Source: a candidate division NC10 bacterium CSP1-5 (lineage in GTDB: Bacteria > Methylomirabilota > Methylomirabilia > Methylomirabilales > CSP1-5). Taken from it: a DNA stretch of 64,000 nt. The notes below the pieces were generated by a model. The model ran no database searches and was not told the origin of the DNA. It saw nothing but the letters and a program-made list of their open reading frames with translations. The position numbers and the translations under genes were made by a program. The stretch lies in NCBI GenBank assembly GCA_001443495.1, contig LDXR01000012.1:1-64000 (forward strand). Reading direction: 5' to 3'. Below are positions 1 through 64,000 of the stretch, in pieces. The stretch's first letter is position 1. Every line of letters starts with the position of its first letter.

Positions 1-1
1 G

Positions 2-322
2 TCGGAGCTCGTGGCAGGATTTCATGTCGAATATAGCGGGATGCGCTTCGCCATCTTTTTCCTGGCGGAGTATGCTAATATGTTCACAGTCTGCGCCATC
101 GCGACGACCGTCTTTCTGGGGGGATGGCGCGGACCCCTGTTGCCCCCGTGGCTTTGGTTCCTCCTGAAGACCTATTTTCTCCTTTTCGTGATGATATGGC
201 TTCGGTGGACGCTGGCCAGGGTGCGGGTTGACCAACTGATGAACGTGGCCTGGAAGATCCTCCTGCCCTTGGCCTTTGCCAATCTGGGGATCACCGGACT
301 GCTCGTCTGGGTCTTTAGCTAG
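2..322 (+). CDS. nuoH: NADH-quinone oxidoreductase subunit H, C-terminal part
   Basis: This is the 3' end of a gene that enters from the left edge, so the N-terminus is missing. NuoH is the membrane subunit of complex I that helps form the quinone site. The visible residues include the conserved [15 protein letters not shown] stretch and an FFLAEYANM segment, followed by two or three hydrophobic helices. The reading frame is open from base 2, before the first in-frame Met. It ends 15 bp before nuoI, in the usual H-I operon order. Family assignment is firm. Confidence 0.95.
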
Positions 323-337
323 GGGGCGAAGAAGAAG

Positions 338-862
338 ATGTGGCGATATCTCCGAGAGCTGTGGGGAGGCTTCTGGAGCATCATCCTCTCGATGCAGATT
401 ACGCTCCGGTACCTGTTTACCCGGGCGGTAACGGTCCAGTATCCTGAGGAGAAGCGGCAGCTCCCGGTCCGGGCGCTCACCCGACATGTGCTGACCATTG
501 ATCTGGACTCGAAGGAGCTCAAGTGCACCGCCTGCGACATGTGTGCCCGGATCTGTCCCGCCAACTGCATCCACCTGGAGGGGGAGGGGAAGGGGAAGGC
601 ACGCCGGCCCAAGTGGTTCGTCATTGATCATAACCTCTGCATGTATTGCAACCTCTGTGTCGAGGTCTGTCCCTTTGACGCCATCTCCATGTACACCGGC
701 ATGTACGAACTGGGCGGGTTCAGTCGAACCAGTCTCGTCTACGACATGGAGACGATGCACGCCGACGGCTTCTATCCCACCATTATGACTCCCCGCGCTC
801 CCGCGGGAGGAGCGAAGGCGCCCGCAACCGCTGGCGCTGGAAAGCAGGAGCGCAAGGCCTAA
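338..862 (+). CDS. nuoI: NADH-quinone oxidoreductase subunit I (2x[4Fe-4S])
   Basis: This 174-residue protein is the complex I subunit that carries clusters N6a and N6b and passes electrons toward the quinone site. Two ferredoxin motifs are visible: CTACDMCARICPANC near residues 65-80 and CMYCNLCVEVCPFD near 104-117. The N-terminus has the family's amphipathic region, and the C-terminus ends in an Ala/Pro/Lys-rich tail. It follows nuoH by 15 bp. nuoJ would normally come next, but the operon is instead followed by a foreign-looking reductase gene, so the remaining nuo genes must lie elsewhere or upstream. Confidence 0.96.
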   Translation: MWRYLRELWGGFWSIILSMQITLRYLFTRAVTVQYPEEKRQLPVRALTRHVLTIDLDSKELKCTACDMCARICPANCIHLEGEGKGKARRPKWFVIDHNLCMYCNLCVEVCPFDAISMYTGMYELGGFSRTSLVYDMETMHADGFYPTIMTPRAPAGGAKAPATAGAGKQERKA

Positions 863-921
863 CACGTCCCGAGGGCCCCATTTTCCTGGAGGTAGGTACG
901 CAAAGGGAAGAGAGGCGCAAA

Positions 922-1092
922 ATGGAGCGTTGGCGTCTTTACTGGCACGTGGCGGAAACCCGGGGTCGATTTGAGATGGTGGGTGCCGGGGTCGCCCGGC
1001 CGGAGCAGGAAATTCCAGAACGTGCCATGGAGATTGAGAATGCGCAGGAATTCACGCTGGTGAAGATATGGAAGAGATCAATCCAAATCTAA
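922..1092 (+). CDS. small 56-residue protein of unknown function
   Basis: An ORF of 56 codons begins with ATG at 922, a few bases after an AGAGAGG-like ribosome-binding site. It overlaps the first 25 bases of the sulfite/nitrite reductase gene in another frame. The protein is rich in Trp, Arg and Glu, has no Cys, and ends with a Lys/Arg-rich tail. It fills most of the gap between nuoI and the reductase, and the overlap would allow translational coupling. I do not recognise the family. The start, Shine-Dalgarno and placement make it a plausible gene, but no homology supports it. Confidence 0.45.
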   Translation: MERWRLYWHVAETRGRFEMVGAGVARPEQEIPERAMEIENAQEFTLVKIWKRSIQI

Positions 1093-2912
1093 GAACACCC
1101 TTTGGGGAACTGTCCAAGCACGAACACGCCAAGCTTGCCTCGAATGGAATCCGTGGAAACCTCTATCGCGATTTCCGGGATACCTCTGTGGCCGATATTG
1201 CGTGGGAGTCTGAACAACTCGCCAAATCCCACGGCATTTACCTTGAATGGAACCGGGCCAAGACAGGCAAGGAAAAAGACTGGATGTACATGGTCAGGAT
1301 CACTATTCCAGGTGGAGGTCCCGTCACGCGAGAACAATGGATGGTCTTTGACGAATTATCCGAGCGGTTCACCGTCAACCCTGAAGGCAGTCCGTCGTTG
1401 CGGATTACCACCAGGCAAAACATCCAATTCCATTGGGTGAAGAAAGAGCACGTTATCGAGGTTGTACGGGGGGTCGCCAAGTCCGGATTTTACGCTCTGA
1501 ATGGGTGCGGCGACAATGTCAGAAACGTCATAGGATGCCCGGTTTCCCGCTTCTCAAAAATCTACGATGCTAATGCCTGGGCGCAGAAGGCCGGAAAATA
1601 TTTCAGGCTTCCCACCGCAGCATTCATTGAAATTTTCGCGATAGACCCGAACTATTTACGGGATCCGGAGGAGCGATTCGAATACGGTCCGAACTTCTTG
1701 AACCGAAAATTCAAGATCGGCTTTTCGGCAATTCACTTCGATGGGGAAAACGAGACGTATGTTCCGGATAATTGCGTGGAACTCCGTACCAATGACATCG
1801 GAGTCGCGCCGGTTGTGGAAGATGCTAAGGTCACGCGATTCCAGGTGTATATCGGGGGCAGCCAAGGGGAAAGGAACGGAAAGCCCACATTTTCTGCGTT
1901 GGGAGAACCCTTTGGCATCGTAAGAGAAAGCGAATTATTAAGAGTCCTGGATGGGATCGTGCACGTACACCAGGAGTGGGGTGACCGGCAGAACCGTCAC
2001 TGGGCTCGAATGAAGTATGTCCTGAGAAGGCAGGGCATGGACTGGTTCCGAGAGCAAGTTCACCAGGTCAGTGGCTGCCATTTTGAATTGTCTGCCCAGG
2101 ATCATGATTACGGAAACAGGCATTTGCATCACGGGTGGACAGTACAGCCATCCAATGGGCAGCTGTGTTACGGGGCCTTTATTGAGAACGGACGGATCAT
2201 CGACGGCCCGAATGGCAGGCTGAAAGCAATGGTCCGATACGTCATGCAGAAATATCCTGTTCAGCTTATGACAACGCCCAATCAGGATATCTTGTTCACG
2301 AACATCCCACCAGTGGCCAGATCGGAATTTGAGCCTTACTTAAGGAGTTTCGGGTACGGCATGCGACATAGCCGGCCCTACTCGCGACTCCGAGTGCTGT
2401 CCGGCGCTTGTGTCGGTCGAGACACCTGCCAGCTGACCTATACCGATTCGGAAAAATTCGAACCATATCTGATTGACGAATTAGAACAAAAATGGGGGGA
2501 GATGGCCGAATCCATTGGAGTCACCGGGTGTGAACGGCAATGTTTTCGGCCGGCGACGAAGACCATCGGCTGGGTCGGCATGGGTTTAAACCGGTATCAG
2601 CTCAAATTGGGCGGGACGGAGGATGGCAGACACCAAGGCGAGCCTCTGTTTGATCGAGGGACGGGGGGGATGTATTTGCGGAGTGTCGCTCGAGAAGAAG
2701 TGGCCACGGTGACCGATGTCCTTTTCGAATTCTATAGTGCAAATGGATTGCCGGGAGAAGGGATGGGATATTTTCATCGTCGGATCGGCACGGAGTTAAT
2801 CATTAAACATTTAAAAGAGGACCCGAGGACGACTCAATTGATGAAAACGACCTATAAGAGCCCGCGAAGCCGGAAGGGGGATACGGGTAGAGACGAGGAT
2901 TCGAATGGATGA
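1068..2912 (+). CDS. siroheme nitrite/sulfite reductase (ferredoxin-type)
   Basis: This 614-residue enzyme belongs to the assimilatory nitrite/sulfite reductase family, which makes six-electron reductions to ammonia or sulfide using siroheme coupled to a [4Fe-4S] cluster. The cluster-binding cysteines are CVGRDTC near residue 450 and TGCERQC near 490, giving the CX5C-Xn-CX3C pattern. The N-terminal ferrodoxin-like half contains the RITTRQNIQFH segment typical of the family. The substrate (nitrite or sulfite) cannot be decided from the motifs. Base composition differs from the neighbours: about 47% G+C in 1621-1680 against about 70% in 5461-5520. This suggests acquisition by transfer. The first bases overlap the small upstream ORF. 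Confidence 0.9.
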   Translation: MEEINPNLRTPFGELSKHEHAKLASNGIRGNLYRDFRDTSVADIAWESEQLAKSHGIYLEWNRAKTGKEKDWMYMVRITIPGGGPVTREQWMVFDELSERFTVNPEGSPSLRITTRQNIQFHWVKKEHVIEVVRGVAKSGFYALNGCGDNVRNVIGCPVSRFSKIYDANAWAQKAGKYFRLPTAAFIEIFAIDPNYLRDPEERFEYGPNFLNRKFKIGFSAIHFDGENETYVPDNCVELRTNDIGVAPVVEDAKVTRFQVYIGGSQGERNGKPTFSALGEPFGIVRESELLRVLDGIVHVHQEWGDRQNRHWARMKYVLRRQGMDWFREQVHQVSGCHFELSAQDHDYGNRHLHHGWTVQPSNGQLCYGAFIENGRIIDGPNGRLKAMVRYVMQKYPVQLMTTPNQDILFTNIPPVARSEFEPYLRSFGYGMRHSRPYSRLRVLSGACVGRDTCQLTYTDSEKFEPYLIDELEQKWGEMAESIGVTGCERQCFRPATKTIGWVGMGLNRYQLKLGGTEDGRHQGEPLFDRGTGGMYLRSVAREEVATVTDVLFEFYSANGLPGEGMGYFHRRIGTELIIKHLKEDPRTTQLMKTTYKSPRSRKGDTGRDEDSNG

Positions 2913-2915
2913 GCC

Positions 2916-3011
2916 GGAGGCGGGGGCAAGAAGGCGCCCGCCGCGCGACTGCTCGGGATCGATGTGAAGACCTTGACGCACAAGATCCGGATCTACAACA
3001 TCCGCTTCTGA
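2916..3011 (+). pseudogene. C-terminal Fis-type HTH remnant of an NtrC-family regulator
   Basis: Immediately after the reductase stop codon, and in the same frame, 31 codons translate to a recognisable regulator tail. Its core is ARLLGIDVKTLTHKIRIY, the recognition helix region of the Fis-type helix-turn-helix that ends sigma-54-dependent response regulators. The receiver and AAA+ domains are absent and no start codon is available. The simplest reading is that the reductase segment joined or replaced the 5' part of a regulator gene. A six-base-pair hairpin (3014-3028) lies directly after its stop. Confidence 0.7.
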
Positions 3012-3329
3012 CCAGGGAGAAACTCCCTGCCCTCCAGGAATTCCCCGCATCTGCGGCCCGCTTCTCAACCCTGTCGATCGCTCTTCAGGTCGGGAGAAAC
3101 CTGCAAAGCCAGCACCTTAAGGGAACAATCCGGGGAACTCGGGTCTCAGGGAGGGCCTGGCATAGTCCTTGCCCCTTCGTGGTTGTATATTATGAGGCAC
3201 GCCGTCCGGTGCGCAGACGTCCGCTCGGCTGTGACCGGGCTTCTCAAGATGGATGATGGCCTATATCGGTGTGAGGCGGCCGGAGCCGGTTCGCATCAGA
3301 ACCGAGCTTGACCGGAGGGAGGGAGCCGA
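3012..3329 (+). other. intergenic region without a supported gene
   Basis: This 318-bp stretch starts with a perfect 6-bp hairpin, AGGGAG-AAA-CTCCCT at 3014-3028. The hairpin has no T-run, so a terminator role is uncertain. The only long reading frame here runs through from 2909 in another frame, is Arg-rich and resembles no known protein, and I treat it as noise. The last 25 bases hold a purine-rich ribosome-binding site (GGAGGGAGGGAG) for the ferredoxin gene. An A+T-rich spot at 3184-3196 could be a -10 region, but I see no convincing -35. Confidence 0.4.
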
Positions 3330-3602
3330 ATGACCTATATCATTGCGGAGCCATGCATTGGCGTGAAAGACCGCGCGTGCGTGGATGTCTGCCCCGTGGA
3401 ATGTATCTACGAGGGGGAAGACCAGCTCTACATCCACCCCGAAGAGTGCATCGACTGCGGCGCGTGTGAGCCGGAGTGTCCGGTGACGGCAATCTTCGAG
3501 GAGAGCGCGGTGCCGGAGCAGTGGAAGAACTACACTCCGAAAAATGCGCAGTTCTTTCGCGACAACCCCGGAGTCTCGCCTGCGCGCGGCAAGGGAAAAT
3601 GA
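3330..3602 (+). CDS. fdxA: ferredoxin, [3Fe-4S]/[4Fe-4S] FdxA type
   Basis: This 90-residue soluble electron carrier resembles the seven-iron or eight-iron FdxA ferredoxins. Cysteines occur as [17 protein letters not shown] in the N-terminal motif and [13 protein letters not shown] in the second motif. The long spacing between the first two Cys of motif one (CX6CX3CP) is that of the 7Fe/8Fe group. The C-terminal 30 residues form the usual charged extension. The start ATG has a strong GGAGGGAGGGAG ribosome-binding site. It could supply electrons to the nearby siroheme reductase or serve the iron-sulfur assembly genes downstream. Neither role is shown. Confidence 0.93.
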
Positions 3603-3644
3603 GGTCAACCGCGAGTGTGTCGCGCAACAGCGTAGGGAGCATAA

Positions 3645-4091
3645 TGGGGCGAGCTGGACTATCTCTTGGCGGACCTCCCCCCGGGGACTGGCGATGCGTC
3701 GTTGACGCTTGCCCAGGCCATTCCCCTCTCGGGGGCGGTGGTCGTCATGACCCCCCAGGGGGTGGCCGTCCAGATCGCGACGAAGACCTTGAACACGTTC
3801 CGGACCCTCAAGGTTCCCATCTTGGGGATCATTGAGAACATGAGCTACCTCCTCTGTCCCCACTGCGAGGCTCCGGTGGAGCTGTTCGGCCACGGCGGGG
3901 GGCGCAAGGCGAGCGAGCGCCTCGAGGTCCCCTTCCTCGGCGAGATCCCGCTCGATCCCGAGCCGTGCCACGGCGGCGATGTGGGGCGGCCCATCCTCAT
4001 CGAGAAGCCCGACTCGCCTGTCGCCTCAATCTTCAGGCAGGTGGCGAGCAACCTGGCAGGACGGATCAGCGTGGAGGCGTTGGCCGCATAG
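3645..4091 (+). pseudogene. mrp: Mrp/ApbC iron-sulfur carrier, C-terminal half only
   Basis: Mrp/ApbC is a P-loop ATPase that carries Fe-S clusters to target proteins. Here only the second half is present. The frame opens directly at WGELDYLLADLPPGTGD, the Walker-B-side motif, and continues through ENMSYLLCPHC (the CxxC that binds the bridging cluster) to a normal C-terminus. An in-frame TAA at 3642-3644 cuts off anything upstream, so the GKGGVGKS P-loop and about 150-200 residues are lost. Only a TTG at 3666 could serve as a start. It is most likely a decayed gene. Expression of a short CxxC scaffold cannot be excluded. Confidence 0.85.
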
Positions 4092-4119
4092 TCTCAATCT
4101 CAATCAGGAGGAAATCCCG

Positions 4120-4440
4120 GTGTTGACAGTGACCGAGAGGGCGGCTGCGAAGCTGAAGGACCTGATGGTGAAGGAGGGAATGCAGGACCAGGGACTCCGC
4201 GTCCGGGTGATGGGAGGCGGCTGCTCTGGCTATCAGTACGAGATGGCCTTTGACACTCCCCGGGAGGGGGACAAGGTCATCGAGCAGGAGGGGATCAGGG
4301 TCGTGGTGGACCCCAAGAGCTTCCTCTTCCTCGCCGGCACGGAGATCGACTACCAGGAGGGGCTCATGGGGGGCGGCTTCGCCATCAAGAACCCGAACGC
4401 CAAAGGCTCCTGCGGCTGCGGTCAGTCGTTCCAGGCATAG
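4120..4440 (+). CDS. erpA: A-type iron-sulfur cluster carrier (ErpA/IscA/SufA)
   Basis: This 106-residue protein receives clusters from the SUF scaffold and delivers them to client enzymes. The three ligand cysteines are visible in GGGCSGYQY near residue 42 and CGCGQSF at the C-terminus. I chose the GTG at 4120 because AGGAGG at 4107-4112 sits seven bases upstream and the protein then starts VLTVTERA, as in other family members. It lies 28 bp after the truncated mrp and before the suf promoter. ErpA, IscA and SufA cannot be separated by sequence alone here. Confidence 0.92.
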   Translation: MLTVTERAAAKLKDLMVKEGMQDQGLRVRVMGGGCSGYQYEMAFDTPREGDKVIEQEGIRVVVDPKSFLFLAGTEIDYQEGLMGGGFAIKNPNAKGSCGCGQSFQA

Positions 4441-4756
4441 GGGCGAGGGGGGGGTTCATGGGGGGCTATCGCTGCCGCGAGGGTTTCGTGGCTGGGTCTC
4501 TTCAGGCCCCAAATGCGCGCCTCTCCGGCTGAGGATCCGTTGACACGTATGGCGGTCTATTGTATAGTGAATGCAGAAACTCACGTCTCAGACTGCCCCT
4601 CCCGGCCCGACCCCCGGATGCATACCGTGGTGAGATCTTACGTGAAGAGGCAGAAGGGTGTCTGCAGGCGGATGGGCTCCTGGACGGGATGTGAGGGTGG
4701 CCGCTCCGCTGGGGGGTCAGCCCCAGAGTTCGAGACAGCATCGTAAAGGAGAAGCC
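4441..4756 (+). other. leader region of the suf operon
   Basis: This 316-bp stretch separates the A-type carrier from sufB. It contains a very good sigma-70 promoter (listed separately), then about 185 bases of potential 5' untranslated leader ending in an AAAGGAG ribosome-binding site at 4745-4751. The sufB frame is open upstream from 4658, but the encoded residues do not resemble SufB, so this is treated as leader. No IscR or SufR gene is present next to it. I could not identify a regulator-binding palindrome by eye. Confidence 0.5.
4540..4568 (+). promoter_or_regulatory. sigma-70 promoter of the suf operon
   Basis: A perfect TTGACA -35 at 4540-4545 is followed after exactly 17 bp by TATAGT at 4563-4568. 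Transcription would start near 4575, giving a leader of about 180 nt before sufB. This is among the best promoter matches in the window. Confidence 0.75.
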
Positions 4757-6199
<1,443 letters not shown>

Positions 6200-6232
6200 G
6201 CGGCGGGAGCGACTCTTCACAAAGGACGGACC

Positions 6233-7003
<771 letters not shown>

Positions 7004-7018
7004 TCAGAGGCCAAGGCG

Positions 7019-8359
7019 GTGGTCGCCGTGACACCAGCAACGGATCGTTACCTCGAGAACTTCGACCGATTCGCGCGGGTCGCCGCGGATAGCGGGCAGG
7101 AGTGGCTGCGCCCGGTCCGCCAGGCGGCCATCGCCCGCTTCGCCGAGTTGGGCTTCCCGACCATCCGCGATGAGGATTGGCGGTTCACCAACGTCGCCCC
7201 GATTGCCCAGGCCTCTTTTGCGCGTGCCAATGGAAGTCGCACCGAGCTGTCGCCCCGGGACATCGACCAATTCGCCGTTCCGGGCTTGGTCGGCCCGCAG
7301 CTCGTCTTTGTGAACGGCCGGTACGCACCTCGGCTCTCGTCTCCCGGTTCGCTCAGCGACGGGGCGACGGTGAGTAGCCTCGCCCAGGCCTTCACCGATG
7401 CCCGAACGGTGCTCGAGCCGCATCTGGCTCGATACGCAGACTATGCGCGCGACGGGTTTACGGCCCTGAACACCGCCTTTATGGAGGACGGGGGGTTCGT
7501 GTACGTCCCCCGGGGGAGGGTGATCGAGGCGCCCATCCGCCTCCTCTACGTGTCGACTGAAACCGCTGACCCGATCGTGACCCATCCGCGCAACGTGATC
7601 GTCCTGGAGGAAGACAGTCAGGCGGTCATCGTCGAGGAGTATGTCGCATTGGGCGCCGAGGTCTATTTCTCGAACGTCGTCACGGAGGTCGTCGTCGGAC
7701 AGAACAGCGTGCTGAGCCACTACCTGATCGAGCGGGACAGCGAGCAGGCCTTCAACGTTTCGACGCTGCGCGTCCAGCAGGGGCGGAGCAGCAACGTCGC
7801 CTCCCACACCGTCCTGCTCGGCGGGGCGCTCGTGCGAAACAATGTCCACCCCGTGATGGCCGGTGAAGGGAGCGAGTGTCTGATCAACGGACTCTTCATG
7901 GCAACCGGCCGCCAGCACATGGACAACTTCATGAGGGTCGAGCACGCCAGCCCCCACTGCGACAGCCGGCAGTTCTACAATGGTATCCTCGACGGCCGGT
8001 CGCATGGCGTCTTCAGCGGTCGGATCATCGTCCACAAAGACGCCCAAAAGACCGACGCCAAGCAGACGAACAAGAATCTGCTCCTGTCGGAAGAAGCCCA
8101 GATCGACAGCAAGCCCCAGTTGGAGATCTACGCCGACGACGTGAAATGCACCCACGGGGCGACCATCGGGCAGATGGACGAGGGGGCGATCTTTTACCTG
8201 CGGTCTCGCGGCATCGCCGAGGATGCGGCGCGTGCCCTGCTCCTCTTTGGCTTTGCCAACGAGAGCCTCGAGCGCATGAAGGTCGGACCGATCCGCAAGT
8301 ACCTGGAGGCGCTCGTGACACAATGGTTGCCTCAGGGGAAACTGGTGGAGGAAAGCTGA
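7019..8359 (+). CDS. sufD: Fe-S cluster assembly protein SufD
   Basis: SufD is the paralogous partner of SufB in the SufBC2D scaffold and helps iron entry. The protein is 446 residues, with an N-terminal helical domain (RFAELGFPTIRDEDWRFTN) and the conserved C-terminal half ending SRGIAEDAARALLLFGFANE. The start is uncertain: GTG at 7019 or GTG at 7028 would both work, and neither has a strong Shine-Dalgarno. Its stop overlaps the start of sufS by one base (TGATG), which implies translational coupling. Confidence 0.95.
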   Translation: MVAVTPATDRYLENFDRFARVAADSGQEWLRPVRQAAIARFAELGFPTIRDEDWRFTNVAPIAQASFARANGSRTELSPRDIDQFAVPGLVGPQLVFVNGRYAPRLSSPGSLSDGATVSSLAQAFTDARTVLEPHLARYADYARDGFTALNTAFMEDGGFVYVPRGRVIEAPIRLLYVSTETADPIVTHPRNVIVLEEDSQAVIVEEYVALGAEVYFSNVVTEVVVGQNSVLSHYLIERDSEQAFNVSTLRVQQGRSSNVASHTVLLGGALVRNNVHPVMAGEGSECLINGLFMATGRQHMDNFMRVEHASPHCDSRQFYNGILDGRSHGVFSGRIIVHKDAQKTDAKQTNKNLLLSEEAQIDSKPQLEIYADDVKCTHGATIGQMDEGAIFYLRSRGIAEDAARALLLFGFANESLERMKVGPIRKYLEALVTQWLPQGKLVEES

Positions 8360-9630
8360 TGATCCGCGCCGGTGGAGCGATGACCGCACGGTCCCGTGGA
8401 GGCCGGTCGGCTGCCTTCGAGGTCGAGCGGATCAGGCAGGACTTTCCGATCCTGGGAGAGAAGATTCGGGGGAAGCCGCTGGTGTATCTCGACAACGCCG
8501 CCACCAGCCAGAAGCCGCAGGTGGTCATTGACACCATCCGTCAGTTTCTTTCGACGTACAATTCGAATGTCCATCGTGGGGTGCACCAGCTGAGCGAGCG
8601 GGCCACCGAAGTCTTCGAGCAGGCCCGCACAAGGGTGCAAAGCTTCATTAACGCCGCCGAGTCGCGGGAGATCATCTTCGTCCGTGGCACCACAGAGGCC
8701 ATCAACCTGGTGGCCCAGAGCTACGGCCGGACCCACATCGGGACGGGCGATGAGATCGTCATCTCGGCGATGGAGCACCACTCCAACATTGTCCCCTGGC
8801 AGATCCTGTGCGAGCAGACGGGTGCAGTCCTGCGGGTGGTGCCGATCAATGATGACGGGGAGATGCTGCTGGACGAGTACGTCACACTCCTGACCCCCCG
8901 GACGCGTCTGGTCGCGGTGGCCCACGTCTCGAATGCCTTGGGGACCATCAACCCGGTGCGGGAGATCATCCGTCTCGCGCGCCGCCAGGGGGTTCCGGTG
9001 CTGGTCGATGGGGCGCAGGCGGTTCCCCATCTGCAGGTGGACGTGCGTGAGCTGGATTGCGACTTCTACGCCTTTTCGGGGCATAAGGTCTTCGGCCCGA
9101 CGGGTATCGGTGTCCTCTACGGCAGGGCTCGGCTGCTCGAGGCGATGCCGCCGTATCAGGGCGGGGGTGACATGATCAAATCGGTCACCTTCGCGAAGAC
9201 GGTGTACAACGACCTCCCGTTCAAGTTCGAGGCTGGCACGCCCCACATCGGCGGGGTCATCGGCCTGGGGGCAGCGCTGGACTATCTGGATGGCGTTGGG
9301 CTGGACCGCGTCACCGCGTACGAGCACGAGTTACTGGTGCATGCGACGGAGGCGCTCTCGGCGATCCCAGGCGTCCGCATCATCGGGACAGCCAAGGAGA
9401 AGGCGAGCGTTGTGTCATTTGTCGTGGACGGGGTGCATGCCCACGACATCGGCACGGTTCTCGATCACGAGGGAATCGCGATCCGCGCCGGCCACCATTG
9501 TGCCATGCCGGTGATGCAGCGCTTTGGAGTGCCAGCCACCGCCCGGGCGTCGCTGGCCTTCTATAACACCAGGGCAGAGGTCGACGCTCTCGTCCGGGGA
9601 ATCCACAAGGTCATCGAGATGTTCGTCTGA
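8359..9630 (+). CDS. sufS: cysteine desulfurase SufS
   Basis: SufS is a PLP enzyme that takes sulfur from cysteine as an enzyme persulfide, to be passed to SufU. The 423-residue protein shows the PLP lysine in FSGHKVFGPTG near residue 240 and the catalytic loop cysteine in RAGHHCAMPVMQ near 378, the short-loop form of group II desulfurases. ATG 8359 overlaps the sufD stop, and ATG 8380 is an alternative. The first 20 residues are basic and not family-conserved. The stop overlaps the sufU start (TGATG). Because selenoprotein genes occur in this genome, a side role in selenium handling is conceivable but only speculative. Confidence 0.96.
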   Translation: MIRAGGAMTARSRGGRSAAFEVERIRQDFPILGEKIRGKPLVYLDNAATSQKPQVVIDTIRQFLSTYNSNVHRGVHQLSERATEVFEQARTRVQSFINAAESREIIFVRGTTEAINLVAQSYGRTHIGTGDEIVISAMEHHSNIVPWQILCEQTGAVLRVVPINDDGEMLLDEYVTLLTPRTRLVAVAHVSNALGTINPVREIIRLARRQGVPVLVDGAQAVPHLQVDVRELDCDFYAFSGHKVFGPTGIGVLYGRARLLEAMPPYQGGGDMIKSVTFAKTVYNDLPFKFEAGTPHIGGVIGLGAALDYLDGVGLDRVTAYEHELLVHATEALSAIPGVRIIGTAKEKASVVSFVVDGVHAHDIGTVLDHEGIAIRAGHHCAMPVMQRFGVPATARASLAFYNTRAEVDALVRGIHKVIEMFV

Positions 9631-10082
9631 TGTCTGACCTTCGCGAACTGTACCAGCAGCTCATCCTCGACCACAGCAAGAAGCCACGCAACTTTCGCAC
9701 ACTGGAGGGTGCCAACCGGACGGCGGAGGGGCATAACCCTTTGTGCGGCGACGAGATCACGCTCTACGTCCAGGTGGAGGATGATATGATTCGCGGCATC
9801 GGTTTTCAAGGGTCGGGCTGCGCGATTTCCAGGGCCTCCGCATCGATGATGACCGACAGCGTGAAGGGAAAGACCCGCGCCGAAGCCCAGCGGCTTTTTG
9901 AGCGATTTCACGACCTGGTCACCGGGGAGAGCGACGAGAAGCGCGATCCGGTTGATCTCGGCAAGCTTGCGGTATTTTCCGGGGTTAAAGAGTTCCCCGT
10001 TCGGGTCAAGTGCGCCATCCTGTCCTGGCACACGTTGCGTGCTGCCCTCGAGGGGCAGGGGGAGACCGTTTCGACGGAGTAG
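9630..10082 (+). CDS. sufU: SufU sulfurtransferase/scaffold, zinc type
   Basis: SufU accepts sulfur from SufS through a zinc-bound cysteine. The 150-residue protein has the three ligand cysteines in NPLCGDE near residue 40, GSGCAIS near 66 and VKCAILSW near 129. Between the second and third cysteine it carries the extra segment of about 20 residues (around GESDEKRDPVDLGKLAVF) that marks SufU rather than IscU. The coupled start with sufS fits their one-to-one partnership. A shorter U-type paralogue is encoded at 10855. Confidence 0.95.
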   Translation: MSDLRELYQQLILDHSKKPRNFRTLEGANRTAEGHNPLCGDEITLYVQVEDDMIRGIGFQGSGCAISRASASMMTDSVKGKTRAEAQRLFERFHDLVTGESDEKRDPVDLGKLAVFSGVKEFPVRVKCAILSWHTLRAALEGQGETVSTE

Positions 10083-10134
10083 GCCCTTGGGATCGCGGCA
10101 AGGGCCGGCGACCGTGGCATAACGAGGAGATCCG

Positions 10135-10461
10135 ATGGACATCACGTCCGCCAATACATTGGTGATCGAGGCCCAGGTCATCGAGGCCTTGCGCACGTGC
10201 TTTGATCCGGAGATCCCGGTGAACGTCTACGAGCTGGGCCTCATCTACGGAATTGAGGTGGACCCGTCGGGGGCGGTCGAGGTCCGGATGACGCTCACCT
10301 CCCCCAACTGTCCGGCAGCGGGGACGCTGCCTGGGGAGGTTCGGGAAAAGGTAAGGACCATTCCCGGCGTGACGGACGCCAGGGTCGAGGTGGTCTTCGA
10401 TCCTCCCTGGGACCAGTCCAGGATGTCCGAAGCGGCGAAACTCGAACTGGGCCTCTGGTGA
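10135..10461 (+). CDS. sufT: SufT / MIP18-family (DUF59) maturation factor
   Basis: This 108-residue protein of the MIP18 family takes part in maturation of Fe-S proteins. The conserved features are DPEIPVNVYELGLIY near residues 23-37 and TLTSPNCPAAG near 53-63, whose Cys is the family's reactive residue. The C-terminal FDPPWDQSRMSEAAKLELGLW is also typical. The start ATG follows an AACGAGGAGATCCG stretch with a clear ribosome-binding site. It is part of the suf operon, 52 bp after sufU. Confidence 0.95.
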   Translation: MDITSANTLVIEAQVIEALRTCFDPEIPVNVYELGLIYGIEVDPSGAVEVRMTLTSPNCPAAGTLPGEVREKVRTIPGVTDARVEVVFDPPWDQSRMSEAAKLELGLW

Positions 10462-10489
10462 TCAACGCCGCCCGCAGGGAGGAACGGCC

Positions 10490-10735
10490 ATCGGAGATTT
10501 CGTCGAACGGAAAGTCAGCGGCCTGACGGTCCGCATTGATCGCGGCCTCTGCATCGCTACCTCGAACTGCATGAAGGTTGCAGCGGAGGTCTTCGAATTC
10601 GACGCCGAGAACATCTGCACCTTCAAGGCGGCACCCCCGGACATCGAGCGAGAACGATTGATCGATGCGTGTGACGTCTGTCCGGTCGACGCCTTGATCG
10701 TCATTGACGAAGGCGGAAAGCAGCTCGTTCCCTGA
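10490..10735 (+). CDS. single-cluster ferredoxin with an apparent AUC start codon
   Basis: An 81-codon frame encodes a small ferredoxin: residues GLCIATSNCMKVAAEVFEF supply two cysteines and LIDACDVCPVDAL supplies CXXCP, as in the Fer4_13/Fer4_19 type of single-cluster ferredoxins. No ATG, GTG or TTG is available in frame before the conserved part. AGGGAGG at 10476-10482 stands exactly seven bases before an ATC codon at 10490, so initiation at ATC (AUC) is the best explanation. The alternative is a sequencing or real point change of an ATG. It sits between sufT and the second U-type scaffold, likely as an electron donor in cluster assembly. Confidence 0.8.
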   Translation: MGDFVERKVSGLTVRIDRGLCIATSNCMKVAAEVFEFDAENICTFKAAPPDIERERLIDACDVCPVDALIVIDEGGKQLVP

Positions 10736-10854
10736 GAACCCCCTCGTTTCTCCAGCCTGTCTCCCCTCCAATGATCGAAGTTGCGTCCTCGGCACTCCTC
10801 TAGTATATGTAGGCTCGTGGCACGGGATCTGCACTGGCTTCGAGGCGTGAGGGG

Positions 10855-11244
10855 ATGGACGACTTCTATCGAGAATTCATTCTGGATCACTATAAGCGAC
10901 CCCGAAACTTCGGGACGCTGGAGGATCCGGATATCACCCACGAGGAAGATAACCCTCTCTGCGGGGACCGGATCCGGATCGACCTGAAGCTCCACGAGGG
11001 CCACGTGGCCGATGTCCGTTTCAAAGGGCAGGGCTGCGCCATCAGTCAGGCGGCGGCCTCCCTCCTGACCGAGAGGATCAAGGGGGCATCCCTGGAGCGG
11101 GTCAGGGCCTTCACCAAGGAAGAGATGATCGAGGCCTTGGGGATGCCGCTCAGTCCGATTCGCCTGAAGTGCGGGCTACTGGCCTTGAAGGTGCTCAAGA
11201 CCGGTCTGTACGGGCTGCAGCGCTGGCCGGGAGAAGAGGGCTAG
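10855..11244 (+). CDS. second U-type Fe-S scaffold (NifU N-terminal/IscU-like)
   Basis: This 129-residue protein is a second member of the IscU/SufU fold, with cysteines in NPLCGDR, GQGCAIS and LKCGLLALK. It lacks the roughly 20-residue insertion that the SufU at 9630 has, and it lacks the His-Cys pair of classical IscU before the third cysteine. It may therefore be a scaffold distinct from the sulfur-transfer SufU. The ATG at 10855 follows GAGGGG. It closes the suf locus, 119 bp after the ferredoxin. Confidence 0.9.
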   Translation: MDDFYREFILDHYKRPRNFGTLEDPDITHEEDNPLCGDRIRIDLKLHEGHVADVRFKGQGCAISQAAASLLTERIKGASLERVRAFTKEEMIEALGMPLSPIRLKCGLLALKVLKTGLYGLQRWPGEEG

Positions 11245-11265
11245 AGGGTCGTTCGGCGGGGGCGG

Positions 11266-12165
11266 ATGGGGAAGGGCGAGAAGATCATCGAACCACGGCA
11301 CCAATCATTTTTTCTCGAGGTCCTCGAGGGGTTCCGTGCCGATGAATGCACACTCTTGGCTGCCGCCATTTCCTTCTATGGCCTCCTCTCGATCATCCCG
11401 CTTATCTTTCTGGGGGTGGCCTTCCTCGGCTACATCATGGGGTCCTCCGAGGGTGCGGTCGAGCGTGTGGTCACAGTCATTACCGAGCTTCTTCCGCTCC
11501 CGGTGGTCGGTCGGGTCGAAGACCTCCTCCAGTCCGTCATCGCTACGAGGACCGTCGCAGGCATCCTCGCCCTCCTCTCCTTCCTCTGGGTGGCCAACGG
11601 GGCCTTCGAAACGGTAGAACGAGCGATCAACATCATCCAGCGGGCAAAGGAGACCCGGGGATATTTCTATCGAAAGATGGTGGGGTTTGTCATCATGGTG
11701 ACCTCGGGGACGCTTCTGCTCCTGTCGTTCCTGATCTCTCCCCTCCTCGTGGCCGTCTGGTCCCTCGCCAATGATCTCTTGAGTTACTTCGACGTCTTGC
11801 GGCCCTACACCCAGCTCGTCAATGCCAAGCTGGCCCCGCTGTGGCACTACGTTGCGCTTCCCCTCCCCTTCGTCCTCATGCTGGCAGTCTTTCTCCTTAT
11901 TTACCTTATGGCGCCGGCCCGGCCGGTCCCCTTGCGTTCCGCGGTGCTGGGGGCGCTCATCGCCTCCATCCTGTGGCAGGGGGCGAGGGAGTTGTACAGC
12001 TACTACCTCCTCCATTATGCCCCTCACGATCGACTCTATGGGCCGGTAGGCGCACTGGTGGGTCTGGTCCTGTGGGTTTATTGGACCGCCGTCATCCTCT
12101 TGTTTGGCGCAGAGGTGGCCGAGGTTAACTCCCGGCGGAGCTTACGCAAGTATCGGCAGACGTAG
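11266..12165 (+). CDS. YihY/virulence factor BrkB family membrane protein
   Basis: The 299-residue protein has about six membrane helices and the family motif region LAAAISFYGLLSIIPLIFLGVAF near residues 30-52. The C-terminal part has LYGPVGALVGLVLWVYW and ILLFGAEVAEVNS, which are hallmarks of YihY (once misannotated as RNase BN). The cellular role of this family is unclear. It follows the U-type scaffold by 21 bp, so it may be co-transcribed, though no functional tie is known. Confidence 0.93.
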   Translation: MGKGEKIIEPRHQSFFLEVLEGFRADECTLLAAAISFYGLLSIIPLIFLGVAFLGYIMGSSEGAVERVVTVITELLPLPVVGRVEDLLQSVIATRTVAGILALLSFLWVANGAFETVERAINIIQRAKETRGYFYRKMVGFVIMVTSGTLLLLSFLISPLLVAVWSLANDLLSYFDVLRPYTQLVNAKLAPLWHYVALPLPFVLMLAVFLLIYLMAPARPVPLRSAVLGALIASILWQGARELYSYYLLHYAPHDRLYGPVGALVGLVLWVYWTAVILLFGAEVAEVNSRRSLRKYRQT

Positions 12166-12259
12166 GCCGGCTGGGTTCTCCCGGGGGCAGAAATGGCCGT
12201 CGAGCCCCGCAAGAGATGGACGGCCTGAACCGATGGCCGGGACCCCGGCCTCAGACCTC

Positions 12260-12475
12260 TCAGGTTCCACCGAAGCCGACGGTGACCTTGCCATCTTCGA
12301 CGATGACCGGAACCTCTCGCACACCCTCAGAGACCTTCAGCATCTCCTCGAGCGCCTTTGTGTCCCTCCTCACATCGACGTAACGCACAGCGACATTCCG
12401 TTTGGCGTAATCCTCCCGGGCCGCCGAGGTAAAGGGTCACCCATCCTTCCCGTAGATGACGACGTTGGGTGCCAT
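12260..12475 (-). CDS. glutaredoxin-like selenoprotein (Uxx-star type), UGA-encoded Sec
   Basis: On the minus strand a 71-residue frame starts with ATG at 12475, seven bases after a strong GGAGG. Codon 13 (12439-12437) is TGA. The residues before it (VVIYGKDG) and after it (PFTSAAREDYAKR) form a continuous glutaredoxin-like beta-alpha unit, with the UGA at the redox-cysteine position. The rest reads REVPVIVEDGKVTVGFGGT, the thioredoxin-fold cis-Pro and tail. This matches the small glutaredoxin-like selenoprotein family in which U replaces the resolving cysteine pair. A possible SECIS hairpin lies just downstream. If UGA were a stop, only a 12-residue peptide would be made. Confidence 0.82.
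12412..12436 (-). promoter_or_regulatory. candidate SECIS element
   Basis: Downstream of the UGA on the minus strand the RNA can form a hairpin. CCUC pairs with GAGG, with a further G-C pair and a two-base bulge closing the loop GCGGCC, which begins 12 nt after the UGA. The pairing is weaker than at the DsbA-like gene, but the loop sequence and distance agree. Confidence 0.4.
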
Positions 12476-12577
12476 CAGATCACCTCCGTCATTGGTGATA
12501 GAAGCCCTATCATACACCAATCACCACCCGCCGCACCAGCGAGAGGCCGCCGGTCCCTCCCCATGGGGGTGCCCGCC

Positions 12578-13864
12578 CTAGACGCTGACCATATTGCGCC
12601 CGGCGTTCTTGGCGCGGTACAGGGCCTCGTCCGCCGCTGTGATCACTTGTTCCGGATCGGTGTTCCGATCCTTTCCTTCGGCCACGCCGATGCTGACGGT
12701 AACGGAGACGGTCTGTCTCGGGGCGCCGTTCGATTTGGATTCCTTCGGCTTCTTGGCCGGGCGGTTGGGATCCCGGAGCGTGAGAGACGAAGCCTCGACC
12801 GCCCTTCTGAGGGTCTCAAGGTGGGGGATGGCATCCTGGTGCGACTGGCCGGGGAAGAGCACGCAAAATTCCTCACCGCCGTAGCGAAACGCCCTCTCGT
12901 CGCCCAGCACCTTCGTGAGTTTCGCGGCGACCATGCGGAGGAGCTGATCGCCCGCATCGTGGCCGTACTGGTCGTTGAACTTCTTGAAGTGATCGACGTC
13001 AATCATGGCGACCGCATACCGGCCTCCGAGCTTGAGCAGCGCTTCGGAGAGGGCCCGGCGGGTCTGCAGGCCGGTCAGCTCGTCCCGGTAGGCCAGGACA
13101 TACGAGGTCTCGATGACTGAGACCACGAGGATGAGTCCGGCGGTGGCAAAGTAGAGGGTGGAAACGGCCCCGATGCGGCCTGCGGTCAGGGCGAGGAGCG
13201 TGGCCGCGAGCGCCCACATGAAGCCACTCACGATGAGATCCGGGCGGCAGATGAACCGGACGGTGACCAGACCGAACGCGACGCCGAACGCCAGCAGGGC
13301 CGGCTGGGCGATCGGCAGCCCTCCCACGAATGGGATGTCCATCAGCCGGTGCTCGAGCAGCGCGGTGAGTCCCGCCTGCTCGGGGCGGCAGAGCAGGGCC
13401 ATGATGGGGAGTTGTGCGAAAATGATGATGAGGCGCAGCAGACCTCGAGCGGTCACGAGACCTCGTTCGGCGATGAACGAGAGACCAGCAAGATTCAGCG
13501 GCACCAGGACCGCGGCGGCATTGAAGACGATGCGGGCGGTTCCCTCCAGGGGAGCGTCACCGGCCGCGTACTGTAACAGTGCCCTGTCTGCGATCCCCAG
13601 GACGAGGGTGGCGAACAGGAGCTGGCTCCGATGGAAACGAAACCCAAAGAGAAGCCCTGCCCCAAATACCGCGTAGGGATAAATCTGGATGAGGGCAGAA
13701 AGGGATGCCGGGGGCGTGATTACGACCACCATGATGGCCAAAAACAAAAAGCCGCCGGGCATCAGAACCGTGGTGAACGACCTCATGACTGCGGGCTTCA
13801 GCAATGATTGTGCCAGATTCACCGGGAACGCGGCGGGGCGAGGGAGAGGGGGGCGCTCGCTCAT
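12578..13864 (-). CDS. membrane diguanylate cyclase (GGDEF domain)
   Basis: The 428-residue protein has about seven hydrophobic helices in the first 245 residues and a C-terminal GGDEF domain starting near YRDELTGLQTRRAL. The active-site motif is GGEEF (in RYGGEEFCVLFPG, near residue 328), so it probably makes cyclic-di-GMP. I do not see an RxxD inhibitory site at the usual spacing. The N-terminal membrane region is not a recognised sensor type. It is divergent from the bactofilin gene, with only 44 bp between them. A PilZ-domain receptor is encoded at 36488. Confidence 0.93.
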   Translation of the reverse strand: MSERPPLPRPAAFPVNLAQSLLKPAVMRSFTTVLMPGGFLFLAIMVVVITPPASLSALIQIYPYAVFGAGLLFGFRFHRSQLLFATLVLGIADRALLQYAAGDAPLEGTARIVFNAAAVLVPLNLAGLSFIAERGLVTARGLLRLIIIFAQLPIMALLCRPEQAGLTALLEHRLMDIPFVGGLPIAQPALLAFGVAFGLVTVRFICRPDLIVSGFMWALAATLLALTAGRIGAVSTLYFATAGLILVVSVIETSYVLAYRDELTGLQTRRALSEALLKLGGRYAVAMIDVDHFKKFNDQYGHDAGDQLLRMVAAKLTKVLGDERAFRYGGEEFCVLFPGQSHQDAIPHLETLRRAVEASSLTLRDPNRPAKKPKESKSNGAPRQTVSVTVSIGVAEGKDRNTDPEQVITAADEALYRAKNAGRNMVSV

Positions 13865-13908
13865 CCTGGCATGCCGATTGCTATGTCGAGAGTCGGGAGG
13901 TGAATGGC

Positions 13909-14295
13909 ATGTTTTGGAATCAGGAAGAGGTGAGGGGCAGTTATCTGGCCAAGGGCCTTCGGTTCGTCGGGGACGTGCTGGGTGCTGGGGACTTTGTGTG
14001 TGACGGCGAGGTGGAGGGCAGGATCGAAATCGATGGACTCGTTCAGGTCGATTCAGGCGGGAAGATCCACGGTTGCATCGAGGCGACGGAGGCGGACATC
14101 GCAGGCTCTGTCGACGGGGATGTCCTCACGCGGGTTCGTCTCGTCCTCCGGGCCCCGGGCCGATTGAAAGGGGACGTGGTGAGTCCGGAACTGGTGGTCG
14201 AGCCGGGCGCCACCATTCTCGGGCAGATCCATATCGCGCAGCAGGAGGCCGAAGCCACTGTCGCCCCCGAGGATGTCGCGCCGGTAGTGTCCTAG
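13909..14295 (+). CDS. bactofilin-family polymer-forming protein
   Basis: Bactofilins form beta-helical cytoskeletal filaments in the cytoplasm, often at the membrane. The 128-residue protein shows short repeated beta-helix rungs such as GDGEVEGRIEIDG-like and SVDGDVLTRVRLVL, flanked by an N-terminal MFWNQEEVRGSYLAKGLRF and a polar tail. GGGAGG lies ahead of the ATG at 13909, which gives the correct short N-terminus. Upstream in-frame codons do not resemble the family. Confidence 0.9.
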   Translation: MFWNQEEVRGSYLAKGLRFVGDVLGAGDFVCDGEVEGRIEIDGLVQVDSGGKIHGCIEATEADIAGSVDGDVLTRVRLVLRAPGRLKGDVVSPELVVEPGATILGQIHIAQQEAEATVAPEDVAPVVS

Positions 14296-14348
14296 GGAAG
14301 CCGTAGCTCCCCTGTGTCTGCTCCTCTGCTGGGGGAACGACCGAGAGG

Positions 14349-15380
14349 TCAGATCGTGAGGACGACCTTGCCGAACTGTCGCCGGTCCTCGAGGAGACGA
14401 TGGGCCTGGGGCGCCTCGGCAAGAGGCAGGGCCTGGTCCACCACCGGTTTCAGCTTCCCCGCTTCGACCAACGACACGATGGTGAGCAGATCGGCCTTTC
14501 TCCCCATGTAGGCCCCCTGGATCCTGAGCTGCCGCATGAAGAGGTACCGGATGTCGGTCTCGGCGATGGGGCCACTCGTGGCCCCGCAGGTGACGAGCGT
14601 GCCGTCGGCGGCCAGGATGGGGATGAGCTCCTTCCAGGTCTCGCCACCCACGTGCTCGAAGACGATGTCGACGCCGCGGCGCTCCGTGACACGCTTCACC
14701 TCCTGCCCGATCGACTGGTCCCGGTAGTTGATGCCGTGGTCTGCCCCGAGGTTTTGCGCCTTCGCCAGCTTCTCGCCGGTACTGGCGGTGGCGATGACAG
14801 TGGCGCCAAACAGTTTGGCGATCTGCAACGCCGCGACGCCCACGCCGCTCCCGGCACCCATGACCAAAACCGTCTGACCGGGTCGGACGTTTCCCAACGT
14901 CACGAGCATGTTCCAAGCGGTGAGGAAGGTGAGCGGGAAGGCGGCGGCCCGGATAAAGTCGAGGCCCTTCGGAAGGGGAAGGACGTTCACCTCCGGGACC
15001 GCGATCAGGTCAGCGTATCCGCCGTCGAGACCGTAACCGCCGATGATCTGGTAGCTCGGGCACAGATTGTCGCGACCCTCGAGGCAGCGGGCGCACTGCC
15101 CGCAGCTTATGCCGGGGGAGATCACGACTGGCTCCCCGACCTTGACCCGCGTGCACAGCTCGCCAACCGCTGCCACCTCGCCAGCGATATCGCAGCCGGG
15201 GATATGGGGGAGCGGGACCTTGACCCCCGGGAGCCCTTTGCGAAGCCAGAGATCCAGGTGGTTGAGGGCGCAGCTCTTGATCCGGACGAGGACCTGGTTT
15301 TGGGCGATCCGGGGTTCCGGGATCTCCTCCAGTTTCAGGACCTCGGGTCCCCCGTGGGCGTGGAAGCGAACCGCTTTCAT
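14349..15380 (-). CDS. zinc-dependent alcohol dehydrogenase / MDR family oxidoreductase
   Basis: The 343-residue protein is a medium-chain dehydrogenase/reductase. It has the catalytic-domain start KLEEIPEPRIAQNQVLVRI, the structural-zinc cysteines CGQCARCLEGRDNLC near residues 92-106, and the nucleotide-binding VLVMGAGSGVGVAALQIAKL near 172-191. The substrate is not predictable. One element of inverted degenerate repeats begins three bases upstream of its start codon, so the ribosome-binding region is made of repeat DNA. Confidence 0.93.
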   Translation of the reverse strand: MKAVRFHAHGGPEVLKLEEIPEPRIAQNQVLVRIKSCALNHLDLWLRKGLPGVKVPLPHIPGCDIAGEVAAVGELCTRVKVGEPVVISPGISCGQCARCLEGRDNLCPSYQIIGGYGLDGGYADLIAVPEVNVLPLPKGLDFIRAAAFPLTFLTAWNMLVTLGNVRPGQTVLVMGAGSGVGVAALQIAKLFGATVIATASTGEKLAKAQNLGADHGINYRDQSIGQEVKRVTERRGVDIVFEHVGGETWKELIPILAADGTLVTCGATSGPIAETDIRYLFMRQLRIQGAYMGRKADLLTIVSLVEAGKLKPVVDQALPLAEAPQAHRLLEDRRQFGKVVLTI

Positions 15381-15382
15381 GG

Positions 15383-15539
15383 CGACGACCGATGACAGCT
15401 GACCGACGACCGGATGGATGCGCTCACCGACGACCGCTAACCGATGACAGAGAAGATCGGAACTTGTCTGTTGTTAGCATATCCGGGTAATTGGTCTCCG
15501 GTCATCAGTGGACGGTCATCGGTCAACGGTCAGCGTCAG
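15383..15539. repeat. inverted degenerate-tandem element, theme GACCGATGACC
   Basis: The left arm (15383-15449) carries tandem variants of CGACGACCG and CGATGACAG. The right arm (15499-15539) carries the reverse-complement theme, GGTCATCGGTCAACGGTCAG. Between them lies about 50 bp of unrelated, A+T-richer core. The right arm runs into the last codons of the gene at 15536. Confidence 0.75.
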
Positions 15540-15883
15540 TAGAATTGGGCCCCTCCGCGTCGAGGGCCGACGCGATCATACTCGGCCTTGAACTGCTTGA
15601 GCTGCTTGTAGTGCGCCTCGATCTCATCGTGGCGGAGTGGCATCTCCCGCCAGAGGGCGACGATCTTCAGCGCGATAGGTCGTGCCTCGGCGATAATCCG
15701 GAGCCGCTCCCGATTCTCCCCGGAGAGGCGCAGCCGCTCGAGGAGGGCGATTAACCCTACGTCATCCCGCCCCTTGACCAGCGCCTCCACCTGCTGCAGC
15801 TCCGCCCCGGTGAGCCCTTCGGGGAGAAGGCGCTCCAACTCCTGCACTCGGTACGAGGTGTACAACAGTTCTTTGCTTTCCAC
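15536..15883 (-). CDS. conserved-looking helical protein of unknown function, after rtcB
   Basis: I do not recognise this 115-residue protein. It is predicted to be alpha-helical and charged, with no Cys and no membrane segment. Its start is taken as GTG at 15883, 17 bp after the rtcB stop, because the region upstream in this frame only mirrors rtcB. The position as third gene after archease and rtcB on the same strand suggests co-transcription. The last codons (GGAQFY) lie in repeat DNA, so the C-terminus may have been remodelled. Confidence 0.7.
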   Translation of the reverse strand: MESKELLYTSYRVQELERLLPEGLTGAELQQVEALVKGRDDVGLIALLERLRLSGENRERLRIIAEARPIALKIVALWREMPLRHDEIEAHYKQLKQFKAEYDRVGPRRGGAQFY

Positions 15884-15899
15884 CGCCGCCGCCTCGCCC

Positions 15900-17345
15900 C
15901 TATCCTTTGATATTGCCGATCGGCTGCAGGCGCACCACCTTCTTGGAGATCCCCAGCGTGTGCACCGCATCCACGACGGCGGAGATGTCCTTGTAGGCCA
16001 TCCCGGCCTCCTCCGCGAGCCCGGCGAAGGAGGCGGTTCGGACATAGATCCCCTGCCGTTCCATCCGCTGGAGCAGGTCACGGCCATGGACCTTCTTCTT
16101 GGCCGCGGTCCGTGACATGGTTCGGCCAGAGCCGTGGGCGGTGGATCCAAAGCTGTCCTCCATCGCCTTGGCCGTCCCGATGAGGAGGTACGAGCCGGTC
16201 TCCATCGACCCGCCGATGATCACCGGCTGGCCGATGGCCCGGTACCGCTCCGCCAGTTCCGGGTGTCCCGGAGGAAAGGATCGGGTTGCCCCCTTCCGGT
16301 GGACGACCAGCTCCCGCTCCTCGCCGTTCACCCGGTACCGCTCGACCTTGGCGATATTGTGGCAGACGTCGTAGATGATCTCGAGGCCCAAGTCGCGCGC
16401 ATCCCGTTTGAACACGTCGCTGAAGACCTCGCGGACGCGGTGGGTAATGACTTGGCGGTTGGCAAAGGCGGAGTTGGCCGCGCACAGCATCGCCTTGAAG
16501 TAGTCCTGGCCCTCGGGAGACGCGAAGGGCGCGCAGGCCAGCTCCCGATCAGGGATGGTGATCCCGTACCGCTTCATGGCCGGCCCAAAGATCTCGAGAT
16601 AGTCGGTGCCGACCTGATGCCCGAAGCCTCGGGAGCCGCAGTGGAACATCACCACCACCTGGAGCTCGCGGTCGATGCCGAGCGCCTTGGCGACATCCAC
16701 CTCGTAGATATTGCCGGGGTAGACGACTTGGATTTCCAGGTAGTGGTTGCCCGACCCTAACGTCCCGAGCTGGTGAATCCCCCGGCTCGTGGCCTTGGCG
16801 CTGACCTTGGCGGGATCGGCGCCGGCAATCCGGCCGAAGTTCTCAATCCCCTCGGCGTCCTCCGGCCAGCCGAACCCGCGCCGGATCATCCCCTGGGCCC
16901 CCTGCACCATCACCTCGCGAAATTCGGCATCGTTCAACCTCAGGAATCCCTTGGTGCCCACCCCGGAGGGGACGGCCTGAAAGAGTCGGTCCACCAACTC
17001 GCGGAGCCTCGGCTTGACCTCGGGCTCGGTCAGATTTGTCCGCATCAGGCGCATCCCACAGTTGATGTCAAAGCCGATCCCGCCCGGCGAGATGACCCCC
17101 GTGCGGGTGTCCATGGCGGCCACCCCCCCAATGGGGAATCCGTAGCCCCAATGGCCGTCGGGCATGCAGAGGGCGTACTTCTGGATCCCGGGGAGGCAGG
17201 CGACGTTGGTCACCTGCTCGAAGACCCCCTGATCCATCCCCTTGAAGAGCTCGTCCGTGGCGTAGATCCGGGCCGGAACCAGCATGCCTTCCTTGGCGGT
17301 GCGAGGTACCTCCCAGATGCCCTCGGCGATCTTCTTGGCTTCCAT
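15900..17345 (-). CDS. rtcB: RNA-splicing ligase RtcB
   Basis: RtcB joins RNA ends with 2',3'-cyclic phosphate and 5'-OH using GTP and Mn2+. The 481-residue protein has GGIGFDINCGMRL (metal-site Asp and Cys near residue 95), HCGSRGFGHQ near 235 and the C-terminal HGSGRTMSRTAAKK containing the guanylylated His. The length is normal for the long bacterial/archaeal form. Its gene follows the archease activator gene by 12 bp, so the pair should be produced together for RNA repair or tRNA splicing. Confidence 0.97.
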   Translation of the reverse strand: MEAKKIAEGIWEVPRTAKEGMLVPARIYATDELFKGMDQGVFEQVTNVACLPGIQKYALCMPDGHWGYGFPIGGVAAMDTRTGVISPGGIGFDINCGMRLMRTNLTEPEVKPRLRELVDRLFQAVPSGVGTKGFLRLNDAEFREVMVQGAQGMIRRGFGWPEDAEGIENFGRIAGADPAKVSAKATSRGIHQLGTLGSGNHYLEIQVVYPGNIYEVDVAKALGIDRELQVVVMFHCGSRGFGHQVGTDYLEIFGPAMKRYGITIPDRELACAPFASPEGQDYFKAMLCAANSAFANRQVITHRVREVFSDVFKRDARDLGLEIIYDVCHNIAKVERYRVNGEERELVVHRKGATRSFPPGHPELAERYRAIGQPVIIGGSMETGSYLLIGTAKAMEDSFGSTAHGSGRTMSRTAAKKKVHGRDLLQRMERQGIYVRTASFAGLAEEAGMAYKDISAVVDAVHTLGISKKVVRLQPIGNIKG

Positions 17346-17357
17346 GACCCTACCCCC

Positions 17358-17783
17358 TTAGATGTCCAGGATGACCTGCGCCCTCCATCCGTGAGGGGTT
17401 TTCGTGAGAGAAAACAGATGGTAGGTTACCGCCTTGACATCCACCTTGAGCGACATCGTCTCGTAGTTGATCTGGTCTCCCCACGCCGTCGCCTCAAGCT
17501 CGCACTCGGTCCCCTCGCGGATGGTGATTTCGAATCGCCGGAACAGGAGACATGCCGCATCCTTGAGGTAGATGAGCTCTGCGAGCCAGCGGAAGAGGAG
17601 GGTCTCCAGATCCTCGGCGCGGAGCGAGATCAGGCGTGACAGGGTGGGCGACACCCCATCCAGTTCCACCATCGTCTCGGTGAGGGCAAGCGCTGCCGCC
17701 TCGAAGACCTCGGCGAGTGTCCGTCCCTCCGCCTCGAAGGCCACGTCGGCGATGGCGATCTCTTCGAGGAACCGATAGGGCAT
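17358..17783 (-). CDS. archease, activator of RtcB
   Basis: Archease helps RtcB turn over by promoting its guanylylation. The 141-residue protein starts MPYRFLEEIAIADVAFEAEG and ends with the family signature SLKVDVKAVTYHLF near residue 108 and a final Asp-Ile, where the conserved acidic metal-binding residues lie. It is the first gene of the minus-strand archease-rtcB unit, and a consensus promoter stands about 30 bp upstream of its start. Confidence 0.94.
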   Translation of the reverse strand: MPYRFLEEIAIADVAFEAEGRTLAEVFEAAALALTETMVELDGVSPTLSRLISLRAEDLETLLFRWLAELIYLKDAACLLFRRFEITIREGTECELEATAWGDQINYETMSLKVDVKAVTYHLFSLTKTPHGWRAQVILDI

Positions 17784-17812
17784 GCCCCTCTCCGACCCCG
17801 CCCCCGGGAATA

Positions 17813-17841
17813 ACTATAGGAAGCGATCGGGAAAATGTCAA
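17813..17841 (-). promoter_or_regulatory. sigma-70 promoter of archease-rtcB
   Basis: On the minus strand, TTGACA (17841-17836) and TATAGT (17818-17813) are separated by exactly 17 bp. Transcription would begin near 17806, about 23 bases before the archease ATG. No sigma-54 type (GG-N10-GC) site, as used for E. coli rtcBA, was seen. Confidence 0.75.
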
Positions 17842-17919
17842 AGTCCTTTTCGACCGCGTCGATCTACGGTGTCAGGATCGAGCGGGGGGGGGCGACTCAA
17901 AGAGAGGCGGCGTCAACCA

Positions 17920-18627
17920 CTACGGTATCGGCTGGTGGAGGGCGGGGGCGGCCCGTTGGATGGCGGTCAGGACCTCCTCCGGAGTTTCGGCCAGGGTAAA
18001 GATGGTCATCTCCTCAGGCCTGACCCTTCCCCGCTCCACAGCCGTCTGGGTCAGCCACTCGAGCAGACCCTGCCAGTAGTCCCGCCCCACGAGGACCACA
18101 GGGAAGGGACGGATCTTGTGGGTCTGGATCAGGGTAGCCGATTCGAAGAGCTCATCCAGCGTCCCGAATCCCCCAGGCAGGAAGACGAACGCGACGGAGT
18201 GCCGGACAAACATGACCTTCCGGACGAAGAAGTAGCGAAAGTTCAGGAGGGTGGTGACATACGGGTTGACCGGCTGCTCCAGAGGGAGCTGGATGTTCAA
18301 TCCGATGGAGGAGCCTCCCGCTTCCCGCGCCCCCTTGTTTGCCGCCTCCATAATCCCGGGTCCCGCACCGGTCAGGACGGCGAACCCGTGCTGGGCCAGG
18401 AGGCGGCCAATCCCCTCTGCGACCCCATAGTATGGGTCCTGCCGGGTCGCCCGGGATGACCCGAAGATGGCCACGCCGGGCGGAATCCGCGAGAGGACCT
18501 CGAACCCCTCAGCGAATTCGGCCATGATCCGGTACACCCGGTCTGTATCCTCCGCGCGCAGGTGATTCAGGACGAACTGATCGGGGGAGAGCATCTTCTT
18601 TTCCATCTGGCCTCCAAGACGGAACAC
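17920..18627 (-). CDS. LOG-family Rossmann-fold protein (TIGR00730-like)
   Basis: The 235-residue protein carries the LOG-family active motif PGGFGTLDELFE near residue 152 and GPGIMEAANKGA near 88. Characterised members are nucleoside-5'-monophosphate phosphoribohydrolases (cytokinin-activating or nucleotide-pool cleaning). The N-terminal 30 residues are a helical extension found in the longer bacterial form. Which nucleotide it cleaves cannot be read from sequence. Confidence 0.92.
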   Translation of the reverse strand: MFRLGGQMEKKMLSPDQFVLNHLRAEDTDRVYRIMAEFAEGFEVLSRIPPGVAIFGSSRATRQDPYYGVAEGIGRLLAQHGFAVLTGAGPGIMEAANKGAREAGGSSIGLNIQLPLEQPVNPYVTTLLNFRYFFVRKVMFVRHSVAFVFLPGGFGTLDELFESATLIQTHKIRPFPVVLVGRDYWQGLLEWLTQTAVERGRVRPEEMTIFTLAETPEEVLTAIQRAAPALHQPIP

Positions 18628-18860
18628 TTATTCTATCACGACTTGCAGTTTCTCGGCATTGAAGTTACGGCCGGGCCGTCCGACGCATCAGCACCTTGAC
18701 AGGGAGGCGTGAGGGCGCCACAATTTGCCCTCCGACGATTTCACAGACCACCCTCCTCCGGCTCTCCGCATAGGGAAGGAGGAGAAGGCTTTTCCTTTGG
18801 CATCCATGGGCGAAGTTGCTAAGATAATCTGCCGAGGTCATCATCCTGCGGAGTGCCGTC
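18628..18860. other. intergenic region between divergent genes
   Basis: This 233-bp stretch contains a plus-strand promoter (listed separately). On the minus strand a 58-codon frame, 18841-18665, begins with ATG and encodes a basic peptide with LLLLPYAESRRRVVCE. It has only a weak AGGA ahead of it and I cannot support it as a gene. Confidence 0.4.
18797..18825 (+). promoter_or_regulatory. sigma-70 promoter before the HtrA-like gene
   Basis: TTGGCA (18797-18802) and TAAGAT (18820-18825) are 17 bp apart. The leader would be about 30 nt and ends with a GCGGAG ribosome-binding site before the ATG at 18861. Confidence 0.6.
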
Positions 18861-19760
18861 ATGGATGCGCCACCCGAGTTGGTCAATGGGGTCCTCCCCG
18901 CCGTGGTCAGTATCGAGGCGGCGGTCAAGCCGGGCCATCCCTCCACAGTGGTCCTGGGGACCGAGCGGAGAGGCACCGGGGTCATTGTGGATACCGGGGG
19001 ATATCTCCTGACGGTAAACTATGTGGTGATCGGGGCATACCGTCTTGGCGTGGGCCTGACGGATGGCCGGCGCTTTCAGGCGCATCTGGTGGCGCGCGAC
19101 TTTGACAGCGGCCTGGCCCTCCTCAAGATTCCACCCCAGGATCTTCCCGTAGTGCGTCTCGGCTCCTCGATGGACATTATCCTGGGACAGCCGGTGTTCC
19201 TCCTGGCCGCGACCGGGACGGTCGAGCGGCGCGTGGCCGAGGGGTTCATCTCCTATCTCGGAGAGTTCGACACCCACTGGGAGTACATGCTCTCGAAGGC
19301 GATCGGGGTGACGATTCAAAACCCAGGCCTCGGCGGGGCTCCCCTCTTTGACCTGGCCGGGCGTGTGGTCGGCATCGCTGCGTTCAACGTCTCCGAGGTG
19401 GCGCGCACGACGATCGCGATTCCGGTGGAGCTGTATCAGCTCAACCGGACGGAACTCTTGGAATTCGGTCAGGTCGTGAGCCGGCCGGTGCGGGCGTGGA
19501 TCGGAGCGCATCTGCAACCGACAGACCGCGGGGTGATGGTGGCGGGGTTGGTCCCCGGAGGGCCGGCAGAGGCGGCGGGGATCCGGGAGGGGGACATCAT
19601 CATCGCCGTGGACTACTGTTCGGTGGAGACCCGGCCCGACTTGTACGAGGAGCTGTGGAAGAAACGGGCCCACGACAAGGTGGTCCTCAAGATCCTTCGC
19701 GAAGAGCAGGTCATCGTCATTGAGGTGGTCAGCGGGAGTCGCGAGGATTTCTATAAGTAA
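18861..19760 (+). CDS. HtrA/DegP-like trypsin-PDZ protein lacking catalytic residues
   Basis: The 299-residue protein follows the HtrA plan: a trypsin-like domain (about 1-195) and one PDZ domain (about 205-295, with GLVPGGPAEAAGIREGDIIIAVD). The catalytic positions are changed. LTNNHVV has become LTVNYVV, so the active His is Tyr, and the GNSGGP loop has become GLGGAPL, so the Ser is gone. The Asp region RDFDSGLALLKI is kept. There is no signal peptide or membrane anchor, so the protein is probably cytoplasmic. It is likely a non-proteolytic binding protein. The next gene, bshB1, starts 36 bp later. Confidence 0.9.
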   Translation: MDAPPELVNGVLPAVVSIEAAVKPGHPSTVVLGTERRGTGVIVDTGGYLLTVNYVVIGAYRLGVGLTDGRRFQAHLVARDFDSGLALLKIPPQDLPVVRLGSSMDIILGQPVFLLAATGTVERRVAEGFISYLGEFDTHWEYMLSKAIGVTIQNPGLGGAPLFDLAGRVVGIAAFNVSEVARTTIAIPVELYQLNRTELLEFGQVVSRPVRAWIGAHLQPTDRGVMVAGLVPGGPAEAAGIREGDIIIAVDYCSVETRPDLYEELWKKRAHDKVVLKILREEQVIVIEVVSGSREDFYK

Positions 19761-19796
19761 TTGGGCGCACGGCTCAGTGTGTTGGACGGGAGAACG

Positions 19797-20516
19797 ATGG
19801 GGCGTGCGTTAGATTTTCTCGCCTTTGGGGCGCATCCCGATGACGCCGAGATCGGGGCTGGGGCCTTTCTCCTCAAGATGAAGGCGCGTGGATATCGGAC
19901 GGGGATCGTCAGCCTTACCGAAGGGGATATGGGGGCGGGGACCCGCACGGTCCGGAGACGGGAGGCGGCGGCGGCGGCCAGAGTCCTGGAGCTGGATGTC
20001 TTCGAGATCCTTCGCCTGGGGGATACCCGCCTCGAGGATAATCTCACGAACCGGAGGCAGGTCGCCTCCCTCATCCGCAAGTATCGCCCCAGGATCGTGC
20101 TGGCGCCCCATTACGGTGTGGAGCCGGGGCGAGGACGGGGACACGCCGACCACATTGCGGCCGGCCATCTCGTGACCCACGCCGCCAACTTCGCCCACCT
20201 GGAAAAGTTTCCCGCAGGCGGGCGGCCCCACGCGGTGCAAAAGATCCTCTACTACTTCATGATCCCCTTTGAGCGCCCCTCCTTCATCGTTCCCGTGGAC
20301 GAGGAGCTGCCGCGGGCCCTTGAAGCCGTCAACGCCCACAGGTCCCAGTTCGGCCGGCCGGGGTACCGGTCGGTCCCTGGCCGCCTCGAGGCCGTGGCCC
20401 GCTATTTCGGTCTCCTCATCGGTTGCACCTACGGCCAGGCCTTCTACACTCAGGAGATCTTTCGGATCGACGATCCCCTGCTCCTTTTCCAGAGGCCCAA
20501 CCATGGGGAGGAATAA
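19797..20516 (+). CDS. bshB1: PIG-L family deacetylase, BshB1-like (bacillithiol synthesis)
   Basis: This 239-residue enzyme of the PIG-L/LmbE family most resembles BshB1, which deacetylates GlcNAc-malate in bacillithiol synthesis. The zinc motif AHPDDAEIGAGAFL is near residue 11 and the second metal motif is GHADHIAAG near 113. ATG 19797 was chosen over an upstream TTG because GGACGGGAGA precedes it and the family begins at this point. bshA and bshC are not in the window, so the thiol product is inferred from family only. Confidence 0.88.
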   Translation: MGRALDFLAFGAHPDDAEIGAGAFLLKMKARGYRTGIVSLTEGDMGAGTRTVRRREAAAAARVLELDVFEILRLGDTRLEDNLTNRRQVASLIRKYRPRIVLAPHYGVEPGRGRGHADHIAAGHLVTHAANFAHLEKFPAGGRPHAVQKILYYFMIPFERPSFIVPVDEELPRALEAVNAHRSQFGRPGYRSVPGRLEAVARYFGLLIGCTYGQAFYTQEIFRIDDPLLLFQRPNHGEE

Positions 20517-20522
20517 CAGTTC

Positions 20523-20603
20523 GGCTGTTGGCAGTCAGCCGTCAGCCCGCTGACAGGCGACGTGCTCCTGAGAGCTGATAGCTGACCGCTTTACGTCAGC
20601 GGT
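20523..20603. repeat. inverted degenerate-tandem element, theme GTCAGC
   Basis: The left arm (20523-20554) has GCAGTCAGCCGTCAGCC-type units. The right arm (20571-20603) has GAGCTGATAGCTGACCGC units in the opposite sense. The element fills the gap between the convergent bshB1 and YdjM-like genes and overlaps the latter's last codons. It could act as a bidirectional hairpin terminator. Confidence 0.6.
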
Positions 20604-21000
20604 GCAGAAAAAATGCCACGGCCACTCTGCCCGCCATCACCAGCAAGCCGAGGATGAGGAAGGGCCGCGCGAGGAAACGCGGGAGAATGAGGATGAGGAC
20701 GATCCCGATAATGGCGGTCACCTTGAAGAAGGGATCTCGCCACCAGAAGAGGCCCAGGGCGTAGTCGTAAGATGAGAGGGGGGCGAGAGGACGGAGGGGG
20801 TAGCGGGGCAGGGCGTCGAGAGCCAGGTGGGTGAGTCCTCCGACGAAGGCGTAGAGCACGAGGACAAGGGGGGAGCGCTTTTTCGAAGAGACGGTGATGA
20901 GCCCCGCCACTGCCACTGAAAGAAGGGTCACGCCTACCAGGGTATGGGTGAGCGTCCGGTGCTGCTCGAAGTAGAGGCGAGGATCGATGCGCGGCGGCAT
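20596..21000 (-). CDS. YdjM/DUF457-like membrane hydrolase, short N-terminus
   Basis: The 134-residue protein has about four membrane helices and the family motifs FEQHRTLTHTLVG near residue 11 and GGLTHLALDALPRYPLRPLAP near 53, with the metal-binding His and Asp residues. Typical members have about 30 extra N-terminal residues with a first helix and GxxLPDxD motif before HRxxTH. These are absent here, so the gene looks shortened at its 5' end. A small ORF fragment on the other strand (20987-21100) meets it at the same point, which suggests a rearrangement junction. Confidence 0.8.
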   Translation of the reverse strand: MPPRIDPRLYFEQHRTLTHTLVGVTLLSVAVAGLITVSSKKRSPLVLVLYAFVGGLTHLALDALPRYPLRPLAPLSSYDYALGLFWWRDPFFKVTAIIGIVLILILPRFLARPFLILGLLVMAGRVAVAFFLHR

Positions 21001-21207
21001 CTCGCACGAGGAATATGACGAGATTCTCCACGCGGTGGCCGGCTGCCTTGAAGGGGAGTCGCCCCGGACGCTCTATCTCCTCGAGAATCTCTCCCGCTGA
21101 TGGCTGACCGCGGACGGCTCGACTGAGCGGTTCGACATGGCTCACCGTCCTGAGCTGGTCGAAGGACTCGCCGACATCTGCTGACGACTGAAAGACGGAG
21201 GGACGCG
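21001..21207. other. intergenic region with an ORF tail and repeats
   Basis: On the plus strand 20987-21100 is an open frame of 37 codons (starting MRGGISHEEYDEIL) that overlaps the YdjM-like start and has no clear ribosome-binding site. It may be the tail of a lost gene. From 21097 the sequence turns into CTGATGGCTGACCGC-type repeat units and contains a palindrome, listed separately. GGAGGGACGCG before 21208 is the ribosome-binding site of the next gene. Confidence 0.35.
21131..21163. repeat. interspersed palindrome TTCGAC..GCTCA / TGAGC..GTCGAA
   Basis: TTCGAC (21131-21136) pairs with GTCGAA (21158-21163), and GCTCA (21140-21144) pairs with TGAGC (21151-21155), around the loop CCGTCC. Palindromes of this TTCGACAGGCTCA-like kind are common interspersed repeats in many environmental bacterial genomes. 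Confidence 0.65.
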
Positions 21208-21420
21208 ATGACGCCACAAGAGATCAGACGGCACGTCGGCAAGCGGGTGACCCTAAAGCTCAGGGCCGACGCCCCCGGGGGACCGACCGTGACAGGGCGC
21301 CTGGTGGGGACCCTGGAGGCGGCGGACGGCCTGGTCATCTACGTCGAACCTGAAGGCTCATCCCGCAACCAGAGCCTCACGGTGCATTATCATCATATCG
21401 TGAGCCTGAACCCTTCCTGA
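21208..21420 (+). CDS. small beta-rich protein of unknown function
   Basis: This 70-residue protein is short and basic. The alternating pattern, with RVTLKLRADAPG, VTGRLVGTLEAADGLVIYV and LTVHYHHIVSLNPS, resembles a small beta-barrel of Sm/SH3-like kind. No catalytic motif or Cys is present. It has a good GGAGGGACGCG ribosome-binding site ahead of the ATG. It stands alone between repeats and the PAS gene. I do not recognise a named family. Confidence 0.75.
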   Translation: MTPQEIRRHVGKRVTLKLRADAPGGPTVTGRLVGTLEAADGLVIYVEPEGSSRNQSLTVHYHHIVSLNPS

Positions 21421-21473
21421 CGGAACGGGGGCCCCGGGATGCGGGAGGGCTTTCCCGAGAGGGGAGGTGGACC

Positions 21474-21911
21474 GTGTCGATGTATGAGCGAATCGTCCGG
21501 GAGGCAGCGGACGCGATCGTGCTGGCTGGCCCGGACGGGAAGATCACGCTGTGGAACCCGGGGGCCGAGCGGATGTTCGGATTCACCGCGGCCGAGGCCC
21601 TCGGGCAGTCCTTAGACCTGATCATCCCTGAGAAATACAGAGAGCGGCACTGGAACGGTTTTCATCAAGTCATGCGAACCGGAAAGACCGACTACGGTGA
21701 TCAGGTCCTGCGGGTCCCGGCTCTCAGGAAGGACGGGAGCCGATTCTCCATTGCGTTCACGGTCGGGTTGCTGAAAAAGACCGATGGGCAGGTGGAGGGG
21801 ATCTTCGCTGTAATGCGCGATGACACCGAGGCCTTCAACACGCAAAAGACGCTTCGGGACCGGGTCAAGGAGCTGGAGCAGGCCCTGGAGGGGGCGAAAG
21901 CGAAGCGGTGA
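21474..21911 (+). CDS. stand-alone PAS-domain sensor protein
   Basis: The 145-residue protein is almost entirely one PAS domain: YERIVREAADAIVLAGPDGKITLWNPGAERMFGF at the start, then the PAC region IFAVMRDDTEAFN near residue 107, and a short C-terminal helix. The family often binds heme, flavin or small ligands, but no ligand residue can be assigned. There is no kinase, GGDEF or HTH output domain attached, so it may act as a regulatory partner. The start may be GTG 21474 or ATG 21480; GAGGGGAGGTGG precedes both. Confidence 0.9.
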   Translation: MSMYERIVREAADAIVLAGPDGKITLWNPGAERMFGFTAAEALGQSLDLIIPEKYRERHWNGFHQVMRTGKTDYGDQVLRVPALRKDGSRFSIAFTVGLLKKTDGQVEGIFAVMRDDTEAFNTQKTLRDRVKELEQALEGAKAKR

Positions 21912-21934
21912 AAGGCCGGGGTTGCAAGAATCTA

Positions 21935-21964
21935 TTGACTCGCGGCGGATGGACAGGGTATAGC
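21935..21964 (+). promoter_or_regulatory. sigma-70 promoter of the HU gene
   Basis: TTGACT (21935-21940) and TATAGC (21959-21964) are separated by 18 bp. The leader to the HU ATG would be about 48 nt and includes an AAGGGAGGA ribosome-binding site. Confidence 0.65.
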
Positions 21965-22018
21965 TTTCACCGGCGGGAAGCGGGGTTGGGTTAAACACTC
22001 ACGACAAGGGAGGACGGA

Positions 22019-22306
22019 ATGGCAAAGATGATAACGAAGGCACAGCTTGTCGGACGTCTGGCGGAGAAGGCGAAGATTACCAAAGGCAACGCGGCAGCGA
22101 TCCTCGATGAGATCGCCTCCCTGGCGGCGAAGGAAGCGAAGAACGGCTTTGTCATCCCGGGGGTCGGCAAGGTGGTCCTCGTCAACCGGAAGGCGCGCAT
22201 GGGTCGCAACCCCCAGACCGGCCAGCCCCTCAGGATTCCTGCCAAGCGGGTGGTCCGCATCCGGATCGCGAAGGCGCTGAAGGACGCCGTCCTGGGCCGG
22301 AAATAA
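22019..22306 (+). CDS. HU-family DNA-binding protein
   Basis: HU proteins bend and compact DNA. The 95-residue protein starts with KMITKAQLVGRLAEKAKITK, keeps the conserved FVIPGVGKVVLVNRKARMGRNPQTG arm region near residues 43-67 (with the intercalating Pro in the NPQTG turn), and ends with RIAKALKDAVLGRK. It is a lone gene with its own promoter and a strong AGGGAGGA ribosome-binding site. Confidence 0.95.
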   Translation: MAKMITKAQLVGRLAEKAKITKGNAAAILDEIASLAAKEAKNGFVIPGVGKVVLVNRKARMGRNPQTGQPLRIPAKRVVRIRIAKALKDAVLGRK

Positions 22307-22422
22307 TCCCCTCCGGAACACAGGGGAGGGCATCGGACTTGCTTCGGCGGGAGAGGATTGCACCCGGGGGTTCAGGGCGCCCCGATGCAGGCCGGGCTGG
22401 CTCGCCTGGACCTCTGGGGTCG

Positions 22423-23091
22423 CTACTGTGCCAGCGCTCGGTAGAGGGTATCCCAGTAGAGAAGCTCGTAGCCCTGGAGCATGCGGGCTGCCTGCTTTAT
22501 CTTCGGGGGCTCGACCCCTCGATTGAGCCCCTCCTGGATCACCCGCAGGGCCCGCTCCTCGAAACCCGGCGGCAGGTCGCTGAAGAGATTAAAGAAACCG
22601 ACGTCCCCATCCTTCATCTGGTATCGCGCCTTCAGCGCCTGGCTCATCCGGGCGCAGTTCGACCCCCACGCTTCGAGATTCACCAGGAAGGCGGCGGCAA
22701 ACTCGGCGCACGAGCCGAAGAGGGCGAGCCAGGCGACATAGGCACTGTACGCGAATGCCCCGGGGATCGGCTCGGCACCCGTGAGGTCGCCCGCCGGCAT
22801 AGCCAGGGCGGTGGCGAACGTCTCGAGGGCTTCCAGGGCCCCCCGTTCTCCCTGGATACCTCCCCAGAAGAACTCCCGCGTTTCGGCGGAGTCCGCCTTG
22901 ACAATCACAAGGGCCATCGCGCGGAGATCGCTGCCGATGATGTGGTACTGCTGGCCCGCGAACCGACGGAGCTCCTCTCGCGAGACCGCTCCGGCCGCTA
23001 GGGCGTCCAGGTAGGGATGCCGGCGGATCTCTGCCTCGACCGCCTGAAGTTCCTGCCGCGTCTCTTCCACGAGGTGACGTGCATCCACCAT
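22423..23091 (-). CDS. TenA/PqqC-like (heme-oxygenase fold) protein
   Basis: The 222-residue all-helical protein resembles the TenA/thiaminase II and PqqC superfamily. The pattern RHPYLDALAAGAVSREELRRFAGQQYHI near residues 23-50 is the typical first active-site helix region. The classical thiaminase II cysteine is not clearly present, so salvage of thiamin pyrimidine cannot be claimed. There is a Cys in LFGSCAEFAAAF near 127. No thi genes are adjacent. It is 14 bp upstream, on the same strand, of a hypothetical membrane protein's 3' end. Confidence 0.8.
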   Translation of the reverse strand: MVDARHLVEETRQELQAVEAEIRRHPYLDALAAGAVSREELRRFAGQQYHIIGSDLRAMALVIVKADSAETREFFWGGIQGERGALEALETFATALAMPAGDLTGAEPIPGAFAYSAYVAWLALFGSCAEFAAAFLVNLEAWGSNCARMSQALKARYQMKDGDVGFFNLFSDLPPGFEERALRVIQEGLNRGVEPPKIKQAARMLQGYELLYWDTLYRALAQ

Positions 23092-23105
23092 GATGGGTGC
23101 CTCCT

Positions 23106-23726
23106 TCAGGAGCCGAGGTCCCTTGCTCCCTCTCGCGCGCCCTGACGATCGACCGCCTCGAAGGCGGCGGTGAGCTCCTCCTTCAGTCTCTCCACAGCCG
23201 CGGTGTGGGCCGACTCCACCTGCGTCATTTGCCGGGTGGTGCTCAGAGTTCGGAGCATCATGATGAAGAAGGCGATGAGGCCCAGACCGATCCCCCCCAC
23301 TGTGGCATAGGGGAGGCCGATCCCTCGCTCGACGAGGTAGCCGAGCGTCGCGCCGACTAAAACCGTCGTGGCCGAGATTTTCAGGGTCTGGGCGAGGCGC
23401 CGTGGAGAACCCATCTCGGCGTCGTAGGATCGATAGGCCTGGAGCAGTTGGCTGTACGCGGGGATCACCTGCAGGGCCGTCTCGCGCTTCTGTCGGAGCA
23501 GTGCGGCCTTCCGCTGCCGCTCCCTGATCGCTTGTTGAAGTTCCTTGGGCAGTTCCTTCATCTCTTCCGCCGACGGCAGGTCGCTCAGACAGGGCCTGAT
23601 CCGCCGGGCAAAGGCCTCTAGGATAGCTGAAACAGCCTCCGCCTCGTCTCCCTTGGCAAAGGCCGCATCGACGGATCGAAAGGTAAGAGCGACGAGCTCC
23701 CGGTTCTCTGCTGTGTCCTGGTCCAC
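23106..23726 (-). CDS. hypothetical two-helix membrane protein with coiled coil
   Basis: The 206-residue protein has a charged helical N-terminal part with KELPKELQQAIRERQRKAAL near residue 57, two closely spaced membrane helices (about 110-155, with TTVLVGATLGYLVERGIG), and a C-terminal helix. I do not recognise the family. Start GTG 23726 is chosen because upstream codons in this frame mirror the divergent phosphatase gene. The predicted promoter would place the transcription start at or very near this GTG, so the mRNA may be leaderless. Confidence 0.75.
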   Translation of the reverse strand: MDQDTAENRELVALTFRSVDAAFAKGDEAEAVSAILEAFARRIRPCLSDLPSAEEMKELPKELQQAIRERQRKAALLRQKRETALQVIPAYSQLLQAYRSYDAEMGSPRRLAQTLKISATTVLVGATLGYLVERGIGLPYATVGGIGLGLIAFFIMMLRTLSTTRQMTQVESAHTAAVERLKEELTAAFEAVDRQGAREGARDLGS

Positions 23727-23732
23727 CCCTTG

Positions 23733-23762
23733 ACTATAGCCCGGGAGGAGTGAAAACCCCAA
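23733..23762 (-). promoter_or_regulatory. possible promoter for the hypothetical membrane protein
   Basis: On the minus strand TTGGGG (23762-23757) and TATAGT (23738-23733) are 18 bp apart. The -10 is good and the -35 weak. The expected +1 falls at about 23726, the GTG start itself. Confidence 0.45.
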
Positions 23763-23872
23763 GCCTTGCCTTTGCGCCTCCGCTGACGTATGGTCAGAAC
23801 GGGAGTTCGCGCGGCGTATTGCACGCGGGTCTTCCTTGCCTCGTGGGCGCGGCCGCTCCGGTAGAGGAACCA

Positions 23873-24646
23873 ATGTCGAGACGGCCTGATCCGGCCATTG
23901 CCCGCATTCGGGCCGTCCATGACGTGTCGGACATCGGCCTGCGGCACGCCATGGAGGACCGCCACGTCCTCGAGATCCGTCCGGAGATCGGCCTCTTCGG
24001 TGGAGTCTACGATGGCCATGGAGGGGTGGAGGCGGCCGAGATCGCGGCGACATCACTCCATCAGGTCTTCTTCGAGGCGCTTGACGCCGGACTTGACCCC
24101 ATCGAGGCATTCCGGCAGTCCTACCGCGTGGTGGAGGGGCGGCTCCAGTGCACGGACAGCGGGGCCACGGCGGCCACGATCTTCTTCCGGAAGGATCAAC
24201 TTTACTTCGCCCACGTGGGGGATGCCGAGATTCTCCTCGCAGGAACCGGACCGACACCCCTCACCCGCCCCCACCGGGTGAACGATCCCTCGGAGCGGTC
24301 CCGCATCATTACGGGAGGGGGGCAGATCGAGGGCGGATATGTGGTCCGGGGCCTCCGGGGGCTCATGCCGACCCGGAGCTTCGGCGACAGCTACTTTCGT
24401 TCCATCGGGGTGATGGCTGTCCCGACCGTGGGAGAGCGGCGGCTCGGTCTCGACGATCGGTTTCTGGTGGTGGCTTGCGACGGCCTCTTTGACGTCTTGG
24501 AGGGAGAGGACATCGTGCGCGTCCTCCACGGGAGTTCTGGGGCTCGGGAGGGGGCCGAGACCCTTCGGAATGAGGTCCTTGCCAGGGGTGGGACAGACAA
24601 TCTGACAATTCTGGTGATCGAATTTGAACCGGGGAGCACCCGATAA
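23873..24646 (+). CDS. PP2C-family serine/threonine protein phosphatase
   Basis: This 257-residue metal-dependent phosphatase has all the PP2C landmarks: MEDRH near residue 26, YDGHGG near 45 (metal-binding Asp-Gly), GATAA, HVGDAEI near 108, TRSFGD near 160, ACDGLFDV near 192 and GTDNLTILV near 240. No regulatory domain or membrane segment is attached. ATG 23873, preceded by GAGGAAC, gives the natural start. A matching serine/threonine kinase gene is not in the window. It is divergent from the hypothetical membrane-protein gene. Confidence 0.95.
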   Translation: MSRRPDPAIARIRAVHDVSDIGLRHAMEDRHVLEIRPEIGLFGGVYDGHGGVEAAEIAATSLHQVFFEALDAGLDPIEAFRQSYRVVEGRLQCTDSGATAATIFFRKDQLYFAHVGDAEILLAGTGPTPLTRPHRVNDPSERSRIITGGGQIEGGYVVRGLRGLMPTRSFGDSYFRSIGVMAVPTVGERRLGLDDRFLVVACDGLFDVLEGEDIVRVLHGSSGAREGAETLRNEVLARGGTDNLTILVIEFEPGSTR

Positions 24647-24649
24647 GTT

Positions 24650-24877
24650 ATGGGACACGGCGCTCCAGCCGGGAGACGGATGCAACCACGTTCGAGCGAT
24701 CGGCCAGCCTTGGCACAGATTCAGGCCGAGGTGATTCATTGTACGCGATGCCCGCGGCTCACCCGGCACCGGGAGCAGGTGGCGGCTCAAAAGGTCCGCC
24801 GCTTGACGCGACCCATGTTTCATGCCATCTTCAAAAAAGCCCGCCGGCTCCTATCCGAGAAAGAGAATCCGGCATGA
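24650..24877 (+). pseudogene. N-terminal fragment of a uracil-DNA glycosylase (family 4/5)
   Basis: The first about 45 residues read ALAQIQAEVIHCTRCPRLTRHREQVA, which is the N-terminal region with the CxxCPRL iron-sulfur ligands of family 4/5 uracil-DNA glycosylases. The following residues depart from the family before the catalytic GxxPGxxE region, and the frame stops at 75 codons. The enzyme would normally be above 180 residues and needs two more Cys ligands. It is therefore a truncated remnant, joined to the lower-GC gene at 24959. Confidence 0.6.
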
Positions 24878-24958
24878 GCGTTGCATCGCCGCGTGGTGGG
24901 TACTCGCGTAGGGGCCCGACGCGCAGAAGGGAGGGCTCCTTCAGAGAGAGGGGAAATC

Positions 24959-25846
24959 ATGGCTGTGATCTTCGTTCCAGCGGAAGTGAGTCGCCTCGAT
25001 AATATCGATCCAAAGGAGATTAGGGTCGTTGAGATACAGATGCCCTATGCCTGTGAAGTCGATGGCCGGACGTACCCGATTGCCGATGAAATGCGGCCGG
25101 GTACCGCCTTTCTCGCAGAGCCTTTTGGCGCGCGGACACAGAAGCTCCAAAAGCGTCTTTATACTCGTTCCAATTGTGCCCTCACCGAGAATCGAATTCT
25201 TCAGACCATCATTAACGACACGCACGATCCGAAGGCGGACACGTCCGTATGGTGGCAAACCGACGAGGTGAGCGTCGGGGACACGATCAACGTTCGGGTC
25301 GAATTCAATGGTGACGGGACCACATTGATCGTGTACGAACACAGGATCAAGGATGACAACAAGAGTCTCAAGCTGGAACCCGATGACTGGTGGCTCGACA
25401 AGAAATTTCTTGGTATTGGGTTCTCGACTGGCGTGACTCCCCTCTTTGCCCACGTCCGGTATCTTGCTGCGCTGAATTTCGGACGAACACGGAAGCATCC
25501 GGGGGCGCACTATGTCCTGATTGTGAGCGTGAAGAATCCGAGACAACTGATGTCTCACGAGGAGTGGCTGGAGCTCGAAAAGAAGTACCCTGAGAATTTC
25601 CGATATCATCCCGTCTTGACCCGCGAATGGCCCGAGGATTGGCCCTATACGCGGGGAAGAATTGTCAAGGCCGAGAAGGGGGCCGATGGGCAGGCAAAGA
25701 TCAACATGAACCCCCTCTTCGGGGTGGTCACCGACATCGAAGAACGGCACATCAGGATGTGCGGGAATGAAACGGCGGAGCTGCAGCTTCGGACCGGGTT
25801 CGAGCAGACGAGAATCCCCGCCAGTTTCAAAGCGGAAGTCTGGTAG
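24959..25846 (+). CDS. FNR-like flavin/NAD(P) oxidoreductase
   Basis: The 295-residue protein ends like ferredoxin-NADP reductases: LGIGFSTGVTPLFAHVRYL near residue 150 is the nucleotide-binding GxGVTP loop, and HIRMCGNETAE near 267 corresponds to the CGN/MIxG motif. The N-terminal half is beta-rich but the usual RxYS flavin motif is not evident. A possible role is to pass NAD(P)H electrons to a ferredoxin or reductase. ATG 24959 is preceded by GAGAGGGGA. Its codon use is visibly more A/T-rich than the neighbours, like the reductase at 1068, so it may have been acquired. Confidence 0.75.
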   Translation: MAVIFVPAEVSRLDNIDPKEIRVVEIQMPYACEVDGRTYPIADEMRPGTAFLAEPFGARTQKLQKRLYTRSNCALTENRILQTIINDTHDPKADTSVWWQTDEVSVGDTINVRVEFNGDGTTLIVYEHRIKDDNKSLKLEPDDWWLDKKFLGIGFSTGVTPLFAHVRYLAALNFGRTRKHPGAHYVLIVSVKNPRQLMSHEEWLELEKKYPENFRYHPVLTREWPEDWPYTRGRIVKAEKGADGQAKINMNPLFGVVTDIEERHIRMCGNETAELQLRTGFEQTRIPASFKAEVW

Positions 25847-25848
25847 GA

Positions 25849-25878
25849 AAAACGGGGGAGAAGCTTGCCTCCTCCCCC
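25849..25878 (-). terminator. intrinsic terminator between convergent genes
   Basis: GGGGGAG (25854-25860) pairs with CTCCCCC (25872-25878) around an 11-nt loop. On the minus strand the stem is followed by GTTTTT, so it fits best as terminator of the small secreted protein gene, and it may also stop plus-strand transcription. Confidence 0.7.
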
Positions 25879-25894
25879 CTGCTGCATGATGCAG

Positions 25895-26146
25895 TTACTT
25901 CTTTGCAGGCTTGATCCCGAGCTTTTCTAGGCCCGCCTCGAACTTCTTTGCCGCCTCCTCACCCTTGCCGTCCTTGAGGAGCTTGTCCCCCTCGCCGCAG
26001 AGCTTCTCGGCATCCTTATTCGGGGTCTTCTTCAGCGCCTCCTGACACTGCTTGGAGAGCTCTGGGGCATGGGCGGCCCACGCCGGGCCGATCGCCACGC
26101 CCACCACGAACGCGAGGGCAACAAACGCACCGAGTGCCTTCTTCAC
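25895..26146 (-). CDS. small secreted/periplasmic protein with signal peptide
   Basis: The 83-residue precursor has a signal peptide (KKALGAFVALAFVVGVAIGPAWA, cleavage likely after AWA) and a mature part of about 60 residues that is Lys/Glu-rich, helical, and has two Cys (SKQCQEAL and EKLCGEGDK), which could form a disulfide. I chose GTG 26146 because AGGAGGTGAT stands just upstream. A GTG three codons earlier lies inside that Shine-Dalgarno. I do not recognise the family. Confidence 0.8.
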   Translation of the reverse strand: MKKALGAFVALAFVVGVAIGPAWAAHAPELSKQCQEALKKTPNKDAEKLCGEGDKLLKDGKGEEAAKKFEAGLEKLGIKPAKK

Positions 26147-26247
26147 AAGTATCACCTCCTCTCCTGGGTCAGGTTCCCCCGGAGTGTCCTTATCGTGCTA
26201 GACGGACGGACCCCCCTTCTGTTCCCAGCGGGCAGGCGGTCCGCCCC

Positions 26248-26580
26248 CTATTTTGGCTTGGGCGCGGGGGAAGGCGTCGGAGCCGGCGCCTTGGGGGCCG
26301 GCTTGGCGGCCGGTGGCTTCGGAGCCGTGGCAGCCTTCCTGGCCGCCTCAAGGGACTTTTCCAGCTCGGCGACCTGCTTCTCCAGGCCTTCAATGCTTGT
26401 GCTCAGGGTGCTCTTTTCCGCCTCGAGGGCCTGGAGCTTCCCATTGAGGGAGGCATTTTCCTCTTGTGCCGTTTTGATTTGGGCCTTCAGGGCCTCATTC
26501 TCTTTCTGGAGCTCCTGGCCGCAGCCCGCGATCAGGAAGAGGGTTAGGACGAGAAGGCTCCCCGCCATCCTTTGTGTCAT
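26248..26580 (-). CDS. coiled-coil lipoprotein with Pro/Ala tail
   Basis: The 110-residue precursor has a lipoprotein signal ending in LIAGC (lipobox), then about 55 residues of heptad-type coiled coil rich in Glu, Lys and Leu, and a tail rich in Pro, Ala and Lys. The architecture recalls Lpp-like outer-membrane lipoproteins with a wall-spanning tail. ATG 26580 is favoured since GGAGCAGAGC precedes it, and a Met four codons further upstream (26592) is possible. It may help tether the envelope; this is inferred from form only. Confidence 0.82.
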   Translation of the reverse strand: MTQRMAGSLLVLTLFLIAGCGQELQKENEALKAQIKTAQEENASLNGKLQALEAEKSTLSTSIEGLEKQVAELEKSLEAARKAATAPKPPAAKPAPKAPAPTPSPAPKPK

Positions 26581-26953
26581 GCTCTGCTCCATGTCCGGGA
26601 TCCCCGTGGGAATCAAGTTTGTCGGGCGACGCTTCGCTCACAATGCGGTTAATGCAGTATAAGACGATGTCGTCTAAGGCCTCTTCGGTCCGGGTCCTTT
26701 CGGTGGTGGTGGCCATGGCTTCTTCTCGCCTGGCTTCTGGGCCCGCACGCGGATCACCCCCTTTCGTCTCGTCTGTGGCCTGACAGTATATATACCTGCG
26801 CCCCGCGCGCAAGGAAAAATGCCGGCGGCTTTGTCGTGATCCCGACGACCTGTCCGGCTGGTTCCAGGGCGACCACGATATCATAAAGTCAGGACGTGAG
26901 AAAGGACTTGCCCTTCGAGAACACGGCGCTTAAGATGCGGCTCTGGAGGAGCA
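26581..26953. other. intergenic region with one doubtful minus-strand ORF
   Basis: Over 370 bp lie between two divergent envelope-type genes. A minus-strand frame from ATG 26716 to 26495 (73 codons) begins MATTTERTRTEEALDDIVLY and looks briefly protein-like, but its second half overlaps the lipoprotein start and is Gly/Asp/Pro-rich noise. I leave it as doubtful. No convincing promoter was found for either neighbour. Confidence 0.3.
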
Positions 26954-27637
26954 ATGCGAGACACGGTGACATGGGTAGTACTCCTTGTGGCCTGTACAGT
27001 CGTGGGTGTCCTGGGGTACCGGTACTACAAGGCTACCGAGCAGATCGCCCAGCTCACCGAGAAGACGACTCGGCTCACGGCAGAGATCGAGGGCGTCACC
27101 GAGGTCCATGAGCTCACCGAGGCAAAGCAGGCGAAGGAGGCCAAGAAGGCCGCGGAGACCCGAGAGAAGCTCACGGGTGAGGTGCAGGGCCTGCAGAAGG
27201 AATTGGCCAAGACCCGCCAGGAACGAGAGACATTGAAGACCCAGGTCGCCACGCTCCAGGGCGAGTCCAAGAAACTGCAGGGGAACTTCAAGGCCCTTCA
27301 GGGGGAGAAGGAGAAGCTGGATCGCCGACTGGAGAGTGTCGAGCGGACGCTCAAGGATCGGGAGGCAAAGCTTCAGGAGCTGGACAAGGCGCGGCGGGCG
27401 GATCAGGAAGCTCTGCGCACGTGGCAGGGGACCGGTCAGCGATTGATGGAAGAGCAGAAGAAGCTCCAGACCGAACTCCGGGCCCGCGAGGAGGAGGTCA
27501 AGCGGGTCAATCTGCTCCAGGCGGAACGGGCCGCAGAGGTCCACGAACTCACCCAGGCCCTCAAGGAACGGGAAGAGCGCATCGCAGCGCTCCGGCGCCA
27601 AGTCCGGGACCTCGAGACGCGCCCAACCGTGCGGTAA
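26954..27637 (+). CDS. membrane-anchored long coiled-coil protein
   Basis: The 227-residue protein has one N-terminal membrane helix (VTWVVLLVACTVVGVLGYRYY, residues 5-25) and about 195 residues of near-continuous coiled coil with repeated Glu-Lys-Leu heptads. Most of it would lie on the far side of the inner membrane. The function is unknown, and structural or spacer roles are typical of such proteins. GGAGGAGC before the ATG provides the ribosome-binding site. It is followed 60 bp later by the seleno-DsbA gene. Confidence 0.85.
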   Translation: MRDTVTWVVLLVACTVVGVLGYRYYKATEQIAQLTEKTTRLTAEIEGVTEVHELTEAKQAKEAKKAAETREKLTGEVQGLQKELAKTRQERETLKTQVATLQGESKKLQGNFKALQGEKEKLDRRLESVERTLKDREAKLQELDKARRADQEALRTWQGTGQRLMEEQKKLQTELRAREEEVKRVNLLQAERAAEVHELTQALKEREERIAALRRQVRDLETRPTVR

Positions 27638-27697
27638 CGTCCTCGGGTATCCCTTGCCGAAACGCCCTGCGACCGCTCCGCAGCGCGAGAACGGTCC

Positions 27698-28288
27698 GTG
27701 TCGATTCTGGTGGTTTTCGATTATCTCTGACCCTGGTGCTTCGTGGCCGAGGTGCGGCTCGACGCTGTCCTGACACGCCTCGCCCGGCGGCTGCCCATCC
27801 GGCGAGTCGGCTATATCCTCAAACCTGAAGCCCCCGCTTACCCCAGCTTCTCCAGCGAGCGTCGGGGCCACTGGCAGAGGGCTGCGGCGACGGAGCCCTC
27901 CCTGGGGATCCGTCTCTGGGTGAAGGGCGAGCGGTATCCCGGGTCAAGCGTTCCGGCGCTCGAGGCCGCTCAGGCGGCCAGGCGTCAGGGAGCCGATGCC
28001 TCGGAGGCCTTCCACTTCGGCGTCTTTCGCGCCTTCCTGGTTGAAAACCGCGATATCAGCGACCGGACCGTCCTGGAAGAGGTCGCGCTGAGCTGTGGTC
28101 TTGATCTTCACCGCTTCAGGGTCGACCTCAAAGACCCCACGGTGAAGGAGACGGTCTACGCAGAGCATCTCGAGGCGGTGGACCGGTACCACGTTGAAGC
28201 GGTCCCGACGATCGTCATTGGCGAGGAGCGCATAGAGGGGGCCGCGCCTCCGGCGATCTACCAGGCCGCCCTGGCTGGTCTGGTCTAG
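27698..28288 (+). CDS. DsbA-like thioredoxin-fold selenoprotein (UPWC active site)
   Basis: A 196-residue DsbA/FrnE-family frame starts with GTG at 27698 and contains TGA at 27728-27730 as codon 11. Reading through gives SILVVFDYL-U-PWCFVAEVRL, which lines up exactly with the family's N-terminal strand and CPWC active site, with selenocysteine in place of the first Cys. The remainder has the helical insert (ALEAAQAARRQGADASEAFH) and the cis-Pro loop EAVPTIVIG near residue 166. Without UGA decoding the protein would begin after its active site, which makes no sense. No signal peptide is present, so it is a cytoplasmic FrnE-like protein. The Shine-Dalgarno is weak. Confidence 0.87.
27736..27755 (+). 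promoter_or_regulatory. candidate SECIS element
   Basis: GUGCUUC (27736-27742) can pair with GAGGUGC (27749-27755) in seven pairs, three of them U-G or G-U, around the loop GUGGCC (27743-27748). The loop begins 12 nt after the UGA and starts with GU, the feature known to matter in bacterial SECIS apical loops. Confidence 0.6.
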
Positions 28289-28382
28289 TGGGTGGCTCCG
28301 CATATTTTCATTTGAGCGCAAGAATCGGATGGTGTGCCTCCTGAGGGCTGACTATCTTTACCCGCAGGAGGTGACACGCGCG

Positions 28383-29462
28383 ATGAAGAAGACTGAGCTG
28401 AAAGCCTATGCGACCGACGGGGCCCGCTGGGAGGCTGTCGTGTCCCGTGATCCGGCCGCGGACGGTGCCTTCTATTACGCGGTGCGATCGACTGGCGTTT
28501 ACTGCCGTCCTACCTGCCCGTCGCGACGCCCCTTGCGTGCGCACGTCGCGTTCTTTGAGGACATCGACTCAGCAGAGCAAGCCAACTTCCGGCCCTGTCT
28601 GCGCTGCCGCCCAAAGGAGGTCAGCCCCCAGCAACGGGTGGTCGCGCACATACTGCAGCTGCTAGATACCGTGGAGGTGCCCCCCTCGCTCGCCGAACTC
28701 AGTGAGAGGATGGGCCTCAGCTCCTCTCACCTCCAGCGCGTGTTCAGGCGCGCCACCGGCCTGAGCCCCAAGCAGTACGCGGCTGCGCAGTGTCTCCAGC
28801 GCTTCAAGGCGGGGCTCAAGCAGGGGCGCAGCGTGACCGGGGCGATGTACGACGCCGGTTACGGATCCAGCCGTGGACTGTACGAGAAAGCGAGCCAGCA
28901 ACTCGGCATGGCGCCCGGAGCGTACAAACGCGGTGGCAAGGCTGAACAGATCGTATACACCCTGGCGGATAGTCCGATCGGTCGGATGCTTGTCGCTGCC
29001 ACAACGCGTGGGGTATGCGCGGTGTACTTCGGCGAGGACGCGGCGCTCGTGCAGGAGCTGCGCGCAGAATACCCGCGGGCCGTCCTCGTTCGCGCGGATG
29101 CCAGGCTCCGGTCGACCGTGAACGCCATTCGGGATCATGTGGGGCACTCCGGGCCACGGCGCCTCGACCTGCCGATCGACGTGCAGGCGACAGCCTTCCA
29201 GTCGCGGGTGTGGGACGCCCTGCGCAAGATTCCGTACGGACAGACCCGCTCGTATGCTCAAATCGCCGAGGCGATCGGGGAGCCTCGAGCCGCGCGGGCC
29301 GTGGCGCGAGCCTGTGCGACGAACCCGGTCGCCGTGGTGGTGCCGTGCCATCGCGTCGTGAGATCGGATGGGAAGCTCGGCGGCTACCGGTGGGGTGTGC
29401 AGCGCAAGCGCGTCGTGCTGGACAGGGAACGCGAGCACGCCGAGGCGCGGTCGGCGGACTGA
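28383..29462 (+). CDS. ada: bifunctional Ada: DNA phosphotriester repair/AraC regulator and O6-methylguanine methyltransferase
   Basis: The 359-residue protein carries the three Ada parts. The N-terminal zinc domain has CRPTCPSR near residue 41 and CLRCRP near 69, with the methyl-accepting Cys. An AraC-type HTH covers about 85-185. The C-terminal methyltransferase has the active site PCHRV near residue 326. Ada removes methyl groups from DNA and activates alkylation-response genes. ATG 28383 has AGGAGGTGA at the right distance. It is alone after the seleno-DsbA gene. Confidence 0.96.
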   Translation: MKKTELKAYATDGARWEAVVSRDPAADGAFYYAVRSTGVYCRPTCPSRRPLRAHVAFFEDIDSAEQANFRPCLRCRPKEVSPQQRVVAHILQLLDTVEVPPSLAELSERMGLSSSHLQRVFRRATGLSPKQYAAAQCLQRFKAGLKQGRSVTGAMYDAGYGSSRGLYEKASQQLGMAPGAYKRGGKAEQIVYTLADSPIGRMLVAATTRGVCAVYFGEDAALVQELRAEYPRAVLVRADARLRSTVNAIRDHVGHSGPRRLDLPIDVQATAFQSRVWDALRKIPYGQTRSYAQIAEAIGEPRAARAVARACATNPVAVVVPCHRVVRSDGKLGGYRWGVQRKRVVLDREREHAEARSAD

Positions 29463-29536
29463 TCACGCTCCCTTCTTCTTCCGGCATGGGTCGACGCCGG
29501 CCGGCGTGCGTCCAGCGGGCTCGGGGCCTCGCACCG

Positions 29537-30649
29537 TCAGGGCAGGTTGAGGGGAAGGCCTCCCTCATCGAGGAAGGTAGAACCCAACGCCTGGTAGCGG
29601 CGTTTCAAGGAGGCGGTCGAGACGCGTTTCCCTTCGCGGCGGTCAAGGAGGGCGAGGAGGAGATCGCTGTGAAGCTTCTCAAAGCGGAAGCCGTGTCGCC
29701 GGGCCGCGGTTCGGGCCGCTTCCAGGAATCGTCGGGCCAGCCGCCGCTTTCCTTGCAGGATCAGGATCTCCCCGCGACCGAGGCGAGTATAGATACGTCC
29801 CCGCGGATCGCGGGTCTCGATAAAGATCGCCTCGGCCGCGGCGAAGACCTGCCCGGCCCGCTTCAGTTGCCGGGAGATCTTGTAGAGGGTTCCCTCTCCC
29901 CACAGCGTATACGCGTAGCTCACCCGGTCCCGGAGATCCGCGTAGAGCCGTCGAGCCTCGGCGAAGTGGGTGAGGGCCGTCCGTGAACGCCCGAGCATCC
30001 GATTGGCGTTGGCGATGCCGCAGGCTGCGTAGGCCCTTCCGAAGGTATCGCCGAGGCGCCTGAGCTCACGGTGCGCCTCCGAGTAGTAGGTGAGCGAGTC
30101 GCGGTATTTCCCCATCAGGCGACTGACACCCCCCATTCCACAGAGGCAGTACCCCGCTCCGGCTCGATCACCCTGCTGTTTGAAGAGGGCCTTGGCGCGC
30201 CGAAACGTGTCCAGGGCGTCGTTCAGACTTCCCCGGATTCGGAGCGCGCCTGCCGTGGCCCACAGGACGTACGCCTGGCCGGTGCGGTCTCCGGCCTTGC
30301 CGTAGGTCCGGGCGGCACGGGCGAACAGACGCAGGGACTGCCGGTGATCCCCCACGGCCCGAAGGCTCATCCCGAGACCGACCTCGGCATCGGCCTGATC
30401 GGCTGGGCTGTTGAGGATGGCGGCCACTGCCAGGGTCTTCTGATAGGTCTCCTGCGCTTGTCTGAAATTGCCGAGGAGCCTCAGGCAGTGGCCCTGAGCG
30501 AGAAGACACTGGAAGAGTCCTTGCGGGTCGCCGGACCGCCGGAAGAGCTGTGCGGCGTCGCGATAGGATGCGAGGGCCTGGGTAAACATGCCGGCCCGTC
30601 GCTCCTTCTCTCCCCGAACAAAGAGGGCCGCTGGTCTTTCGGTGCGCAT
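29537..30649 (-). CDS. tetratricopeptide-repeat protein
   Basis: The 370-residue protein is made of about eight TPR-like units of 40 residues, each with patterns such as QALASYRDAAQLFRRSGD and SLTYYSEAHRELRRLGD. They run from residue 15 to about 320, followed by a basic C-terminal segment. No signal peptide, enzyme domain or HTH is present. TPR arrays bind partner proteins, and the partner is unknown. It follows ada convergently and precedes the tldE-like gene on the minus strand, 66 bp away. Confidence 0.88.
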   Translation of the reverse strand: MRTERPAALFVRGEKERRAGMFTQALASYRDAAQLFRRSGDPQGLFQCLLAQGHCLRLLGNFRQAQETYQKTLAVAAILNSPADQADAEVGLGMSLRAVGDHRQSLRLFARAARTYGKAGDRTGQAYVLWATAGALRIRGSLNDALDTFRRAKALFKQQGDRAGAGYCLCGMGGVSRLMGKYRDSLTYYSEAHRELRRLGDTFGRAYAACGIANANRMLGRSRTALTHFAEARRLYADLRDRVSYAYTLWGEGTLYKISRQLKRAGQVFAAAEAIFIETRDPRGRIYTRLGRGEILILQGKRRLARRFLEAARTAARRHGFRFEKLHSDLLLALLDRREGKRVSTASLKRRYQALGSTFLDEGGLPLNLP

Positions 30650-30715
30650 GGCCTCTCTTGCCTGTGTCGCCGGACTGCCTGAGGAACCGGCTGGGTGTGA
30701 TCCCGGACCGGCGAT

Positions 30716-32271
30716 TCAGAGCTGCTCTGTGAATTCAGCGATCTCGGTGATCCTGACGCCCTCCACGACGACATCGGGAGCATAGACGACCTCGTCGGCA
30801 CCCCAGGCAAAGGTGCCCTTTCGCTCCTGCCCCACGCCTGCAATGCTCTTGAGGACCCTCTGGATGTTGTCATTGATCCGGACCGTGTTGGCCTTGAGGG
30901 GCCCGGCGAGCCTTCCGTCCTTGATGAGGAAGGAATCCCCGATGACGGTACAGGTGAAGTCCCCGGCGGCCAGCCCATTGATCGGGTAGGTGTACCAGGT
31001 TCGACCGATGTAGAGGCCGTCTCCCACCAGGCGGAAAAGCTGCCGCGCGCTCAAGGGTCTCTTTCCTTCAAGCACGACATTGGTGCCGGCGATCCCGGGC
31101 GGCCGATCGAAGTGGCGGCCACCCCCCGTTCCGCGGCGAAAACCGTTGCGGGGGACGAGCGCCTTTCGGCCTCGACGGGGATCAGTGCCGAGTTTTTCTT
31201 TTCCGCGGGGATCGCGGAGAGGCGCTCGGTTTCGTAGGAGTTGCTCAAGAGGCCGACCAGGACCCCCTCGCGGATGAGGTCGGTGCGACCGGTTGGAAGC
31301 CCCTCACAGGTTATGCCTTTACTGGCCACGAGCCCTCGGGCGGCCCCGTGATCATACAGGCTGACCTCAGATGTTGCGACCCGCTGGCCCAGTCGCCTCT
31401 GAAAGGGGGAACTCCCTGCGTAGAAGGTCCTCGAGGTGAGGCCGGGAATGATCAAGTGCGTCATGAGGTCCGTGACCGCCTGCGGACCAAGGATCACTCG
31501 GTAGCTTCCCGACCGGACGCGGATGCCACCGATAGCGTCAATGGCCGCCCGGGCCGCCTGGACCCCGGTCTCTTCGGTCAGTTCGCTCAGGCGCCGACCC
31601 GTCGCCCACCCGCTCCCCTTGGCCTGGAAGCGTTCCACCATAGCGGTGAGAAACGTGAGACAGAAGGCTGATTCATCCGTCTGAACTCGGGGAAGCCTGG
31701 TCGAGCCGATGGCGATGCGCTCCTGAACGATGGACACGTCCCCGCTCAGAATGAGACCCAGGGACGAGATCTGCCGTCGTCCCCCGGCCACCTCGGCCAG
31801 GCGGCGAGAGCTGAGGAAGGTCCGCAGCGCTCCCCGGATGGCCTTCCAACCGACCCTGACGAGATCCGTGTCGCGGAGGTTCATGAGCCGGGCGTCGTGG
31901 TAGCGCGTGAGGGTTCGCGCTTCTCCCGTGGGTTGAGGCAGCGAGACGAATTCGGGGTCCGGGACCACCGACTGTCGTGCCTTCGCGAGGGCCTGCCGCA
32001 CCCCCTCAGCCGTGAGATCACTCGGCTCGCTCCCGAATCCGATTTGGATCCCTGTTGGGGTTCGGAAGACCGCCCGGATGCCGATGCCATAGGCCAGGGT
32101 GGACTTGGGTTCTTCGGCACCGTTACAGGGCAGGTGAGAAGTGTAATGGAGTCGCGTGAGCAGGTGTTGGTTGGACGCAGCAAAGACTTCGGCCTCCCGG
32201 ACATCCTCGACAGACTTGAGCAGCGACAGGGCCTCGTGGACTGCCCGCTCCAAGCGTGCCCGGGAGATCAT
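30716..32271 (-). pseudogene. TldE/PmbA-like metalloprotease subunit, frameshifted
   Basis: TldD and TldE form a heterodimeric protease acting on peptides such as microcin precursors. The 5' part (32271 to about 31220) encodes the normal N-terminal 350 residues up to LLSNSYETERL. Correct family sequence then continues in another frame, starting RDPRGKEKLG and GTGGGRHFDRPPGIAG, to the C-terminus at 30716. One missing base near 31217-31221 (a CTCCTC probably read as CTCTC) explains it. Either a real frameshift or an assembly error is possible. The start overlaps the tldD stop by four bases. Confidence 0.85.
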
Positions 32272-33839
32272 CGGTCTCCTCCGGTGAGGCGCGCCAAGGA
32301 CCGCATGGTGGGGCCGCCATTCCCCACCCGCTTCGTCTGCATCGGTTGCCCCTTCCCACAGTGCGGGATGGGGAAGAGGCAGAAGTCCTTTCCCACCGCA
32401 TCGACCGACATGAGGTAATCCCTCGAGTCGGCCATGATCCCTCCGTCTCGGTAGAGCTGCCCGAGCTCCCCGCGGCGCACCGCATAGACCTTCCGGGCGG
32501 AGATGCGGAAGTTCTCGCGGGACTCGGCGATCGAGGGGATCTTGTGGCCGACCACGTAGTATCCCGTCTCGACTTCGCGGAGGATGTCCTCGGGGCGGCG
32601 GTCGCCGGGGGCAAAGACCGTGTTCGACATGCGGATCAGCGGGACGAGGAAGGCCTCGGTCGCCTTCGCGTGGCCGTTCGGGGGCGCGCCCAGGATTGCC
32701 GCGGTCTGGCGGCTGTTCATGAATCCCTGGAAGATGCCCTGATCGATATGGATCACACGCCTTCCCGGGGTCCCCTCATCGTCATACCGGTAGTGCCCGT
32801 AGCCAGGTAGCCCGGGGTCGGAGTAGGCCGTGACCAGAGGTGAGGCGATCCGGCGGCCGATCTGGTGGGTGGCAAGGTCCTGGAGAAGCCACGAGCGGCC
32901 GGCATAAGCGGTTTCCATTTTGAGAGCGCGGTCCAGCTCCGTAGGGTGGCCGACGATCTCGTGGCAGAGGAGCGCATTGAAGTGAGGATCGGTTACGACC
33001 ACGACCGGATCGGGGGTGGTTGGACACGGAGGGGCGGAACAGAGGGCGAGAGTCTCCCGGGCCAGTTCACGCGCAAAGGTCGCCAGGTTGGGCGCGTGGA
33101 TCGGATCTTCCGCCACCCCGTGAAGGAGCACCTCGAATCCCCGCTGGTGACCGATCGCGTCCCAGTTTTCCTGAACGACTCCGTTCTGTTCCGCCACCAC
33201 GGCCACGCCCCCCTCGGTCAGCGCCGTGGCCTGGTCGATGAGGGCCCCCTCGGAGCTCGCAAAGAGCTGCCGGTTAAGCCCGGTGAGACTGGTCACCTGG
33301 TTGTACCGGATGGCGCGGTCGAGCCCGGTGAGCGTCCGGGAGACCTCGGTGGTGTACCGGATGATCTCCGCAAGGGGCACCGACCGCGGATCGATCTCGA
33401 ACTGGGCGGCGACAGTCTCCTGTCGGACATCGATGGGGGCGAAGGCAGTGTTCGTGAGGCTCTTGCCCAGGCCGGCTATTTGCCGTTTCAGTGCGGTCTT
33501 CTGAGACGCGTTCGCTACAGCGCGTGCGGTGGCATGGCCGAGTCCTTCGCGCACGATCTCCGGGAGTTTAGCGAGTTCCCCTGCCCCCAGCTGCCGGCCG
33601 TAGTAGCCGGCGGCAACGATCTTGCCGCCGGCCACGACCCGGATACCGAGGCCCACCGTGGCGTCCCGGCCGCCGTGCTTCGATTGCCCGTTCTCGGCAG
33701 TCGCGTGTTGTCCCTCTCTCACGGCGAGACGCAGGTCGGCATACACGAGGCCCCGGAACGCCTTTCGGGCACGGCGCATGGAGATGGCAATGTCGGCCTT
33801 GACCTTGTCGAGGATCTCAATCGTGATGGCTGCGGCCAT
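32268..33839 (-). CDS. TldD-like zinc metalloprotease
   Basis: The 523-residue protein is the catalytic subunit type, with the zinc motif HEIVGH (HExxxH, in LLCHEIVGHPTE) near residue 303 and further C-terminal conserved residues IPHCGKGQPM near 492. The length fits the longer TldD form. In the known E. coli system, TldD with TldE cleaves unfolded peptides in a narrow tunnel. Here the partner gene follows immediately and appears frameshifted, so function depends on whether that frameshift is genuine. Confidence 0.93.
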   Translation of the reverse strand: MAAAITIEILDKVKADIAISMRRARKAFRGLVYADLRLAVREGQHATAENGQSKHGGRDATVGLGIRVVAGGKIVAAGYYGRQLGAGELAKLPEIVREGLGHATARAVANASQKTALKRQIAGLGKSLTNTAFAPIDVRQETVAAQFEIDPRSVPLAEIIRYTTEVSRTLTGLDRAIRYNQVTSLTGLNRQLFASSEGALIDQATALTEGGVAVVAEQNGVVQENWDAIGHQRGFEVLLHGVAEDPIHAPNLATFARELARETLALCSAPPCPTTPDPVVVVTDPHFNALLCHEIVGHPTELDRALKMETAYAGRSWLLQDLATHQIGRRIASPLVTAYSDPGLPGYGHYRYDDEGTPGRRVIHIDQGIFQGFMNSRQTAAILGAPPNGHAKATEAFLVPLIRMSNTVFAPGDRRPEDILREVETGYYVVGHKIPSIAESRENFRISARKVYAVRRGELGQLYRDGGIMADSRDYLMSVDAVGKDFCLFPIPHCGKGQPMQTKRVGNGGPTMRSLARLTGGDR

Positions 33840-33873
33840 GCGTCCTCCTGTCCCTGTCCCTCCGACCGGCCAC

Positions 33874-34023
33874 TCAGGATTGCCCGATGGTCACCAGGTC
33901 CTTGATGGCGTCACAGATGATCGGGCCGATCCCGATCACCTCCTTGAGCTCCTCCACGAACTGGAATCGGCGGCGGCGTTCCTGAGGCAGGCCTACGATA
34001 GCCCGGCAGCACGATGTTGTCAA
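33874..34023 (-). CDS. doubtful 49-residue ORF
   Basis: Between tldD and the DNA polymerase a minus-strand frame from TTG 34023 encodes a peptide whose second half, FQFVEELKEVIGIGPIICDAIKDL, looks like genuine protein. There is no good start codon or Shine-Dalgarno. It could be the tail of a lost gene. I cannot assign it. Confidence 0.25.
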   Translation of the reverse strand: MTTSCCRAIVGLPQERRRRFQFVEELKEVIGIGPIICDAIKDLVTIGQS

Positions 34024-34083
34024 AGGCCTCGCCCGGCGCTCTCCATCCCGATCCAGGGAGTCGCTTGGACTACACCGGTGGAG

Positions 34084-36327
34084 TCATGCGGGCTCTCCGT
34101 CGGCTCGGACCGGGACGAGTCCCTCCTGTTCGATGAAGGGCTTGAACTTCTTGTAGAGGTCGAGGAGCTTGGCCTTGTAATACTCGACATTCTCATCCGG
34201 CCGCTCTGGGTCCCACTGGGAGGCCAGCTTGGCCGCCTCGTGGACCTTGACTTTGACCCCCTGCCCCGCGACGTAGTACGAGATCTGATCACCCGGCTGA
34301 TAGGGCCGCGCCGACTTCAGGGCGAGTTCATAGGGGGCGGCGGGGTTTCGTTGCTTGCGCTTCACCTTCTGCTGGTAGGTCTCCAGCGAGTCCTGCAAGG
34401 TCTCCGTCTTCATGAACATCTGGATGGGAAAGCGGTGGGCCTCGAAGTCCTTGACGTAGCGGTCGGTCAACTCCTTCACCCTGTCCCGCTCTCCCTGCAG
34501 GAGCAAAAGCATCATCTCCTCCATCCACTGCCGCTGGAATAGCTCGAGCCCGCGGGATCTGAGCCCCGAGCCCTTGATAATGAGCTTTCCCTGCTCGTCC
34601 AGCAGGGCATAGTTTTTCATCTTGTAGCTGAACATGGATCGGTACCGGCCGGCGAGCTCGAGGTGAATCCCTTCCGGCAGCGTGCCCGCCAGCTCATCGA
34701 GCAGTTGACTCTCCGCGTCCGGTCGCATCCCATCCGGGAGGGTGAAGTAGAGGCCATCGGTGTCGACCTCAATGATCCGGCACCCGCGACCCTCCAACCA
34801 GTCCACGATTGACCTGATCAGATCCCGGCCGATGCTGGTGACCCGATTCGCCTGCGCGAAATCGTTGAAGTGGCCCATGTCAAAGCCCAGGTAGCCATAG
34901 AAGGAGTTAATCAGGATCTTGAAGGTGGACTGCAGGGCCTCGAGATAGACCCGCTCCTCCTCGCGGGCCGCCTCGCGCGCCCGCCGCTTGGCCTCGACCC
35001 GGAAGTCGCGCAGGTCCTGGAGGAGCCTGGGAAAGATCCCCAGGATGTCCTTGGCTGGGAAACAGCGGGAGTGTAGCATGATCGACGGGTACAACGAGGT
35101 GACGTCGCAGTGGAGGATGTGCCTGGCCACCCCCTGGTACCGGATATCGGTGTACCCCCCAACGACCTCGGTCCCCGCGGAGGGCGCCGGGATCGCATGC
35201 CGCTGGCGGAGGTATTCCCGAATGAGCAGGGCATCGATCTTGGTCGCGTTGCCCCGCAGGATGGCGTTCTGGTAACTCAAGGGAAAGATCTGCGCCTGTA
35301 CGAAATAGCTCGGGGCGAGGAGGGCGGCAATGGCCCGGGTCTCCTGGACGTCGCCTCGGGCGTATGCGATGAGGGTCGCCGGATCGTGGTCGAAGGTCCA
35401 GCTGATCCTCTCCGGCGGGATGATGGTGCGCTCGGGTGCGGCCAGGTCAAAGTGTCGGGCCACGTCCTTGAGGCCATAGCTTTCGAGATTGCGGGCCCCG
35501 ACGTCATAGTGTTGGGCCAAGATCCACGTGTCCACGATGTGCCGGCCGAAGATCTCGTACTTCCGATAGGTGATGGCCCGCTCGGCGATCTGCATCCGAG
35601 AGGCGTGGCCCTTCAGCGGGCTGCCGTCCCGCCCCAAGGGAAGCTCGACGCCGTACCGTTTGGCCCGCGCCTCGATGTACTCCAAGTCGAAGCGAAAGAA
35701 ATTGTGCCCTTCGATGACGTCCGGGTCCCGGTCGCGAATCAGGCGGACCATCTCGCGGAGCATCTCCGGCTCGGTCATCTCTCTGCCGGACAGGACCGTT
35801 TCCCAGCCGGTCGAGTCGCTGAGGGCGATCGCGATGATCCGGTCCTCCTCCCGGGACGGATTGGGAAATTCGAACCCTGCCCGGCAGTAGACCTCGATGT
35901 CCAGCTGCAGACGCGCCAGGTCATGAAAGTGCATCCCGAGGAAGTGGGTCTGTCCCGACACGAGGAGGTACTGTTGGATCAGATCACTCACATACAAGTA
36001 GGGGGCACCGGGGGCGGTGGCAGTCTTCCCCGAGATCCGCTGGAGGTGCTCCCTGGCTTTGGAGAGTTCCGCCAGAGATGGGAAGCGGGCGAGGTATCGA
36101 AAGAAGGCTTCGCCCTGGAGGGCCTCGATCTCGGCGTCCCCCCGGAAGTTGGTCAGGAGTCGGGTATCGGCAAGGAGGAGGAAGGGGGTAAAGGAGGAGA
36201 GGGTTGACGTGACCTCGCCGTTTTTCTTGGCAAAGACCCGGACCTGGTCCTGCCCCGCTATCTCAAAGGCGATGAGGCGGGGGGTAAGGTCGTGACCAAA
36301 GAGCACCGTGTTCGTGTCGAGGGTCAC
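34084..36327 (-). CDS. polB: family-B DNA polymerase (Pol II-like)
   Basis: The 747-residue enzyme has both proofreading and polymerase domains. Exonuclease motifs are LDIEVY (Exo I) near residue 172, GHNFFRFDLEYI (Exo II, N-x3-FD) near 238 and YARGDVQE (Exo III) near 328. Polymerase motifs are DVTSLYPSIM (A) near 415, KILINSFYGYLG (B) near 488 and VDTDGLYF (C) near 545. All catalytic aspartates are present. It is close to E. coli Pol II in size and role (translesion/repair). Orientation and neighbours (TldD genes) give no further clue. A good extended -10 promoter stands upstream. Confidence 0.95.
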   Translation of the reverse strand: MTLDTNTVLFGHDLTPRLIAFEIAGQDQVRVFAKKNGEVTSTLSSFTPFLLLADTRLLTNFRGDAEIEALQGEAFFRYLARFPSLAELSKAREHLQRISGKTATAPGAPYLYVSDLIQQYLLVSGQTHFLGMHFHDLARLQLDIEVYCRAGFEFPNPSREEDRIIAIALSDSTGWETVLSGREMTEPEMLREMVRLIRDRDPDVIEGHNFFRFDLEYIEARAKRYGVELPLGRDGSPLKGHASRMQIAERAITYRKYEIFGRHIVDTWILAQHYDVGARNLESYGLKDVARHFDLAAPERTIIPPERISWTFDHDPATLIAYARGDVQETRAIAALLAPSYFVQAQIFPLSYQNAILRGNATKIDALLIREYLRQRHAIPAPSAGTEVVGGYTDIRYQGVARHILHCDVTSLYPSIMLHSRCFPAKDILGIFPRLLQDLRDFRVEAKRRAREAAREEERVYLEALQSTFKILINSFYGYLGFDMGHFNDFAQANRVTSIGRDLIRSIVDWLEGRGCRIIEVDTDGLYFTLPDGMRPDAESQLLDELAGTLPEGIHLELAGRYRSMFSYKMKNYALLDEQGKLIIKGSGLRSRGLELFQRQWMEEMMLLLLQGERDRVKELTDRYVKDFEAHRFPIQMFMKTETLQDSLETYQQKVKRKQRNPAAPYELALKSARPYQPGDQISYYVAGQGVKVKVHEAAKLASQWDPERPDENVEYYKAKLLDLYKKFKPFIEQEGLVPVRADGEPA

Positions 36328-36381
36328 ATCGAGAGACTCACCCGAGGCAACGACGGCGGAACGTGTTCGTGATCCGATGCG

Positions 36382-36390
36382 ATTATAGCA
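36382..36390 (-). promoter_or_regulatory. extended -10 promoter of polB
   Basis: On the minus strand TGCTATAAT (36390-36382) is a perfect extended -10. A -35 is weak (TGTCAA, 18 bp upstream), as is common with this promoter class. The leader would be about 50 nt. Confidence 0.65.
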
Positions 36391-36405
36391 CCCCGTGCTT
36401 TATCG

Positions 36406-36434
36406 TTGACATCGATTTTTTCTTTGGATAGCCT
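36406..36434 (+). promoter_or_regulatory. sigma-70 promoter of the PilZ gene
   Basis: TTGACA (36406-36411) and TAGCCT (36429-36434) are 17 bp apart, with a T-rich spacer. It is divergent from, and overlaps, the upstream part of the polB promoter region. Confidence 0.6.
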
Positions 36435-36487
36435 CGGGCCGACCTCACCACGTCGGCCAAAGGCAAAGAAGGGCAGCCGAGCACGGA

Positions 36488-36901
36488 GTGTACGGGGTCG
36501 GGAGGACGCTCAGATTGGCTGTGGAGAAAAGCGGGTCCGAGAGGCGGCAGTATTCGCGGTTCTTGGTGGGGGGCAGAGCCAAGGGCCGAGTGACCGCCGT
36601 CTATGAGGCGTCGCTGTTGGACCTCAGCCTCGGGGGGGCGCTCATCGAGCATGTCCATATCGTCCGCCCCGGCACCACTTCGTATCTCATCCTCAGGATG
36701 AAGGGGCGCGACGTCAACCTGCGGTGCCGAATAATCCGGTCGAGTGTCCACCGGGTTCAGGTAGAGTCCGATGGGGGGCGGGCGTTGGTGTTCCAGACCG
36801 GACTGCAGTTTGTGGACCGCTCGGACGCAACAATGCAGATGATCAGTGACTACATTATGTCAACGGTGGGGACCATCGACCCACCGCTGACCAGGCCGTA
36901 G
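36488..36901 (+). CDS. PilZ-domain protein (c-di-GMP receptor)
   Basis: The 137-residue protein has the PilZ hallmarks: the RRQYSRF (RxxxR) motif near residue 20 and DLSLGGALIEH (D-x-S-x-x-G) near 46, followed by the beta-barrel. It binds cyclic-di-GMP in the usual view. No output domain is attached. The start codon at 36488 is GTG, and the first 15 residues are not conserved, so a later GTG at 36518 is possible. The diguanylate cyclase at 12578 could supply its ligand. Confidence 0.88.
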   Translation: MYGVGRTLRLAVEKSGSERRQYSRFLVGGRAKGRVTAVYEASLLDLSLGGALIEHVHIVRPGTTSYLILRMKGRDVNLRCRIIRSSVHRVQVESDGGRALVFQTGLQFVDRSDATMQMISDYIMSTVGTIDPPLTRP

Positions 36902-36977
36902 CCACAGGGGAGGACGCGGCAGCCCACCGGAGTGTTGAGCGAGACTTCTTCACCATCGTCTGCTTTCCAGCGCTTGG

Positions 36978-37637
36978 ATGAACGAAGCCCTTCGAATGGT
37001 GGCCCCGGAGATGCTCCGACCGGACATCGAGGCCTACCTTCACCGCTTCATTCCGGACCGGGATACCATCCTCGCGGAGATGGAGCAGCTCGCCGAGGCG
37101 CGTCACTTCCCGATCGTCGGTCCTGTTGTGGGACGGCTTTTGGCACAACTCGCCCGGCTCGTCGGGGCAGAGCGCGTCCTGGAGATGGGGGCGGGCTTTG
37201 GCTACTCGGCCTACTGGATTGCGCGGGCGCTTCCGCCCGACGGCCGCCACCTCGCCCTTGAGCGCTCTGCCGAGAATGCCCGGTTGGCGAGGGAGTGGCT
37301 CGTACGGGCGCGCCTTGACCACAAGGTGGAGTTTATCGTGGGCGATGCCTTGCAGGTGGTCCATGGGGTGCCAGGACCCTTCGACCTGATCTTCGTGGAT
37401 GTGGACAAGGAACAATACCCGAGATCCCTTCCGCTGACCCTTCCCCGCTTGAGGCAGGGAGGGCTGCTCATCACCGACAACATCCTCTGGGGAGGACGGG
37501 TCGTGGCTCCGCATCCTCCCGAGGCCAGCACCCGGGGCATTCAGGAGTACACCCGGCTTCTCTACGAAACTCCCGGCCTGTATACCACCATTCTGCCGGT
37601 CCGGGACGGCCTCGCGGTCAGCCTCAAACTCCACTAG
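36978..37637 (+). CDS. SAM-dependent O-methyltransferase (class I, COMT-like)
   Basis: The 219-residue protein has the SAM-binding motif I VLEMGAGFGYSAYWIA near residue 68, the acidic loop motif LALERSAENARLA and the metal-binding DLIFVDVDKEQYP near 135-147. The pattern matches the small cation-dependent O-methyltransferases (CCoAOMT/COMT-like). The substrate is unknown. It is followed by repeat DNA before the next gene. Confidence 0.92.
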   Translation: MNEALRMVAPEMLRPDIEAYLHRFIPDRDTILAEMEQLAEARHFPIVGPVVGRLLAQLARLVGAERVLEMGAGFGYSAYWIARALPPDGRHLALERSAENARLAREWLVRARLDHKVEFIVGDALQVVHGVPGPFDLIFVDVDKEQYPRSLPLTLPRLRQGGLLITDNILWGGRVVAPHPPEASTRGIQEYTRLLYETPGLYTTILPVRDGLAVSLKLH

Positions 37638-37638
37638 T

Positions 37639-37737
37639 GCCGATGGCCGACGACCGATGACCGGGGGGTCTACTTGACCTTCGACGTTGGGCTTCGGATG
37701 TTAAATCCGTGAACCGTGAACTGCGAACCATGAACCG
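37639..37737. repeat. two repeat half-arms of different themes
   Basis: The first arm (37639-37665) carries GATGGCCGACGACCGATGACC. The second (37708-37737) carries tandem GTGAACCGTGAACTGCGAACCATGAACC units. The two themes match other elements at 15.4 kb and 58.5 kb. Here they lie head to tail, without an inverted partner. The second arm supplies in-frame start codons to the following gene. Confidence 0.6.
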
Positions 37738-37741
37738 TCTC

Positions 37742-38389
37742 ATGGAGATCCCGATCTTTCCGTTGCCGAACGTCGTCTTCTTCCCTCACACCCTCTTACC
37801 GCTGCATATTTTTGAGCCGCGGTACCGACAGATGCTCGCCGACTGTCTCACCGGCGAGCGGCGGTTGGCCGTGGTCCTCCTACGGCCAGGGTGGGAGGCG
37901 GAGTACTACGGCCGCCCGGCAGTGTATGCTGTGGCGGGGGCCGGAGAGATCGTGGCGTCGGAGAGGCTCCCCGACGGGCGCTCCAATATCCTGCTCAAGG
38001 GGCTTGGACGGATTATGATCGAGGGTGAGGTGGCTTCACCCAAGCCGTATCGCATCGCGCGGGCCTCCTGGCTTGACGATGTGCATCCAGCCGGAGGAGA
38101 GGGAGATCTTGCGCCCCAGCTCCATCGCTTGCGCCAGATCTGTGGGCGGCTCTTGTCCGCATTGGCCCACCCGGTTCCCAGATTGTTCGAGGTCATGACC
38201 CAGCAGGATCGCCCCGGCGTCTTTGTGGATCGCGTGAGCAGCCTGCTGGTCGAAGAGACTGATCACCGGCAGCGCCTGCTCGAGCTCACCGACGTCCCAC
38301 AGCGGATGGCGGAAGCGATCGAGGTCGTCGAGGCGCTCCTGCTTAAGACGCAACGCGCGAGCCCCCAGGGTCGCGCCCGCTGGAACTGA
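37742..38389 (+). CDS. LON N-terminal-domain protein (peptidase S16 lon-like, no protease)
   Basis: The 215-residue protein has the Lon substrate-binding domain alone: MEIPIFPLPNVVFFPHTLLPLHIFEPRYR at the start is diagnostic, then a helical tail. No ATPase or Ser-Lys protease is attached. Such stand-alone proteins may bind substrates or adapt proteolysis. The frame is open from GTG 37709, but the extra residues (MNRELRTMNRL) come from the repeat element, so ATG 37742 is the natural start. Confidence 0.88.
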   Translation: MEIPIFPLPNVVFFPHTLLPLHIFEPRYRQMLADCLTGERRLAVVLLRPGWEAEYYGRPAVYAVAGAGEIVASERLPDGRSNILLKGLGRIMIEGEVASPKPYRIARASWLDDVHPAGGEGDLAPQLHRLRQICGRLLSALAHPVPRLFEVMTQQDRPGVFVDRVSSLLVEETDHRQRLLELTDVPQRMAEAIEVVEALLLKTQRASPQGRARWN

Positions 38390-38423
38390 ATCGCTTTGGC
38401 GCACTGGCACCGGTGGAGTGGTG

Positions 38424-39167
38424 ATGGAGAAGGGGTCGCTGCAGCTGACGACGAGAGGCTATCAAGGACAGACCGTGCCCTACGAGGTGCCCTTCATCGC
38501 GTTTCCGACAACGTCCGGCAGGTTCATTGCCCAGGCGCCCGGAACGTCGGAGGTGAAGGAGGGTGCCGAGAATCGCTACGTGCGCCTCGGTGAGTTCCTG
38601 CAGGCCCGCGGCTTCGCCACACTGGTGAGCTTCAACCCACCCCGACCAGACGCCCAGTTCAAGTACCCAAATGAGCCCTACTCTTACCGGGATGCGAGCT
38701 GGAACCGCATCTATGTCGACAGCCTGGCCTACGTGGTGGAACACTGTCTGAAGAATGCGGCGCAGCTCTGCGGCGCCACGGAGCCTGAGGTATACCTGGC
38801 CGGATTCTCCTCCGGGGGTTCCGTGGCAGTGGCAGTGGCACCGTTCTTCCCGGCGATCACAAAGATCCTTCTGGTCTCGGCCTATGACAGCGTGGACCGC
38901 TTCTTCTTGGCCGGCCTGCGGCGCTACACAGGGGAGGTGTACGTTGCCTACGGTGAGGAGGACTTCCCGGCGGCCGTCCTTGCTACGATGATGCCGAGCC
39001 TTGCCAGGCGCGCCGGTGCCGTCCACGCACGGAGCGTGCCGAACTGCGACCACCACTTCGCCGGAGAAGTGAACGGCAGGGTTCTCAGCAAGGCGTACCT
39101 TTGGGCTTTTGCCGGGGACGACACCTTCCCTTCACCGGACGGCGGCATCCCCCTGTACCCCCATTAG
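38424..39167 (+). CDS. alpha/beta-hydrolase-fold protein
   Basis: The 247-residue protein has the nucleophile elbow GFSSGGSVAVA (GxSxG) near residue 130 and a C-terminal histidine in PNCDHHFAGE near 215. The middle has SAYDSVDRFF. It is probably a small-molecule esterase or similar hydrolase. The start is ATG 38424, though GTG codons at 38418 and 38421 are possible. I cannot name a substrate. Confidence 0.8.
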   Translation: MEKGSLQLTTRGYQGQTVPYEVPFIAFPTTSGRFIAQAPGTSEVKEGAENRYVRLGEFLQARGFATLVSFNPPRPDAQFKYPNEPYSYRDASWNRIYVDSLAYVVEHCLKNAAQLCGATEPEVYLAGFSSGGSVAVAVAPFFPAITKILLVSAYDSVDRFFLAGLRRYTGEVYVAYGEEDFPAAVLATMMPSLARRAGAVHARSVPNCDHHFAGEVNGRVLSKAYLWAFAGDDTFPSPDGGIPLYPH

Positions 39168-39292
39168 TTTGTCCTTTCACAAAGCGATTTTGCCTCTCAA
39201 GCAGGAGCCGCTCCGGTGTATGATAACCGAGGGCGCAGAGCCCCGAAAGCATCCCCGGGAGAAGGCGATCGGTTGCACAGGAGGAGCAGGCG

Positions 39293-39724
39293 ATGACACG
39301 AGCGAGCGACTACGGCATCACGGTCCTGCGGGTCACGTTAGGGGTGATCTTTTTGATGCACGGCTATCTGGGGTTCTTTGTGTTCACCCCTGGCGGCATG
39401 ACTGCCTTCAACGCCTCGAAGGGGATTCCGCTGCCGGCGATCACGGCCTGGTTCGTGATCTTCGGCCATTTCCTCGGTGGGGCATCGCTCGTCTTCGGCT
39501 TGCTGACGCGCCTTGGCGCCCTGGTTCACGTCGTGATCATGGGGGGTGCGGTCTTCTTCGTGCACCTCGCACAGGGCTTTTTCATGCACGGCATCATCGT
39601 GGACGCGGCGACCGGCAAGGCGATTGTGGGTGGATACGAGTACGCTTTGAGCCTCCTGATGGGCTCGATCGCCATTCTCATCAGCGGCAGCGGCCCACTC
39701 GGGCTGGATTACTGGAGGCGCTGA
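39293..39724 (+). CDS. DoxX-family membrane protein
   Basis: The 143-residue protein has about four membrane helices and the DoxX pattern: ITVLRVTLGVIFLMHGYLG near residue 9, GHFLGGASLVFGLLTRLGAL near 58. DoxX members are often linked to quinone or thiol oxidation, and the exact role is not evident here. GGAGGAGC precedes the start. It is 19 bp before the antiporter gene and may be co-transcribed with it. Confidence 0.9.
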   Translation: MTRASDYGITVLRVTLGVIFLMHGYLGFFVFTPGGMTAFNASKGIPLPAITAWFVIFGHFLGGASLVFGLLTRLGALVHVVIMGGAVFFVHLAQGFFMHGIIVDAATGKAIVGGYEYALSLLMGSIAILISGSGPLGLDYWRR

Positions 39725-39743
39725 CCGGACCTGCCCCGCTCCG

Positions 39744-41000
39744 GTGTCTCGGAGGAAGCCTGTCATCGGAACCGACCTGTCGCTCTATGCCGTGCTGCCG
39801 TTCGTGGCGATGCTCCTCGCCGTCGCCGTCTGCCCCCTTTGGGTTCCTCACTGGTGGGCGTCGAACCAAAACAAGCTCGTCGTTTCCTGCGCGCTCGGTT
39901 TCCCGATCCTCATCCTGTATCTGTTCCGCCGCCCCGTGTCCGTCGTGAGGACGGGCGAGGATTATCTCTCGTTCATTATCCTCCTCGGCGGGCTCTACGC
40001 GATCGCGGGGGGTATCCGGCTGAGGGGAGATCTGGAGGCGACGCCGCTCACCAACACGGCCTTCCTGGCCCTGGGCGCGGTCCTCGCCTCGTTCGTCGGG
40101 ACCACCGGGGCCTCGATGCTCCTGATCCGCCCCCTGCTCCAGACCAACAGCGAGCGCACCCGGGTCAAGCATACGGTCATCTTCTTCATCTTTCTCGTCT
40201 CGAACATCGGCGGCCTGCTGACCCCGCTCGGCGATCCGCCGCTGTTCCTCGGGTACCTCCAGGGTGTCCCCTTCGCGTGGACCTTCCGGCTGTGGCTCCC
40301 GTGGATCTGCACGAACTCGGTCCTGCTCCTGACGTACTTCGTGTGGGACTCGATCCAGCACACCCGCGAGCCCCTCGCAGCGCTGCGGCGGGACAGGAGA
40401 CGTATCGAACCTCTGCGGGTCCAGGGCGGGGTGAACGGGCTCTGGCTGGGGGGCGTCGTCTTGGCGGTGGCGTTTGTCCGCGAGCCGTGGCGCGAGGCGG
40501 TGATCGTGGCGCTGGTCGTGCTCTCCTTGTGGAGCACCCCCCGCGGTCTCCGGCGCGCCAATGGCTTCACCCCCCATCCGATCATAGAGGTGGCGGCGAT
40601 CTTCTTCGGGATATTCCTCACCATGATTCCGGCCTTGGAACTCTTGCGGGCGCGCGGCGGCGAGCTCGGCGTGCGCGAGCCCTGGCAGTTCTTCTGGGCC
40701 ACGGGCGGCCTTTCATCCTTTCTGGACAATGCGCCGACGTACCTGACCGTCCTCGCGCTCGCGCAGGGGCTCGGCCTGGCTGACGAGGTTGTGGGTGTCT
40801 CCCATGCCGTGCTCACCGGGATCAGCCTCGGGGCAGTGTTCATGGGGGCCAACACGTACATCGGCAATGCCCCCAACTTCATGGTGAAGGCGATCGCCGA
40901 GGAGGCAGGCGTAAGGATGCCGAGCTTCTTCGGTTACATGGCGTATAGCGGTGGCATCCTGCTCCCGCTCTTCGTCGCGATGACATTCCTGTTCTTTTAG
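39744..41000 (+). CDS. Na+/H+ antiporter or citrate-type ion transporter (NhaD/ArsB superfamily)
   Basis: The 418-residue protein has about 11-12 membrane helices. It keeps the ion-transporter family motifs SNIGGLLTPLGDPPLFLGY near residue 153 and SSFLDNAPTYLTVLAL near 325, which resemble both NhaD-type sodium:proton antiporters and the CitMHS/ArsB group. The ATG start has little ribosome-binding sequence. The transported ion cannot be chosen safely. Confidence 0.85.
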   Translation: MSRRKPVIGTDLSLYAVLPFVAMLLAVAVCPLWVPHWWASNQNKLVVSCALGFPILILYLFRRPVSVVRTGEDYLSFIILLGGLYAIAGGIRLRGDLEATPLTNTAFLALGAVLASFVGTTGASMLLIRPLLQTNSERTRVKHTVIFFIFLVSNIGGLLTPLGDPPLFLGYLQGVPFAWTFRLWLPWICTNSVLLLTYFVWDSIQHTREPLAALRRDRRRIEPLRVQGGVNGLWLGGVVLAVAFVREPWREAVIVALVVLSLWSTPRGLRRANGFTPHPIIEVAAIFFGIFLTMIPALELLRARGGELGVREPWQFFWATGGLSSFLDNAPTYLTVLALAQGLGLADEVVGVSHAVLTGISLGAVFMGANTYIGNAPNFMVKAIAEEAGVRMPSFFGYMAYSGGILLPLFVAMTFLFF

Positions 41001-41074
41001 CCCCCATTCTTAGCCTTCACAATCAAGTACTTAACGTCATGCGGCAATGTTTCATACCGCGCTGCAAAAAAAGG

Positions 41075-41103
41075 TTGACAGGAATAATGCAGCGCGTTAC
41101 ACT
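41075..41103 (+). promoter_or_regulatory. sigma-70 promoter of the phasin gene
   Basis: TTGACA (41075-41080) and TACACT (41098-41103) are 17 bp apart. The leader to the ATG at 41182 would be about 70 nt. The promoter argues against the open upstream extension of the phasin frame. Confidence 0.7.
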
Positions 41104-41181
41104 CTCCCACAAGAGCGTGCGCTCATCGTGGGGCAGCAGATAGGGGAGCCAAAGGAAACGGAACAAAGACGGGGGGGCGCG

Positions 41182-41646
41182 ATGGTCCAGGAGAATGTGG
41201 GAGAGGCGAGCAGGGCGGCGCAGACGTGCAGCGAGACGCTCGAGAAGGCCCGCGAAGTGTTGGGCCTGACCAGTGACGTCAGCCGGGACATCGCGGGCCG
41301 AACCGCCGAGCTGAGCGCCGCCATCGTCCAGGAGGGGGCGCAGTACCTGAACGAGGTCGGGTCGGCCCTTCGCGAAGCCTCCGAGGGGGCCCGGGAGCTG
41401 TGGACCCGCGAGTGGAATCTGGCGCAGGAGTTTTCACGGGATCCGATGGGCTTTCCGCAAAGGGCCGTCGCCCTCTCGTGGGAGGGGGGAGAAAAGATCA
41501 CCCGCCTTGGGGATGCCCAGCGCGAGGCGATCTCCCGGTTTACCGGGAATGTGCACAATCTCGTGGACCGGGCCAACAGGGAGACCCAGGAGACCGTCAC
41601 GAAGTATGCAGGGAAGATCCTCGCCCTCTATGGGCTGAAGAACTGA
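41182..41646 (+). CDS. phasin-family protein (PHA granule)
   Basis: The 154-residue protein is helical and rich in Ala, Glu and Gln, of the phasin type that coats polyhydroxyalkanoate granules. ATG 41182 is preferred, since the upstream region holds a consensus promoter. The next gene is a PhaJ-like hydratase, which supports a PHA role. PhaC, PhaA and PhaB are not in the window. Confidence 0.8.
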   Translation: MVQENVGEASRAAQTCSETLEKAREVLGLTSDVSRDIAGRTAELSAAIVQEGAQYLNEVGSALREASEGARELWTREWNLAQEFSRDPMGFPQRAVALSWEGGEKITRLGDAQREAISRFTGNVHNLVDRANRETQETVTKYAGKILALYGLKN

Positions 41647-41697
41647 GGTACAGGCGCGGTTTTTGCGACGAGGCGTTTTGGTTTTGGCGCAAGAATG

Positions 41698-41726
41698 TTG
41701 ACAAATTGGTGGAAAAAGAATAGAGT
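41698..41726 (+). promoter_or_regulatory. sigma-70 promoter of the phaJ-like gene
   Basis: TTGACA (41698-41703) and TAGAGT (41721-41726) are 17 bp apart. It is the second TTGACA-N17 promoter within 650 bp; together they suggest separate regulation of phasin and hydratase. Confidence 0.65.
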
Positions 41727-41796
41727 TTCCGGCCGTAGCTTTCATCTCGCGTCGTCCCGTTGGGGGTTAAACTCAACACTTGATGGAGGGACACCG

Positions 41797-42243
41797 GTGG
41801 CTCACGACTCCCTGACAACGCCAACGCAAGTCGTCCCGCTTGGTATTGCCCTCGGCGATCGGACCGAGGTGACGAAGACCATCAACGATGCTGCGGTCAA
41901 GGCTTTTGCCAACCTATGCGGCGATGATAACCCGCTTCACGTCGATGCGACCTTCGCCAAAAACACCCGCTTCAAGGGACGCATCGGCCAAGGGATGCTC
42001 ACGGCCAGTCTCATCTCCACGACCCTCACCCGCCTTACCCGCGGTCTTTTCGTATATATCTCCCAGGACCTCCTTTTCACCGCCCCGGTACACCTCGGCG
42101 ACACCATCACCGCCACGGCTGAGGTGGTCGAGATTCTCGACCGGGGGAGGGTTCGTTTCCGGACCCTCTGCATCAACCAACGGGGAGAGACCGTTCTCGA
42201 GGGTTTCGCCGAGATGAAGCGGCTCAAGGAGATCCCGGTTTAG
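41797..42243 (+). CDS. phaJ: (R)-specific enoyl-CoA hydratase, MaoC/PhaJ-like
   Basis: The 148-residue hot-dog-fold protein has the hydratase-2 motif GDDNPLHVD with catalytic Asp and His near residue 46, followed by GRIGQGMLTASL. PhaJ makes (R)-3-hydroxyacyl-CoA for polyester synthesis. GTG 41797 is used because GGAGGG lies six bases ahead. It fits with the adjacent phasin gene. A role in fatty-acid metabolism is also possible. Confidence 0.88.
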   Translation: MAHDSLTTPTQVVPLGIALGDRTEVTKTINDAAVKAFANLCGDDNPLHVDATFAKNTRFKGRIGQGMLTASLISTTLTRLTRGLFVYISQDLLFTAPVHLGDTITATAEVVEILDRGRVRFRTLCINQRGETVLEGFAEMKRLKEIPV

Positions 42244-42317
42244 AACTGGCCGACCGTCTCTCCGTTCACCCAAGTCGCTTGCCGCCTTCGCAACCCACCA
42301 CGCCCCCGCCTTCCCTC

Positions 42318-42346
42318 TTGACATGCTCGTGGATAGTCTATAGCCT
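42318..42346 (+). promoter_or_regulatory. sigma-70 promoter of the ABC importer gene
   Basis: TTGACA (42318-42323) and TAGCCT (42341-42346) are 17 bp apart. The leader to the ATG at 42454 is about 100 nt and ends with an AAGGAGGTGAGG ribosome-binding site. Confidence 0.65.
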
Positions 42347-42453
42347 ACTTTTCCCCCGAAAAGGTCTTTTGGGATCGGCTTGAGGCGCGTCAGGCTCGGG
42401 CCTCCGCCTTTCCAGGGGAACCGCTGTGTGTATTTTTTTCAAGGAGGTGAGGC

Positions 42454-44073
42454 ATGACGATGAAGAGGTTTCCCCCCCGAGGGCGACCGCTCGCTTTGAT
42501 GTCCGCAGGCATGATCGTGCTGGCCTGCATGATAATTCCGGCGGCCATGGCCGCGGAGCAGCCCAAGGCTGGCGGCACCCTGACCTTCGCCGTCGCCGCT
42601 GAACCCGCCTCGTATGATCTGCACCGAGAGACGAGCTTTGCCTCGATCCATCCGGTGGCCCCCCACTACAGCCTTCTCGTGAAGTTCGATCAGTGGAAGT
42701 ACCCGGAGATTGAAGGGGACGTGGCGGAGAGCTGGAACATCTCGAAGGATGGCCTCACGTACACATTCAAGATCCGGAAAGGGATCAAGTTTCACGATGG
42801 TAGCGTCCTCACTGCCAAGGACGTCAAGGCGACATACGACAAGATCATCTTTCCGCCGAAGGAGGTGGTCAGCGCTCGGGAGGCCTCCTATGAAATGGTG
42901 AAATCAGTGGAGGCGCCCGACGATCAGACGCTCGTGTTTCGCCTCAAGTGGGCGGCGGCTTCTCTTTTGGCGAATCTGGCTTCCCCCTGGAATCCGATCT
43001 ACAAGGCGGATATCCTGGCGAAGGACCCCCACTGGTATGAGAAGAACATCATGGGGACGGGCCCATTCACGTTTGTCGAGCACGTGAAGGGATCCCACTG
43101 GGTCGGCAAGAAGAACAAGGATTACTTCATGAAAGGCCGTCCCTATCTGGATGGTTTCCAGGCGATCTTTATCCGGGATACGTCGGCCCGCGTCGCGACC
43201 ATTCGCGGGGGGCGGGCGCTGATCGAGTTCCGGGGATTTTCGCCGGCGGCGCGGGATGATCTGGTTCGCGCGCTCGGCCCGAAAATCAAAGTCCAGGAGA
43301 GCCCCTGGCTCTGCGTCCTGACCGTGGCCGTCAATACCCAGAAGAAGCCTTTTGACGACGCGCGGGTCCGGCGGGCGCTCAGCTTGGCCGTTGACCGCTG
43401 GGGAGGATCCCAACACCTGTCGCAGATCTCCATCGTCAAGTCGGTCGGTGGGGTCATGCGACCCGGCTACGAGGCCTATGCGGCGACCGAAGCGGAGATC
43501 GTGAAGCTGCCCGGCTTTGGCAAGGATATTGAAGCGTCCCGCAAGGAAGCCCGGGGGCTGCTCAAAGAGGCGGGCTACCCCCAGGGTTTCGGCTTTACCT
43601 TCAAGAACCGCGATGTGAAAGAGCCCTACGAAATCGTCGGGGTGTGGATGATTGATCAGTGGCGCCAGATCGGACTGACCGCAAACCACGTGGTCCAGGA
43701 GACGGCGGCCTTCACGAAGGACCTGCGGGACGGGAATTACGAGACCGGCATGGACTTTGCCTGTGATTTCATGGACGAGCCGGATCTGCAGCTCTTCAAG
43801 TATGTCTCCAGCAGCAAGAACCCGAGCAACTATTCCAAATATGAAAATCCCAAGCTCGACGAGTTGTACGAAAAGCAGAGCCGAACCCGGGATGCCAAGG
43901 CCCGGCGCGCCCTCGTCCGCGAATTCGAAAAGATCGTGCTGAACGAGGCCTTCACCGTTCCTACACTCTGGTGGCACAAGATCAACCCGCACTGGGCGAA
44001 GGTCCGGGGCTGGAATGCCCTCCCCAGCCACTACCTGAATCAGGATCTGGCGGACGTCTGGCTGGCGGAATAG
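42454..44073 (+). CDS. ABC importer substrate-binding protein (peptide/nickel family 5)
   Basis: The 539-residue secreted protein belongs to the family-5 extracellular solute-binding proteins (DppA/OppA/NikA type). It has a long signal peptide, MSAGMIVLACMIIPAAMA near residues 16-34. Then come GGTLTFAVAAEPASYDLHRE and the family signature FKIRKGIKFHDGSVLTAKDVK near residue 108. It has a strong ribosome-binding site. The ligand (peptide, nickel or other) cannot be determined. The permease genes follow after a hairpin. Confidence 0.93.
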   Translation: MTMKRFPPRGRPLALMSAGMIVLACMIIPAAMAAEQPKAGGTLTFAVAAEPASYDLHRETSFASIHPVAPHYSLLVKFDQWKYPEIEGDVAESWNISKDGLTYTFKIRKGIKFHDGSVLTAKDVKATYDKIIFPPKEVVSAREASYEMVKSVEAPDDQTLVFRLKWAAASLLANLASPWNPIYKADILAKDPHWYEKNIMGTGPFTFVEHVKGSHWVGKKNKDYFMKGRPYLDGFQAIFIRDTSARVATIRGGRALIEFRGFSPAARDDLVRALGPKIKVQESPWLCVLTVAVNTQKKPFDDARVRRALSLAVDRWGGSQHLSQISIVKSVGGVMRPGYEAYAATEAEIVKLPGFGKDIEASRKEARGLLKEAGYPQGFGFTFKNRDVKEPYEIVGVWMIDQWRQIGLTANHVVQETAAFTKDLRDGNYETGMDFACDFMDEPDLQLFKYVSSSKNPSNYSKYENPKLDELYEKQSRTRDAKARRALVREFEKIVLNEAFTVPTLWWHKINPHWAKVRGWNALPSHYLNQDLADVWLAE

Positions 44074-44116
44074 GGAGTCGACCGAAGAGGCGACCGCGCC
44101 CGGAGTGATGTGCATA

Positions 44117-44157
44117 GAGGCCCGCCGCGTGTGCCAAGGCGGCGGGCCGCCTCTTTT
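44117..44157 (+). terminator. intrinsic hairpin between the binding protein and permease genes
   Basis: GCCCGCCG (44120-44127) pairs perfectly with CGGCGGGC (44140-44147), with GAG/CTC extending it across a small bulge, and a TTTT run follows. It fits a partial terminator that would give more binding protein than permease mRNA, which is common for such operons. Confidence 0.6.
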
Positions 44158-44165
44158 CCGCGCCG

Positions 44166-45119
44166 ATGCAGCGATACATCGTCAAGCGATTCCTGTTGAT
44201 GATCCCGACGCTCCTCGGGGTGGCCGTCCTCGTCTTCCTGCTCATGCGGGTCGTCCCCGGCGATATCGTGCAGCTCAAATTCACGCTCGAGGGGACCGGC
44301 GTCTCGGACGAGTTCCTGGCCAAGGAGCGGGCCCGCCTCGGCCTCGACAAGCCGGTTACCCAACAGTTTGTCGAGTGGATGTGGGGCATCGTCCGGTTGG
44401 ACTTCGGGAAGTCCATGTGGACGGACAATCCGGTCACCGCGGAGATTGCGCTGCGGCTGCATCTGAGCCTGCAGGTGGCCATCATGGCCACGATCGTGGC
44501 CACGCTCCTGTCCGTCCCGCTCGGGGTCCTGGCGGCCCTCAAGCAGGACACCTGGGTCGATTACGCCGTGCGCGTCTTCAGCATCGCCGGATTGGCCATG
44601 CCCTCCTTCTGGCTGGGGATCCTAATCATCCTGTGCCTGCTGATCTTCTTCCAGTGGCTGCCGCCGATGTTCTTCACTCCGATCTGGGTCGATCCCTGGG
44701 CGAATCTCTCGCAGCTCATCTGGCCGGCCCTCGCGGTCGGCTATCGCTACTCCGCCGTCGCTACCCGGATGACCCGCTCCTCGATGCTGGAGGTCCTGCG
44801 CGAGGATTACGTCCGGACGGCGCGGGCAAAGGGACTGTGGGAACAGGTGGTCGTCGTCCGCCACGCGATGAAGAACGCGATGCTTCCTGTCATCACGGTG
44901 CTCGGCCTGGAATTCGCCTTTCTGATCGGGGGCCTGGTGGTGACCGAGCAGGTCTTCAACCTCAACGGGCTGGGGATGCTCTTCGTCGAGTCGATCGCGC
45001 GCCGGGACTACACAATGACCCAAGCGTTGGTGCTCTTGACTGGGTTCACCTTTATCTTCGTCAACTTCCTCGTCGATCTCCTGTACGCGTGGTTCGATCC
45101 GCGCATCCGGTACGGGTAG
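44166..45119 (+). CDS. ABC importer permease, DppB/OppB family
   Basis: The 317-residue protein has six membrane helices and the DppB pattern: MQRYIVKRFLLMIPTLLGVAVLVFLLMRVVPGD at the start. The coupling-helix EAA-like region ARAKGLWEQVVVVRHAMKNAMLPV is near residue 218. It forms half of the pore. It is followed by the second permease, 11 bp downstream. Confidence 0.95.
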   Translation: MQRYIVKRFLLMIPTLLGVAVLVFLLMRVVPGDIVQLKFTLEGTGVSDEFLAKERARLGLDKPVTQQFVEWMWGIVRLDFGKSMWTDNPVTAEIALRLHLSLQVAIMATIVATLLSVPLGVLAALKQDTWVDYAVRVFSIAGLAMPSFWLGILIILCLLIFFQWLPPMFFTPIWVDPWANLSQLIWPALAVGYRYSAVATRMTRSSMLEVLREDYVRTARAKGLWEQVVVVRHAMKNAMLPVITVLGLEFAFLIGGLVVTEQVFNLNGLGMLFVESIARRDYTMTQALVLLTGFTFIFVNFLVDLLYAWFDPRIRYG

Positions 45120-45130
45120 GAGGAGCCGGG

Positions 45131-46036
45131 ATGGGCGCGCCGCCGCAGGAAACTGTACTCCCCCGGGTCGGGACGGCACCCAGCCGGTTGCCGCGATGGC
45201 TGGCTGCGGTCATTTGGTTCGCGCGGAAGAAACCCCTGGGGACGGCCGGGGCCGTCATCGTGGTTCTGATGGCGGCCGGGGCCATCTTTGCCGACATACT
45301 GGCGCCGTACGAGCCCCTCGCGACCGATTACGCCCACATGCTCCGTCCGCCCAGCGCCGCCCACTGGCTCGGGACCGATACCTTCGGGCGCGATATCCTG
45401 AGCCGGATCATTTACGGGTCGCGGACCGCGCTGTTGGTGGGCTTCGGGGCGTCCATTCTCGGGGCGACCATCGGGGCGGCCATCGGCGTGGCGAGCGCGT
45501 ATTTTGGGGGACGCGTCGATCTCATCGTGCAGCGGTTGATCGATATCGTGATGTCCTTTCCGATCATCGTGTTGGCGTTGGCCGTCGTGGCCATCCTCGG
45601 CTCGGGGATCGTGAACCTCACCCTGGCCATCGCCATCCCCTTCATGCCCCGCATCGCCCGGGTCGTCCGGTCGAGCGCCCTGGCCATCCGCGAAACGCCA
45701 TACATCGATGCGGCGCGGGCCATGGGCTTTGGGCACGGGCGGATCATCTTTCGCCACATGCTCCCCAATGTGGTGGCACCCTTCCTGATCATGATCACGG
45801 CTTTCGTGGGGCAGGCGATTCTTCTCGAAGCCTCTCTGAGCTTCCTGGGTCTCGGGGTCGTCGAGCCGACCCCGGCCTGGGGACTCATGCTGCGGGGCGC
45901 CGCCGTGGAGTTCGCCGAGAGGGCCCCCTGGATGGCCATCTTCCCCGGCCTGGCGATCAGCGCCGCCGTCTTTGGGTTCAATCTCTTCGGCGACTCCCTC
46001 CGGGATGCGCTCGACCCCAAGCTCCGCACCGGCTGA
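45131..46036 (+). CDS. ABC importer permease, DppC/OppC family
   Basis: The 301-residue partner permease has the typical DppC N-terminal region followed by LGTDTFGRDILSRIIYGSRTALLVG near residue 77 and AARAMGFGHGRIIFRHMLPN near 193. It pairs with the DppB-like subunit. The ATG at 45131 has an AGGAGGAGC ribosome-binding site. No ATPase genes (dppD/dppF type) follow; the next gene is lapA. The ATPases must be encoded elsewhere. Confidence 0.95.
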   Translation: MGAPPQETVLPRVGTAPSRLPRWLAAVIWFARKKPLGTAGAVIVVLMAAGAIFADILAPYEPLATDYAHMLRPPSAAHWLGTDTFGRDILSRIIYGSRTALLVGFGASILGATIGAAIGVASAYFGGRVDLIVQRLIDIVMSFPIIVLALAVVAILGSGIVNLTLAIAIPFMPRIARVVRSSALAIRETPYIDAARAMGFGHGRIIFRHMLPNVVAPFLIMITAFVGQAILLEASLSFLGLGVVEPTPAWGLMLRGAAVEFAERAPWMAIFPGLAISAAVFGFNLFGDSLRDALDPKLRTG

Positions 46037-46165
46037 GCCTTCCCATCAGGGAGACGGCCCTCGCCTGCGCCAGTAGCGACCTTGACGCTGCCCCCCTTTT
46101 CCGATAGCATACCAACGATCCCGATCATTCTGACGTCGCCGATCGGAGAGGGGGAGAGCCCTCCC

Positions 46166-46459
46166 ATGGCCCAATTCTACGTCATTATCGCCCTCCTGCT
46201 GGCCACGCTTGTTGCCATCTTTGCCGTGCAGAATGCTCAGGAGGTCAATATCCGTTTCCTCGTGTGGACCTTCCAGAGCTCGGTAGTCGTTGTGATCCTG
46301 ATCTCCCTGGGTGTGGGGGCGCTGCTGGCTGCCCTCATTAGCCTTCCCCAGACGCTGAAAGCGAGACGGCGGCTCAAGGAGAGCGAGAGGCAGCTCCAGC
46401 GTCTGGCCGGGCAGTTTGGCGAGTCAGAGGCGTGGGAGGTGCCCCGCGAGGAATCATGA
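46166..46459 (+). CDS. LapA-domain (DUF1049) inner-membrane protein
   Basis: The 97-residue protein has two membrane helices (about 4-22 and 38-60) and the conserved VQNAQEVNIRFLVWTFQSSVVVV core of the lipopolysaccharide assembly protein A domain, then a charged coiled-coil tail. The real LapA works with LapB to control LPS synthesis; lapB is not visible here. It fits with the envelope block that follows. The ATG is preceded by GGAGAGGGGGAGAG. Confidence 0.9.
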   Translation: MAQFYVIIALLLATLVAIFAVQNAQEVNIRFLVWTFQSSVVVVILISLGVGALLAALISLPQTLKARRRLKESERQLQRLAGQFGESEAWEVPREES

Positions 46460-46508
46460 CGGGGATGCGGGTGAGTCGCGCGTTGACGGACGCCATTGAG
46501 ATGCCCGG

Positions 46509-47042
46509 ATGATCCGGTCTCGTCCCGGTTTGAGCGCTGCCGTCACTCGAATGGCTTTCATTGGCGGGCTCCTGACCGGGTGTGCCGCCGCCTCCGGAAG
46601 AGTCGTGGATGGTGTGTACGTGGACGCGGCGAAGGGTATCCGCGTCGACCTCCCTCGAAGCGGGTGGCAGGTTACGCAATCGCCGGGGGCGGACCTGGTC
46701 CTTCAGCACACGGGCGCTGATACCAGCATGGCGGTCTCGGCCAGTTGCCCGGAACAGGAAAGAGGTTCCCTGCCCGCGCTGGCCCGGCACGTGTTCTTCG
46801 GGCTCCGCCAGGTCGAGTGGCTGAGACAGGAACCTATCGTGCTGGACGGGGTGGCAGGGCTCGAGACGGTGGTCAGGGGCAGCTGGGAAGGGGCACCCAT
46901 CCAGGTGCGGAGTGTCGTGATCCGCCGAAAGGGGTGTCTCTACGATCTCATCTTCGTTGCGCCACCTGAGACCTTCGAGGCCCGGGACGCGGACTTTGAT
47001 GCCTTCCTCGCCGGGTGGCAGTTTTTCTCGGACAAGCCATGA
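46509..47042 (+). CDS. lipoprotein upstream of mlaE, unknown function
   Basis: The 177-residue protein starts with a lipoprotein signal ending in LLTGC (lipobox near residue 25). The mature part contains GVYVDAAKGIRVDLPRSGWQV near 36 and FDAFLAGWQFF near the end. I do not recognise a named family. The stop overlaps the start of mlaE by four bases (ATGA), which indicates translational coupling and a role in the Mla lipid-transport system. Confidence 0.82.
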   Translation: MIRSRPGLSAAVTRMAFIGGLLTGCAAASGRVVDGVYVDAAKGIRVDLPRSGWQVTQSPGADLVLQHTGADTSMAVSASCPEQERGSLPALARHVFFGLRQVEWLRQEPIVLDGVAGLETVVRGSWEGAPIQVRSVVIRRKGCLYDLIFVAPPETFEARDADFDAFLAGWQFFSDKP

Positions 47043-47845
47043 GGGGTGCTGAGTCCACACGGGGGCTCTTCCTGCTGCTCGGCGGCAGGGTCACCGAGCT
47101 GCTCCAGCAGCTCGGGGATGTCGCCTTGCTTTCCGGACGGACCTTCTACCAAGCGGTCAGACCCCCGTACGAGCTTCGGGCCCTGGTCCAGCAGATGGAC
47201 CAGGTCGGGGTCAAGTCGATATCGATCTGCGGCATTGCGGCGGTCTTTACCGGGCTCGTCCTGGCCCTGCAGACCAGCTACGGACTGGCCCGGTTCGGCG
47301 CCAAGGCCTATGTGGGGATCGTGGTCTCTCTGTCGATGGTGCGGGAGCTTGGGCCGGTGCTCACCGCCCTCCTCGTGGGAGGACGGGTGGGATCGGGGAT
47401 CACCGCCGAGCTCGGGTCCATGAAGGTGACCGAACAGATCGACGCCATGCGGGCCTTGGGGGCCAATCACATCAAGAAGCTGGTGGTCCCCCGCGTCGTG
47501 AGCACCATGCTGGTTCTGCCGTTGCTCACCGTCCTGGCTGATGCGCTGGGGATCCTGGGAGGCATGGTCATCTCCCGGTACGAATTTCATGTGGACTCCC
47601 ATTTGTATCTCAGCACCATCTGGCGCAATCTGCGGTTGGCCGATCTGCTGAGTGGCCTCGGCAAGACGGTCGTCTTCGGATTTCTCATCGGGATCGTCGG
47701 TTGTTACAATGGCCTGGAGGTCTCGGGGGGGACCGAGGGGATCGGGCGGGCCACGACCGCCACGGTGGTGACCTCGGCCATCCTGATCCTGATCTCCGAT
47801 TTCTTTCTGACGAAGTTCTTCTGGTGGCTGGAGATACTCGCGTGA
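47039..47845 (+). CDS. mlaE: MlaE-family ABC permease (phospholipid transport)
   Basis: MlaE is the membrane subunit of the MlaFEDB complex that moves phospholipids between the inner and outer membrane. The 268-residue protein has several membrane helices and the family motif GPVLTALLVGGRVGSGITAELGSMKVTEQIDA near residue 102. I chose ATG 47039, which overlaps the preceding stop, rather than the open frame that begins earlier. mlaF overlaps by one base downstream. Confidence 0.95.
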   Translation: MRGAESTRGLFLLLGGRVTELLQQLGDVALLSGRTFYQAVRPPYELRALVQQMDQVGVKSISICGIAAVFTGLVLALQTSYGLARFGAKAYVGIVVSLSMVRELGPVLTALLVGGRVGSGITAELGSMKVTEQIDAMRALGANHIKKLVVPRVVSTMLVLPLLTVLADALGILGGMVISRYEFHVDSHLYLSTIWRNLRLADLLSGLGKTVVFGFLIGIVGCYNGLEVSGGTEGIGRATTATVVTSAILILISDFFLTKFFWWLEILA

Positions 47846-48579
47846 TGGCCAGTGCCATTGATCTTCATAAGCTCTACAAGACCTTCAACAGCAACCAGGT
47901 CCTCCGGGGCTTGGATCTGACGATCGCGGCAGGCGAGATCCTGACCATCTTGGGGGGGAGCGGGACCGGCAAGAGCGTCCTCTTGAAGCTCATTATCGGA
48001 CTCCTGAAGCCGGATGCAGGCCAGATCCTGGTCGAAGGGGAGGGCATCGTCCCGCTGCAAGAGGAGGAGCTCCTGAAGGTGCGGCGGAAGGTCGGCATGC
48101 TTTTTCAGGGGGCGGCCCTCTTCGACTCGATGAGCGTGATGGAGAATGTCGCGTTCCCACTGCGGGAGCACACCCGGATGACAGAGGGCGAGGTGCGGGA
48201 TCGGGTGCGGGAGGTGCTGGCGCTCGTGGGAATGGCCGAGGTGGAGGAGAAGCTTCCATCGGAGCTCTCGGGAGGCATGCGGAAACGGGTGGGGTTGGCC
48301 CGGGCGATCGCCCTGACGCCGCGGATCGTCCTCTACGATGAACCGACGACGGGCCTCGACCCCCGCAACGTGGACAAGATCAATGAATTGATCACCACTC
48401 TCCGGGCGAAGCTGCAGGTCACCTCGGTGGTGGTCACCCACGATATCCAGAGCGCCCTTCGGATTTCGGATCGGGTTGCCCTGCTCTCCGACGGGCGGAT
48501 CGCCGACACCGGCACGCCGGCAGAGATCGCACAGGCCGAGCACCCGGTCGTTCAGGAGTTTTTGGCCGGCCACCTCTGA
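47845..48579 (+). CDS. mlaF: MlaF-family ABC ATPase
   Basis: MlaF is the ATPase of the phospholipid transporter. The 244-residue protein has Walker A GGSGTGKS near residue 37, signature LSGGMRKR near 146, Walker B IVLYDEPTTGLD near 166 and switch His in VVTHDIQS near 199. ATG 47845 overlaps the mlaE stop by one base. A repeat element separates it from mlaD. MlaB and MlaC homologues are not present in the window. Confidence 0.95.
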   Translation: MASAIDLHKLYKTFNSNQVLRGLDLTIAAGEILTILGGSGTGKSVLLKLIIGLLKPDAGQILVEGEGIVPLQEEELLKVRRKVGMLFQGAALFDSMSVMENVAFPLREHTRMTEGEVRDRVREVLALVGMAEVEEKLPSELSGGMRKRVGLARAIALTPRIVLYDEPTTGLDPRNVDKINELITTLRAKLQVTSVVVTHDIQSALRISDRVALLSDGRIADTGTPAEIAQAEHPVVQEFLAGHL

Positions 48580-48593
48580 CAGAAGCCGTCAGC

Positions 48594-48708
48594 GGCTGGA
48601 ATGCTAGTATGCTGGGATGCTGGTAAGCTCGAATGCGGAACGCCACAACTCGCAAGATACTGTTGGGCTGCTGGCGTCCTAGCGTCCTAGCCTGCTAGCC
48701 TACTAGCG
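48594..48708. repeat. inverted degenerate-tandem element, theme GCTAGNATGCT
   Basis: The left arm (48594-48629) has GCTGGAATGCTAGTATGCTGG units. The right arm (48667-48708) has the reverse-complement theme, TCCTAGCGTCCTAGCCTGCTAG. The core is about 37 bp. It lies inside the mla operon between mlaF and mlaD and shares its unit with the element at 59.6 kb. Confidence 0.8.
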
Positions 48709-48719
48709 GGGACAGAGTC

Positions 48720-49694
48720 ATGCGGGATCGAGAGCTGCTGATCAAGTTTCGGGTCGGGATCTTCGTCCTGGTGCTCCTCCTGCTCTTTGTGGCCTTCGTC
48801 CTGACCATCGGGATTCAGACCCGCGTCTTCGAGGCGCAGTACCCGCTGCAGGCCGCCTTTCGCGATGTGCAGGGCCTCGTCGTGGGGGCCCCCGTCCGCC
48901 TGGCGGGACTCTCCGTGGGTACGGTGCGGCGGATCAGCTTGAGTCCGGATGTCGCCGACCGGCGCATCCATGTCGAGGTCTCCATCGACCGGAGCTTCCA
49001 GGCCCGCATCCGCGAAGATTCAGTGGCGACCATCGGGACCATCGGACTCGTCGGGGACAAGGTCTTTGATATCACCGTGGGCAGCGAGGGCTCGAAGATC
49101 CTCGAGCCGGGGGCGATGCTTGATGTTTCGGAGCCGATCGATTTCGCTCGTCTCGTGTCCCGGGGAGGGGAGATCTTGGACGGTCTGGCAGATGCCACCC
49201 AATCCCTGAAAAGGATCCTGTCCGATGAGGCCGGGGGGGAGCTGGTTCGGGACCTCGGCCAGCTCGCCAAGAGTCTGCGCACGCTCAGCCAGGAGATAGA
49301 GAAGGGGGATGGACTTCTGCACGCCCTGATCTTTGAGGAGGGTGGGAAGGACGTGATCGGGAGGCTCCGGGGAACTGCGGCAGGGCTCGAGCGGGTGGTG
49401 GACCGCCTAGAGAACGGAGAGGGGCTCTTGGGGGCTCTGCTCTCCGATCGCGCCGGTGCCCAGATTCTCCAGGACCTTCGAGCGCTCGTCGCCGATCTCA
49501 GGCGGATCGCCGGGGGCCTTGTAGAGGGCGAAGGGACAGTGGGGGCCCTCCTCAAGGATCCGACTGTCTATGAGGACCTCTCGAGCCTCCTCCGAGGAGC
49601 GGAGCGCAGCTGGCTTCTCCGCGGTCTCATCCGCTCCGGGGTCCGTGGGGGGCAGGATACGATCCAAGGAGGTTCCCCTTCGACCAAGCCATGA
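48720..49694 (+). CDS. mlaD: MlaD-like MCE-domain protein
   Basis: The 324-residue protein has an N-terminal membrane helix (GIFVLVLLLLFVAFVLTIGI, residues 11-30) and an MCE domain (about 40-120, with FRDVQGLVVGAPVRLAGLSVGTV). MlaD forms the periplasmic ring that binds lipid. After it comes a long helical tail with repeated segments around EKGDGLLHALIFEEGG and ENGEGLLGALLSDRAG, typical of MCE proteins from non-enterobacterial lineages. It completes the mlaE-F-D set. Confidence 0.94.
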   Translation: MRDRELLIKFRVGIFVLVLLLLFVAFVLTIGIQTRVFEAQYPLQAAFRDVQGLVVGAPVRLAGLSVGTVRRISLSPDVADRRIHVEVSIDRSFQARIREDSVATIGTIGLVGDKVFDITVGSEGSKILEPGAMLDVSEPIDFARLVSRGGEILDGLADATQSLKRILSDEAGGELVRDLGQLAKSLRTLSQEIEKGDGLLHALIFEEGGKDVIGRLRGTAAGLERVVDRLENGEGLLGALLSDRAGAQILQDLRALVADLRRIAGGLVEGEGTVGALLKDPTVYEDLSSLLRGAERSWLLRGLIRSGVRGGQDTIQGGSPSTKP

Positions 49695-49814
49695 TTTCCT
49701 CTGATCTACCCACCTGAAAGACCGACCCACCGTCACGGACCGATTTTTGCACGTTATCCCCCCGGATTGCGATCCCTCAATCCAGTTTGAGTTGAGATAC
49801 GCGGGAGCACGCAT
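49695..49814 (+). other. intergenic region mlaD to AsmA-like gene
   Basis: I see no gene in these 120 bp. The last part is A+T-richer, and no clear -35/-10 pair was found. The ATG of the following gene at 49815 lacks an obvious strong ribosome-binding site. Confidence 0.3.
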
Positions 49815-52800
49815 ATGCGTTTGGGTCAGCGGCGTCATGTGAGAGGTGGACTCCAGATCGCCGCTCGCCTTCTCTTCGGCCTTTTCCTCTCTCTCACGCT
49901 CGTGGACGCCGGGCTGCATCTCGCCCTCTCCACCGAGAGGGTGCAACAGCTCCTTCGGCGCCGAGTCGAGGGGGTCCTCAGCTACGAGCTCGGGCGCCAG
50001 GCCCGGGTCGGGACGATCGCGCTATCCCCCTTCCTCAACTTTCTCGAGCTGCGTCAGGTCACTGTCACGGGTCCCGGGGGTGCGGCAGACGTTCAAGTTG
50101 ACCGGGTCCGGTTATACCCGGATCTTCGCCGCCTCCTCGGCCGAGAGTTGGTCGTGAGGACCGTGGTCCTGCTGCGCCCCGTGATCGATCTCCCCGAAGG
50201 ATCTCCGTCAGGGCCAGGCACGCCTGAGGTCGTCTTGAGGATCCAATACCTCCTTGCTTTGCCGGTGGTTCGTCTCGAGATCCGGCAGGGGCAATTGACC
50301 GTGGGGCGCGACGGCCGAATCGGGAGCGCCGAGGGCCTCCATGTCGATCTCTGGCGCGAGAACGGAGAGGTCCGTGGTGACCTCCGGATCGCCGAGGGGG
50401 TGCTCCGTCTTTCCGAGGAACCGGTGCGATGGGGACCTCTGCAGGCGACCCTGGCCTTGGAGGAGCATGACCTGGTCGTTACCTTAGAGATCAGACTGGA
50501 GAGCGGTGCCCTCGGAGCCATTGGGCGGGTCCGAGACGTCTTCAGGGCGCCGCGCCTGGCACTGGATGTTGGCGGTCAACTCCCCTTCCCGTTGCATTTC
50601 CCTTCTCCCGGAACCATTCAGCTGGCGGGTCAACTGACCGGGTCACCCCAGGACCCCCGGTTCCACGGCGTCGTCCATCTCGAGGGTGGGCCCTGGCCTG
50701 ACCTCGGGATCACGCTTCTTGGCGACCGAGAGGGGATTCGAAGTCAGGGCGTGAGGTTCCTCGCCGTCCCCAGCGACGTGTCGGGGGGGTTTGAGCTCAG
50801 GTGGAAGGACTTGAGCTATGCTGCCGAGATCCAGGGGCGGGGGCTCGATCTCAAGCTGTTCAGGGTGCCTGGTCTGGGACGGCTCCCCGTGGCCGGAAAG
50901 GTCACGCTGGAGGGCCTGGCGGCAGGCCGCGGGCTGACGGCCGCCGGGATGACGGGTCAGGCGACGTTTCGAGTCACATCGCTCAGGCGCCGCGGTCAGC
51001 TCGGCGGCGGTGGAACGGTCGAGGGGTATGTGAAGGCACGCGGAGGGCGTCTTTCGCTCGAGCGCCTTCAGGTGGATCTTCCCCCCAACCGGTTGATCAT
51101 GCAGGGATCACTGGGAAAGGAGTTACATCTTGAGGTGTCGGGAAAGGCCCCCCGCGTGGATCTCATCGGTCATCTCCTCGGGGCGGGGGATGTCGGAGGA
51201 AAAGGAGAGGTGGCGGGGCAGGTGACAGGACCCGCCGGTGCCCCCACCTTTCGAGGGATCCTCACCTGGGACGCACCCCGTCTTCTGGGGGTAGACCTCC
51301 ACCGGATCCGGGGAGCGGTCCTCGTGGCGGAGCGGACGATCGCCTCCCCTCAACTCGTCGTGACCCGGGGAAAAAGTACGGGCATCATCCGGCTCCGCAT
51401 GACGCTGCCCGAGGAAGAGAAGGCCCTCGACCTCGAGCAGGATCTCCGGATCGAGGCGGAGGGACAGGTGCACGGAGCCCTACAGGATTTCGTGTCCCTC
51501 TTTGTGCGAGGGGAGATCCCCGCGACAGGCCAGTTGGCCTTCGACGGCAGCATCTCGGGTGTTCCACACCGTCTCGAGGGCCTGGGACGCGTTCTCATCA
51601 AGGATGCGGTCCTCTGGGGGGAGCCTTGGCAGACGGTTGAGACGGATCTGAAGCTTGAGCCGGACCGTCTCCGGTTTGAGGGGGCGCGGCTCCTGCGGGG
51701 GGGCGAGCAGGTGAGCGGGAGCGGTCTTCTCCGCTTTGGGGACCTAGGGGTGAGCTTCCGCCTGGCCACACCGCGCCTGTCGCTGGAGGGGTTTCGCCTC
51801 TTCGCGGGCGCGGGCGTCACTGGCCAGATGCTGCTCGAGGTTGAGGGAGAGGGCAACATTGACCATCCGACGATTCGGGGCGACTACCATCTCACGGCTC
51901 TTCGGTACGGCACGGTCCCCCTCGGGGTCGGTCGGGGTCGCCTTCTGCTGCAGGATCAAAAGATGACAGCTCGTCTGGCGCTCCCGAATCAGGGTTACTC
52001 CATCTTGGGAAGATTGCAGGCCATCTCCCCCTACTCTTACGAGGTGCAGGCCAGCATGAAAGAGGCGGAGCTGGCTTTGCTTTTTGCGCTCACCGGCTCC
52101 CCGCTCCTTCAGGGGGGGACAGGCACCGGGTCGGGGACAGCCGCAGTGGGCGGGGATCTCGCGCCACAGCGTCTTACGAAGCTCGCCCTCGACCTTCACG
52201 CCCCCTCCCTCCGGATCCGGGGCCACACCTTTCACACGGCCGAGCCGCTCCGCATCGACCTCCGCGAGGAGGCCTTGACGATCTCTTCCGTCGCTGTGAC
52301 CGGGAAGACGGGATGGCTGAACGCGCGGGGCCGCGTCGCGTTTGGAGGAGCGGTGGATGTCGGTGTGCACGGCAAGATTCCTTTGGCCCTCGCCCTGTAC
52401 TACCCGGGGATCATCGGGGGCGGGACGGGAACCGGAGAGTTCGACGTGAAGGCCTCGGGGTTGTGGAAAGCGCCCCGATATACCGGGTGGATCAAGATGG
52501 CAGGAGGTGGTTTCCGTCTGCTCGACCATCCGGAGCCCTTTCAGGGAATGGCGGGGCAGGTGAACTTCGAAGACCAAAAGATTCACATGCCGGCCCTTGT
52601 GGGGAGCTGGGCCGGGGGAAAGGTCAACGTCTCGGGGATCGCATCGCGAGGGCAAGAGACGGGGTGGCGGTGGGCCTTCGATCTCCTTCTCGATGAGGCC
52701 AGGGGAGAGCGGGTATTTGTCCGAAGCGAGACGGACAAGCGGAGCGTCACCGGGGAGACGAGCCTTTGGGGAACCGTGACGGCCGGAGGGAGCCGCTGGG

Positions 52801-53330
52801 AAGAGCTCAAGCAGTCCCTCGGGGGGAAGCTCAAGCTGGCCTTGAAGGATGGGAAGATGCGGGGTTTCACCGTCGTGGCCAACATTTTGCGGATCCTCAA
52901 TCTGACCCCGGACCCCGTGAAAGGGGTTCCCTACGATTCCCTCAGGGCGAGCTTCGAGCTGAAGCAGGGGGTTTTGGAGACCCAAAATCTCACGTTCGTC
53001 TCGGACACGATCAAGATCGGCGGCGTCGGCACCATCGACCTGGGGCGCAAAGAAGTCGATATGCTCCTCGCGGTGCAGCCGCTGCGCACAGTGGATAAGG
53101 TGATCAATGCCATGAAGCTGAGCAGGATCCCGGTCCTCGGCCGCCTCCTCTTCGGGAAGGAGCGGAGTGTGCTCGTGGTCGCCATCAAGGTCGAGGGGCC
53201 GCTGGATAAGCCCGAGGTCGCTCCCGTGGCCGAGGAGTCCCTCGGACGGGGGATATTCGGCATCTTCCGTCGCCTGTTCGAACTGCCGGGGGAGCTGGCC
53301 CCCGACCGCAAGTCCAGCACTTCGAAGTGA
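49815..53330 (+). CDS. AsmA/TamB/YhdP-like giant envelope protein
   Basis: The 1171-residue protein belongs to the AsmA-like superfamily that bridges inner and outer membrane for lipid transport. It has one membrane helix near the N-terminus (LLFGLFLSLTLVDAGLHLAL, residues 18-37), then about 1,000 residues of beta-rich groove repeats. The C-terminal DUF3971/AsmA2-type part has YDSLRASFELKQGVLETQN near 1040 and VDMLLAVQPLRTVDKVINAM near 1085. It directly follows the mla genes, supporting a joint role in phospholipid movement. YhdP, TamB and AsmA subtypes cannot be told apart with confidence. Confidence 0.88.
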   Translation: MRLGQRRHVRGGLQIAARLLFGLFLSLTLVDAGLHLALSTERVQQLLRRRVEGVLSYELGRQARVGTIALSPFLNFLELRQVTVTGPGGAADVQVDRVRLYPDLRRLLGRELVVRTVVLLRPVIDLPEGSPSGPGTPEVVLRIQYLLALPVVRLEIRQGQLTVGRDGRIGSAEGLHVDLWRENGEVRGDLRIAEGVLRLSEEPVRWGPLQATLALEEHDLVVTLEIRLESGALGAIGRVRDVFRAPRLALDVGGQLPFPLHFPSPGTIQLAGQLTGSPQDPRFHGVVHLEGGPWPDLGITLLGDREGIRSQGVRFLAVPSDVSGGFELRWKDLSYAAEIQGRGLDLKLFRVPGLGRLPVAGKVTLEGLAAGRGLTAAGMTGQATFRVTSLRRRGQLGGGGTVEGYVKARGGRLSLERLQVDLPPNRLIMQGSLGKELHLEVSGKAPRVDLIGHLLGAGDVGGKGEVAGQVTGPAGAPTFRGILTWDAPRLLGVDLHRIRGAVLVAERTIASPQLVVTRGKSTGIIRLRMTLPEEEKALDLEQDLRIEAEGQVHGALQDFVSLFVRGEIPATGQLAFDGSISGVPHRLEGLGRVLIKDAVLWGEPWQTVETDLKLEPDRLRFEGARLLRGGEQVSGSGLLRFGDLGVSFRLATPRLSLEGFRLFAGAGVTGQMLLEVEGEGNIDHPTIRGDYHLTALRYGTVPLGVGRGRLLLQDQKMTARLALPNQGYSILGRLQAISPYSYEVQASMKEAELALLFALTGSPLLQGGTGTGSGTAAVGGDLAPQRLTKLALDLHAPSLRIRGHTFHTAEPLRIDLREEALTISSVAVTGKTGWLNARGRVAFGGAVDVGVHGKIPLALALYYPGIIGGGTGTGEFDVKASGLWKAPRYTGWIKMAGGGFRLLDHPEPFQGMAGQVNFEDQKIHMPALVGSWAGGKVNVSGIASRGQETGWRWAFDLLLDEARGERVFVRSETDKRSVTGETSLWGTVTAGGSRWEELKQSLGGKLKLALKDGKMRGFTVVANILRILNLTPDPVKGVPYDSLRASFELKQGVLETQNLTFVSDTIKIGGVGTIDLGRKEVDMLLAVQPLRTVDKVINAMKLSRIPVLGRLLFGKERSVLVVAIKVEGPLDKPEVAPVAEESLGRGIFGIFRRLFELPGELAPDRKSSTSK

Positions 53331-53344
53331 CTCGGTCGCCGAGA

Positions 53345-53373
53345 TTGACCCGCCCAAGGTTTTTTGGTACCTT
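53345..53373 (+). promoter_or_regulatory. possible promoter of rfaE2-mfd-surA
   Basis: TTGACC (53345-53350) and TACCTT (53368-53373) are 17 bp apart. It lies about 100 bp upstream of rfaE2. Confidence 0.5.
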
Positions 53374-53473
53374 CATCCCTCCCGCGCTCTGGTAAACTAG
53401 CTACAGGCGACGTGCGTCCGTGCTTCTTTCGGGGTGCATCGGATTCTTGGAGCGTGCGGTGACCGAGGGCGAA

Positions 53474-53965
53474 ATGCCGGCGGGGTATGCGGGAAAGCTC
53501 AAGGCGCTCGAGGAGCTCGTGCCCATCGTACGCGACCTCCGGCGGCAGGGGAAGCGGGTGGTCTTCACCAACGGGTGCTTTGACCTGCTGCACCACGGTC
53601 ACGTCCGGTACCTGGATCAGGCCAAGGGCTTGGGGGACGTGCTCGTCGTGGCCATCAACAGTGATGCCTCGGTCCGCGCGCTGAAAGGACCCGATCGACC
53701 CGTGATGTCTCACGCCGAGCGATCCGAGGTGATCGCCGCCCTGGCCGCGGTCGATTATGTCTTGATCTTCGAAGAGCTCGACCCGGAGAAGCTGATTCGG
53801 GCGCTCGAGCCGGACCTCCTGGTGAAGGGGGGGGATTGGCCGGTGGATCAGGTGGTCGGCCGACAGATTGTCGAAGGTCGGGGGGGGCGAGTCTGTACCC
53901 TCCCCCTTGTGGAGGGGGCATCGAGCAGCCGGCTCCTCCGCCGTATCCGGGAAGGTAAGGGATGA
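53474..53965 (+). CDS. rfaE2: D-glycero-beta-D-manno-heptose 1-phosphate adenylyltransferase (RfaE2)
   Basis: The 163-residue nucleotidyltransferase makes ADP-heptose, a precursor of the LPS inner core. The motifs are TNGCFDLLHHGHVRYL (HxGH) near residue 33 and the C-terminal EGASSSRLLRRIREG. ATG 53474 gives the normal length, and GTG 53459 is another possible start. It overlaps mfd by four bases. HldE is a fused form in other bacteria; here the kinase part is separate and not in the window. Confidence 0.94.
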   Translation: MPAGYAGKLKALEELVPIVRDLRRQGKRVVFTNGCFDLLHHGHVRYLDQAKGLGDVLVVAINSDASVRALKGPDRPVMSHAERSEVIAALAAVDYVLIFEELDPEKLIRALEPDLLVKGGDWPVDQVVGRQIVEGRGGRVCTLPLVEGASSSRLLRRIREGKG

Positions 53966-56900
53966 TCACGGGACGACTTGCCGATGTTCAGGTGCCCGGG
54001 CTTCAGGAGGGGCTGCCGGATCTGATCGGAGACGGTGGCGCGCTCAGCCTGTGCGGCCTCTGGGGGGGTGCCCGCGCGCTGGTGGTGGCGGAGGTGGCTC
54101 GGGCACTGCGGCGTCCACTGGTGGTGGTGAGCACGACGCTCAGGGAGGCCGAGGAGCTCACGGCGGATCTTCGCTTCTTCCTCGATCGAGACCGCGTGCA
54201 CCTCTTTCCGGAGCCCGAGGTCCCCCCATTTCAACCGGTCTCGCCCCCCCTCGAAGTCCGCGCAGAGCGGATGCAGCGTCTCCGCGAACTGCGGGACGAG
54301 GCGCTGAAGGCGCTCGTCCTACCTCTCCATGCCCTCTTTCGTCGCCTCCTTCCCCCCGACGCGCTCGATGGAGCCACCCTGCACCTCTATCCCCACCGAA
54401 TCGTCCCTCCCGAGCAGGTGGTCGAGGTGCTCGAGATCGGCGGCTATCGGTCGGTCCCCCAAGTTGAGGAGGCGGGCGAGTACAGCCGCCGGGGAGGGAT
54501 CCTGGATATCGGCCTTCCCCATCTCTCGCATCCGGTCCGCATTGAGTTCTTTGGGGATGAGATCGAGTCGATCCGGACCTTTGCTGTCGCGACACAACGC
54601 TCGCTGTCTGGGCCTGAGCGCGTCGGGGGGTCGGACCCCCGACGACCTGACGGGGTGACCGTCCTTCCCCTTTCGGAGATTCTCTTGAGCCAGGAGGCTC
54701 GAGGGCTCGCGCGAGAGCGAACGATGGAGAAGGACACTCCGCTCCTGCGGGAGGCGGTCGAGGCGGGGCGGCTCGGGCCGGGGCTCGAGCGGTATCTCCC
54801 CTACTTCTATCGACGGACCGTGCCCCTGTGGGAGTATTTTGCCCATGGGACGATTCTCGTCTGGGACGATCCGGATCAGCTCACGGCTGCGGGTGGGATG
54901 ATGGGCGGGTTGCTCACAGAGGAGTACGCACGACAACAGTCGGAAGACCTTCCGTCGCTCACGGCGACCCACGTGCAGTGGACCGAGATTCACGCGGCGC
55001 TGGGGTCCGGGCCCCGGATCAATCTGCATCCGTTCGGACCGGCCCCGGGGCACGAGGGTGCACCGCTCGTCTTTGAGACCGCACAGATCCCGTCCTACCA
55101 GGGCCGGTTCGGCCCCCTGGTGCGTGATCTCGACATCTGGCGGCGGGAGGGCCGCGCCATCACCCTCGTGGCCAAGGGATGGGCCCAGGCCGAGCGACTC
55201 TCAGAGGTCCTCCGCCAGCACGACCTCGGGGCGAGCCTCAGCGAGGGGCCGCCCGTCGCCGGAGGGATCCAGATCCGGGAAGGTGGACTCAGCGCCGGCT
55301 TTCACTTTGCACCGCTCAGACAGACATATCTCACGGAGGCCGAGATCTTCGGCCCGCGCCGGGCGGTGGCGGTCCGCCGGACGAAGATCCGCGAGGCCCG
55401 ACCCTTCGCGGGATTCGAAGATGTGAAGCTGGGTGAGGTGGTGGTGCACATGGATCACGGCATTGGCCGGTTTCATGGCCTGCGGCGGCTGACCACGGGC
55501 GAGATGGAGGGGGATTACCTTCTCTTGGAATATGCGGGCGGCGATAAGCTGTACGTGCCGGTGGACAAGCTACGCCTCGTTCAGCGCTACGTCGGCGCCG
55601 ACGGCGCCGCAGGCGGCCCCCCCCTCGATCGTTTGGGATCGACGTCGTGGGCGCGGGCGAAGGAGCGGGTGCGGGCCTCCGTTCGCGAGATGGCGGGAGA
55701 GCTGCTCCGGCTCTACGCCGCCCGGCAGGTAGCCGCAGGTTATGCCTTTGCTGCCGATACCCCTTGGCAGCGGGAGTTCGAAGCGGCCTTTCCCTTCGAC
55801 GAGACACCGGATCAAGTCACGGCCATCCAGGCCATCAAAGCCGATATGGAGCGGCCACAGCCCATGGACCGCCTCATTTGCGGCGATGTCGGCTACGGAA
55901 AGACCGAGGTGGCCATGCGGGCCGCGTTCAAGGCGGTGATGGACGGCACGCAGGTCGCCGTTCTCGTTCCCACGACCGTGTTAGCGCTGCAGCACTTCCA
56001 GTCGTTCTCGGATCGCTTTGCTCCCTTTCCGATCGTGGTGGAGATGCTCTCCCGGTTCCGCACGCGGGGAGAACAGCAGAAGGTCCTGCGCGGGCTGCGG
56101 GACGGGACCGTCGATGTGGTCATCGGCACCCACCGGCTCTTGCAGACGGACGTCCGGTTCCGCGAGCTGGGGCTCCTCGTCGTGGACGAAGAGCAGCGCT
56201 TTGGGGTGGGCGCCAAGGAGCGGCTGAAACAGTTCCGCACCGAAGTCGACGTGCTCACCCTCACCGCCACCCCGATTCCCCGGACCCTCCACATGGCGAT
56301 GCTGGGGGTCCGGGATATCTCGACCATTGAGACCCCGCCCGAGGATCGGCTGAGCATTCGCACCACCGTCACCCGCTTCGACGCCGAGGTGATCCGCCGG
56401 GCCGTCGAGGAAGAGATCGGCCGAGGCGGGCAGGTCTTCTTCGTCCACAACCGGGTGGAGAGCATTCATACGGTGGCGCGATTCCTGAAGCGCCTCCTCC
56501 CCCACGTGAAGATCGCCGTGGCCCATGGTCAGATGACCGAGGAGGCGCTGGAGCGGGTCATGTGCGACTTTTACGCCAGGCGGTACCAACTCCTCTGCTC
56601 GACGGCCATCATCGAGTCGGGCCTCGACATCCCGACGGCCAATACCATCATCATCAATCGGGCGGATCGCTTTGGCCTGGCCCAGCTCTATCAACTCCGG
56701 GGCCGGGTCGGTCGGGACCGGTTCCGCGCGCATGCCTACCTCCTCATCCCGCGAGAGGAAGCCCTGAATGAAAGCGCCCGGAAGCGGCTGCAGGTCATCG
56801 CCGAGTTGACGGAACTCGGATCCGGCTTCAAGATTGCCGCGAGGGACCTGGAGATCCGGGGGACCGGCAATCTCCTCGGGCCCGAGCAGCACGGGCACAT

Positions 56901-57447
56901 CAATGCGGTGGGGTTTGACCTCTACTGTCAGCTGATCCAGGAGACGGTCCGGGAACTCAAGGGGGCGGAGCAGGAAGAACTCGTGGATCCGGTCCTGCGG
57001 CTTCCCATCGCGGCATCCATTCCCGAAACGTACGTGTCGGATGCCGCGGTCCGGCTGTCCCTGTACCGGCGCCTCTCGGTCGTCACCGCGTCCGCCGAGC
57101 GCGAGGAGTTCGCGGGGGAGCTCCAGGACCGGTTTGGCCCGCTCCCACCCCCGGTGGAGCATCTGTTGGCCGTCGTCAGACTGAAGGCGGCGGCCCGGTC
57201 TCTGCGCATCAGGGAGATCGATGCCCGCCGCGAGGTCGTGCGGATCGCCTTCAGTGGAGCGGCTGTCGTCCCCCCGGAGCGGGTCGTCGTCCTGCTCCGG
57301 GCGATGGGGGGCGCGCTCCGGTATGTGCCGGAGGATGCCTTGGAGCTTTCCTGTGAGGGGGCCCCGGCGCTCGACCGCCTTGTTAAAATCCAGGCCCTGC
57401 TGGACCAGTTGGGGGAGCCATGCGGACGGACTGCGGGAGGGTCGTGA
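53962..57447 (+). CDS. mfd: transcription-repair coupling factor Mfd
   Basis: Mfd releases stalled RNA polymerase and recruits UvrA. The 1161-residue protein has all parts. There is a UvrB-like N-terminal region, and the RNA-polymerase-binding domain around EVVVHMDHGIGRFHGL near 490. The helicase motifs are GDVGYGKTEVAMRAAF (Walker A) near 636, DEEQRFG (DEEQ box) near 736 and motif VI-like QLRGRVGRDRF near 912. The C-terminal domain ends normally. The start ATG overlaps rfaE2, and the stop overlaps the SurA-like gene (TGATG). Confidence 0.97.
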   Translation: MITGRLADVQVPGLQEGLPDLIGDGGALSLCGLWGGARALVVAEVARALRRPLVVVSTTLREAEELTADLRFFLDRDRVHLFPEPEVPPFQPVSPPLEVRAERMQRLRELRDEALKALVLPLHALFRRLLPPDALDGATLHLYPHRIVPPEQVVEVLEIGGYRSVPQVEEAGEYSRRGGILDIGLPHLSHPVRIEFFGDEIESIRTFAVATQRSLSGPERVGGSDPRRPDGVTVLPLSEILLSQEARGLARERTMEKDTPLLREAVEAGRLGPGLERYLPYFYRRTVPLWEYFAHGTILVWDDPDQLTAAGGMMGGLLTEEYARQQSEDLPSLTATHVQWTEIHAALGSGPRINLHPFGPAPGHEGAPLVFETAQIPSYQGRFGPLVRDLDIWRREGRAITLVAKGWAQAERLSEVLRQHDLGASLSEGPPVAGGIQIREGGLSAGFHFAPLRQTYLTEAEIFGPRRAVAVRRTKIREARPFAGFEDVKLGEVVVHMDHGIGRFHGLRRLTTGEMEGDYLLLEYAGGDKLYVPVDKLRLVQRYVGADGAAGGPPLDRLGSTSWARAKERVRASVREMAGELLRLYAARQVAAGYAFAADTPWQREFEAAFPFDETPDQVTAIQAIKADMERPQPMDRLICGDVGYGKTEVAMRAAFKAVMDGTQVAVLVPTTVLALQHFQSFSDRFAPFPIVVEMLSRFRTRGEQQKVLRGLRDGTVDVVIGTHRLLQTDVRFRELGLLVVDEEQRFGVGAKERLKQFRTEVDVLTLTATPIPRTLHMAMLGVRDISTIETPPEDRLSIRTTVTRFDAEVIRRAVEEEIGRGGQVFFVHNRVESIHTVARFLKRLLPHVKIAVAHGQMTEEALERVMCDFYARRYQLLCSTAIIESGLDIPTANTIIINRADRFGLAQLYQLRGRVGRDRFRAHAYLLIPREEALNESARKRLQVIAELTELGSGFKIAARDLEIRGTGNLLGPEQHGHINAVGFDLYCQLIQETVRELKGAEQEELVDPVLRLPIAASIPETYVSDAAVRLSLYRRLSVVTASAEREEFAGELQDRFGPLPPPVEHLLAVVRLKAAARSLRIREIDARREVVRIAFSGAAVVPPERVVVLLRAMGGALRYVPEDALELSCEGAPALDRLVKIQALLDQLGEPCGRTAGGS

Positions 57448-58424
57448 TGCGTCGATACCGAATGATACTGCTCCCTGCACTCCTCCTCGGGGGACAGGTG
57501 GCCGCGGCGGGGCAGACGGTCCTCGTCGATAGGGTGGTGGCCTTGGTGAACGACGAGGTGATTACCCTGAGCGAGATTCAGAAGGAGGGGAAGCCTTTCA
57601 TTCAGCGGATCCGCGAGGAGCTGGGCGAGGACACCCGCGCGAGACAGATGCAGATTACTCAGCGACAGATCCTCGATGCCCTGATCCTTCGCCGGTTACA
57701 GCTCCAAGAGGCGAAGAAGGAAAAGGTCGTCGTGGAGCAGTCCGAGGTGACGGCGGCCGTAGAACAGATCAAGAAGGAGAATGGACTCACCACCAGTGCC
57801 CAGTTCACCGAGGCCCTCGCGCGGGAGAATCTCACCCCGGAGGAGTTCAGAACCAGGGTGTGGGAACAGCTCGCGGTGGATCGCCTGATCACCCGGAAGG
57901 TGCGCACCAGCGTCGTCGTGTCCGACGAGGAGGTGGCGCGGTATTCCCAGACGCGGGCCGGGGGGTCTCAGCAGCCCCCGTCTGTGCGGATCCGGCATAT
58001 CCTCATCGGGATCCCCGAGGAGCCTTCCTCCGAGGACGTGGCGCGCGCCCGGACACGGGCCGCGGAGGCGTCGGAACGGATCAGGGGTGGGGAGGACTTT
58101 GGGAGAGTCGCCGCGGAGTACTCCGACGGCGCGGCGGCCTCAGAAGGTGGTCACGTGGGGATCATCCGACAGGGAGACATGGATTCCGCTCTGGAGACGG
58201 TCGCCTTCTCGCTCAAGCCAGGGGGCGTCAGCGACATTATCCAGACCGCGGGTGGCTTCCATATCATCAAGGTCGAGGAGCGGATGGCCGGCGATACCCC
58301 GAGCGCCGAAGCCCGTGAGCAGATCCGCCAGCGCGTGTTCCTCGAAAAGCTCAGGCAACGCCTGGATGCATATCTGGCTGAGCTCAAACAGAAGGCCTAT
58401 ATCCAGGTCCGCTTCGACCAGTAG
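57447..58424 (+). CDS. SurA-like periplasmic peptidyl-prolyl isomerase/chaperone
   Basis: The 325-residue protein has a signal peptide (LLPALLLGGQVAAAG near residue 8). A SurA N-terminal domain with VDRVVALVNDEVITLSEI near 28 follows, and then one parvulin PPIase domain with RHILIGIPEE near 188 and YSDGAAASEGGHVGII near 232. It is similar to SurA but has one parvulin domain rather than two. It would fold outer-membrane proteins, consistent with the envelope genes around it. The start overlaps the mfd stop by one base. Confidence 0.93.
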   Translation: MRRYRMILLPALLLGGQVAAAGQTVLVDRVVALVNDEVITLSEIQKEGKPFIQRIREELGEDTRARQMQITQRQILDALILRRLQLQEAKKEKVVVEQSEVTAAVEQIKKENGLTTSAQFTEALARENLTPEEFRTRVWEQLAVDRLITRKVRTSVVVSDEEVARYSQTRAGGSQQPPSVRIRHILIGIPEEPSSEDVARARTRAAEASERIRGGEDFGRVAAEYSDGAAASEGGHVGIIRQGDMDSALETVAFSLKPGGVSDIIQTAGGFHIIKVEERMAGDTPSAEAREQIRQRVFLEKLRQRLDAYLAELKQKAYIQVRFDQ

Positions 58425-58521
58425 TTCAGTTCAGGGTTGATAGTTCATGGTTCATGGTGGGGAGAGGGTCTTTCAGGCCTTGATCCGTCGACTCTGAACT
58501 ATGAACTCTGAACCATGAACT
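58424..58521. repeat. inverted degenerate-tandem element, theme GAACCATGAAC
   Basis: The left arm (58424-58458) has GTTCAGTTCAGGGTTGATAG and TTCATGGTTCATGG units. The right arm (58490-58521) has the complementary sense, GACTCTGAACTATGAACTCTGAACC. The core is about 30 bp. It sits between the convergent surA-like and tsaD genes and could terminate both. Confidence 0.8.
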
Positions 58522-58523
58522 TC

Positions 58524-59528
58524 TTAGCAGAGGGGGAGGTCGGCAGCGGCATTGAGGTCAAGCGGTGCCACCTCGCCTCGGCCGAGGCGGTAGGACCCGG
58601 CGGCGGCGATCATGGCGGCGTTGTCGGTGCAGAGCTCGGGCCGGGGCCAGTACACTTCCAGGTTTTCGCGGTTCGCCCTTCTCGCCAGGTGTTGTCTGAG
58701 CGTTTGGTTGCATGCCACCCCGCCCGTCAAGAGGATCCGCGATGCCCCGACACGTTGCGCGGCCTTGATGGCGTTGCGCGTGAGGACGTCCACGACCGCC
58801 TGCTGGAAGCTGGCCGCGATGTCCGCCACGAGCTGGGGGCTCAGGGAAGAGGAGTCAAGATAGTGAATCACCGCGGTCTTGAGGCCGCTGAAGCTGAAGT
58901 CTAGCGATCCATGGCGGAGGATCGGCCGCGGAAGGGGGACCGCTCTCGGATCTCCACGCAGCGCCGCCTGCTCGATGTGGGGGCCCCCGGGGTAGGGGAG
59001 ACCGAGAATCTTCGCGACCTTGTCAAAGGCCTCTCCGGCCGCGTCATCTCGTGTACAGCCCAACAGGTGGTAGGTCCCGGGGCTTTCGGTGTGGTAGAGG
59101 TGCGTGTGGCCCCCCGACGCCACCAGGGCCACATAGGGGGGCTCGAGGTGCGGGTGGTCGAGGAGACCCGCGTACAGATGTCCCTCAATGTGATTGACCG
59201 CCACCAGCGGCTTTCCGAGGGTGTAGGCCAACGCCTTGGCCGCGGAGACCCCCACGAGGAGAGACCCGACCAGGCCGGGGCCGACCGTGACGGCGAGCCC
59301 GGTAAGGTCACCGAACTCTATGCCGGCCTCGTGGACCGCCAGTCGGATGACCGGGCCGATCGTCTCCAGATGGCGACGGGAGGCCAGCTCTGGCACGATC
59401 CCACCGTAGGGGGCATGCACCTTTGCCTGGGATGCCACGATGCTGGACCGGATCTTGTGCCCGCCTTCCAGCACCGCCGCCGCGGTCTCATCACACGATG
59501 TCTCGATGCCCAGAACCAGCTCACCCAT
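58524..59528 (-). CDS. tsaD: tRNA N6-adenosine threonylcarbamoyltransferase TsaD
   Basis: TsaD (with TsaB and TsaE) makes t6A37 in tRNAs. The 334-residue ASKHA-fold protein has the metal site HIEGHLYA (HxxxH) near residue 110 and ASGGHTHLY near 136. The N-terminal MGELVLGIETSCDETAAAV is diagnostic. Partners tsaB/tsaE are not in the window. It is separated from ctpA by repeat DNA. Confidence 0.97.
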   Translation of the reverse strand: MGELVLGIETSCDETAAAVLEGGHKIRSSIVASQAKVHAPYGGIVPELASRRHLETIGPVIRLAVHEAGIEFGDLTGLAVTVGPGLVGSLLVGVSAAKALAYTLGKPLVAVNHIEGHLYAGLLDHPHLEPPYVALVASGGHTHLYHTESPGTYHLLGCTRDDAAGEAFDKVAKILGLPYPGGPHIEQAALRGDPRAVPLPRPILRHGSLDFSFSGLKTAVIHYLDSSSLSPQLVADIAASFQQAVVDVLTRNAIKAAQRVGASRILLTGGVACNQTLRQHLARRANRENLEVYWPRPELCTDNAAMIAAAGSYRLGRGEVAPLDLNAAADLPLC

Positions 59529-59533
59529 AGACG

Positions 59534-59643
59534 ACGCTAGGAGGCTGGAATGCTAGGATGCTAGTAGGCTAGGACGCGCTGAGCAGGGTGCTACCATCCT
59601 GGTTTCTGGGCATACTAGCCTCATAGCGTTCCAGCATTCTAGC
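59534..59643. repeat. inverted degenerate-tandem element, theme GCTAGNATGCT
   Basis: The left arm (59534-59573) has GGCTGGAATGCTAGGATGCTAG units. The right arm (59613-59643) has ACTAGCCTCATAGCGTTCCAGC, the reverse-complement sense. The core is about 39 bp. It is the second copy of the theme seen inside the mla operon at 48.6 kb. Confidence 0.8.
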
Positions 59644-59648
59644 AGGGG

Positions 59649-60947
59649 TTAGCCGGACGCCATCTTTCCTCCCGGGACCCGTTCGTAGATCAGGATCGCC
59701 TTGAGGACCTCCACGGCGCGGCCGAGTTGCGGGTCGTTCTTGGGGTCGGGGGCGCTCCGGCCTAACGGCCGGGACGGATCCCCTTCCTGTTCGCCGATGG
59801 TCTCCTGCCGCCGGTCCTTTGTTGGGCCCTCGGTCTTGGTGGGCGTCGGTGGTTTGGGAGGCTCGACGACGATGTCCGGAGTGAGGCCGGCGCCATCGAT
59901 GGCACGCTTATTGGGGGTGAAGTATTTGGCGGTGGTGAGCCTGAGCCCGGAGCCATCGTTCAGCGGAATCACGGTCTGCACCGTCCCCTTGCCAAAGGTC
60001 TGGGTCCCCACCACGACCGCCCGCTGGTGGTCCTGGAGCGCTCCCGCGACGATCTCGGAGGCGCTGGCGGAGCCTTTGTTCACCAGCACCACCATGGGGA
60101 AGTCCTGGGGATTGTCATGTTGGTCCACAAAACTCAGATTCTGACTCTTCGCCCGCCCCTCCGTATAGACGATGGGCTTGCCCTTCTCCAGGAAGAGATC
60201 CGTGATCTGCACCGCCTGCGTCAGGAGCCCTCCGGGGTTGTTCCTCAGATCGAGGATGAGGCCGCGCATCCCCTTCTCCTTGAGGGCCTTAAGCTCGTCC
60301 TGCAGATCCCGGCCGGTCCGTTCCTGGAAGGAGATCAGTCGGACGTACCCGATCCCCTCCCCGAGGACCGACGTGCGCACGCTGTGCACTTCGATGATGT
60401 CGCGGGTGACGGCGACGTCAAAGGGGTCCTGCCCCTCGCGGAGGATCGTGATGGTCACCGGGGTTCCCTTGGGTCCCCGGAGCTTGCGCACCGCATCGAC
60501 GAGCGTCATGTCCTTGGTCGGGGCGGCGTCGATGCGGATGATGCGATCGCCGGCGACGATCCCGGCCCGGTCCGCCGGGGTCCCCTCGATGGGGGCGACC
60601 ACGGTGAGATACCGCTCTCGGACCGTAATCTCAATCCCGAGCCCGCCGAAGCTCCCCTGGGTCTCGATCTGCATCTCCCTGTAGAGCTCGGGCGGCATGA
60701 AAGAGCTGTGGGGGTCTAACGACTCCAGCATGCCCCGAATCGCCCCGAAGATCAGCTCCCTGGAGTTGGTCGATTCGACGTAGTTTTGCCGCACCAGCGT
60801 GAGGACCTCGGAGAAGACCTTGAGCGTGTCGTAGGTGTCATCCGTCGCCACGACCCGGTGGTGAACACCGCTGGTGACGATCACCACCGTCAACAATGCC
60901 AGTACCAGCACAACCCTGATCCGCCGTGTCAACTTCCCGGAGACCAT
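59649..60947 (-). CDS. ctpA: C-terminal processing protease CtpA (S41)
   Basis: The 432-residue protein has an N-terminal membrane helix (RVVLVLALLTVVIVTSGV near residue 9), a PDZ domain (about 95-180, with TPADRAGIVAGDRIIRID) and the S41 protease part. The catalytic Ser is in NKGSASASEIVAGAL near 299, and the Lys is in GTQTFGKGTVQT near 324. I prefer ATG 60947, since GAGGAGGTCC sits upstream; an ATG at 60971 is also open. It is followed on the minus strand by tsaD and preceded by envC. Confidence 0.95.
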   Translation of the reverse strand: MVSGKLTRRIRVVLVLALLTVVIVTSGVHHRVVATDDTYDTLKVFSEVLTLVRQNYVESTNSRELIFGAIRGMLESLDPHSSFMPPELYREMQIETQGSFGGLGIEITVRERYLTVVAPIEGTPADRAGIVAGDRIIRIDAAPTKDMTLVDAVRKLRGPKGTPVTITILREGQDPFDVAVTRDIIEVHSVRTSVLGEGIGYVRLISFQERTGRDLQDELKALKEKGMRGLILDLRNNPGGLLTQAVQITDLFLEKGKPIVYTEGRAKSQNLSFVDQHDNPQDFPMVVLVNKGSASASEIVAGALQDHQRAVVVGTQTFGKGTVQTVIPLNDGSGLRLTTAKYFTPNKRAIDGAGLTPDIVVEPPKPPTPTKTEGPTKDRRQETIGEQEGDPSRPLGRSAPDPKNDPQLGRAVEVLKAILIYERVPGGKMASG

Positions 60948-61065
60948 CGTTGGGACCTCCTCTGCGCCCATGTCGCTCTGTACCTGGGTTTAGCCCTCGG
61001 AAAGACAAAGATCGGAAAGACACAGAGCAGTATACCACAGGAGTATGGCCCCTCAGGGGAAAATT

Positions 61066-62244
61066 TCAGTGGCGGGGGGAGAGCCAGGCGAGGGGGTCCT
61101 GCGGCTCGCCCCGGTAGCGGACCTCAAAATAGAGCTGGGGACCCTCGAGGGAGCCAGTCTCTCCAACCCGTCCGATCAGCTGGCCAACCCGCACCGCATC
61201 CCCCACCTCGACCAGCAGGTCCGACGCGTGGGCATAGAGGGAGTAGAACTCCTCTCCGTGATCCACGATGATCAGCTTGCCGTAGCCCCGGAACCAGTCG
61301 GCGTAGAGGACCGTGCCGTCATGAACCGCCTGGATCTGCTGGCCCATGGGGGCACGAATGCCAACCCCCTTGTTGAAGGTCGCCGTGTTGAACTTGGCGT
61401 TCTGGTTCCGGCCAAAGCGGGAGGCCACGTCTCCGGTGGTGGGCCAGGGGAGCTTGCCCTTGACGGCGGCAAAGGCGCCACTCGGCAGGGCGGGCGACGG
61501 CTTCGGGGCCGCCTTCGCCCGCTTGCTCAGTTGGTTGATCAGTTCCTGCAGGCGGGTCGAAACGGTCTCGAGCTCCCGGACGGAGGTGAGGTAGCCCTCC
61601 TTCTCCTCGCGGAGTCTGGCCAGCAGGATCCGCTGCCGCCACTTCTCATCAGCGATCGCCGCCTCGGTCGCCCGGATGCGGTTCCGACTCTTTTCCAGGG
61701 CAGCCCGGCGGGACTCGAGGGTCGTCTGCTTCTTGCCGAGGTCCGTGACCGTCACGGCGTAGCGGTCGCTCAGGGTCCGATCCTGGGCCGTGATGATCTT
61801 GAGATACTTCATCCGGCGCACCATGTCGGTGACGCTCTCGGCAGAGAAGAGGAGGCGGAAGATACCGTACTGCCCCTGCTTATACAAGGCCCGCAGCCGG
61901 CCGGCCCACCGCTCCGTAATCTCATCCAGCTGGCGTTCGGTGCGCGTGGTCTCCTGCCTGAGTTCGCGCAGCGCCCGCTCCTCGGCCCGCAGGTTCGTTT
62001 CCAGCGTGGTCAGCTCCTGCGTCTTCTTGTCCAGTTGCTCTTGGATTCTTTTCAGGGTGGCCTCGACAGCCGCCTCCTTGGCGGCGGTCTCATGGGCCTT
62101 CTTCCGCTCCTCCGCGATCTCCTTCTTCAGCCTCTCCAGGCTCTGTTTCTTCTCGCGTAACGTTCCGTGCTCATTGGCCTGGAGGCCCCCGGTGAGGAGC
62201 AGGATCGCGAGCGCGATCGGCACGGCAACGCGGCTGTGTCTCAT
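61066..62244 (-). CDS. envC: EnvC-like murein hydrolase activator (degenerate LytM)
   Basis: The 392-residue protein has a signal peptide (VPIALAILLLTGGLQA), a long coiled coil (about 30-260) and a C-terminal LytM/M23-fold domain. The zinc-binding residues of active M23 peptidases appear changed: the HxGxD position reads FNKGVGI, and HLHFE reads QLYFE. This is what EnvC shows: it does not cut murein but activates amidases, under control of FtsEX. The ftsX and ftsE genes lie just upstream on the same strand, with ftsX ending 11 bp before this start. Confidence 0.93.
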   Translation of the reverse strand: MRHSRVAVPIALAILLLTGGLQANEHGTLREKKQSLERLKKEIAEERKKAHETAAKEAAVEATLKRIQEQLDKKTQELTTLETNLRAEERALRELRQETTRTERQLDEITERWAGRLRALYKQGQYGIFRLLFSAESVTDMVRRMKYLKIITAQDRTLSDRYAVTVTDLGKKQTTLESRRAALEKSRNRIRATEAAIADEKWRQRILLARLREEKEGYLTSVRELETVSTRLQELINQLSKRAKAAPKPSPALPSGAFAAVKGKLPWPTTGDVASRFGRNQNAKFNTATFNKGVGIRAPMGQQIQAVHDGTVLYADWFRGYGKLIIVDHGEEFYSLYAHASDLLVEVGDAVRVGQLIGRVGETGSLEGPQLYFEVRYRGEPQDPLAWLSPRH

Positions 62245-62254
62245 CTCCCCCTTC

Positions 62255-63157
62255 TTACGCCCTGAGAAATCGCCGAACCGCCACCAGGCTCCCCACGGCC
62301 CCCAGGAGTGCCCCGACGCCGACTATGCCCATCCGATACTCGACATCGAGGAACCGGCCCAGTTCCGCTCCCGAGAAGATGAGCGGGGCCGACGCCCCTA
62401 GTTGCCACAGGGTAGCCCTGAACAAGACGTAGAGCATCCCCAGGGCGAGCGCGGCCCCCAGCCCGCCTTGGAGTGTCCCATCGAGGATGAGGGGGATCTG
62501 GATGTAGCTTCGACTCGCCCCGACCAGGCGCATGATCTCGATTTCTTGCGCCCGCGCATAGACGGCCAACCGGATGGTGTTGGCCACGATAAAGAGCGAA
62601 GCGATGCCCAACACGGCACCGATCACGATCCCGAGGATCTTCATCACCTGAACAAGGCTGGTCAGCCGGTCCACCCACTCCTGACCGTAGAGGACGTCTT
62701 CGACGCCTTCCATCCGCCTGAGCGAGACGGCGAGTTGGCCCAAGGCGGTGGCCGTCTGGTGCTGTTTCTGAATCCGGAGCTGAAAAGAGGCCGGCAGCGG
62801 ATTGGTCTTCAGCCCCTCCAACAGGCTTTCCTGGCCTCGGATCTGTTTCCGAAAGTCGGCCAGGGCCTCCTCCCGTGAGACGTACGTCACCTCCCGAACC
62901 GCCAGCTCGCCCTCCAGGCGTTTTCGGAGAAGCGTCACCTGCTCGGGCGTGATCGCATCGGTGAGAAAGACGATGACCTGGAAGTCCTCCGCCCACTGCG
63001 CCACCACGGTGCCCAAGTTCAGGGTGAGCAGGAGGAAGGTTCCGGTCACCAGGAAGGCCACGGTGATCGCTCCGATGGAGGCGACCACGCCCCAGCCTCC
63101 CCGCCGAAAGTTCAGGAGGGTCTCATCCAGGAGATGCCGCAACCGCTCCCAGACCAT
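62255..63157 (-). CDS. ftsX: cell division protein FtsX
   Basis: FtsX is the membrane part of FtsEX, which transmits ATP hydrolysis to the periplasmic EnvC-type activator. The 300-residue protein has an N-terminal helix (ASIGAITVAFLVTGTFLLLTL near residue 26), a periplasmic loop (about 50-165), and three more helices. The conserved IGVVLGIASLFIVANTIRLA-like segment and LVGASRSYIQIPLI near 223 are family features. It overlaps nearly with ftsE: only 3 bp separate them. Confidence 0.95.
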   Translation of the reverse strand: MVWERLRHLLDETLLNFRRGGWGVVASIGAITVAFLVTGTFLLLTLNLGTVVAQWAEDFQVIVFLTDAITPEQVTLLRKRLEGELAVREVTYVSREEALADFRKQIRGQESLLEGLKTNPLPASFQLRIQKQHQTATALGQLAVSLRRMEGVEDVLYGQEWVDRLTSLVQVMKILGIVIGAVLGIASLFIVANTIRLAVYARAQEIEIMRLVGASRSYIQIPLILDGTLQGGLGAALALGMLYVLFRATLWQLGASAPLIFSGAELGRFLDVEYRMGIVGVGALLGAVGSLVAVRRFLRA

Positions 63158-63160
63158 CGG

Positions 63161-63823
63161 TCAGTGAGTCTCCTCCATCAAGCGGCCCTGCTTCAGGATG
63201 AGAGCGCGCTGGCCCATCTCGGAGACGAGTCTGCGGTTGTGGGTCGCCACCACGACCGTGGTTCCGCGGATGTTCACCTCGATCAAGAGGCGCATGACGT
63301 CCAGGGCCAGGTCCGGGTCGAGGTTGCCGGTCGGCTCGTCCGCCAGCAGGATGGCGGGGTCGCTCATCAGGGCCCTCGCGATGGCGACCCGCTGCTGTTC
63401 CCCTCCCGAGAGCTTGTAGGGGATCTCGTCGGCCTTCTGCAGGAGGCCAACCTCTTTCAAGAGGCGGCCGATCTTGCGCCGGCTGACGGCCTCGGGGACG
63501 CCCAGCACCCGGGCGACGAGGTGAAGATTGTCGTACACGGTCCGGTCCATGAGGAGTTTAAAGTCCTGGAAGATGACGCCGATGCTGCGGCGGAGCGCGG
63601 GCAGCTTGCTCTCCCGGAGCCGGACGACATTGCGGCCGTTGACGAGAATCTGGCCCGAGGTCGGCAACTCATCCCGGAAGATGAGGCGGAGCAGCGTGGT
63701 CTTTCCGGCGCCACTCGGGCCGGAGAGAAAGACGAATTCCCCCCGCTGGATGTGGAGCGTGATGTCCGAGACGGCCACGACCTCCTTGGGGTAGATCTTG
63801 GAGACATGGAACATCTGAATCAT
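63161..63823 (-). CDS. ftsE: cell division ATP-binding protein FtsE
   Basis: FtsE is the ATPase partner of FtsX. The 221-residue protein has Walker [11 protein letters not shown] near residue 35, signature [10 protein letters not shown] near 136, Walker [13 protein letters not shown] near 156 and switch His in [10 protein letters not shown] near 189. ATG 63823 is chosen because GGGGAGACGCG precedes it; the frame is open further upstream but without family similarity. It is the first gene of the ftsE-ftsX-envC-ctpA unit. Confidence 0.96.
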
Positions 63824-63861
63824 CGCGTCTCCCCGATGCGCCCGCGCGGCGTCTTCGCCTG

Positions 63862-63890
63862 AAGCTAACGCGTTCCCCGCCAATTTGCAA
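63862..63890 (-). promoter_or_regulatory. possible promoter of ftsE-ftsX-envC
   Basis: On the minus strand TTGCAA (63890-63885) and TAGCTT (63867-63862) are 17 bp apart, about 40 bp ahead of the ftsE start. Both boxes are only moderate matches. Confidence 0.45.
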
Positions 63891-63965
63891 CCCGAATCTG
63901 GCCGGGCGCCCCGCGCAAGATGATCGTCGCACGCCGACTGTGGGCGACTCTCCGGGTTGACGTCA

Positions 63966-63994
63966 TTGACAAGGCCTGTTCGCTTCTCTAGCAT
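63966..63994 (+). promoter_or_regulatory. sigma-70 promoter reading out of the window
   Basis: TTGACA (63966-63971) and TAGCAT (63989-63994) are 17 bp apart, on the plus strand, and would drive a gene beyond the right edge, divergent from ftsE. Confidence 0.6.
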
Positions 63995-64000
63995 GGGAAA

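Follow-up and report, generated by a model that had tools for sequence, protein, structure and literature searches.

A gene on the forward strand of the window, the whole 64-kb stretch of DNA analysed here, is predicted to encode a cytosolic DsbA-like thiol-disulfide oxidoreductase of the FrnE/DsbM type in which the nucleophilic first residue of the active site is selenocysteine (Sec), a reading to which we give a probability of roughly 0.94. Sec would be inserted at residue 11, where the frame contains a UGA codon. The gene is a clear additional member of an established kind of selenoprotein. DsbA-like selenoproteins with a UxxC motif have been listed since 2005 (Zhang, Fomenko and Gladyshev; PMC1088965) and recur in later surveys (PMC2398784, PMC5029168, PMC13188914), and Methylomirabilota have been reported to be rich in selenoproteins, with 63 predicted in a single MAG (PMC13188914). 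The extent of the UPWC family in Methylomirabilota and the excess of Sec forms over Cys forms within it seem to be undescribed in the literature searched; the search returned no paper joining FrnE with DsbA-like selenoproteins and no relevant paper on the protein motif UPWC, and only a 2026 review connects Methylomirabilota with selenoproteins.

Reading frame, domain and predicted activity

From position 27698 the sequence reads GTG TCG ATT CTG GTG GTT TTC GAT TAT CTC TGA CCC TGG TGC, and re-reading it confirmed the observation of an earlier note that in this frame the TGA lies directly before CCC TGG TGC. This TGA (codon 11) is the only one in the frame, which is open afterwards to the TAG at 28286-28288, and with UGA decoded as Sec the product would begin MSILVVFDYL-UPWC-FVAEVRL (Table 1). 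No ATG, GTG or TTG lies in frame between the TAA at 27635 and position 27698, which leaves 27698 as the only common start; in L018, an orthologue from the same genus, the equivalent position is occupied by Met. Calling with translation table 11 gives an ORF of 181 aa from GTG 27743 in which the active site is lost, in agreement with the earlier note's expectation for a caller that treats UGA as a stop. A crude filter based on redox motifs and GC3 passes few in-frame TGAs of the window. Of these, only the TGA at codon 11 could be placed in a recognisable UxxC redox site belonging to a matching domain; the others were judged by eye. Downstream of the selenoprotein gene there is an Ada gene in some same-genus genomes, and a convergent TPR gene lies directly next to it in others.

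Table 1. Coordinates of the gene, its active site and associated features in the window.
Feature	Position	Strand	Basis or remarks
Coiled-coil protein gene, upstream neighbour	26954..27637	+	Adjoins the selenoprotein gene, on the same strand, in same-genus genomes covering that stretch
Predicted DsbA/FrnE-like selenoprotein gene (196 residues, GTG start, TAG stop, one in-frame UGA)	27698..28288	+	Frame, Pfam, orthologues
Putative UPWC active site (TGA CCC TGG TGC)	27728..27739	+	Aligned with CPWC in 6 Cys forms and UPWC in 51 Sec forms
Predicted Sec11 (TGA)	27728..27730	+	
Predicted resolving Cys14	27737..27739	+	
Candidate bacterial SECIS hairpin (stem GGCCG/CGGCU at 27745-27749/27755-27759, 5-nt loop AGGUG, 19 nt past the UGA)	27741..27762	+	MFE -13.7
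Truncated ORF that a UGA-as-stop caller would give; not the real start	27743..28288	+	
Loop E-A-V-P-T with Pro170	28196..28210	+	P170 invariant in the family alignment

The predicted product matches Pfam DSBA over residues 3-192 (profile positions 2-190 of 191; 69.4 bits against a curated cut-off of 25.6) in an alignment that is unbroken at the TGA, which bears out the claim that the two sides of the TGA form one DsbA-like domain. An AlphaFold model built from an 18-row alignment (pLDDT 92.7, pTM 0.90) places residue 11 directly before a helix of residues 12-27, and this confident model suggests that residue 11 occupies the place of the DsbA nucleophile at the N-terminus of helix 1. The features of the DsbA superfamily are found together, namely a thioredoxin fold with a helical insert, an active-site motif at the N-terminus of helix 1 and a conserved proline before the third strand; Pro170 is the probable counterpart of the cis-proline located opposite the active site in DsbA and thioredoxin folds. 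Because predicted strand 1 begins at residue 3 and there is no common start upstream, there is no room for a signal peptide, and the protein is likely to be cytosolic.

Near solved structures in a fold search included FrnE (TMq 0.86), YjbH (0.80) and DsbM (0.74), and FrnE had both the top query TM-score among the matches listed and the best named profile match (1.3e-18). Like FrnE of Deinococcus radiodurans (drFrnE; DR_0659; PDB 5cnw, 5xwh), the window protein has a CPWC-type motif and is predicted to be cytoplasmic, but drFrnE has Cys where Sec is predicted in the window protein, the two are only ∼20% identical over the structural alignment, and the C-terminal CXXXXC of drFrnE is absent from the window protein, which ends at residue 196 and contains no Cys past about residue 132. 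FrnE has been described as a disulfide reductase/isomerase of the cytoplasm with links to cadmium stress and oxidative stress, and the C-terminal CXXXXC, which is present in many FrnE proteins though not all, helps regeneration of drFrnE (PMC8945050). As this motif is missing, strict membership of FrnE is not claimed; of the label FrnE-like in the earlier note, the part that stands is that FrnE is the best named relative in both profile and fold, qualified by the low identity and the absent C-terminal motif. The top structural matches also include two DsbA-like folds (PDB 5hfi, 6ghb), those of Pseudomonas aeruginosa DsbM, which has been described as a disulfide reductase of the cytosol, and of Geobacillus YjbH, a partner of Spx; both are without Sec and neither beats FrnE in the sequence profile.

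By analogy with these proteins, thiol-disulfide oxidoreductase catalysis would proceed via Sec11 and Cys14. The Sec11 selenolate at the N-terminus of helix 1 would attack substrate disulfides or oxidised thiols, Cys14 would resolve the mixed selenenylsulfide to give a Sec-Cys bond, and a cellular reductant would then re-open that bond. Reduction is the likelier direction of the reaction, given what is described for drFrnE and DsbM. A different activity, glutathione-dependent isomerisation or transfer as in HCCA isomerase and kappa GST, would be compatible with Sec insertion, and both of these enzymes belong to the same fold superfamily and appeared among the fold matches (TMq 0.72-0.78). These enzymes, however, use a lone Ser at the active site, whereas a UxxC or CxxC pair is found in 59 of the 60 family copies and the last copy has UxWC with a shifted Sec; FrnE moreover outscores the isomerase/GST type in sequence as well as in fold, and we consider the glutathione-dependent activity improbable.

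Conservation of the TGA in Methylomirabilota

A scan of genome contigs with the single protein gave four loci, and a phylum-wide search was used instead. Homologues were found in 39 of 60 relatives, nearly all with exactly one TGA, and the family is carried by 66 of the 95 Methylomirabilota genomes searched; no relative was found in the viral contigs searched. The 60 distinct full-length copies comprise 51 with UPWC, two with UPYC, six with CPWC (TGC), which include the outgroup L012 from a deltaproteobacterium, and one with UCWC, and exactly one TGA, at the first active-site position, is present in 53. The TGA is at codon 11 in every same-genus orthologue compared (72-87% identity) and in the same column in most of the distant ones, and alignment of the homologues accordingly gave either Cys (TGC) or TGA at this codon. 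Close homologues do not have a stop or lack protein upstream of the UGA; in the same-genus orthologues the protein is conserved on both sides of it, with FDYL kept ahead. The proposal in the earlier note that the first Cys of CPWC is replaced by Sec is thus supported at the sequence level by a UGA opposite Cys and by a full set of Sec genes (see below). Within one close clade (L135-L142) Sec copies (L139-L142) and Cys copies (L135-L138 and L038) are intermixed, and the two residues therefore interchange at the active-site position.

The same distribution bears on the reading in which the TGA is a real stop or an error of sequencing or assembly, with the truncated ORF in use or the gene a pseudogene. 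Standard ORF calling does yield that ORF, and draft genomes can contain single-base errors, but the TGA recurs in all same-genus orthologues compared as well as across the family, the coding stretch FDYL ahead of it is conserved, the Cys forms have CPWC, and the truncated form would be without strand 1 and the active site. A pseudogene or sequencing error was rejected because the TGA is kept in 53 of 60 copies, and the whole reading is very improbable.

The source genome has a second UGA paralogue (C10:26553-27143), 40% identical to the window protein. In the source genome and same-genus relatives this second UPWC copy is located just after genes for a TonB-dependent receptor and TonB (L056:62-3653, G000:C10), and in family f3 it is close to a TonB gene, from which a metallo-beta-lactamase-fold gene separates it (L060:4-3844, G008:C56). 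A link between the second copy and the uptake of some metal or organo-element compound is possible. On the minus strand at L060:6746-7345 is a divergent copy with DVLUCWC, in which Sec is followed directly by Cys, in place of the usual YLUPWC.

Decoding of UGA and the candidate SECIS hairpin

The 2.77 Mb draft of the source genome is 99.7% complete and contains one tRNA-Sec above the Rfam cut-off (74.3 bits; ARAGORN anticodon tca), and profile searches of the same genome detected SelB (379 bits), SelA (600 bits) and SelD (405 bits), all above curated cut-offs; the selA, selB, selD and selC genes that the earlier note had named are all present. SelD has one internal TGA, in ALSHGAGUACKI (L052:1456-1620, G000:C13), where GAGUACK is the usual Sec site of SelD, and the SelD of the source genome is predicted to be a selenoprotein itself. 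At codon 11 of the window gene, tRNA-Sec (UCA) would decode the UGA after being charged via SelA, with SelD as the source of selenophosphate; SelB, attached to a hairpin immediately past the UGA, would deliver it.

Another residue would be inserted at codon 11 if UGA were reassigned genome-wide (to Trp or Gly) or decoded as Cys through a tRNA-Cys(UCA), and Cys is indeed the aligned residue in homologues, as such a tRNA would insert. Against this, of the window's 44 likely genes 18 terminate at TGA, the sole UCA anticodon among the 47 tRNAs scanned belongs to the canonical tRNA-Sec (tRNA-Cys has GCA and tRNA-Trp CCA), and SelA, SelB and SelD are complete in the source genome. Genome-wide reassignment and a tRNA-Cys(UCA) were both rejected because of the TGA stops and the tRNA scan, UGA being a normal stop with a Sec exception and not a reassigned codon, so that insertion of another residue is scarcely credible. 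That the UGA is mainly a selenium-responsive switch, read as Sec when selenium is plentiful and otherwise acting as a stop that leaves a short peptide, would draw on a competition between UGA and release factor that to our knowledge occurs in all known selenoprotein genes, but nothing resembling a regulated leader was seen and the protein past the UGA has been conserved as an enzyme, which makes such a role highly unlikely.

Of the 60 relatives, 49 have a tRNA-Sec that could be detected and 52 a detected SelA. Neither was found in three drafts that carry the UGA gene (G023, G039 and G058), all of them fragmented assemblies. In many members of family f7, to which G039 and G058 belong, the tRNA-Sec and SelA genes share a contig and are separated by ∼1-3 kb, so that the loss of a single contig would most simply account for the absence of both in such drafts. 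Beside a normal tRNA-Sec, three genomes (G020, G022 and G024) have an extra tRNA-Sec-like gene that is longer (98 bases, 54-58 bits), and in G034 a 98-base gene of this kind is the only one; it may represent either an allo-tRNA or a second tRNA-Sec.

The published model of the bacterial SECIS (bSECIS) specifies a loop of 3-9 nt, a stem of 4-16 bp, a G in the first two loop positions, a spacing of 16-37 nt and an MFE of -7.5 or lower (PMC13188914), and the window hairpin falls within these limits in loop, spacing and MFE (Table 1). In this GC-rich setting the loose rule is uninformative, since 62-80% of synonymous recodings pass it. Taken as a single sequence, the hairpin does not outperform dinucleotide shuffles (z 0.16), comparison with synonymous recodings gives p = 0.08-0.14, and the loose rule is passed by 79% of synonymous recodings. 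Over the family, the apical hairpin exceeds recodings in stability, with a mean z of -1.57 in the 53 Sec copies against -0.60 in the six Cys copies; for nine copies less than 60% identical, a Fisher p of 1e-4 was obtained, which is partly driven by one strongly paired paralogue group and is only a guide because the sequences are related. The hairpin is compatible with a SECIS, a function that the window sequence suggests weakly and the family modestly. Rfam covariance models run on 27500-28500 gave nothing above chance. Four distant UPWC paralogues (L144, L145, L148 and L149, from G062, G050, G065 and G040) have the hairpin CUCAGUAC-CGUGC-GUAUUGAG past the UGA, with a z of about -4, a much clearer SECIS candidate than that of the window.

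Relation to known selenoproteins and implications

The window protein resembles DsbA-like selenoprotein form 1 (PF01323) in its Pfam DSBA domain, in having a predicted Sec first in UxxC and in the candidate bacterial-type hairpin after the UGA, a likeness drawn from the published description of that form, whose reference sequence is NIP15863.1. Like form 1, it is lost by callers that treat UGA as a stop. It differs from form 1 in belonging to a clade spread through Methylomirabilota in which UPWC prevails and the ratio of Sec to Cys copies is 53 to 6.

Annotation of UGA as a stop strips the active site from a whole enzyme family in Methylomirabilota, a family whose hosts are mostly uncultured bacteria. 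The natural Sec/Cys pairs among close relatives (L135-L142) could be used to ask why Sec persists at the CPWC site. We tentatively put forward, as a possibility that falls well short of probable, that a FrnE-like family extends across the phylum Methylomirabilota and normally has Sec, which has survived several duplications and has seldom given way to Cys. The copies of this family may differ in role, with a TonB-adjacent lineage and the lineage of the window gene, the latter so far found in its own genus only. If this were true, a selenium-dependent cytosolic disulfide reductase would be central to Methylomirabilota.
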